Assembly (NCBI GenBank): GCA_017543335.1
Contig: JAFYGE010000040.1
Span: forward strand, 1 to 32,056
DNA from: Ruminococcus sp.
GTDB lineage: Bacteria; Bacillota; Clostridia; Oscillospirales; Ruminococcaceae
DNA length: 32,056 bases
Reading direction: 5' to 3'
Made by a program: the position numbers and the translations under genes. The notes beneath the pieces are model-generated. The model was not told the DNA's origin and did not search any database. It worked only from the letters and a program-made list of their open reading frames with translations. Position 1 is the first letter of the stretch. Each line of letters starts with the position of its first letter. This document shows positions 1 through 32,056 of this stretch, piece by piece.

Positions 1-18
1 CTTAAGACTTCTCAGTCA

Positions 19-540
19 TCAAAGAGCATTTCTGAGCTTTGCCGGAAGAAATTTTTTTATATTGTCGAGCATTTTTTCATCCGGTACGAAAACGAGTCTG
101 CATTTTCCGTATTCAGTGTGCTCAAAATCAGCGTAATATTCTTTGGATTCTATATTATCAGTAGCCATAACGACTGTCATATCATCAGATTCTTCCAGAT
201 CGTCGCTGTATTTTCCGAAAGCGGTGAATGTACGTACCTCAACGCTGAGGAGGGAAGTACGTTTTTTCATGGCGATTATTTTATCAACATCGAGTTCACC
301 GTTGGTGAAAGTGTACTCGTACTCCACATAAGCTGACTGCACAAGGAAATATGTCGCATAGCCTGCACCGACTGCAAGAACAAAACCAAAAAATGCGAGC
401 AATGGTCTGTTTAGCTGCAATATAGCGATAAGTACGAGGCAAAGCGTAAACAAGCTTCCGGTTATCATAGTTGTTATCCTTCTTGCCTTGTCGTTAGCGG
501 TCTCATTTCTTTTTACGAGCTGTTCTGCAAAATTGTCCAT
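19..540 (-). CDS. Two-helix membrane protein of unknown function
   Basis: I do not recognise a named function. The 173-residue product has a charged N-terminus, two hydrophobic segments (about residues 25-45 and 48-68) forming a hairpin, and a soluble C-terminal domain of about 100 residues rich in acidic residues and beta-strand-like sequence. The start was placed at the second in-frame ATG, because a GGAG motif lies six bases before it and would fall inside the coding region if the ATG at 552 were used. It is divergent from the pheS unit. A weak reverse promoter (TTAACT, 18-base spacer, TATAAA) can be read just upstream. A conserved small Firmicute membrane family is likely, but no role can be assigned from this window. 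Confidence 0.8.
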   Translation of the reverse strand: MDNFAEQLVKRNETANDKARRITTMITGSLFTLCLVLIAILQLNRPLLAFFGFVLAVGAGYATYFLVQSAYVEYEYTFTNGELDVDKIIAMKKRTSLLSVEVRTFTAFGKYSDDLEESDDMTVVMATDNIESKEYYADFEHTEYGKCRLVFVPDEKMLDNIKKFLPAKLRNAL

Positions 541-654
541 AAAGATCTCCATTCTTTTTCTGATAAATATTTATAATTATGTACACAAACTATAGTTAAA
601 AGCTGTACATATAATATAATATCATATTTTTTGAAATTTTTCAATAAAAAAGAC

Positions 655-683
655 TTGATTTTTTTTATTTTACCTATTATAAT
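655..683 (+). promoter_or_regulatory. Promoter of the pheS T-box unit
   Basis: TTGATT at 655-660 and TATAAT at 678-683 are separated by exactly 17 bases in a very AT-rich stretch. The expected start of transcription, near 690, is immediately before the T-box leader. Confidence 0.75.
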
Positions 684-689
684 AAAAAT

Positions 690-950
690 ATAACCCGATG
701 ACTGAGAGAGTAGAGCTGTTCAAAGTCTTCAGAGAGGAGCGTATCGGTGAAAGCGTTCCGGCGGAAAATAGCTTGAAGTTCACTCACGAGGGGCAGAGCG
801 GAAATTTATGCGGCGGCATTATATGCAGTCATGTGCATAACAGAGTAGGTCCTGACGTAAGTCTGCGTTAAAGGCAAGAGAGTGTCGGCTCTCCTGACAA
901 TGGGTGGTATAAAAGCAAGGTAAGTCTTGTCCTGTTGGACAGGACTTTTT
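690..950 (+). promoter_or_regulatory. T-box riboswitch, phenylalanine specificity
   Basis: The 5' leader of pheS has the parts of a tRNA-sensing T-box. A Stem I region (about 695-800) carries AGAGAG-type and GGTGAAAGC-type distal motifs. A specifier-loop sequence, GAAG followed by TTC at 779-781 and then A, reads a Phe codon. The conserved T-box core TGGGTGGTA lies at 901-909, and a Rho-independent terminator lies at 922-950. Uncharged tRNA-Phe is expected to stabilise the antiterminator and allow read-through into pheS and the genes behind it. The specifier agrees with the downstream product, which strengthens the call. The exact Stem I fold was judged by eye. Confidence 0.87.
922..950 (+). 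terminator. T-box regulated terminator
   Basis: The stem AAGTCTTGTCC (922-932) pairs with GGACAGGACTT (937-947) across a TGTT loop, with one G-U pair, and runs into a T tract. It follows the T-box core by 12 bases, the arrangement expected of the competing terminator. Confidence 0.9.
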
Positions 951-1001
951 ATTATTTCGGCACAAATAACAACGCTGCGGCGATAATTATGAGGTGAAAA
1001 A

Positions 1002-2030
1002 ATGAAAGAACAGCTTGAAAAAATCGAAGTGCTTGCTAAACAGGAGCTCTCCTCCTGCAAAGAGATAAAAGCACTGGACGACCTGAGGATAAAGTACCTC
1101 GGTAAAAAAGGTGAGCTTACTGCTATACTCAAGCAAATGGGTAAGCTCTCAGCAGAAGAAAGACCTGTCATCGGTCAGCTCGCAAACAAGGTAAGAGCAG
1201 ATATTGAAGAAGCTCTCAACACAAAGCTTACTGCACTTAAATCAGAAGCTCAGGCAGCTAAACTTGCAGAGGAAAAGATCGATATAACTCTTCCCGGCAA
1301 GCACGCTCCGTTCGGAAAGCTTCATCCGCTTACAAAGGTAGAGAACGAGATAAGAGAAATATTCATGGGTATGGGATTCGAGATCGCTGACGGTCCTGAA
1401 ATAGACGATGATTACCATGTATTTGAGGCTCTCAATCTTCCTCCGGATCATCCTGCAAGAGATACACAGGATACTTTCTATATCGAAAATACTAACGAGA
1501 CTATACTCCTTCGTACACAGACTTCTTCCGTACAGGTTCACGTTATGGAGAATCAGAAGCCTCCGATAAGAATAATTTCTCCGGGAAGAGTTTTCCGTTC
1601 GGATGCAGTTGATGCAACTCACTCTCCTTTATTCCACCAGATAGAGGGACTTGTTATCGACGAAGGCATTACAATGTCCGACCTCAAGGGTACTCTTGAA
1701 ATGCTCATGAAGAAGCTCTACGGCAAGGACTGCAAACTCCGTTTCCGTCCGCACCACTTCCCGTTCACAGAGCCAAGCTGCGAAGTTGATATAAGCTGCT
1801 TCAACTGCGGAGGCAAGGGATGCTCTATGTGTAAGGACGAGGGATATATCGAGCTTCTCGGAGCAGGTATGGTACATCCTAAGGTGCTCGAAAACTGCGG
1901 AATAGACCCTGAAAAGTACTCCGGATTCGCATTCGGACTCGGTCTTGAGCGTATGGTAATGGGACGCTATGACATCAACGATCTCCGTCTGCTCTATGAG
2001 AACGATGTAAGATTCTTAGAGCAGTTTTAA
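1002..2030 (+). CDS. pheS: Phenylalanine--tRNA ligase alpha subunit
   Basis: This is the catalytic alpha subunit of the cytosolic alpha2-beta2 phenylalanyl-tRNA synthetase, which charges tRNA-Phe using ATP. The 342 residues match the usual family length. An N-terminal coiled coil (about 1-90) is followed by the class II core. Motif 2 (FRSDAVDATHSPLFHQIEG, near residue 200), the cysteine-bearing CFNCGGKGC segment typical of Firmicute PheS, and motif 3 (FGLGLERMVMGRYDINDLR, near 312) are all visible. The start has a GAGGTG ribosome binding site and lies about 50 bases after the T-box terminator, so expression should respond to Phe-tRNA charging. Its partner pheT is displaced about 1.4 kb downstream by two unrelated genes. 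Confidence 0.98.
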   Translation: MKEQLEKIEVLAKQELSSCKEIKALDDLRIKYLGKKGELTAILKQMGKLSAEERPVIGQLANKVRADIEEALNTKLTALKSEAQAAKLAEEKIDITLPGKHAPFGKLHPLTKVENEIREIFMGMGFEIADGPEIDDDYHVFEALNLPPDHPARDTQDTFYIENTNETILLRTQTSSVQVHVMENQKPPIRIISPGRVFRSDAVDATHSPLFHQIEGLVIDEGITMSDLKGTLEMLMKKLYGKDCKLRFRPHHFPFTEPSCEVDISCFNCGGKGCSMCKDEGYIELLGAGMVHPKVLENCGIDPEKYSGFAFGLGLERMVMGRYDINDLRLLYENDVRFLEQF

Positions 2031-2061
2031 GATAAACGACCTGATTAAAGGAGATAACTTA

Positions 2062-2640
2062 ATGGCTGAAAAAACATCTGACATAATCAGGAAATTAAAA
2101 AAAGCTCAAAAAATGACAGCAATATTGATACCGTTATCATTTAGTCCATTGTTTCTCTGTTTAGGTGTATTACTGTCTGGAAATGAAAATCACATGACAA
2201 TACTGTTAGCACTGTTGTTTATCATATTCTTTGCAGCGTTTTTGCTTTTTTTATGTATGATAAAAAACAAGCATTATGAAAAAATGAAGCAGGACTTAGG
2301 CTTAAGCAACGATGATGAGCTGAATTATTATCTCGAAAACAGCCGCAGGATCAATGAGTATAAGTTTATAAACGATGATTATTTAATAGATCTTCCTCCT
2401 GCCAGATTATATCGGCTTGCTGACATCAAAAATGCAGAGCGTTATAATAAGAAAGGTCCGAAAACCAAGCACCGATCGACTTGTTCTCACCGTTACTTCA
2501 TAAAAATAGAGCTTTCAAACGGAAAAAAAGGTAAGCTTAATTTCGGGTTTAAAGAATTAGAGCGAGAGTTTGCTTATAGACTTATCTTAAAAGCAGCAGA
2601 TGGAAATAAAGATGATAATTATACAAGTATAGTTTCCTGA
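2062..2640 (+). CDS. Two-helix membrane protein, tandem paralog A
   Basis: A 192-residue protein of unknown function inserted between pheS and pheT. A basic N-terminus is followed by two hydrophobic helices (about residues 19-40 and 45-67) and a cytosolic-looking C-terminal domain. After the helices it carries a pattern LGLSNDDEL ... YLI ... RLYRLADIKN that recurs in the next gene (LGVSSTDEF ... WVI ... RVYRTEDIMK), so the two are diverged paralogs with the same architecture. The ATG follows AAAGGAG at good distance, 31 bases after the pheS stop. It is presumably co-transcribed from the T-box promoter. The function cannot be inferred. Confidence 0.85.
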   Translation: MAEKTSDIIRKLKKAQKMTAILIPLSFSPLFLCLGVLLSGNENHMTILLALLFIIFFAAFLLFLCMIKNKHYEKMKQDLGLSNDDELNYYLENSRRINEYKFINDDYLIDLPPARLYRLADIKNAERYNKKGPKTKHRSTCSHRYFIKIELSNGKKGKLNFGFKELEREFAYRLILKAADGNKDDNYTSIVS

Positions 2641-2676
2641 TGCACAAAAAGCAGTGTGTATTGCAATGAAATAAAC

Positions 2677-2774
2677 GAAAGGAATTAAAGATATGAATTT
2701 ATCTATGAAATGGCTCAGCGACTATGTAAAAGTCGATGTGCCGATAAATGATTTTCGTCATGCTCTTACAATGA
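2677..2774 (+). repeat. Direct repeat copy 1: duplicated 5' end of pheT
   Basis: This 98-bp block matches 3415-3512 with four substitutions by eye. It covers the pheT ribosome binding site (GAAAGGAATTAAAG), the start codon and 27 codons. Homology stops abruptly after the second ACAATGA. It marks a duplication junction within the pheS-pheT unit. Confidence 0.93.
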
Positions 2775-2785
2775 AATGTGTGTAA
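2693..2785 (+). pseudogene. Truncated pheT 5' fragment (30 codons, possible leader peptide)
   Basis: The fragment begins exactly like PheT (MNLSMKWLSDYVK) with its own good ribosome binding site, keeps the pheT frame for 27 codons with three amino-acid changes (A to V, K to N, C to R), then runs through three new codons to TAA. It is a remnant of the duplication and cannot make a working synthetase subunit. Its stop codon lies only three bases before the ATG of the next gene, which has no clear ribosome binding site of its own. The fragment may therefore act as a translated leader that delivers ribosomes to that gene (inference). Confidence 0.85.
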
Positions 2786-2788
2786 ATT

Positions 2789-3379
2789 ATGAGATTAAAA
2801 CAGATATATGCTTTAGCAATAATATTTATGGCTGTTACACTGCTTGTATTTGCTCCTATATTTAAGTTGTGTACTCATGACTCAATAATACAATATTATC
2901 TTACAGCAGCAACACTTTTCATGTTCGCTATGATAATCGTTGGTATATTCATGAAAACATCAAAAATGATGAAAAAACTTGGTGTATCTTCAACTGACGA
3001 ATTTGAAGAACTGAAAAATAATTGCGATTATAATTATAAAAACAGACTGTATCTGTCGGATGAATGGGTAATAAACACGTATACTCTGAGAGTTTACCGA
3101 ACAGAAGATATTATGAAGGTGACAACAAAGGATGGTCATTATCGAAATGGAGTAGCATATACACATTACATAAATGTTCAGCTTCGATACAGTTATGATG
3201 ATAAGTTTGTTATCTCAAATGAACGTGAAAGAGATAATCTTGCTGTAATTATAAATGGATTTGCAAAGGCAGGAAAAAATGCATATTATGCAAAGAAATA
3301 TTCTGAATATCATAAAAAAGAAGATTCAGATGAAACCGAAACTGCCAATAACTTTTCGGATACGGATACAAAAAATTGA
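2789..3379 (+). CDS. Two-helix membrane protein, tandem paralog B
   Basis: A 196-residue protein of unknown function, related in architecture and motif pattern to the protein at 2062-2640. It has two hydrophobic helices (about residues 8-27 and 36-55), the LGVSSTDEF segment, a beta-rich middle with RVYRTEDIMK, and a charged, acidic C-terminal tail. Its ATG is three bases after the stop of the truncated pheT fragment. I see no Shine-Dalgarno immediately upstream, so translational coupling to that fragment is plausible. Coding sequence here is more AT-rich than in pheS and pheT. The gene lies exactly between the two copies of the pheT repeat, suggesting that it arrived or was duplicated with that rearrangement. 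Confidence 0.85.
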   Translation: MRLKQIYALAIIFMAVTLLVFAPIFKLCTHDSIIQYYLTAATLFMFAMIIVGIFMKTSKMMKKLGVSSTDEFEELKNNCDYNYKNRLYLSDEWVINTYTLRVYRTEDIMKVTTKDGHYRNGVAYTHYINVQLRYSYDDKFVISNERERDNLAVIINGFAKAGKNAYYAKKYSEYHKKEDSDETETANNFSDTDTKN

Positions 3380-3414
3380 TCGGACAGATATTACCTGTCT
3401 CTATAAAAAAACAG

Positions 3415-3512
3415 GAAAGGAATTAAAGATATGAATTTATCTATGAAATGGCTCAGCGACTATGTAAAAGCCGATGTGCCGATAAAGGATTTTTGTCACG
3501 CTCTTACAATGA
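3415..3512 (+). repeat. Direct repeat copy 2: genuine 5' end of pheT
   Basis: This is the partner of the block at 2677-2774. Here the sequence continues into the full pheT reading frame, so this is the functional copy. Confidence 0.93.
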
Positions 3513-5890
3513 GCGGTTCAAAGGTAGAGTGCTATGAGGAAGAGGGAAAGAAAATCTCCAAGGTAGTTGTTGGTAAGATACTTTCAAAAGGACCTCACGA
3601 AAATGCTGATGCTCTTTTTGTATGTAAGGTCGACATCGGAGCTGATGAACCTATACAGATAGTTACAAACGCTAAAAACGTCAAAGAGGGAGACCTCGTT
3701 CCTGTTGCTCTTGACGGTGCTGTTCTTCCTGAGGGTAAGATAAAGAAGTGCAAGATGCGTGGAGTTGAGAGCTTCGGTATGTTCTGCGGACTTGATACTC
3801 TCGGTCTTACAGCTCACGATTTCCCATACGCTGACCCAGAGGGAGTTTTTGTTATCGAGGAAGAGTGTTCTCTCGGACAGGATATCCACTCTGCTATCGG
3901 TCTTGATGATACATCTGTTGAGTTCGAGATAACTTCTAACAGACCTGACTGTCTCAGTGTTATCGGTCTTGCAAGAGAGACAGCTGCTACATATGACCTC
4001 CCGCTCACAGTAAAAGCTCCTGAGTTCAAGGGAGTTGAGGGAGATGTAAACAGCTTCCTTAAAGTTGACATCCATAACGAAAAGGCTTGTCCAAGATACT
4101 GTGCAGGTATCGTAAAGAACGTTAAAATTGGTCCTTCACCACGTTGGATGAGAGAGAGACTTCGTGCAAGCGGTGTTCGTCCGATAAACAATTTTGTTGA
4201 TATTACAAACTATGTAATGCTTGAATATGGTCAGCCTATGCACGCTTTTGACCTCCGCTATGTTGAGGGAGCACATATAAACGTCCGCAATGCTGTAGAC
4301 GGCGAGAAGATCATGACTCTTGACGGTGTTGAGCGTGAGCTTACTTCTGATATGCTCGTTATTGCTGACGAGAAAAAGCCTGTAGCCGTTGCCGGTATCA
4401 TGGGCGGAGAGTACAGCGGTATCATGGACGATACTGCAACAGTTGTATTCGAGTCCGCTTACTTTGAGCCTTCTCAGGTAAGACAGACATCTAAAAAATT
4501 ACGACTCAAATCTGATGCATCTTCACGTTATGAAAAGGGTGTTGATCCATGCATCTCAATGACTTGCCTTAAAAGAGCTTTTGAACTTGTAGAGCTTCTT
4601 GGTGCAGGCGAAGTCGTAAACACTGTAATAGACTGCGACCATTCAGCATTCAAGCCTTCTGAGGTCGTATTTGATCCGGCTTGGATAAACAATTTCCTCG
4701 GCACTGATATTTCTGAGGACAAAATGAAAGAGTACCTCGGACGTCTTGAATTCACTTTTGCTGACGGCAAGGTAATAGCTCCTTCATTCAGAATAGACAT
4801 CGGTTGTAAGGCAGATATTGCAGAGGAAGTTGCACGTATCTACGGTTACAACAACATTCCTTCCACTGATTTCAGAGGCGTTGCAAAGGCAGAGTTCACT
4901 GAGGAGCAGAAATTCGTCCGCACACTCAGAAATGCAGCAGTATCTCTCGGCGGTTACGAGATAGCAACATACTCCTTTGTATCACCTAAGTACTTCGATA
5001 AGATAAAGCTCCCACAGGACAGCAAGCTCCGCAATGTTGTACGTATAGTTAATCCTCTCGGTGAGGATACCAGCGTTATGAGAACTACAACTATCCCTTC
5101 GATGCTTGATGTTCTTTCATTCAACTACAACAACAGAAACGAAAAAGCTTGTCTCTTTGAGATATCCAAGGAGTATATACCGGCTGCTGAGGAAAAGCCT
5201 TTCATCAATGGCAATATCCTCGCAAACAGTGGAAATGAGAAGCACAAGTATCAGTACTCACTTCCGGATGAGCCTCAGAGACTTACTATAGGTATGTACG
5301 GCGGAGAAGCTGATTTCTATACATTAAAGGGAATGGTTGAGCAGATACTCAGCGAGATGAATATTTATGACGTTGAGTACGTGAGAGCAGGGGACTGCGA
5401 TGTATTTGATGAGAAATATGCACTCCACCCGGGCAGAAGTGCGGTTATCATCAAGGACGGCAAATATCTCGGAATAATGGGCGAAATACATCCGGATGTT
5501 CAGGACACATACGAGATAGGTGTCAAGACATATGTTGCTAAGCTTTGTATCCCTGAGATGATGGAACTTGCCGCTGACAAGATAACATATAGTCCGCTTC
5601 CTAAGTTCCCGGCATCAACAAGAGACCTTAGTCTCCTTGTAGACAATGATACTCCGGTTGCTGAGCTTGAAAAGGCTATCAAGGGTGCTGTAGGCAAGAT
5701 ACTTGAAAAGGTCACACTTTTCGATGTTTACAGAAGCAAAGAGATGATAGAAAACGGCAAGAAGAGTGTTGCTTACTCTATCTCAATGCGTTCGCACGAT
5801 GGTACTCTTACCGACGAACAGGCTGACGGTGCTATGAAGCGTGTACTTAAAGCTCTCAACGCTATAGGTGCAGAATTAAGACAGGGGTGA
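3431..5890 (+). CDS. pheT: Phenylalanine--tRNA ligase beta subunit
   Basis: This is the tRNA-binding and editing subunit of phenylalanyl-tRNA synthetase. The 819 residues are normal for the family. Visible parts in order are an N-terminal OB-fold tRNA-binding domain (about 40-150, VVVGKILSKGPHENADAL), the B3/B4 editing domain (about 210-380, with RPINNFVDITNYVMLEYGQP), B5 (about 405-475), the inactive class II-like core (about 490-700), and the C-terminal anticodon-binding FDX-ACB domain (from about 722, FPASTRDLSLLVD). The ATG has an AAAGGAATT ribosome binding site. It belongs to the T-box-regulated unit with pheS but is separated from it by two membrane-protein genes and a duplicated copy of its own first 27 codons. 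The last codons form one arm of a hairpin around the stop codon. Confidence 0.98.
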   Translation: MNLSMKWLSDYVKADVPIKDFCHALTMSGSKVECYEEEGKKISKVVVGKILSKGPHENADALFVCKVDIGADEPIQIVTNAKNVKEGDLVPVALDGAVLPEGKIKKCKMRGVESFGMFCGLDTLGLTAHDFPYADPEGVFVIEEECSLGQDIHSAIGLDDTSVEFEITSNRPDCLSVIGLARETAATYDLPLTVKAPEFKGVEGDVNSFLKVDIHNEKACPRYCAGIVKNVKIGPSPRWMRERLRASGVRPINNFVDITNYVMLEYGQPMHAFDLRYVEGAHINVRNAVDGEKIMTLDGVERELTSDMLVIADEKKPVAVAGIMGGEYSGIMDDTATVVFESAYFEPSQVRQTSKKLRLKSDASSRYEKGVDPCISMTCLKRAFELVELLGAGEVVNTVIDCDHSAFKPSEVVFDPAWINNFLGTDISEDKMKEYLGRLEFTFADGKVIAPSFRIDIGCKADIAEEVARIYGYNNIPSTDFRGVAKAEFTEEQKFVRTLRNAAVSLGGYEIATYSFVSPKYFDKIKLPQDSKLRNVVRIVNPLGEDTSVMRTTTIPSMLDVLSFNYNNRNEKACLFEISKEYIPAAEEKPFINGNILANSGNEKHKYQYSLPDEPQRLTIGMYGGEADFYTLKGMVEQILSEMNIYDVEYVRAGDCDVFDEKYALHPGRSAVIIKDGKYLGIMGEIHPDVQDTYEIGVKTYVAKLCIPEMMELAADKITYSPLPKFPASTRDLSLLVDNDTPVAELEKAIKGAVGKILEKVTLFDVYRSKEMIENGKKSVAYSISMRSHDGTLTDEQADGAMKRVLKALNAIGAELRQG

Positions 5891-5985
5891 GACCCCTGCA
5901 CCCTTTTCACGCTTCGCTCGTAAACTCGCTTACTCTGTCCGAAGCGGGAAGTCTGCTTTCGCATACGAAAGTAAGTCCGGTGCAG
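5882..5985 (+). repeat. Hairpin-rich palindromic stretch at the pheT 3' end
   Basis: CAGGGGT-GAG-ACCCCTG (5882-5898) folds around the pheT stop codon. Inverted arms GCTTCG/CGAAGC (5911-5916 and 5940-5945), CTTTCG/CGAAAG (5956-5961 and 5966-5971) and CTGCACC/GGTGCAG (5897-5903 and 5979-5985) follow. The outer CTGCACC/GGTGCAG pair brackets the rest, as in small palindromic extragenic repeats. The T tract after the first hairpin is short, so it may be only a weak terminator. Only one copy is seen in this window, so calling it a repeat family is a guess. Confidence 0.5.
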
Positions 5986-6021
5986 TAATAATGAAAAAAT
6001 AATTAAAAATGGAGGGAACAT

Positions 6022-6198
6022 ATGCTGTCTCAGATAATCAGTCGTCTGATGATGTTATTCATGCTTATATGCATCTACATGGCAATAACAAATCTGGCGG
6101 AGAAAAAGAAGAAAAAAGCGGCTGTCTGGGGAGTATTGTTCCTGCTTCCGATAATATTTCTGATAGTCGTAGTCATGATATACGGTAAATTTGAATAA
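6022..6198 (+). CDS. Small two-helix membrane protein, 58 residues
   Basis: A short open frame with a strong GGAGGG ribosome binding site six bases before ATG. The product has a hydrophobic helix (about residues 5-22), a lysine-rich turn (EKKKKKAA, about 27-34) and a second hydrophobic helix (about 35-54), ending YGKFE. The helix, positive loop, helix layout predicts a hairpin with its loop in the cytosol. A hairpin terminator follows directly, which supports a real transcription unit. I do not recognise the family. Confidence 0.65.
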   Translation: MLSQIISRLMMLFMLICIYMAITNLAEKKKKKAAVWGVLFLLPIIFLIVVVMIYGKFE

Positions 6199-6202
6199 TG
6201 TA

Positions 6203-6240
6203 AAGGTCCTCTGCATGAACGTTCAGATGCAGGGGACTTT
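6203..6240 (+). terminator. Intrinsic terminator after the 58-residue gene
   Basis: GTCCTCTGCAT (about 6205-6215) pairs with ATGCAGGGGAC (6227-6237) and is followed by TTTGTT. The stem is strong but the T run is interrupted, so efficiency is uncertain. Confidence 0.65.
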
Positions 6241-6269
6241 GTTATGCGTCGATTACAGTCTGAGAATGA

Positions 6270-6298
6270 TTGACTTTTTCTGAAAAATAATATATAAT
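6270..6298 (+). promoter_or_regulatory. Promoter of the VWA/GH3 unit
   Basis: TTGACT at 6270-6275 and TATAAT at 6293-6298 are separated by 17 bases, about 50 bases before the first start codon of the three-gene unit. Confidence 0.8.
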
Positions 6299-6349
6299 AT
6301 AGAAAATGTAAAATAACTACATTTTTTAAAGCGGATAGGGGGAAAAATA

Positions 6350-7024
6350 TTGAAAAATAATATGGGGCAGATACTATTTAATGTTGTTATTGCTTTGTTC
6401 GGAGTTTTTTTATTTAAAGCAACTCCGGTAAACGATTCAATGCTGCTTTCTATACTTGCAATAATAACAATAGCGGCACTGCTTAGTTTCGGAAATTACT
6501 ATTTTGTTAAAATGGCTGCACTTGGCAAAAAAGCTTTTCAGCCTTCATATATAATCGACGAAAATACCTTTGAGTCCCTTCACGAGCCGGAGGACTACTT
6601 GAATGTGATGAAAGATCTCACTGACTATCCTTTGTGCCGGCTTGAAGCTATTAAGATCGTCGAGCAGTGGAACTCATTTATAAAGAAGTCAGGCACGCTT
6701 GACACAATAAGTACAAGCGGCGGTGTATATGAACTTGTGAATCAGGATGTTCAAGCTGTAATGCTCAATAATATGACAATGTTTATCAAGCGTACTGCGA
6801 TCATGCAGTCGTCTTCAAAGTCTGAGGAGATAAATGCTCATAAAAACTATCTGAGAATGCTGACAAGCAGAAATGACAAGGTGCTAAAGGATTATACCGA
6901 CCTTCTTATCGAGGTGTCTCAGATGACAGACAGCGAAAGAGACTCTACTGAGATCAAATCATTGAAGCTTATCATCGATTCTATTCATGATTATAAAACC
7001 GAAATTGAAAGTGAGGATGTATGA
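6350..7024 (+). CDS. Membrane protein with helical cytosolic domain, unknown function
   Basis: A 224-residue protein with two N-terminal hydrophobic helices (about residues 6-23 and 29-52) followed by a charged, mostly helical domain that looks partly coiled-coil. The start is TTG, chosen because GGGGG sits seven bases before it; an ATG four codons later (6362) is the alternative. The gene overlaps the next by four bases (ATGA), so the two are translationally coupled. The architecture loosely recalls XpaC-like proteins, which often neighbour substrate-binding/VWA genes, but no diagnostic motif is seen, so that is only a suggestion. Confidence 0.8.
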   Translation: MKNNMGQILFNVVIALFGVFLFKATPVNDSMLLSILAIITIAALLSFGNYYFVKMAALGKKAFQPSYIIDENTFESLHEPEDYLNVMKDLTDYPLCRLEAIKIVEQWNSFIKKSGTLDTISTSGGVYELVNQDVQAVMLNNMTMFIKRTAIMQSSSKSEEINAHKNYLRMLTSRNDKVLKDYTDLLIEVSQMTDSERDSTEIKSLKLIIDSIHDYKTEIESEDV

Positions 7025-8727
7025 TGAATAAAACTAAAACTCCGCTTATTATTGCAATTATAGGTGCTTTTATCACTATGGCTATGATAATATCGGTTGT
7101 AAACAATAACTCTTCTAAAAAGGATAAAAGCAGTTCTTCAAGTAAAACCAAGACATCTTTTGATGACCCTGCTGAGGCTCTGGAACACTGTCTGAAAAAC
7201 ATATCAGTCAGCGAAGCCTCAAAAATTCAGGGAACTGTTGATTACTCAGACAACAGCTCAGCGAATCTCCCGAATATCGAGACAAAGTATCCGCTTACTG
7301 TAACAGGTAACGGAGATGTCGATATAGAGATATTCTCTACCTCAGAAAAGGCTGGAAAGAATAATAACGGCTGGCTGAATGAGATCGCTGAGGAATTCAA
7401 TAAACAGAATAATCGCCTTGAAAACGGAAAGAGCATTTCTGTTAGCGTAAGAAGTATCCCTTCCGGAGCTTCTTCCGATTACATTTCAAATAGAGTGTAT
7501 GTCCCTCAGGCTTACACTCCTTCAAATGAACTCTTTGGCAGTCTTGCTTCTGAACAGGGAGCAAAGCTGAAAATGGAAGTACCTTCACTTGTATCAAATA
7601 CAGCAGGTATAGCTATCTCACGCTCTGCATCTTCAGCTATTTCCTCAAAATATGGTTCTGTTTCATATGAGAGCATCGTTGACGCAGTTGTTAACGGAGA
7701 ACTCCAGATAGGTTACACTTACCCATATACATCTGCTACAGGTCTTAATTTCCTTATAAATGCTCTCCAGCATTTTGACGGAAATAATATACTCAGTGAT
7801 ACAGCTGTATCAAAGTTCCAGCAGCTACAGAAGAGCATCCCGTTTGTATGCTATACTACAGATCAGATGGTAAACGCTATGCAGAACGGAACACTTCAGG
7901 CAGGTGTTGTTGAGTATCAGGCTTATGTGAACAGCCCTGTGCTCAAAGGCGGTTACGAGTTCGTTCCTTTCGGATATAAGCACAGCAACCCTCTTTACAG
8001 TGTAGGAGAACTTTCAAAGGATCAGCAGGATGCACTCAAAGCTTTTATTGACTATGCTATGGGCAGCGAGCCTCAGAAATTAGCTAAGGAATACGGTTTT
8101 GATCCGCCTGCTTTCGACTATAATTCTGCAAACATAAGCGGATCTGATATTATCAGTGCTCAGCGTTTGTGGAAGCAGGAGAAGGACTCCGGCACACCAA
8201 CTATCGCTCTCTTTATTGCAGACGTTTCAGGCAGTATGGCAGGAGATCCGCTCAGCCGTCTTAAAACATCTCTTATCGAAGCTTCAAAGAATATTAAGCC
8301 TGATAATTATGTCGGACTTATCTCTTACAGCGATGATGTGACTGTAAATCTCCCTATTGCTAATTTTGATCTTGAACAGCGTTCTTATTTTGCAGGTGCT
8401 GTAGATAATATGCAGTCCGGTGGTGGTACTGCTACATATGATGCTCTTTTAGTCGGTATAAATATGATAAATGAGTATAAAAAGACTGTTCCTAATGCAA
8501 AGACAATGATATTTGTGCTGAGTGACGGTATGTGCAACAGAGGTGTCGACTATAATACTTCTGCAAGCATAGTTAGTCATTTTGGTATACCGATATATAC
8601 TATTGGTTACAATGAGGAGATCGATTCTCTTAAAGACCTTTCATCTATCAATGAGGCAGTTTACATTGACGCTGACAGTGATGATGTTGTATATGAACTC
8701 GCTGCACTATTTAATGCTCAGATGTAA
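7021..8727 (+). CDS. Membrane-anchored substrate-binding and VWA domain protein
   Basis: A 568-residue fusion. Residues 8-27 form an uncleaved signal anchor and a Ser/Lys-rich linker follows. About 100-375 looks like an extracellular solute-binding fold (VDIEIFSTSEKAGKNNNGW near the start, FGYKHSNPLYSVGELSKDQQ later). About 395-568 is a von Willebrand A domain. The VWA metal-binding (MIDAS) residues are present: DVSGS at 401-405, the threonine in GGGTATYDAL, and the aspartate in VLSDGMCNRG. Such fusions are known in Firmicutes, but their ligand is not settled. It overlaps the upstream membrane-protein gene by four bases and is 17 bases before a GH3 lipoprotein gene, so a shared surface function in recognising or handling an extracellular ligand is likely. 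No lipobox cysteine is present. Confidence 0.9.
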   Translation: MMNKTKTPLIIAIIGAFITMAMIISVVNNNSSKKDKSSSSSKTKTSFDDPAEALEHCLKNISVSEASKIQGTVDYSDNSSANLPNIETKYPLTVTGNGDVDIEIFSTSEKAGKNNNGWLNEIAEEFNKQNNRLENGKSISVSVRSIPSGASSDYISNRVYVPQAYTPSNELFGSLASEQGAKLKMEVPSLVSNTAGIAISRSASSAISSKYGSVSYESIVDAVVNGELQIGYTYPYTSATGLNFLINALQHFDGNNILSDTAVSKFQQLQKSIPFVCYTTDQMVNAMQNGTLQAGVVEYQAYVNSPVLKGGYEFVPFGYKHSNPLYSVGELSKDQQDALKAFIDYAMGSEPQKLAKEYGFDPPAFDYNSANISGSDIISAQRLWKQEKDSGTPTIALFIADVSGSMAGDPLSRLKTSLIEASKNIKPDNYVGLISYSDDVTVNLPIANFDLEQRSYFAGAVDNMQSGGGTATYDALLVGINMINEYKKTVPNAKTMIFVLSDGMCNRGVDYNTSASIVSHFGIPIYTIGYNEEIDSLKDLSSINEAVYIDADSDDVVYELAALFNAQM

Positions 8728-8744
8728 AAAAAAGGAGTAAAACA

Positions 8745-11231
8745 ATGAAAAAAACACTTGCACTTTTGCTTCCGCTGACACTGCTTATATCAGCAGCTTC
8801 ATGCTCAAACAGCAGCAAGTCATCGGAGTCTTCTAAAATAAGTTCAAATACCGAAATAACCTCAGACAGCGAAATAAAGGATCATGGTCCAAAGTATCAT
8901 AAGTATTCTGCCATGACTCCGGAGGAAATTGTAGGTGAGCTTACACTTGAACAAAAGGCTGCTCAGATGGTACAGCCTGCCATTTATAATGTTACTGAGG
9001 ACGACATGAGAAAGTACGACTACGGCAGTATACTTTCTACAGCTGGATGTGTTGACACTTCTACATGGCGTAGTACTGTCGACGGGTACCAGAATTCGGC
9101 TATTGTGTCAGAAGCCGGAATCCCTTATATCTATGGACAGGATGATGTTCATGGCGTTAATTACTGCCGCAATGCTGTCTACTTTCCGCACAATATCGGA
9201 CAGGGAGCTGCTAATGATGAGGAGCTTGCTTATCAGGTAGGTCTTATAACTGCCGATGAAGCAAAACTTTGCCATATGATATGGAATTTCTCTCCTGTAG
9301 TGGCACAGTCGGTTGACCCTCGCTGGGGTAGGACGTATGAGTCTTACGGTTCTGATCTTGAAACGATAACCAAACTCAGTACCGCCTATACTAAGGGACT
9401 TCTTGACGGCGGACTTATTGCTTGTACAAAGCATTTTTTTGCTGACGGAAACGTTGTATACGGCACGGGTGAGCAGGGAGCAATAAAAATGCTCATTGAC
9501 CGTGGCGACGCTCAGCTTTCCGACGAGGAAATAGAGGAACAGCTTAAAGTATATCAGGCACAGATAGATGCCGGAGTACAGACAATAATGATCAGTCACT
9601 CATCTCTCAACGGAGTGAAGATGCACGAGAATAAAGAGTACATAATGAAGCTGAAAGATGAAATGGGATTTGAAGGCTTCATCGTAAGTGACTGGGGTTC
9701 AGTCGGAAATATAACAGGCTCAACTTACAAGGAAAAGGTCATCAAGAGCGTTAATGCCGGAATCGATATGCTCATGGAGACTGATAAATTTGAAGAGGCT
9801 AAACAGATCATAATCGAAGCTGTTGAAAACGGAGAAATAAGCGAAGAACGTGTCAATGACGCTGTTACAAGAATAATCAAAGTAAAGAAGGACGCCGGTA
9901 TATTTGATGATCCGCTTCTGGAAAAAATTGAGACTAAGCAGGAAGAATCCGGTTCTCTTGAATACAGAAAAGTCGCTGAAAAACTTGTAGAGGAGAGTCT
10001 TGTTCTTCTTAAAAATGAAAACGATGTGCTTCCTCTTAAAGAGGGGACAAAGGTCTATATAACCGGTCCTGCGGCTGACAATGGTCAGGCACAGTGCGGC
10101 GGCTGGACTATGGACTGGAACGGTGCTAATCTGAAAGACCTTCCGGGTGTTACTACCATTAAAGAAGCTTTTGAGCGATATGCTAAGGACTACAAGATTG
10201 AAATAATTACCGATGCTGAAAAAGCTGACGAAGCCGATGTTGTACTGCTTTGTGTAGGCGAGCAGGCTTACTCAGAGTGGAACGGCGATACCGAGGATAT
10301 GGAGCTTTGCGGTACTTTAGGTCTTGAAGATAATGCGAAGGCAATAAAGGAAGCAAAGGAGCTTGGCAAGCCGACTGTAGCTTGTATTGTTGCAGGCAGA
10401 CAGGTCATACTTGACGAAAATGATTATTCCGACTGGGACAGCGTGGTTATGTGCTATCTTCCGGGTTCAGAGGGCAAGGGAATATCTGATGTACTTTGCG
10501 GATGTGCTGATTTTTCCGGTAAATTGCCAAGTCCGTGGTATAATTCTATTGAACAGATACGTACTGACAAGTGCTGGCTGGAAAGAGGCTACGGACTGAC
10601 ATACGGCGAGGACTTTAAGCCGGAGACAGAACCTGAAACAGTCCTTGATACTCCTTCGGAAGATAATAGCAATGATTCTGCGGCAGAAGGTACAAAGTAT
10701 GAAAAGGGACTTTTCAAGGACGGTGTATACGTCAATGACTACGCAAATATAGTAATGCACGTTCCTGGAAATGTAAAATATATGTCTGTAGATGAAGTGA
10801 AGCAGGCAAAACAGGAGACTATTGATTATTTCACCGACGAAAAAGTTGTTTCTTTTGAAAAGAATTCTATTTGGGACAGCTGGATCACAAACAACAAGGA
10901 ATGTATTTATATCAAGTTTGTGAATACTAAGCTGCTTTACCCTGATTCAGAAAATGTTTCAGCCGAACAGTTACTCAATGATTATAAAGAATATTATGAA
11001 AAACTCCTTGGTGAATTAGGCGGTAAGCCGGAGTGGCAGGAGAGAACAACAGTTAAGCTCGGTTCGGAAGAATATCTCAGAGATGTATTGTCTGTCAAGT
11101 GGGAAGACGGACACCCTGAATCAGAGTTTGATTATGTGAGAAAAATCGATGATGATCTCATATGTTTTATAACATTCAATACAAGTGATCCTGAAAAAAC
11201 ACTTGAGTACTACGAAGCACTTTTTAATTGA
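8745..11231 (+). CDS. Glycoside hydrolase family 3 lipoprotein (beta-glucosidase-like) with extra C-terminal domain
   Basis: A secreted lipoprotein predicted to remove beta-linked glucosyl or xylosyl residues from the non-reducing ends of oligosaccharides. An N-terminal signal peptide ends in a lipobox, AAS-Cys20. The GH3 (alpha/beta)8 domain spans about 60-350, with K229-H230 and the nucleophile Asp316 in VSDWGS. The GH3 C-terminal sandwich (about 420-620) contains VGEQAYSEWNGD, whose Glu511 is the likely acid/base, as in ExoI-type enzymes. A Pro/Glu/Ser linker (about 620-650) leads to an additional domain of about 175 residues that is not part of GH3 and that I do not recognise. No fibronectin III module is evident. 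AAGGAG precedes the ATG, and the gene follows the VWA gene by 17 bases. Confidence 0.93.
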   Translation: MKKTLALLLPLTLLISAASCSNSSKSSESSKISSNTEITSDSEIKDHGPKYHKYSAMTPEEIVGELTLEQKAAQMVQPAIYNVTEDDMRKYDYGSILSTAGCVDTSTWRSTVDGYQNSAIVSEAGIPYIYGQDDVHGVNYCRNAVYFPHNIGQGAANDEELAYQVGLITADEAKLCHMIWNFSPVVAQSVDPRWGRTYESYGSDLETITKLSTAYTKGLLDGGLIACTKHFFADGNVVYGTGEQGAIKMLIDRGDAQLSDEEIEEQLKVYQAQIDAGVQTIMISHSSLNGVKMHENKEYIMKLKDEMGFEGFIVSDWGSVGNITGSTYKEKVIKSVNAGIDMLMETDKFEEAKQIIIEAVENGEISEERVNDAVTRIIKVKKDAGIFDDPLLEKIETKQEESGSLEYRKVAEKLVEESLVLLKNENDVLPLKEGTKVYITGPAADNGQAQCGGWTMDWNGANLKDLPGVTTIKEAFERYAKDYKIEIITDAEKADEADVVLLCVGEQAYSEWNGDTEDMELCGTLGLEDNAKAIKEAKELGKPTVACIVAGRQVILDENDYSDWDSVVMCYLPGSEGKGISDVLCGCADFSGKLPSPWYNSIEQIRTDKCWLERGYGLTYGEDFKPETEPETVLDTPSEDNSNDSAAEGTKYEKGLFKDGVYVNDYANIVMHVPGNVKYMSVDEVKQAKQETIDYFTDEKVVSFEKNSIWDSWITNNKECIYIKFVNTKLLYPDSENVSAEQLLNDYKEYYEKLLGELGGKPEWQERTTVKLGSEEYLRDVLSVKWEDGHPESEFDYVRKIDDDLICFITFNTSDPEKTLEYYEALFN

Positions 11232-11299
11232 TATTGTCTGTGAGGAATATATAAATATAGAACTATTCCAAAATAGAATGGTCATTCGACCTTTTTTGC

Positions 11300-11328
11300 T
11301 TGACACCTTTTTGCTGGTGTGGTATAAT
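11300..11328 (+). promoter_or_regulatory. Consensus promoter upstream of a short terminated transcript
   Basis: A perfect TTGACA (11300-11305) and perfect TATAAT (11323-11328) have a 17-base spacer. The predicted start, near 11335, is followed within about 20 bases by a terminator hairpin rather than by a gene. Confidence 0.8.
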
Positions 11329-11334
11329 TTTAAA

Positions 11335-11388
11335 GTAATCGAATAACGATGCAAGGGAGCTGTCTGTAGAGATAGCTCCCTTTCTGTT
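11335..11388 (+). ncRNA. Candidate ~50-nt small RNA or attenuated leader
   Basis: The sequence between the consensus promoter at 11300 and the T tract after AAGGGAGCT...AGCTCCCTTT would give an RNA of about 50 bases that is mostly one hairpin. There is no credible open frame. It may be a genuine small RNA, or the promoter may feed a leader whose terminator must be overcome to reach the ATPase operon. Neither is proven. Confidence 0.4.
11353..11386 (+). terminator. Intrinsic terminator between GH3 gene and ntp operon
   Basis: AAGGGAGCT (11353-11361) pairs with AGCTCCCTT (11374-11382), with a few further pairs inside the loop (TCT/AGA), followed by a T-rich run. It could also stop transcripts arriving from the GH3 gene. 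Confidence 0.8.
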
Positions 11389-11400
11389 ATTTTGAACAAA

Positions 11401-11417
11401 AATGACTAATACTCATT
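11401..11417. promoter_or_regulatory. Dyad operator candidate, upstream copy
   Basis: AATGACTAATACTCATT is a near-palindrome, 18 bases upstream of the -35 box of the ntp operon promoter. It matches the reverse complement of the dyad at 11470-11486 at 14 of 17 positions. The size and symmetry suit a MarR-like or other winged-helix dimer (inference). Confidence 0.55.
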
Positions 11418-11434
11418 TTTTTGTTGTAAATCTA

Positions 11435-11463
11435 TTGACAATCCAATAAATAGATGTTATAAT
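11435..11463 (+). promoter_or_regulatory. Promoter of the V-type ATPase operon
   Basis: TTGACA (11435-11440) and TATAAT (11458-11463) with a 17-base spacer are both consensus. Transcription should begin near 11470, exactly at the downstream dyad, about 37 bases before the first start codon. Confidence 0.87.
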
Positions 11464-11469
11464 TTATAA

Positions 11470-11486
11470 AATGACCGTTAGTCATT
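11470..11486. promoter_or_regulatory. Dyad operator candidate, at the transcription start
   Basis: AATGAC-CGTTA-GTCATT is a perfect 6-5-6 inverted repeat lying on the predicted transcription start of the ntp operon. A protein bound here would block initiation. Together with the similar dyad 69 bases upstream it flanks the promoter. Confidence 0.6.
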
Positions 11487-11506
11487 TAGATTTAAGGAGG
11501 GATAGA

Positions 11507-11815
11507 ATGGCTTCAGAAGCTGTAAAAAAAGTCCTTGAAGCTGAGTCTGAATCTGAAAGGAAAACTGCCGAAGCAAAACAGCGTAGGGATGAGATCCTGA
11601 TGCAGGCTGAGGGAAGATCTGCACATATTATTCAGAAACGACTCGGAGATGCTTCAAAGGAATCCGCAAAGATCCGCAATGAGTTCGACAGTAAGCTGGA
11701 GGACTATAAGAAAAATGCGGATGCTGAATGTGAAAAACAACTTGGCAGCATAAAGGCTTTGGCTGAAAAAAATATGAACAGTGCTGTTGAGGCGGTGATC
11801 AGAGAATATTTCTGA
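11507..11815 (+). CDS. ntpF: V-type ATPase peripheral stalk subunit (H/G-like)
   Basis: A 102-residue, almost wholly alpha-helical and charged protein, rich in Ala, Glu and Lys with heptad spacing, as expected for the small stator subunit that pairs with subunit E and holds the V1 head against the membrane part. The start is the ATG at 11507, where AAGGAGGG lies seven bases upstream. The in-frame ATG at 11471 sits on the predicted transcription start and is unlikely. It is first in the order F-I-K-E-C-G-A-B-D known from Enterococcus hirae. The identification rests on position, size and coiled-coil character more than on sequence motifs. Confidence 0.88.
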   Translation: MASEAVKKVLEAESESERKTAEAKQRRDEILMQAEGRSAHIIQKRLGDASKESAKIRNEFDSKLEDYKKNADAECEKQLGSIKALAEKNMNSAVEAVIREYF

Positions 11816-11849
11816 TCTGACCGTTTATTTAAGGAGTGTGATGTAAGAT

Positions 11850-14292
<2,443 letters not shown>

Positions 14293-14313
14293 TCATGAAA
14301 CGGAGGTAATATC

Positions 14314-14916
14314 ATGTCCGGACTTGACGAAATACTGAACAAAATTGAAAGTCAGCAGAAAGAAAACGAGGACAGGATGATAAGTGCGGCTGAAAGTAAA
14401 GCAGCAGCAATTCTAAAAGACGCTGAGGCAAAGGCTGAGAAAGCATATCAGGAATCCGTTGCAAAGGCAGAGTCAAAGCATCAGCAGAATTATATAAATT
14501 CGTGCAATTCAGTGGATGCAGCCAATAAACGCAGACTTCTTGCCTGCCGTATCGAGCTTATCAGCAAGGCAATAGAAAATGTACTTGCAAAGCTGAGGGG
14601 ACTTCCGGATGCTGAATATTTTGATATGCTCGAACGCCTTATAACTGACCGTATAAGAGAGGGAAAAGGTGTACTTGAACTTAGTGCAGCTGACCTGAAA
14701 AGACTTCCGGCAGACTTTGAAGAAAAGCTCGGCAAAGCAGCTTCCGGAAAAAACGGCAGTATAGAAATATCAAAAGAACCTGCAAATATAAGTGACGGAT
14801 TTATCCTCACATACGGACTTGTGTCTGAAAATTGCAGTTTTGAAGCTATATTGGAATCTGAAAAGGACGGCATAAGAGATATTGCCGCAAGAGAACTGTT
14901 CGGGCAGGTGAGCTGA
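14314..14916 (+). CDS. ntpE: V-type ATPase subunit E (peripheral stalk)
   Basis: A 200-residue stator subunit. The N-terminal half (about 1-110) is a long charged helix rich in Ala, Glu and Lys that would form the stalk with NtpF. The C-terminal half (about 115-200) is a mixed alpha/beta domain that caps the A3B3 head. GGAGG precedes the ATG by seven bases. The last base of its stop codon is the first base of the ntpC ATG, so the two are coupled. Confidence 0.93.
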   Translation: MSGLDEILNKIESQQKENEDRMISAAESKAAAILKDAEAKAEKAYQESVAKAESKHQQNYINSCNSVDAANKRRLLACRIELISKAIENVLAKLRGLPDAEYFDMLERLITDRIREGKGVLELSAADLKRLPADFEEKLGKAASGKNGSIEISKEPANISDGFILTYGLVSENCSFEAILESEKDGIRDIAARELFGQVS

Positions 14917-15848
14917 TGAAAACAGAATATGCAAGTGCCGTTGCTGCTGTAAAAGCAATGGAAAGCACTCTTATGACTCAGAATGACATCGAACAGCTTA
15001 TAAACACTTCAACAAAGTCGGAGCGTCAGGCATTTATTGATTCACGAAACGGCGATGTCAAAAATATTTCGGATGTATGGGATATGCTAATGACTTTTGC
15101 TTCGGACAGTAAAGAGCTGAAGATACTCTTATACCGCAATGATTTCCACAATCTGAAAGCAGTGCTGAAAGCAATGATCTCAAATCGTGATCCTGAAATA
15201 TACTACGTTTCACCTTCAAATGTGACACTTGAAGAATTAAAAAAGGCATTCCGTGATAAGGAAGCTGACATTCTTCCGGAGCATATGCGTGATACTGCAC
15301 GTTCAGCATATGAGCTCCTGACAAGAACTCTTGACGGTCAGCTTTCAGATTCGCTTATCGACTGTGCAGCACTCGAAGCAATGCAGAAAAGTGCCGCAGA
15401 CTGCGGAAGTGAATTCATGAAACGTTATGCCGCACTCATATCAGCGTGTGCGGATATAAAAACTGCGTACAGATGCAGCAAAATGGGGAAATCAAGACAA
15501 TTCCTTGAATCAGCGGTTTGCGGAAGCTCTGAGCTTGATAAGGAAGCTCTGATACGTTCTGCACTGTCCGGAGTCGAAGCTTTGTATGATTACCTGAAAA
15601 AATCAGGTTATGGAGAGGCAGCTGAACTGCTTAAAGAGAATCCTGCCGGATTTGAAAAGTGGTGCGATGATGTTATAATGGAGCTTGCAGCAGATGCTCG
15701 TATGCAGGCATTCGGTGTTGAACCGCTTGCTGCATACTATATCGCAAAGGAAGCGGAGCTTAAAAATATCAGAATAATCAACGTCTGCAAGGAAAGCGGT
15801 ACAGCTCGTGAAATAATAACTGAAAGGATGAGAAAGCTTTATGTCTGA
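14916..15848 (+). CDS. ntpC: V-type ATPase subunit C (d-like rotor connector)
   Basis: This subunit sits on the c ring and joins it to the central D-F shaft. The 310-residue all-helical protein has the typical N-terminal YASAVAAVKAMESTLMTQNDIEQL pattern (written here only up to its key YASAV and MTQNDIEQL parts) and a C-terminal segment with EAELKNIRIINVCK, characteristic of the family. Length is near normal. The frame ends eight bases into ntpG. Confidence 0.92.
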   Translation: MKTEYASAVAAVKAMESTLMTQNDIEQLINTSTKSERQAFIDSRNGDVKNISDVWDMLMTFASDSKELKILLYRNDFHNLKAVLKAMISNRDPEIYYVSPSNVTLEELKKAFRDKEADILPEHMRDTARSAYELLTRTLDGQLSDSLIDCAALEAMQKSAADCGSEFMKRYAALISACADIKTAYRCSKMGKSRQFLESAVCGSSELDKEALIRSALSGVEALYDYLKKSGYGEAAELLKENPAGFEKWCDDVIMELAADARMQAFGVEPLAAYYIAKEAELKNIRIINVCKESGTAREIITERMRKLYV

Positions 15849-16161
15849 AATGTATAAGGTCGCCGTTATAGGCGATACCGCAAGTGTTTCCGGATTTGCA
15901 GCTCTCGGACTTTCAGTGTTCCGTGAAACTGAGCCGGATAAAATAAAAAAACTCATCTCACGTCTTGCCGCAAGTGATTTTGCGGTGATCTATATAACCG
16001 AACCGGCAGCAGCAATGGTCAAAGATACGATAAACAAGTACAGAAGCAGCCGTTTGCCGTCAATAGTGCTCATACCGGCTGTCGAGGGCAATACAGGCGA
16101 CGGAATGAGAGCACTGCATGAAGCTGTTGAAAAAGCAGTCGGTTCTGATATACTCAATTGA
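15841..16161 (+). CDS. ntpG: V-type ATPase subunit F (central shaft)
   Basis: A 106-residue protein of the F-subunit family. The N-terminal strand [19 protein letters not shown] and the later [11 protein letters not shown] and PSIVLIPA strands form the small Rossmann-like fold that binds the D subunit in the central shaft. The start overlaps the end of ntpC by eight bases and no strong ribosome binding site is seen, so translation is likely coupled. It lies 22 bases before ntpA. Confidence 0.92.
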
Positions 16162-16183
16162 TAAAGGGGCGGAAAAAATAAAA

Positions 16184-17953
16184 ATGAGCAGCATAGGTAC
16201 AATAACAAAGATTTCAGGTCCTCTTGTTGTTGCAGAGGGAATGAGAGATTCAAATATGTTTGACGTTGTGCGAGTAAGCAAGCAGCGTCTTATTGGCGAA
16301 ATAATCGAAATGCACGGCGATCGTGCCTCAATTCAGGTATACGAGGAAACTGCCGGACTCGGAACAGGGGAGGAAGTTGAATCTACCGGCGAGCCGATGA
16401 GCGTTGAGCTTGGTCCGGGACTTATAGGCAGCATTTTTGACGGTATACAGCGTCCGCTTGACGATATACGCAGAGTTGCAGGAAACAGTCTTGTAAGAGG
16501 CGTTGAAGTTCCCTCATTAAAAAGAGCTCCGCTATGGAAGTTCACTCCTTCCGTAAAGACCGGAGATAAAGTCATCGGCGGTGACATCATTGGTACTGTC
16601 CCTGAGACAGATATCGTTCTCCACAAAATTATGGTGCCTAATGGAGTAGAGGGAACAGTTGCGGAGATAAAAGAAGGCGAATTTCATGCTGACGATACAG
16701 TGTGCGTGATCGATACTGCAAACGGCAGACGTGAACTTTCACTTATTCAGAAATGGCCTGTCCGCCGTGGCAGACCTTACAAGAAGAAGCTTTCACCGGA
16801 TATGCCTCTTGTTACCGGCCAGCGTGTTATTGACTGCCTTTTCCCTATAGCAAAGGGCGGTGTTGCAGCTATTCCGGGACCTTTCGGAAGCGGAAAGACT
16901 GTAACTCAGCATCAGCTCGCAAAATGGGCTGATGCCGATATAATCGTATATATCGGATGCGGTGAACGTGGAAATGAAATGACCGACGTTCTTAATGAAT
17001 TTCCGGAGCTTATTGACCCTAATACCGGAAAGTCTCTTATGGAGCGTACAGTGCTGATAGCTAATACTTCGGATATGCCTGTTGCAGCGAGAGAAGCTTC
17101 CGTTTATACAGGTATCACTATCGCTGAGTACTACCGTGATATGGGATATTCCGTAGCTCTTATGGCGGACTCTACATCACGTTGGGCAGAGGCACTTCGT
17201 GAAATGTCCGGACGACTTGAAGAAATGCCGGGCGATGAGGGTTATCCTGCATATCTCGGAAGCCGTCTTGCACAGTTCTATGAGCGTGCAGGCCGTGTAA
17301 TTTCAAACGGTACAGAGGGCAGGGAAGGAGCTCTTTCAGTTATCGGAGCTGTTTCACCTCCGGGCGGTGATATATCAGAGCCTGTATCGCAGGCTACACT
17401 TCGTATAGTCAAGGTGTTCTGGGGACTTGATTCTGCTCTTGCGTATCAGCGTCACTTTCCGGCAATAAACTGGCTGACAAGCTATTCGCTTTATGCTGAT
17501 TCGCTTGCTGACTGGTACAACAATAATGTTTCTGTCGACTGGATGAAAGACAGATCACGTTTTATGTCTATTCTTCACGATGAAGCTGAACTTAAAGAAA
17601 TAGTAAAGCTTATCGGTATGGACGCTCTTTCAGCCGGTGACCGCCTGAAAATGGAAACAGCACGTTCAATACGTGAGGACTTTCTGCATCAGCTCGCTTT
17701 CCATGAGGTCGACACATATACAAGTCTCAAAAAGCAGCTTTATATGATGAAGCTTATTCTTGGGTTCAATGACGAAGCAGCAGAGGCTATAAAGAAGGGT
17801 GCAGATATTGAAGAAGTCGCAGAGCTTCCGGTACGTGAAAAGATAGGTCGTTTCAAGTACATAGAGGAAGAGAGAACTGATGAAGAATTCAGCAAAATAT
17901 CAGTCGAGATATCTGCCGAGCTTGACGGACTTCTCAGAAAGGAGAATGACTGA
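16184..17953 (+). CDS. ntpA: V-type ATPase catalytic subunit A
   Basis: This is the ATP-hydrolysing subunit of the V1 head. Of its 589 residues, 232-239 are the Walker A loop GPFGSGKT (Lys238), followed by [13 protein letters not shown] with the catalytic-glutamate region. The bulge domain typical of A subunits lies at about 115-190, and [20 protein letters not shown] is present further on. I chose the ATG at 16184 ([15 protein letters not shown]), because it matches the usual family start; an upstream in-frame ATG at 16118 lies inside ntpG. AGGGGCGG precedes it at a rather long spacing. The stop overlaps the ntpB start by one base. Confidence 0.98.
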
Positions 17954-19353
17954 TGCCAAGAGAATACAGAACTATCGAGGAAGCAGCCGGACCGCTTCTT
18001 CTTGTAAAAGATGTTGAGAACGTAAAGTACGGCGAGCTTGCCGAGATAAGACTTACTAACGGCGAACGCCGCAGGTGCCGTGTTCTTGAGATAAACGGAA
18101 CAGATGCACTTGTACAGCTTTTTGATAACGCAGCCGGAATAAACCTGAAGGACAGCAGTGTGGTATTTTCCGGTCATCAGATGGAACTCGGCGTTTCAAG
18201 CGATATGCTGGGACGAGTTTTTGACGGTATGGGACGTCCTATAGATGACGGTCCGGAGATAATTCCGGAAATGCGAATGGACGTAAACGGACTTCCTATG
18301 AATCCGGTAGCAAGAAGATACCCTCAGGAGTTCATTCAGACAGGTGTTTCTGCTATTGACGGTCTGAATACACTTGTAAGAGGTCAGAAGCTTCCTATAT
18401 TTTCAGCAAGCGGACTTCCTCATGCACAGTTTGCCGCACAGATAGCACGTCAGGCAAGAGTTCGTGGTAAGGACGAGCAGTTTGCAGTTGTATTTGCAGC
18501 AATGGGTATCACATTTGAAGAATCCGAGTATTTTATCAACAGTTTCCGCTCTACAGGAGCACTCGACAGAACTGTGCTCTTCATAAACCTTGCTAATGAT
18601 TCCGCTATAGAGCGTCTTGCAACACCTAAAATGGCACTTACAGCAGCTGAATTCCTTGCATTTGAAAAGGGAATGCACGTACTTGTAATACTCACTGACA
18701 TCACTAACTATGCGGACGCACTCCGTGAAGTATCAGCTGCACGAAAGGAAGTACCCGGAAGACGTGGCTATCCGGGATATATGTACACTGACCTTGCAAC
18801 TATATATGAACGTGCAGGACGTCAGGAAGGCAAAGAGGGAAGCATCACCATGATACCTATCCTTACAATGCCGGAAGATGATAAGACTCACCCTATTCCT
18901 GACCTTACAGGCTATATCACAGAGGGACAGATAATCCTTTCCCGTGAATTATACAGAAAGGGCATAAATCCTCCGGTCGACGTACTTCCGTCGCTTTCAC
19001 GACTCAAAGATAAAGGTATCGGAAACGGAAAGACCCGTGCAGACCACTCCGATACTATGAACCAGCTTTTCTCGGCGTATGCCCGTGGAAAAGATGCTAA
19101 GGAGCTTATGGTCGTTCTCGGAGAAGCTGCACTTACTCCAATAGACCTCATGTACGCTAAATTTGCAGACGAATTTGAACGCAGATATGTTTCTCAGGGA
19201 TTTGATAATAACAGAAGCATTGAGGAAACTCTTTCGATTGGCTGGGAATTGCTGAAGATGCTCCCAAGAAGCGAGCTGCGTCGAATCAGAGAGGAATACC
19301 TCGTAAAGTATTACGACTCACAGGACAGAGGTGAGCAGAGTGGCGAGACTTAA
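17953..19353 (+). CDS. ntpB: V-type ATPase non-catalytic subunit B
   Basis: This is the nucleotide-binding partner of subunit A in the A3B3 hexamer. The 466 residues begin [18 protein letters not shown], and the family signatures [20 protein letters not shown] and [21 protein letters not shown] are visible. A true Walker A P-loop is absent: the corresponding region reads [15 protein letters not shown], as expected for B subunits. It is coupled to ntpA by a one-base overlap, and its last 14 bases overlap ntpD. Confidence 0.98.
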
Positions 19354-19990
19354 TGTGAATCCGACACGAATGGAACTCTCAAAGCTGAAAAAAAAGCTAA
19401 GTTCCGCAAGACGTGGTCACAAGCTGCTTAAAGACAAACGTGACGAGCTTATGAGGCAGTTCATGATACTCATAAAAGAAGACCGCCAGCTGCGTGCAGA
19501 AGTTGAAGCTGCTTTGTCTGAAGCTAACAGGTATATGGCAGTTGCAGGTTCAGTCATGCAGCGAGAAGTTCTTGAAACAGCTCTCATGCTGCCAAAGCAG
19601 GAAGTTGAGCTGGAGATCAGTGAAAAAAATGTAATGAGCGTGAGTATACCGGTTTTCGATGCAAAATTCAAAACTGATGACAGCAGCGATATTTTTTCAT
19701 ACGGTACTGCTTTCACCTCGATCGACCTTGACGGTGCAGTTATGGCACTCAGCGACGTTTTCCCTAAAATGATAAGACTTGCTGAGATCGAAAAAGCCTG
19801 TCAACTTATGGCGGATGAGATCGAAAAAACTCGCCGTCGAGTAAACGCTCTTGAGCATATTATGATACCTGACTATGAGGAGACTATTAAGTTCATCACA
19901 ATGAAGCTTTCTGAAAATGAAAGAAGTACAACTACCTCACTTATGAAAGTCAAGGATATGGTGCTTAAACAGAGTCATAATTATCACTAA
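19340..19990 (+). CDS. ntpD: V-type ATPase subunit D (central shaft)
   Basis: This forms the coiled-coil axle that turns inside the A3B3 head. The 216-residue protein starts [13 protein letters not shown], the classic family opening, and has long N- and C-terminal helices around a short central region. I preferred the GTG at 19340 over the GTG three codons earlier, because the family begins with [10 protein letters not shown] and GAGGTG lies six bases before it. It overlaps the 3' end of ntpB and closes the operon just before a strong terminator. Confidence 0.95.
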
Positions 19991-19994
19991 GCTG

Positions 19995-20024
19995 AAAAAA
20001 CCACCTGTAAAAAGGTGGTTTTTT
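19995..20024. terminator. Bidirectional terminator between ntpD and the radical SAM gene
   Basis: AAAAAACCACCT and AGGTGGTTTTTT pair across a six-base loop. Runs of A and T on the two sides allow it to end both the forward ntp operon and the reverse radical SAM transcript. Confidence 0.95.
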
Positions 20025-20029
20025 ATAAT

Positions 20030-21145
20030 TTATTTTGATGAATTGCGTGAGAGTAACGCTTCTACCTGCTGTTTCTTTTCATAGAGGACGCATCCGCCTT
20101 TATGATCTTCAAAAAGTATATCACCGCTCCTAAGGGCTGTAAATAGCGGAGAATTTATAGCATCACGCAAAGATGTGTTCTTGACATTGATATCTGAATA
20201 CGGTGAAAACGGACATGGTTCGGCACCGCCATGAGAATTGATATGGAAAAAACCTCTGCCTGCTGCCACGCAGCCTCCCGATGATTTTTCGTCACCCGGA
20301 AAAGAGATATAGACCATTTCATCGTGTTCTTTTCTAAGTTCTTGTATTGTGTTGAGCAGATATTCTCTTTGTTCATCATCAGGTGCGAGGTCTTTGCTTT
20401 CGTCGGTAACAGGAACATACTCGACAAATATGACGACCTTGCAGCCATTTTCAGAAAGAGATGAAAGAAAATCCTGAGAAGTGACCTCCTTATAATTCTG
20501 AGTTGTAACAGTGACAGATGCTCCGAAAATGAGTCCACGTTTTCTGAACTCCGCCATATTTGAGACGATTTTGTCATAAATACCTGCACCACGACGTGTA
20601 TCAGTTATTTCACGGCTGCCTTCAATACTCATCACTGGTACAAGATTACGGCATTTGTCAAACAGTTTAAAATAAGGCTCATCAATAAAAGTGCCGTTAG
20701 TAAATATAGGAAAGAGAATATTCTGTTTGCTGCCTGCGGCTTCGATGATATCACGTCTGAGCATTGGCTCTCCGCCTGCGAGGAGTATGAAGCTTATTCC
20801 TATTTTATCAGCCTCATCAAATATTTTCTTCCACTCATCGGCGGTGAGCTGCTTGACTGGTTCAGCATCGACAGTTGCGTGATTGCAGCGTGAATAGCAG
20901 CCTGCACAGTGAAGATTGCATTTGCTTGTTATACTTGCGATGAGAAACGGCGGAATGTGTTCACCTTTGTCCTCAGCTTTTCTTCGCTTTTTTGAAGCAG
21001 TACGGCTTGCTGCTGCAAATCTGAGCATAAAGGCACTTTCCTTTGGATTCTTCAAAGTAGCTCTGACAGATTCAGAAACGATACGTTCCACACCTTCTGT
21101 CAGGTAGTCCTGCAAATCAAAGTTTTCGATAATATTATTATTCAT
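20030..21145 (-). CDS. Radical SAM protein with SPASM-like C-terminal cysteines
   Basis: A 371-residue radical SAM enzyme whose substrate is unknown. The CX3CX2C cluster motif (Cys76, Cys80, Cys83 in CNLHCAGC) and the SAM-binding LAGGEP (about 123-127) are intact. The C-terminal region has further cysteines (292, 311, 352) in GGCVAAGRG, EPCPFSP and GGCVLYE, suggesting one auxiliary cluster of a short SPASM-like type. The first about 65 residues are helical and basic. The start is the ATG at 21145, with GGGGTG eight bases before it; an upstream GTG is less likely. It is a single gene with no peptide precursor or obvious partner nearby, so a peptide-maturation role is not supported. Confidence 0.92.
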   Translation of the reverse strand: MNNNIIENFDLQDYLTEGVERIVSESVRATLKNPKESAFMLRFAAASRTASKKRRKAEDKGEHIPPFLIASITSKCNLHCAGCYSRCNHATVDAEPVKQLTADEWKKIFDEADKIGISFILLAGGEPMLRRDIIEAAGSKQNILFPIFTNGTFIDEPYFKLFDKCRNLVPVMSIEGSREITDTRRGAGIYDKIVSNMAEFRKRGLIFGASVTVTTQNYKEVTSQDFLSSLSENGCKVVIFVEYVPVTDESKDLAPDDEQREYLLNTIQELRKEHDEMVYISFPGDEKSSGGCVAAGRGFFHINSHGGAEPCPFSPYSDINVKNTSLRDAINSPLFTALRSGDILFEDHKGGCVLYEKKQQVEALLSRNSSK

Positions 21146-21242
21146 GGTCACACCCCATTAATTCTTGTATCATTTTTTTAATTACATCGTATCAAAAATG
21201 AACTGATATGTCAAGTTCTTTCACTAAAATTTCTTTTGGATT

Positions 21243-21280
21243 GAAAAATCCCGGATCACTGAAAAACAGGTGATCCGGGA
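21243..21280 (-). terminator. Terminator of the reverse sigma/anti-sigma unit
   Basis: TCCCGGATCAC (21249-21259) and GTGATCCGGGA (21270-21280) form an 11-bp perfect stem. On the reverse strand it is followed by a short T run, so it ends the unit whose last codon is at 21307. Confidence 0.9.
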
Positions 21281-21306
21281 AAGTTATATTTTATAAGCAT
21301 TAATTA

Positions 21307-22686
21307 TCAGAAGTGCATATTAACTGCATCAGGGAATTTGTTTTCGATTATAGTGCATTCGCCCGTTAAGAAATCGACATCAGCTATAAGCAGGTTATGA
21401 CGCTGTTCATCGCCACGATCAAGAATCTCAACTCTCAGACGGAATTTGCGTCCCTGACCATAAGCATCATACACATCTGTGATTTTTCCGTCAGAAGAAG
21501 GATAATCGCCTCCGGCGCTGCCTCCTAAATCTTCGCTGTCTATATTTACATTTTCAGAAGGAATATTGTAATCTAATTCTCCATAACAAACACCGATCTC
21601 TCTGTCGCCAGCTGGGAGCTCTCCATATTCTATAAGCTTATTAAAATCAATATCTGTGTAGAGCTTAGGTGAGTTATCAACTATATATCCGTTATGATCA
21701 GCATAGAATGTATAATCAGGTGTTATCCAGTTATATTCGTTATACTTTGCCATGATATCTTTATATTCAGTTTCAGTGATCTTAACGTCATTTTGCCAGT
21801 ATCCCATAGCATCAGTATCAGGATCCCACCAATTTTTCATAACATCAATAGTTTCTAATGTATTGTTGCTGCCAAGCTTAATAAATGAATCTGGACAGTT
21901 CTTTCCTGATGTATGCAGCCAACCTGCTTCAGGTGATACCACTAATGAATAACCATACATTCTATTATCCGGAGTAATATCTACATACTTGTATCCATCA
22001 TAAACACATAGATAATAATTATTGCAAACCATATTTTCGCTTGATATGATAAGTTCAGGAACATTATCATTATTAAGGTCAACAAGTGAATATTGAATGT
22101 TCATGGCTAAGTAATCATATTTTTCGGTGAATTCAGCCATATAGGTAAGAGCTGCATTTTCTTCTGCACCGTTTCCATATACTCCTTGTTGAGAGATCTC
22201 AATTGTTGTAGGCTGAATTTCAGTTACAACAGCAGGTGAAGTTTCGTTAACAGTAGTTAAAGTTGTTTCGTTTGATGATGTTGATACTACAGTAGTCTGA
22301 GTCTCTTTATCATCGGTTTCAACAGTAGTTGCAACAGCAGGAGTAAAAGTGCTTGAATCGCCTTTAACGCCTTTATTGTTGTCATTCTTTTTCAGAAGGA
22401 ACATTGTTCCGGTGATACCGCCAATCAATACCATGCAGGCAGCTGCTGAAAGTACTCTTTTTACTATAATAGATTTTTGGTAGTTTTCAACTCCCTGAAC
22501 ACTTTCTCCTGTAGTATATTCGATAGATGAAGCAGAAGCTCCGTTTTTCATTTCTTCTAATTTTTTCTTACTCATTTCTAACATTTTTTTCCTCTCCCTT
22601 TCGTTGAGCACAGGACGCTGAGCAAGGCTTTTTATGATTTCATCATTTCCGTTCATCAGTATATCGAGTTCATTTTTCTTTTTCAT
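21307..22686 (-). CDS. Membrane-anchored anti-sigma-like sensor protein
   Basis: A 459-residue single-pass membrane protein. It has a cytosolic helical, charged N-terminal region (1-72), a membrane helix (about 77-97), a Thr/Ser/Val-rich extracellular linker (about 110-168) and a C-terminal extracellular domain (about 175-459). That domain includes LVDLNNDNVPELII (201-214), an FG-GAP/EF-hand-like calcium loop. The gene follows the ECF sigma gene by 13 bases, the usual place of an anti-sigma factor, so it probably holds the sigma at the membrane and responds to an outside signal (inference; no ZAS-type HXXXCXXC motif is seen). The start is the ATG with AGGAGG upstream at 22686; a frame extension to 22716 lacks a site and overlaps the sigma gene. 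Confidence 0.85.
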   Translation of the reverse strand: MKKKNELDILMNGNDEIIKSLAQRPVLNERERKKMLEMSKKKLEEMKNGASASSIEYTTGESVQGVENYQKSIIVKRVLSAAACMVLIGGITGTMFLLKKNDNNKGVKGDSSTFTPAVATTVETDDKETQTTVVSTSSNETTLTTVNETSPAVVTEIQPTTIEISQQGVYGNGAEENAALTYMAEFTEKYDYLAMNIQYSLVDLNNDNVPELIISSENMVCNNYYLCVYDGYKYVDITPDNRMYGYSLVVSPEAGWLHTSGKNCPDSFIKLGSNNTLETIDVMKNWWDPDTDAMGYWQNDVKITETEYKDIMAKYNEYNWITPDYTFYADHNGYIVDNSPKLYTDIDFNKLIEYGELPAGDREIGVCYGELDYNIPSENVNIDSEDLGGSAGGDYPSSDGKITDVYDAYGQGRKFRLRVEILDRGDEQRHNLLIADVDFLTGECTIIENKFPDAVNMHF

Positions 22687-22699
22687 GATCTTTTCCTCC

Positions 22700-23266
22700 T
22701 TACAGTGTGATACCAACTTGAGTAAGCATATCTTTCAATCTGCTCATAGCTCTTTTGCAACGCATACGCACTGCCGGAGCTGTCATATTAAGCAGTTTTG
22801 CAATATCTCCTGATTTTTTATCGTAATAGTATTTTTGTATTACAATAGTTGAATCAGGTTCTCCAAGCTGATTTATCGTATCAATTATGATCCTCTGTAA
22901 TTCTGATTTATCTGAATCTCCCTCGATATCCGTATCCGACCTGAGCCTTCCCATAGTTTCATCGTCGTGCTCGGTATAATGTGAAGTTCTTGCATATATC
23001 CTGTGATAAGTGGTTATTGCTTTTCTTTTAGCAACTGTATTCACGTACCCCTGCATTTCACCTTCATATCCGCTTCCTGTATCGTACTTGAAAAATATAT
23101 CGGCAAATATATCGCTGACACATTCTTCTATATCCTCAGCAGAAGCAATACGTCCGATCTTATTATATACTATTGCATATACATAGTTGCAGTATGTATC
23201 AAACAGTTTTTGATAGGCTTGTTCCGGTGATCTGACATACAGTGCACTGTATTCCGTACCAGTCAT
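22700..23266 (-). CDS. ECF-type RNA polymerase sigma factor
   Basis: A 188-residue sigma-70 family factor. Region 2 (about 20-90) includes AEDIEECVSDIFADIFF and YVNTVAKRKAI. Region 4 (about 130-185) has the helix-turn-helix KSGDIAKLLNMTAPAVRMRCKRA, and a variable acidic linker separates them. GGAGG lies upstream of the ATG. It is followed 13 bases later by a membrane-anchored partner gene, and a 16-base motif shared with the other sigma gene lies about 90 bases before its start. Autoregulated transcription is plausible. Targets cannot be named. Confidence 0.93.
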   Translation of the reverse strand: MTGTEYSALYVRSPEQAYQKLFDTYCNYVYAIVYNKIGRIASAEDIEECVSDIFADIFFKYDTGSGYEGEMQGYVNTVAKRKAITTYHRIYARTSHYTEHDDETMGRLRSDTDIEGDSDKSELQRIIIDTINQLGEPDSTIVIQKYYYDKKSGDIAKLLNMTAPAVRMRCKRAMSRLKDMLTQVGITL

Positions 23267-23356
23267 TTTCTTTCCTCCAGTCTATTGAGAACCTGTATTC
23301 ACTATTTGAAGATAGGTCCTGAAAGTTTTCCATGGTGTTGCTTTCATATATATCAT

Positions 23357-23372
23357 TCATACCATGATCGCA
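23357..23372 (-). promoter_or_regulatory. Shared 16-base motif upstream of first ECF sigma gene
   Basis: On the reverse strand this reads TGCGATCATGGTATGA. It matches TGCGACAATGATATGA, upstream of the second ECF sigma gene, at 13 of 16 positions and in the same orientation relative to the gene. It may be part of a promoter or binding site common to both units. Confidence 0.45.
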
Positions 23373-23397
23373 AAGTGTAACAGATTTTTCAAAAAAA

Positions 23398-23430
23398 TTT
23401 TTTATCCGACATTTTCTGCCGGATAAAAAA
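23398..23430 (-). terminator. Hairpin terminator downstream of the LacI/AraC-type regulator
   Basis: TTTTTTATCCGACA (23398-23411) pairs with TGCCGGATAAAAAA (23417-23430), with one mismatch. On the reverse strand the stem is followed by seven T residues, the direction needed to end the regulator gene at 23583. Confidence 0.75.
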
Positions 23431-23565
23431 TATTGCTCCCAAAATTAAAGGCAATACCGTACAAAGACGTCAAGCGGTCTTTGTGCGGTGTTGCCTAAAC
23501 TTTGTCAAAAAGGCAAAAACTTTGTGACGAGCATTTTTTGGCAAGGTTTAATTTAGGGAGCAATA
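23431..23565. mobile_element. MITE-like palindromic element, 135 bp
   Basis: Terminal inverted repeats of 19 bp, beginning TATTGCTCCC and ending GGGAGCAATA, match with one mismatch. Just inside the left end, two 19-base arms (23450-23468 and 23477-23495) form a second hairpin with an eight-base loop. Its only imperfections are two T-G wobbles when read as forward-strand RNA. The right half holds a short direct repeat (AAACTTTGT). There is no open frame, so movement would depend on a transposase elsewhere. Only this copy is in the window, so mobility is inferred from structure. It fills most of the gap between the regulator and sigma genes. Confidence 0.65.
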
Positions 23566-23582
23566 ATATTTGAGTGTTTTTT

Positions 23583-25799
23583 CTAAAGGCTATTGTTTCT
23601 GAACTCAGAAGGTGAGATGCCGGTCTTATTTTTAAACTGCCTCATAAAATGAGTAGCATTCTGATAGCCGCATGATGAAGCGACCTCACTGATACGAAGG
23701 TCTGTTGTAGTCAGCAGCTGTTTAGCCATACTTATCCTTGCATCTATCAGGTCATCGATATAGCTTATGCCGAAATGCTCTTTATAAAGCTTCTGAACGT
23801 AGCTTTTGCTTATATTCAGCCTTTTAGAGAGTTCAGTGAGATTCCAGTCAAGTTCCGGAGCTTTATGCATTTCACGTCTTATCCTTTTGAACTGACCAAT
23901 ACCGGTGAACCCTTTTTCTTTAGGCTGATTACTGTTAAGATTGTCCCAAAGTTCAGAAATACATTTTTCAGCCGGAGCAGTAACATATCCGCATACATGA
24001 TAAGGCTCAGGCAGAAAAGCCGCAGCAGAACCCTCCTGCATTTTTTTGATGAGGACTTCAAGCTCCAGCATCATTTCCTCTGCAAAGTGTTCTGGTGTAT
24101 CTGTATTTTTTAGCGGATAGACAACTGCAAATGTTCTCTTATCAAGACGGGCAGTTTGAAGTTCTCTTCCGGATATCAGACGTATAGCATTCGCAAGAAT
24201 GAGTTCAGACTGCATAACGGTATCAGATAATCTGTTGTTTGTTTGTCCGTTTGATGCAGCAGAAAGCTTTGAGATAGTTACAAGCATAATTCCGTTTTTG
24301 GATTCAGACTGTTCTTGCTTTTCAAGGTAGAGCAGAAGTCCCTTTTTACTTAGCATATCTGTCATTTTATCATACAGAGAAGCTTCCTCTAATTTTTTCT
24401 GCAAGTATTCTGCATAGAGTTTATGACGAAGTATACGCATACCATTTGCAAGTGAGCTCATAAGGTCGAAAAGCATTACTGAAACTGTAAAATCCGAGGC
24501 ATTTTTATATTCCAGTCCCATATAGCCGAATACCTGAGATGATGCGTGAAGTGGAAGTACAAACAGCAGAGTAGGTGAATGCGGCTGTGACAGCATTGGT
24601 ACTATCTGTGAAGTAGGGAAAATGCCTTCATTTTTGCCGTCGTTCCATGCAGTTTTTGAAAGTACACAAGCCATTTTTTCGGGATATGGTTTAGTGATAC
24701 AGCTGTCAGGGTGTTCGGGGTCTGCGTCCCAGTCAGGCAAAATACACATATGCAGGGAGTTGTAATTCTTTATTGTATGAGCAGTTCCGTCGGTTAAAGC
24801 TATAAGCTCAGTCAAAGATTCAACACAGGAAGCTCTTGTTATTACATCAGCATTGATACGCATTTCAAGCATTTCTCCTGCTTCTGCATCACGGCGGATC
24901 TGATCATGAATCTTTTTTGCAGCTGTCTCATAATCGTCCATTCTCTCTACGCATCCGCAGCTTGCACCGTATATTATATTCATACAGCTTTCCGGCAGCT
25001 GAGGTGATTTACCGTCAGATATTTCTATCAGCTTAGCTGCTCCGATACATCCAAGCTCATATATTGCACCACTGATAGTTGTAATTGACGGAAAATTTGA
25101 AATAGCACTGATATGACCGTCAAAGCCTGTTATAATGATATCTTCCGGGACAGATATGCCTCCATTAAGAAGTTCATTACATAGTGTGACCGCCATAACA
25201 TCGCTTGCACATATCACAGCATCAGGCATAGGTCTCTTGTGGTGAATTAGTTCATCTGCAAGTTCAGCAGCACGTATTTTCCAGAAATCACCATATACTA
25301 TTTCATATATACAGTTGTATTTCTCCACAGCACGCAAAAATCCGCTCAGACGCTGCTCTGAATCGGGATTTCCAATAAATCCGGCAAGAAAGATAAGTTT
25401 TTGGCATTCATGCTTTACTATAACGTGCTCAGTCATATTATATACAGCTTTGTCCTGTGAAATACAGACAGTCTCATAACCAAGTTCCGTTCCGCCGAGG
25501 TCTATACACGGAATAGCAGTTTTTTTAATTATGTCTGAAATTTTTACTCGAACAGTTTCTTTGATAAAATACTGAGATGCTAACAGAATCCCGCTTAGTT
25601 CTGCACGTTCAATCAGTTTGTATATACTTTCCTCGCCTTCCATTATCTCGTTCTGGATGTGAAATTCAAGTCCGTTTGTAGCTGTGGTCAGGACTATAAC
25701 ATCGTATCCCGCAGATGATGCAGTTTTGTAAATGCCGTCAAGAAGTTCACTTTGAAGCCTGTCTGTTATCGCTGGGATTATAACTCCTATACGTTTCAC
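23583..25799 (-). CDS. LacI-type sensor / degenerate GGDEF / AraC-type regulator
   Basis: A 738-residue transcription regulator of unusual composition. Residues 1-275 are a periplasmic-binding-protein-like sugar sensor of the LacI type (RIGVIIPAITD, VICASDVMAVTLCNELL, IIITGFDG), without the LacI DNA-binding headpiece. A GASCGC segment follows at about 278-283, then a GAF-like region (about 310-455). A GGDEF-derived domain (about 476-565, DKMTDMLSKKGLLLYLE) has LDKRTF where the active GGDEF loop should be, so it is not expected to make cyclic di-GMP. The C-terminal AraC helix-turn-helix pair (about 640-738) ends GISPSEFRNNSL. The start is GTG at 25799, with AGGGGTGA six bases upstream; the ATG at 25820 lies inside the -10 box. 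It probably senses a sugar in the cytosol. Confidence 0.92.
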   Translation of the reverse strand: MKRIGVIIPAITDRLQSELLDGIYKTASSAGYDVIVLTTATNGLEFHIQNEIMEGEESIYKLIERAELSGILLASQYFIKETVRVKISDIIKKTAIPCIDLGGTELGYETVCISQDKAVYNMTEHVIVKHECQKLIFLAGFIGNPDSEQRLSGFLRAVEKYNCIYEIVYGDFWKIRAAELADELIHHKRPMPDAVICASDVMAVTLCNELLNGGISVPEDIIITGFDGHISAISNFPSITTISGAIYELGCIGAAKLIEISDGKSPQLPESCMNIIYGASCGCVERMDDYETAAKKIHDQIRRDAEAGEMLEMRINADVITRASCVESLTELIALTDGTAHTIKNYNSLHMCILPDWDADPEHPDSCITKPYPEKMACVLSKTAWNDGKNEGIFPTSQIVPMLSQPHSPTLLFVLPLHASSQVFGYMGLEYKNASDFTVSVMLFDLMSSLANGMRILRHKLYAEYLQKKLEEASLYDKMTDMLSKKGLLLYLEKQEQSESKNGIMLVTISKLSAASNGQTNNRLSDTVMQSELILANAIRLISGRELQTARLDKRTFAVVYPLKNTDTPEHFAEEMMLELEVLIKKMQEGSAAAFLPEPYHVCGYVTAPAEKCISELWDNLNSNQPKEKGFTGIGQFKRIRREMHKAPELDWNLTELSKRLNISKSYVQKLYKEHFGISYIDDLIDARISMAKQLLTTTDLRISEVASSCGYQNATHFMRQFKNKTGISPSEFRNNSL

Positions 25800-25818
25800 T
25801 ATATCACCCCTTTTTATC

Positions 25819-25848
25819 ATTATAACGCAGTTAAATCATGATTGTCAA
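25819..25848 (-). promoter_or_regulatory. Promoter of the LacI/AraC-type regulator
   Basis: On the reverse strand, TTGACA (25848-25843) and TATAAT (25824-25819) lie 18 bases apart. The resulting leader is only about 13 bases, just enough to hold the ribosome binding site before the GTG start. The rest of the gap, 25849 to 26107, is AT-rich (above 70% by eye) and I see no gene in it. Confidence 0.8.
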
Positions 25849-26107
25849 CAATAAAGTGTGTATAATGTAAGTGATATTATGTAAAGTGTTGTTATTACGT
25901 GTATGGTTTAGCTATAAATATTTGAAAGTACATCTATTTTATCATATTGTTTAAATCAAGTTAATATAAATTACGTTTTATGTAATTTAACTAAAATCAG
26001 CTTATAGTATTTGTCGGTTGCGATTTTCACAGAAATGTGCTATATTTATTTATAATGTCTATCGAATTAAAAAATTGAAAACTTTACAAAAAAATATTTT
26101 TTTTTAC

Positions 26108-26123
26108 TGCGACAATGATATGA
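26108..26123 (+). promoter_or_regulatory. Shared 16-base motif upstream of second ECF sigma gene
   Basis: TGCGACAATGATATGA lies 54 bases before the sigma start and matches the motif at 23357-23372 (reverse) at 13 of 16 positions. A T-rich tract precedes it. No standard TTGACA/TATAAT promoter is convincing here, which fits control by an alternative sigma factor (inference). Confidence 0.45.
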
Positions 26124-26177
26124 TTTTTTTCGTATAAGTAACAAATGGAAATATTTCCTGCCGAAAGGAGGAACACA

Positions 26178-26732
26178 ATGGATAACGGTCTAAGTAGCTA
26201 CAACCGTTTCCTGTCAGGAGAAAAAGATGCTATCGATGAAATTATCAAAAACTATAAAGACGGACTTGTATTCTATCTTTATGGCATAACGAAGGATATG
26301 CAGCTGGCTGAGGAATCCGCAATAGATGCATTCGTAAAACTTTATGTAGATAAGCCTAAATTCAAAGGAAATGGTGCATTCAAGACCTGGATTTACACCA
26401 TTGGCAGAAATAAAGCATACGATGCAATGCGAAAGCTCTCAAAGATGCAGTGGGAAAATATAGATGATGCATACGATATTTCTGATTGGAATGACATAGA
26501 AGAAAATGTCACTGAGAACGAGACACGTAATTACCTGCGAAAGATCGTCTCAAAATTAAAACCTGAATACAGTCAGGCGATATATCTCGTTTTTTTTGAG
26601 AACTTCACTAATGATGAAGCCGCAAAGATAATGAACAAATCAAATAAACAGATAAGGGATCTGCTGTACAGGGCAAAAACAACGTTAAAAAAAGAACTTG
26701 CAAAGGAGGGCATGGGCTTTTATGGATTATAA
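26178..26732 (+). CDS. ECF-type RNA polymerase sigma factor
   Basis: A 184-residue sigma-70 family factor. Region 2 (about 10-85) contains AEESAIDAFVKLYV and FKTWIYTIGRNKAYDAMRK. Region 4 (about 120-175) contains FENFTNDEAAKIMNKSNKQIRD (key part EAAKIMNKSNKQ), a typical helix-turn-helix. The ATG at 26178 has AAAGGAGG seven bases upstream; an in-frame ATG at 26145 lacks one. Its 3' end overlaps the start of a large dockerin-bearing membrane protein, its presumed anti-sigma partner. It differs from the sigma factor at 22700-23266 in sequence but has the same gene arrangement, pointing the opposite way. Confidence 0.93.
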   Translation: MDNGLSSYNRFLSGEKDAIDEIIKNYKDGLVFYLYGITKDMQLAEESAIDAFVKLYVDKPKFKGNGAFKTWIYTIGRNKAYDAMRKLSKMQWENIDDAYDISDWNDIEENVTENETRNYLRKIVSKLKPEYSQAIYLVFFENFTNDEAAKIMNKSNKQIRDLLYRAKTTLKKELAKEGMGFYGL

Positions 26733-29394
26733 AGAAATGGCTGCGATCGTCAAAGAGCGTGGTGATCGTATCATAGAAGAAAAAAGAGCACGTGCAGTTC
26801 GTATAAAGAGAATAACCTCCGCTGTAGCTGGGATATGTGCTGTTGCTGCTGCATTTGTAGTCTGGTATAGTGGTTCTATTGATAAATTATCACCGGATGA
26901 TCTGAAAAATCCAAATGATATAATAGTTTCTGAAGAAACCGGAACGACAGTTTCAAAAAATACTACTACATATGTAAATAAAGGAAATAATACTACACAA
27001 ACAAAAGCTGTTGTTACAACATATATCAGCGAAACTAATGCAAGTATAACATCTGCTGTCACCGAAAAGAATCAAAGTGACAAAACTAAAATAAATACTA
27101 CTGGTACTGTAGTTACTCATGCAATAGTAACTGCTCGTACAAGCAAAACTACGTCTATCTCAAATAAAAGTAACTACACCTACGAAACCGGAATTTCAAA
27201 AAAACCTGAGATAGTTGTTACAACTAATGCATACAATCCTGAAGAAAATATAATTGTTACAACTATACCTGTTGAAATTAAAACCCCGGGACGTGAAAGG
27301 AGCTATTATATGAAATTATTATCAAAAAAATTTGCAGAGATGCTTACTGCTGCGACTCTGGTAGTCACACCTTCAACTTCGGTTGCACCAGGAATATTAT
27401 CAAATCCTCTGAACGTTAATGACTATACCAATATTGACGGCTGGGATCCAACTGAAAGATTTGCTGAATTCCGTAATGATGAGAATATTATTGATGTAAA
27501 TGCTGACGGAAAATTTGATATTAAGGATGTATATATATACTGGAGCATAACTCACGGTGACCGTTCACTTGATAAAGAAGTTTATACACTTGATGTTGAT
27601 CTTAACGGAACTTTAAATGATTATGATGACAGCAAAAAAATGATAGATTATTTCCTTTTCTATAACGAGCTTCTTCCAGAATATTTCGATCGTTCTTATT
27701 ATAAATTCAGTGATGAAGAGTATAATTATAAAATCAAAGATGATACTATTGCAGAAGAATTCTGGAATAATTATATTAACGATCTTGAAAAGGAAGCAAG
27801 CTTATTCCATTGTTTCAAAGGCATATTTAATAATAAAGTTGCAAATAAAAAGATCGATCTTGATGTAAGCGGTGACGGTGTTTTTGATCTTGGTGATGTG
27901 TATGATATGTTTGCCTTTGAAAATATGGTCAAGCATTCAGAATGTGCTTGGAATATTATACATAAGATGTCATTTTCAGAGGGACGTAAAGCTATTGCTG
28001 ATTATATAGATGAAAATGGCGGAAATGAAATGTACGAACGCTGTCTCGCTATTTGTGATGAATTACATTATAAAGATAAATTTAAATATGATATAGGCAA
28101 TTATGCATTATTGTATTTCTTTGAAAATAATACGTTCCTGCCAGAATATACAGACGATAATTATTACGAATCTTTGCGTGATTATGGAACGAGAGAAAAT
28201 AAAATGTTAATGCGTGCTGTTTATGCTTACTGTGAAGGTATTGGAATTGAACCAACTGATATGAGAACAAATGTCGATACAAGCAATATTACTGAAGAAT
28301 ATGAAAAATATCTTGACAGACTGAAAAACGGGACTGCTAAAGAACCAGATGTTGATCTTGACGGTAAAATAACTTTCTCTGACTATTATATTATTAATAG
28401 AGTTTTTTGGAATCGCTATAGAAATGATGATGTAATTACAGAAAAAATCAGGATCAATTTCTTAAATAAATTGGATCTTAATATGAACGGAATCAGCGGT
28501 GACTGCCTTGACTGTATGATTGTACAAACATATATCTGTGAGAAATTCGGTATAACTGAAACAAGTCAGAAAAATTATGAGTATTTCAAATATGAATGGT
28601 ACTACAATGACTCTTTAGATTCTATTTGGTCTAAAAGTAAAATTAAAAACTGTTTGATCGGTTCAATTTATCCGCTTACTGATCCTGATGACTGGGTCAG
28701 CCTCAGTGAAATGTATATTTCTGAATTCAAGTATACTGATAGAGATGAACGTAATAAAGTCATTGCTCGCTATTGTGATGAGATAGATGCTGGCAGGCTT
28801 CCTGTTCCTGATGTTGATATGAATGGTGTGTTTGACGAAAATGACTACTATGCCGCTGAGATAACAAGATATTCTCAGACCCATACCGACCTCGGGATCT
28901 ATATTATTCCTCTTAATGTTATGAAAAACTATGTCATGAATTTCGATCTTGACGGAAGCGGCGTGAGCGGCGACGCTGTGGATACACAAATTATACTGTA
29001 CTATGCAGAACGCAAAACAGATATACATCATTCTGACCTTGAAAATAAGATAGATGTCATTCTTGGATATGCTCCAGACCCTGATCCATTCATGACCACT
29101 ACTTCAACTATGCCTGCGTTTATTTATGGTACATTCGGTTATGGTTATTCTACAACAACTACTACAACAAAACCTATCGAAACTCCTGAAACCAAACGCT
29201 CCGGCGATGCAAATAACAATGGTGTTGTTAAAATGAATGATGCCGTTCTTATTATGCAGAATGTTGCAAATCCTGATGAATATAAAATGACTGACGCAGG
29301 TGAATATAATGCAGACGTTCATAATACAGGTGACGGCATCACAAATATGGATGCTCTTAGTGTACAGAAAATGCTCTTGCGATCCAATAATTAA
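26722..29394 (+). CDS. Membrane-anchored anti-sigma-like protein with dockerin-like repeats and C-terminal dockerin
   Basis: An 890-residue protein coupled to the ECF sigma gene by an 11-base overlap. Order of parts: short charged cytosolic segment (1-30), membrane helix (about 31-49), Thr/Asn-rich extracellular linker (about 60-190), a second hydrophobic signal-peptide-like stretch (197-222), then a long extracellular region. That region has calcium-loop sequences of the dockerin/F-hand type starting near residues 258, 291, 381, 543, 585, 697 and 742 (for example DVNADGKFDIKD, DVDLDGKITFSD). The final pair at 829 and 865 (GDANNNGVVKMNDAVLIMQ and the ADVHNTGDGITNMDALSVQ half) is a standard type I dockerin. 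The cytosolic part is very short for an anti-sigma domain. The start at ATG 26722 follows AGGAGGG. A role in sensing or docking to a cohesin scaffold is inferred. Confidence 0.85.
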   Translation: MDYKEMAAIVKERGDRIIEEKRARAVRIKRITSAVAGICAVAAAFVVWYSGSIDKLSPDDLKNPNDIIVSEETGTTVSKNTTTYVNKGNNTTQTKAVVTTYISETNASITSAVTEKNQSDKTKINTTGTVVTHAIVTARTSKTTSISNKSNYTYETGISKKPEIVVTTNAYNPEENIIVTTIPVEIKTPGRERSYYMKLLSKKFAEMLTAATLVVTPSTSVAPGILSNPLNVNDYTNIDGWDPTERFAEFRNDENIIDVNADGKFDIKDVYIYWSITHGDRSLDKEVYTLDVDLNGTLNDYDDSKKMIDYFLFYNELLPEYFDRSYYKFSDEEYNYKIKDDTIAEEFWNNYINDLEKEASLFHCFKGIFNNKVANKKIDLDVSGDGVFDLGDVYDMFAFENMVKHSECAWNIIHKMSFSEGRKAIADYIDENGGNEMYERCLAICDELHYKDKFKYDIGNYALLYFFENNTFLPEYTDDNYYESLRDYGTRENKMLMRAVYAYCEGIGIEPTDMRTNVDTSNITEEYEKYLDRLKNGTAKEPDVDLDGKITFSDYYIINRVFWNRYRNDDVITEKIRINFLNKLDLNMNGISGDCLDCMIVQTYICEKFGITETSQKNYEYFKYEWYYNDSLDSIWSKSKIKNCLIGSIYPLTDPDDWVSLSEMYISEFKYTDRDERNKVIARYCDEIDAGRLPVPDVDMNGVFDENDYYAAEITRYSQTHTDLGIYIIPLNVMKNYVMNFDLDGSGVSGDAVDTQIILYYAERKTDIHHSDLENKIDVILGYAPDPDPFMTTTSTMPAFIYGTFGYGYSTTTTTTKPIETPETKRSGDANNNGVVKMNDAVLIMQNVANPDEYKMTDAGEYNADVHNTGDGITNMDALSVQKMLLRSNN
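27296..27312 (+). promoter_or_regulatory. Internal ribosome binding site and start codon in frame
   Basis: AAAGGAG (27296-27302) lies seven bases before an in-frame ATG (27310-27312). The following residues, MKLLSKKFAEMLTAATLVV then TPSTSVA, look like a secretion signal with a possible cleavage after SVA. The site could start a separate 694-residue secreted protein, or be a relic of a gene fusion. Confidence 0.55.
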
Positions 29395-29405
29395 TCATTA
29401 ATTTT

Positions 29406-29447
29406 ATACCGCATATGAAATGAACTGTTTCATATGCGGTATTTTTT
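29406..29447 (+). terminator. Strong terminator after the dockerin gene
   Basis: ATACCGCATATGAAA (29406-29420) pairs perfectly with TTTCATATGCGGTAT (29428-29442) across a seven-base loop and runs into TTTTT. Confidence 0.95.
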
Positions 29448-29454
29448 CATCAAC

Positions 29455-30303
29455 CTAAGTTAAGAAATTCAGCACCTCATGAATGTTCTCATTGATGCAG
29501 ATACTCTGTTTTGCTATCTCATCCGGAACATACGCTTCTCCGAAATTAAGGCATGCATAGACAGCATTAGGGTTTGCGTAGGTCATTTTCCAGAACGGGT
29601 ATTTGATAATTGCAGGTGTGTTCATACCAACACCGAGTTCAAGGAACAGGATATGGAGTCCTTTATGACGGCGGAGAAATTCATTATATCGTTCTGCAGC
29701 CATATGCCAGCCATCGTCCTCGACGAATGTATCATCAGCTCGGAGGTTCATGCTCATGGGTTTGCCGCAGACAGGGCAGTGCGGTATCAGTTCGGATGGA
29801 ACACGCATATTCTTTTGCTGTTCAAACATCGCCTTGACTGTTTCTTCGTTGTCATAAGTCTTCTGGTGGCAGGGGACACTGCACTGCCACAGACCGTAGT
29901 CGCCCTGAGTGTAGAAGAGCCGGTGCTTATCAAAACCAGCCTTCTGGAACTGATGATCCACATTGGTTGTGATGACGAAATAATCTTTATCTTTCATCAG
30001 CTCGAAAAGCAGTCTGTAAGTACCGTTATCGACGTCCATGTATCGATTGATGTAGATGTAACGTGACCAGTATGCCCACTGTTCTTCTGGTGTGGAGAAG
30101 GGATAGAATCCGCCTGAGTACATATCACTGAAGTCGTATTTTTCAACGAAATCACTGAAGTATCTCTGTAAACGCTCGCCTGAATATGTAAATCCAGCGG
30201 CGGTGGAAAGTCCAGCACCTGCACCGATAACGATTGCATCTGCCGTTTCAATTTCTTTTTTCAGACGTTCAAGTTTATCCGAGTAATCTCTTGTAAATTT
30301 CAT
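29455..30303 (-). CDS. Class M (macrodomain-linked) sirtuin, protein ADP-ribosyltransferase
   Basis: A 282-residue Sir2-fold protein of the SirTM class, known to ADP-ribosylate lipoylated GcvH-L in Staphylococcus and Streptococcus. The NAD-binding GAGAGLS (27-33) and TTNVDHQ with Asn114 are present. The usual catalytic His is Gln133 in YTQGDYG, and Arg188 is present; these correspond, with a constant offset of four, to Asn118, Gln137 and Arg192 as I recall them for the S. aureus enzyme. Zinc cysteines are 141, 145, 176 and 179. The substitution argues for transferase rather than deacylase activity. The ATG follows AAGGAGG, and the gene overlaps the macrodomain gene upstream by 29 bases. No GcvH-L or lipoate ligase gene is seen next to it. 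Confidence 0.92.
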   Translation of the reverse strand: MKFTRDYSDKLERLKKEIETADAIVIGAGAGLSTAAGFTYSGERLQRYFSDFVEKYDFSDMYSGGFYPFSTPEEQWAYWSRYIYINRYMDVDNGTYRLLFELMKDKDYFVITTNVDHQFQKAGFDKHRLFYTQGDYGLWQCSVPCHQKTYDNEETVKAMFEQQKNMRVPSELIPHCPVCGKPMSMNLRADDTFVEDDGWHMAAERYNEFLRRHKGLHILFLELGVGMNTPAIIKYPFWKMTYANPNAVYACLNFGEAYVPDEIAKQSICINENIHEVLNFLT

Positions 30304-31033
30304 AATCTTCCTCCTTAAAAACGTTGAAGATCACCTGTATATCATGTGTTTTGAGGAACTCCCTGACTGTTTTTACAGCGATCTCAGCAGCCTTATCCTG
30401 AGGAAATCCAAACACTCCGGTAGAGATACAGCAGAATGCCATACTGCTGATACCGTTTTGCACAGCGATTTCCAGACAGCTTTTGTATGAGTTTTGCAGC
30501 AGTAGGCAATGTTCAGCTGTAAGACTTCCGTCCACTATTGGACCGACGGTATGTATTACATAGTCACAAGGCAAGTTATAGGCAGGAGTTAATTTCGCTT
30601 TACCGGTTGGTTCTTCATGTCCTTGCTGTTTCATGATTTGACTGCACTTGTACCGTAAGCGTACTCCTGCAAAGGTATGTATGCAGTTGTCGATACAGTT
30701 GTGACATGGGAGATAGCATCCTGTCATTCCTGAATTTGCGGCATTGACGATAGCTCCGCACCGCAGCGTAGTTATGTCGCCTTTCCAAAGATAAATATTA
30801 TCTTCGATCGGCGATAGATCGCTAATATCAGTTATACCTTTGCTTTGGGTCAAAGCAGTGAGATATTCGTCCTCGACTTGCAAAAAATCGTCGTCTGCTT
30901 TCACTGCATGGCGGATATTCACAAGACTTCTGTAAAGTCTGAATTTGTCCGCATCATTGTCGGGTATCTCTATTCCGTCAGCGTCGTTTCTTTCGGAAAG
31001 GAGATAGTTTATAAGGAAATCAAGTTTGTTCAT
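30275..31033 (-). CDS. Zinc-containing macrodomain protein-ADP-ribose hydrolase
   Basis: A 252-residue protein predicted to remove the ADP-ribose added by the neighbouring sirtuin. The macrodomain follows a helical N-terminal extension (about 1-75). It shows IVNAANSGMTGC (95-106), the zinc motif GCYLPCHNC with Cys106, His111 and Cys113 as likely ligands, and STGVFGFP (204-211) for the phosphate loop, all typical of the SirTM-linked Zn-macro class. I placed the start at the ATG at 31033, after GAGGTG; a frame extension to 31099 runs through the divergent promoter region. The 29-base overlap with the sirtuin gene implies coordinated translation. Confidence 0.93.
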   Translation of the reverse strand: MNKLDFLINYLLSERNDADGIEIPDNDADKFRLYRSLVNIRHAVKADDDFLQVEDEYLTALTQSKGITDISDLSPIEDNIYLWKGDITTLRCGAIVNAANSGMTGCYLPCHNCIDNCIHTFAGVRLRYKCSQIMKQQGHEEPTGKAKLTPAYNLPCDYVIHTVGPIVDGSLTAEHCLLLQNSYKSCLEIAVQNGISSMAFCCISTGVFGFPQDKAAEIAVKTVREFLKTHDIQVIFNVFKEEDYEIYKRLLG

Positions 31034-31054
31034 GTTCAGCACCTCGCTTTGAAA

Positions 31055-31083
31055 TTGACTTTTTCGATTGGAAGATGTATAAT
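31055..31083 (+). promoter_or_regulatory. Promoter of the GNAT gene, divergent from the macrodomain operon
   Basis: TTGACT (31055-31060) and TATAAT (31078-31083) are 17 bases apart. The inverted sequence TGTCAA at 31094-31099 gives a reverse-strand TTGACA facing the macrodomain gene, but a well-spaced reverse -10 box is not clear. The arms AATTGAC/GTCAATT flank the region. Confidence 0.75.
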
Positions 31084-31142
31084 TATAATGCAATGTCAAT
31101 TGATTGGCTTGCTCGTGTAAATAGTTTTTTATAGGAGAGTAT

Positions 31143-31616
31143 ATGGATTATATAATCAGAGAACTTGCAAAAAACGAATACGTATTATTAGAAGATTTTC
31201 TTTACGAAGCAATCTTCATTCCTAAAGGGATACCTGCACCGCCAAGAGAAATAATATATAAACCTGAATTGAAGGTTTATATTGCTGAATTTGGTAAAAA
31301 AAGAGGAGATTTAGCTCTTGTTGCAGAAATTGACGACAAAATAGTTGGTGCTGTTTGGGTCCGCATTATGAATGATTACGGACATATTGATGATGAAACG
31401 CCATCTTTTGCTATTTCTCTGTATAGTGAATACAGGAACAAAGGCATTGGAACTGTTTTAATGGAATCAATGCTCAGTAAATTAAAAAACGCTGGATACA
31501 GTCAAGCATCTTTAGCTGTTCAAAAAGAAAACTATGCTGTAAAGATGTACAAAAAAGTAGGATTTGAAATTGTTGACGAAAATAATGAGGAATATATTAT
31601 GTTATGTAAACTATGA
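31143..31616 (+). CDS. GNAT family N-acetyltransferase
   Basis: A 157-residue acetyl-CoA-dependent acyltransferase. The acetyl-CoA pyrophosphate loop is visible in SEYRNKGIGTVLMESML (about 98-114, the RNKGIG form of Q/RXXGXG/A). The downstream ASLAVQKENYAVKMYKKVGFEIV is the classic C-terminal strand-helix of the fold (key part NYAVKMYKKVGF). GGAGAG precedes the ATG. It is a single gene ending at a terminator. The substrate cannot be told from the sequence. Confidence 0.93.
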   Translation: MDYIIRELAKNEYVLLEDFLYEAIFIPKGIPAPPREIIYKPELKVYIAEFGKKRGDLALVAEIDDKIVGAVWVRIMNDYGHIDDETPSFAISLYSEYRNKGIGTVLMESMLSKLKNAGYSQASLAVQKENYAVKMYKKVGFEIVDENNEEYIMLCKL

Positions 31617-31645
31617 TTTAACACAGTAACCAAATATGATTTATT

Positions 31646-31681
31646 AAAAGAGTGTGCCGATTTTTTCAGCACACTCTTTTT
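31646..31681. terminator. Bidirectional terminator between GNAT and Rrf2-type genes
   Basis: AAAAGAGTGTGC (31646-31657) and GCACACTCTTTT (31669-31680) form a perfect stem with an 11-base loop and flanking A and T runs, serving both converging genes. The last bases touch the stop of the reverse gene. Confidence 0.92.
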
Positions 31682-32056
31682 ATTCTTGTTCGATTATTTT
31701 TCGTGTGTCCGCAACGACCTGTGCAAGTGTAGTGCGTTTCAGTTCGTTTTCAAGAGCAGTCTGTGCTGCTGCAAGTCTGCCGTCCATAGCTTTATGGATA
31801 TTGCGACCCACTGGGCATTCCACATTGGGATTTTCGTGGAAGTGGAACAGCCCCTCATCATCTACGCAGTCAACAGCCTTGTAAATATCATACAGCGTTA
31901 CTTCGTCAAGAGCTTTTGCAAGGTGTGCACCGCCGCTGCCCTGACGAGTTTCGACTATACCTGCATTGCGAAGCTGTCCGAGGACATTGCGGACTATCAC
32001 CGCATTTACACCCGTACTGCCCGACAGAAAGTCGCTTGTCACCCTCATCTGACCGC
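31680..32056 (-). CDS. Rrf2-family transcriptional regulator (5' end beyond window)
   Basis: The gene runs off the right edge of the window, so its start is not visible. The ATG at 32048 is unlikely to be the true start, because the Rrf2 winged helix normally begins about 20-25 residues earlier. Visible parts are the recognition region VTSDFLSGSTGVNAVIVRNVL (core TGVNAVIVRNVLGQL), GIVETRQGSGGAHLAK for the wing, and the C-terminal helices. Only two cysteines remain (in VDCVDD and VECPVG), so it lacks the three-cysteine iron-sulfur set of IscR and resembles YwnA-type members. Confidence 0.88.
   Translation of the reverse strand, partial: GQMRVTSDFLSGSTGVNAVIVRNVLGQLRNAGIVETRQGSGGAHLAKALDEVTLYDIYKAVDCVDDEGLFHFHENPNVECPVGRNIHKAMDGRLAAAQTALENELKRTTLAQVVADTRKIIEQE

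What the first reader, a model, noticed from the sequence alone, without database searches (positions are those of the whole stretch)
26178..29394. ECF sigma factor coupled to a membrane protein with dockerin modules: a possible cellulosome-linked signalling pair
Seen: a sigma gene overlaps an 890-residue gene with one membrane helix, a Thr-rich linker, at least seven dockerin/F-hand-like calcium loops and a standard type I dockerin at the C-terminus. Known: SigI/RsgI systems of cellulolytic clostridia place carbohydrate-binding domains outside and an anti-sigma domain inside. Here the outside part is built of dockerin-like repeats, which would let the sensor bind cohesins and report scaffold occupancy instead of polysaccharide. 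I do not recall such an architecture being described. The cytosolic segment is only about 30 residues, so the anti-sigma mechanism is open.
Basis: partly seen in the sequence, partly recalled or inferred. Interest (0 to 1): 0.78.

Follow-up and report, generated by a model that had tools for sequence, protein, structure and literature searches.

The report
Sensor and secreted protein, one gene
A gut bacterium that digests plant fibre carries a gene switch joined to a membrane sensor that ends in a docking module for its fibre-digesting machine, and the sensor gene seems built to make a second, secreted copy of its outer half, a layout repeated in dozens of related species.

Summary
An ECF sigma gene (26178-26732) overlaps an 890-residue single-pass protein (26722-29394) with a short cytosolic head, Thr/Ser-rich stalk, about seven calcium loops and a C-terminal group-1 ruminococcal dockerin. 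The genome has ScaA/ScaB-like cohesins and three more such pairs; I examined 104 fused genes of the genus. Four sigma classes pair strictly with four head classes (63 of 63 pairs compared), while the ectodomain has moved among heads, so the head is probably the anti-sigma part. SigI/RsgI membership fails. Behind the stalk lies an in-frame Shine-Dalgarno, ATG and signal-peptide-like segment: a blind scan finds it in 83 of 104 family ORFs versus 1 of 117 control ORFs, and the ribosome site is kept while its amino acids change. And an exact copy of the operon's promoter occurs only at the operon in ten of ten genomes searched. I infer one gene making two proteins: a membrane anti-sigma sensor and a secreted dockerin protein that is the sigma factor's own output. 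Internal calcium loops lack cohesin-contact residues, so cohesin-occupancy sensing rests on the C-terminal dockerin and is unproven. No expression data exist; the structure prediction did not finish.

The parts
26108..26137 (+). ECF-type promoter TGCGACA-N16-CGTATAA of the sigma operon (putative sigma box)
   Evidence: Exact in 13 of 15 operons with this head subtype, one mismatch in the other 2; one exact copy per genome in 10 of 10 genomes searched
26178..26732 (+). ECF sigma factor, 184 aa (sigma2 + sigma4)
   Evidence: Pfam Sigma70_r2 and r4_2 over cut-off; SD GAAAGGAGG at 26163-26171
26722..29394 (+). 890-aa fused protein: anti-sigma head, membrane helix, stalk, calcium-loop ectodomain, dockerin (long form)
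26722..26811 (+). Cytosolic head, residues 1-30, putative sigma-binding part
   Evidence: Head class matches sigma class in 63 of 63 pairs compared
26812..26868 (+). Transmembrane helix, residues 31-49
   Evidence: Highest Kyte-Doolittle window, 1.99
26872..27306 (+). Thr/Ser-rich stalk, residues 51-195
   Evidence: 30% T+S; fast-evolving
27295..27302 (+). Internal Shine-Dalgarno GAAAGGAG, 7 nt before the internal ATG
   Evidence: duplex energy -8.2, synonymous-shuffle p 0.024
27310..29394 (+). Predicted short form (694 aa) from the internal ATG: signal peptide, ectodomain, dockerin
   Evidence: stand-alone homologues start at the same place
27310..27390 (+). Signal-peptide-like segment, residues 197-223 (end approximate)
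   Evidence: Second most hydrophobic region of the protein; as constrained as the head in ortholog pairs
27493..27528 (+). Calcium loop 1, residues 258-269
27592..27627 (+). Calcium loop 2, residues 291-302
27862..27897 (+). Calcium loop 3, residues 381-392
28348..28383 (+). Calcium loop 4, residues 543-554
28474..28509 (+). Variant calcium loop 5, residues 585-596
28810..28845 (+). Calcium loop 6, residues 697-708
28945..28980 (+). Variant calcium loop 7, residues 742-753
29194..29379 (+). C-terminal group-1 type dockerin, residues 825-886
   Evidence: phmmer to 5m2o 8.2e-14; contact residues M39 V43 Q47 Q83 L87 in RfDoc1a numbering

Best explanation
A self-contained sensor-effector operon of cellulosomal Ruminococcus. 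The ECF sigma factor is held by the roughly 30-residue head of the fused membrane protein. When an outside event reaches the ectodomain (nature unknown; candidates are docking of the dockerin to ScaA/ScaB cohesins, calcium, or substrate contact) the head lets go, and sigma transcribes from the one matching promoter found, its own. The mRNA yields sigma, more of the long membrane anti-sigma (negative feedback) and, from an internal ribosome site and ATG behind the stalk, a secreted copy of the ectodomain with dockerin that can join the cellulosome. So one gene gives both sensor and output, and the two forms share one dockerin. Shown by sequence: pair architecture, head-sigma agreement, internal SD/ATG/signal-peptide-like segment kept across the family, promoter box at the operon, group-1 dockerin residues, matching cohesin types. 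Inferred: sigma binding by the head, use of the internal start, export of the short form, promoter recognition by this sigma, and the signal.
For: A frame with ECF-type C-terminus directly upstream of 63 of 65 fused ORFs; a frame in that place in 39 of 40 more (place only). Four sigma classes map one-to-one on four head classes, 34/18/8/3 of 63; with heads trimmed to their own Met, 658 same-class and 0 cross-class head matches at E <= 0.1. On the ectodomain tree head class A changes 8 times, B 10, C 7. Internal start: SD energy <= -6 at 52 of 65 designated internal Met versus 51 of 955 other in-frame Met. Blind scan for SD plus signal-peptide rule: 50 of 65 in the first sample, 1 of 117 control ORFs; in a second sample 33 of 39 new records, among them 16 of 19 whose profile match had not reached the motif. 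The SD stays while the amino acids change (ERS, EGS, EGG, RRV, EGR, ERR, EEG). Arg codon in the E-R motif is AGG in 37 of 41 versus 280 of 1547 elsewhere. The signal-peptide segment is constrained (0.12 nonsynonymous changes per codon) beside a loose stalk (0.34). 18 stand-alone secreted homologues, 17 with a C-terminal dockerin. Promoter TGCGACA-N16-CGTATAA: exactly one exact copy, at the operon, in own genome and in 9 of 9 others.
Against: No transcript, ribosome-profiling or protein data. Internal SD is weak in 13 of 65, with at least 8 state changes on the tree; 6 of 39 in the second sample fail the blind scan. Synonymous divergence is not lower around the internal start (21 of 113 codons changed versus 1621 of 7666 elsewhere, p 0.56). 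Loci are related, so p-values overstate independence; most designated Met had been picked with a score that included SD and eight were set by hand, although the blind scans did not use them. Own promoter search sees only near-consensus sites in an 85.9% complete genome. For class B the one-mismatch sites away from the operon (13 in eight genomes) outnumber the reversed-pattern control (5), so self-only regulation is not shown there. No solved or curated anti-sigma domain matches the head.
Confidence: 0.6

Rival explanations
1. Fusion scar: a secreted dockerin-protein gene was fused behind anti-sigma heads and kept its old ribosome site and signal peptide without use; only the long membrane form matters.
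For: Head classes change often on the ectodomain tree, so recent fusions could bring fresh SDs; SD weak in 13 of 65; stand-alone secreted homologues exist; no local drop in synonymous divergence.
Against: SD persists in whole clades with about 8 state changes at least while its amino acids change; Arg codon bias 37 of 41 AGG; signal peptide far more constrained than the adjoining stalk.
Confidence: 0.22
2. Cohesin-occupancy sensor: the membrane protein's dockerin binds ScaA/ScaB cohesins and reports free cohesin sites or scaffold presence to sigma. Compatible with the dual-product model, in which the short form would compete for the same cohesins.
For: All five group-1 contact positions suitably filled (M39 V43 Q47 Q83 L87); C-terminal dockerin in 61 of 65 fused ORFs; ScaA/ScaB-like cohesins in the genome; cohesins in 124 of 125 genomes of the genus at E <= 0.001, 121 over the cut-off.
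Against: Internal loops lack the contact Gln; two clear members (L109, L121) lack a C-terminal dockerin; cohesins are near-universal in the genus, so co-occurrence has no power.
Confidence: 0.25
3. Cleavage model: the inner hydrophobic segment acts in the long protein as a processing site or second membrane segment, and release of the ectodomain by proteolysis is the signal or the source of free protein.
For: Second hydrophobic segment at residues 204-226, kept in 63 of 65 by the signal-peptide rule.
Against: Does not explain a ribosome site and ATG kept at nucleotide level; a signal peptide downstream of an N-in helix would have the wrong orientation for signal peptidase (topology rules, recalled).
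Confidence: 0.13
4. The membrane protein is not an anti-sigma factor, only a co-transcribed cellulosomal surface protein.
For: Head is only about 30 residues and has no Pfam or NCBIfam match.
Against: Agreement of head and sigma classes against a freely moving ectodomain; the same head type follows a related sigma (44% identity) with a different ectodomain at C38.
Confidence: 0.08

Closest known systems
SigI/RsgI biomass-sensing systems of Acetivibrio-type cellulosome producers
   Same: Sigma operon with a single-pass anti-sigma factor whose outside part relates to plant-fibre digestion; several paralogues per genome; autoregulation (PMC6056542, passages)
   Different: Sigma here has sigma2 and sigma4 (SigI lacks sigma4); no RsgI_N; outside part ends in a dockerin, with no carbohydrate-binding domain recognised; internal start. 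PMC11557425 (passages) says only Acetivibrio-type producers use the RsgI suite
ECF sigma / single-pass anti-sigma pairs with short cytosolic heads in Bacillota (RsiV-like, recalled)
   Same: Overlapping genes, short head, one helix, promoter directly upstream
   Different: No Pfam match to the heads; Thr-rich stalk, calcium loops, dockerin, internal start
Group-1 dockerin proteins of R. flavefaciens bound by ScaA/ScaB cohesins (5M2O, 5M2S; PMC5429695, passages)
   Same: C-terminal dockerin with the contact residues
   Different: The two solved ones come from secreted enzymes; here the dockerin sits on a membrane protein paired with a sigma factor
Bacterial genes with in-frame internal starts (found by ribosome profiling; recalled)
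   Same: Two proteins from one frame
   Different: Here the short form gains a signal peptide and the long form is a putative anti-sigma factor; the searches found no such case

Membership tests
ECF sigma factor | Sigma2 and sigma4 only | tested here: met
   Sigma70_r2 42.1 bits, Sigma70_r4_2 37.6 bits; TIGR02937 84.7 bits over its cut-off of 42.9
ECF sigma factor | Autoregulated operon with cognate anti-sigma | tested here: inconclusive
   Conserved promoter-like site upstream; transcription not shown
SigI/RsgI | Sigma without sigma4 (SigI type) | tested here: not met
   Sigma4 present; definition from PMC6056542 passages
SigI/RsgI | RsgI_N domain in the anti-sigma | tested here: not met
   No RsgI_N in P0002; in the genome one sub-cut-off match elsewhere, C33, 22.1 bits
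Single-pass anti-sigma factor | Cytosolic head binds the cognate sigma | not testable with these tools
   Only indirect: class agreement
R. flavefaciens group-1 dockerin | Contact residues at 39, 43, 47, 83, 87 | tested here: met
   M39 V43 Q47 Q83 L87 by alignment to 5m2o; Val and Met at 39 are named as natural substitutions in PMC5429695
R. flavefaciens group-1 dockerin | Binds ScaA/ScaB cohesin | not testable with these tools
   Cohesins of that type present
Pfam Dockerin_1 (PF00404) | Score over 22.9 bits | tested here: not met
   Window protein 10 bits; three paralogues pass with 35.1, 33.1, 29.3 bits
Gene with two translation starts | Initiation at the internal ATG | not testable with these tools
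   Sequence support only

The most novel reading that the evidence does not exclude
One gene encodes both the membrane anti-sigma sensor and, from an internal ribosome site, the secreted cellulosomal protein that is the sigma factor's main or sole output; both forms carry the same dockerin, so the secreted form can compete with the sensor at the scaffoldin and close a feedback loop through cellulosome assembly. Cellulosomal ruminococci, reported not to use the RsgI suite, would carry a whole family of such private circuits made by shuffling one ectodomain among at least four sigma/anti-sigma lineages.
Probability: 0.4. Interest if true: 0.88.

Novelty: new variant of a known kind. Interest (0 to 1): 0.8.

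Why it matters
How ruminococci regulate their cellulosomes is called not yet understood in PMC4081043 (passage), and PMC11557425 (passage) restricts RsgI sensing to Acetivibrio-type producers. This family gives a concrete, testable candidate in a dominant group of fibre degraders. If the internal start is used, it is a compact way to make sensor and effector from one gene, and annotation that calls one protein per frame would hide many secreted cellulosomal proteins.

Tried and rejected
SigI/RsgI membership: rejected. Internal repeats as cohesin binders: rejected on contact residues. Local synonymous conservation at the internal start in 14 ortholog pairs: null. RNA accessibility at the internal start: slightly higher (0.49 versus 0.45 unpaired, p 0.011), too weak to lean on. 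Cohesin co-occurrence: no power, 124 of 125 genomes have cohesins. Wider regulon: two-mismatch sites in own genome are at control level (8+8, operon included, versus 8+13). Named-genome scan gave only two loci. A first clustering of heads that included the membrane helix merged three classes into one; one search left the helix out but for short heads still included out-of-frame sigma-coding sequence; one search repeats it with heads trimmed to their own Met: no cross-class match at any threshold, classes A, B and D whole at E <= 0.01, class C (over-trimmed) in pieces. Literature: searches found no paper on a dockerin-bearing anti-sigma factor or on an anti-sigma gene with an internal secreted start; the held library lacks most subscription journals. 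PMC5742341 looked promising by its terms but its passages concern SusCD loci.

Rows and selection. The 80 regions were picked from the capped match list, best first and mostly with matches reaching the profile start, which contains the E-R-S motif; this could inflate the SD count. I therefore fetched 40 further matches, 20 of them with matches that start 40 or more positions in: 34 of 40 pass the blind scan (17 of 20 and 17 of 20). L157 proved the same record as L053; without it 16 of 19 and 33 of 39. Of 90 hit ORFs in the first sample, 67 had the match starting 100 or more residues into the frame; L052 (same record as L102) and L112 (stand-alone) were dropped, leaving 65. Of the other 23, 17 are stand-alone genes (with L112 the 18 S rows) and 6 are fragments or early matches (second frames of L060, L071, L129; L067, L110, L113). 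L067, L110 and L113 also carry the internal SD (-7.9, -8.2, -8.2) but are in no count. Control ORFs are stop-to-stop frames of 330 or more residues on either strand of the loci then held, scanned from residue 120; family ORFs were scanned from residue 85 behind the head start.
Full report
1. What is there. The sigma gene lies at 26178-26732 (184 aa, sigma2 and sigma4 both over Pfam cut-offs). It overlaps by 11 nt an 890-residue ORF at 26722-29394. That protein has a head of about 30 residues, one strong membrane helix (residues 31-49), a stalk 30% Thr+Ser, and an ectodomain with five strict and two looser calcium loops. It ends in a dockerin matching R. flavefaciens group I dockerins (5m2o, 8.2e-14). 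Pfam Dockerin_1 scores only 10 bits in this protein, and the genome-wide list of 53 Dockerin_1 matches leaves it out.

2. Cellulosome context. The genome (2.4 Mb, 95 contigs, 85.9% complete) holds 12 cohesin matches, including a cluster on C68: a one-cohesin protein with dockerin, a two-cohesin protein with a ScaA-type dockerin (5n5p_B, 1.3e-28), and a multi-cohesin protein cut by the contig end. Cohesins of both larger proteins match CohScaA (5m2s_A) and CohScaB3 (5m2o_A, 5aoz_A). In PMC5429695 (passages read) group-1 dockerins bind ScaA and ScaB cohesins, with residues 39, 43, 47, 83 and 87 the most important; the window dockerin has Met, Val, Gln, Gln, Leu there. Cohesin binding is therefore likely, but untested.

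3. A family. Three more pairs of the same make-up occur in the genome, two in tandem on C43 and one on C26, each with its own ECF sigma. A profile of the ectodomain hits 120 of 125 genomes of the genus at E <= 0.001; 56 of 125 reach E <= 1e-20 by my count of the table. At that threshold 247 genomes drawn from the family (126 genera) gave only the window's own genome. R. flavefaciens Y1 is a named carrier. I studied 65 fused ORFs in a first sample and 39 new ones in a second; selection and dropped rows are told under Tried and rejected.

4. Head and sigma belong together. A frame with a sigma region 4 look lies directly upstream of 63 of 65 fused ORFs, and a frame in that place of 39 of 40 in the second sample. 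Clustering gives four sigma classes and four head classes that agree in 63 of 63 (34, 18, 8, 3). That head clustering had let in some out-of-frame sigma-coding sequence; with heads trimmed to their own Met there are 658 same-class and no cross-class matches at E <= 0.1. On a tree of 83 ectodomains the five labels (four head classes and stand-alone) need 17 changes where 4 is the least possible; well-supported branches force at least 4, 6 and 5 for classes A, B and C (quick tree, several long branches). So one ectodomain has moved among sigma/head cassettes, while head and sigma stay together. This is the best evidence that the short head is the anti-sigma part. At C38 a 44%-identical sigma is followed by the same head type with a different outside part, cut by the contig end.

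5. The internal start. In all four own paralogues the stalk ends in GAAAGGAGY-NNTNNT-ATG-AAR followed by a signal-peptide-like stretch; in the window the SD is 27295-27302 and the ATG 27310. Across the 65 fused ORFs SD pairing energy is -6 or better at 52 designated Met, versus 51 of 955 other in-frame Met of the same ORFs; 36 of 65 beat synonymous shuffles at p < 0.05 one by one. A scan blind to the designated position (ATG, SD energy, simple signal-peptide rule) finds a site in 50 of 65 ORFs, the designated Met being hit in each of the 50, and in 1 of 117 other long ORFs. In the second sample it finds 33 of 39, so 83 of 104 in all. Selection acts on nucleotides: the site is kept in different wordings (ERS, EGS, EGG, RRV, EGR, ERR, EEG), and the Arg codon of the E-R motif is AGG in 37 of 41 cases versus 280 of 1547 elsewhere. 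In 14 ortholog pairs the signal-peptide stretch changes as slowly as the head (0.12 and 0.11 nonsynonymous changes per codon), the stalk three times faster (0.34), the ectodomain 0.19. Eighteen stand-alone homologues begin at the same point, 17 of them with an SD-like motif of four or more bases; by eye I saw no sigma among the upstream frames listed for them.

6. Results against it. The SD is weak in 13 of 65, with at least 8 state changes on the tree, and 6 of 39 in the second sample fail, so some lineages do without it. Synonymous divergence around the internal start is not lower than elsewhere (21 of 113 versus 1621 of 7666). The rows are related, so p-values are not independent. Nothing shows initiation directly.

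7. The output. Upstream of the sigma genes lie class-specific ECF-like promoters. For the window's subtype TGCGACA-N16-CGTATAA is exact in 13 of 15 operons seen and off by one in two. It occurs once without mismatch in own genome, at 26108-26137, and exactly once in each of nine other genomes, always at the operon; four further one-mismatch sites in those nine do not exceed the reversed-pattern control. For class B, in eight genomes, six have one exact box each, at the operon; G017 has a one-mismatch box at its operon and G101's operon box lies beyond the threshold; but 13 one-mismatch sites elsewhere outnumber the control's 5, so further class B targets are possible. For class C (six genomes, four with matches) boxes lie at the operon in all four, with 5 sites elsewhere against 13 in the control. 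There a second copy lies inside the sigma coding region about 326 nt before the second gene, with one mismatch or none in 7 of 8 class C loci; the region is also coding, so this copy is only suggestive. The simplest reading for the window's sigma is that it mainly drives its own operon, so the second gene, in both forms, is the output. Degenerate sites would be missed.

8. Mechanism and doubt. The dual-product circuit is my best explanation (0.6). What the ectodomain senses is open. Cohesin docking is plausible through the terminal dockerin, but the internal loops do not carry its contact residues (Gln47 in 58 of 61 terminal dockerins, not among the eight commonest residues at that place in 238 internal loops), and two clear members lack a terminal dockerin (L109, L121). 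I give occupancy sensing 0.25.

9. Known or new. Not SigI/RsgI. PMC11557425 (passages) confines RsgI sensing to Acetivibrio-type producers; PMC4081043 (passage) calls regulation in ruminococci not yet understood; PMC2930009 (passages) counts 118 dockerin proteins with regions of unknown function in strain FD-1, and the words sigma and membrane do not occur in its main text. PMC3672088 (passages) names a dockerin-only protein in the extracellular proteome of strain 007; whether it belongs here is unknown. No paper describing this arrangement turned up in the searches listed. I rate it a new variant of a known kind.

Noticed in passing
window 21307-23266 (-): A second ECF sigma (22700-23266, Sigma70_r4_2 30 bits) overlaps a 469-residue protein with a helix, Thr-rich stalk and an unrelated ectodomain without Pfam match: the same operon plan without dockerin; it is not among the control hits.
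   Followed up: partly
L046, L056, L057, L060, L089, L125, L132 (and weakly L129), about 326 nt before the second gene: Class C sigma genes carry a second copy of their own promoter-like box inside the sigma coding region, which would transcribe the second gene alone (7 of 8 with at most one mismatch).
   Followed up: partly
window 29455-31099 (-): A sirtuin-like gene (recognised by eye, no Pfam match) overlaps a macrodomain gene (PF01661, 122.7 bits): looks like a SirTM/macrodomain ADP-ribosylation pair (name recalled).
   Followed up: no
window 23583-25820 (-): Divergent neighbour with a periplasmic-binding-protein-like sensor domain and AraC-type DNA-binding domain, resembling XylR-type sugar regulators (recalled).
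   Followed up: no
L048 2034-3292: Sigma 44% identical to the window's, followed by the same head type and Thr-rich stalk but another ectodomain, cut by the contig end.
   Followed up: partly
L109 and L121: Two related members lack both the C-terminal dockerin and a strong internal ribosome site, as if the short form were useful only with a dockerin.
   Followed up: no
L087, L098, L101, L103, L105-L108, L111, L112, L114, L117-L119, L122-L124, L126: Stand-alone secreted versions of the ectodomain, 17 of 18 with a dockerin, in two groups on the tree; cellulosomal proteins of unknown function.
   Followed up: partly
G000 contig C33 9379-9480 (-): A sub-cut-off RsgI_N match (22.1 bits, cut-off 25) in a 377-residue frame, a possible RsgI relic in this genome.
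   Followed up: no
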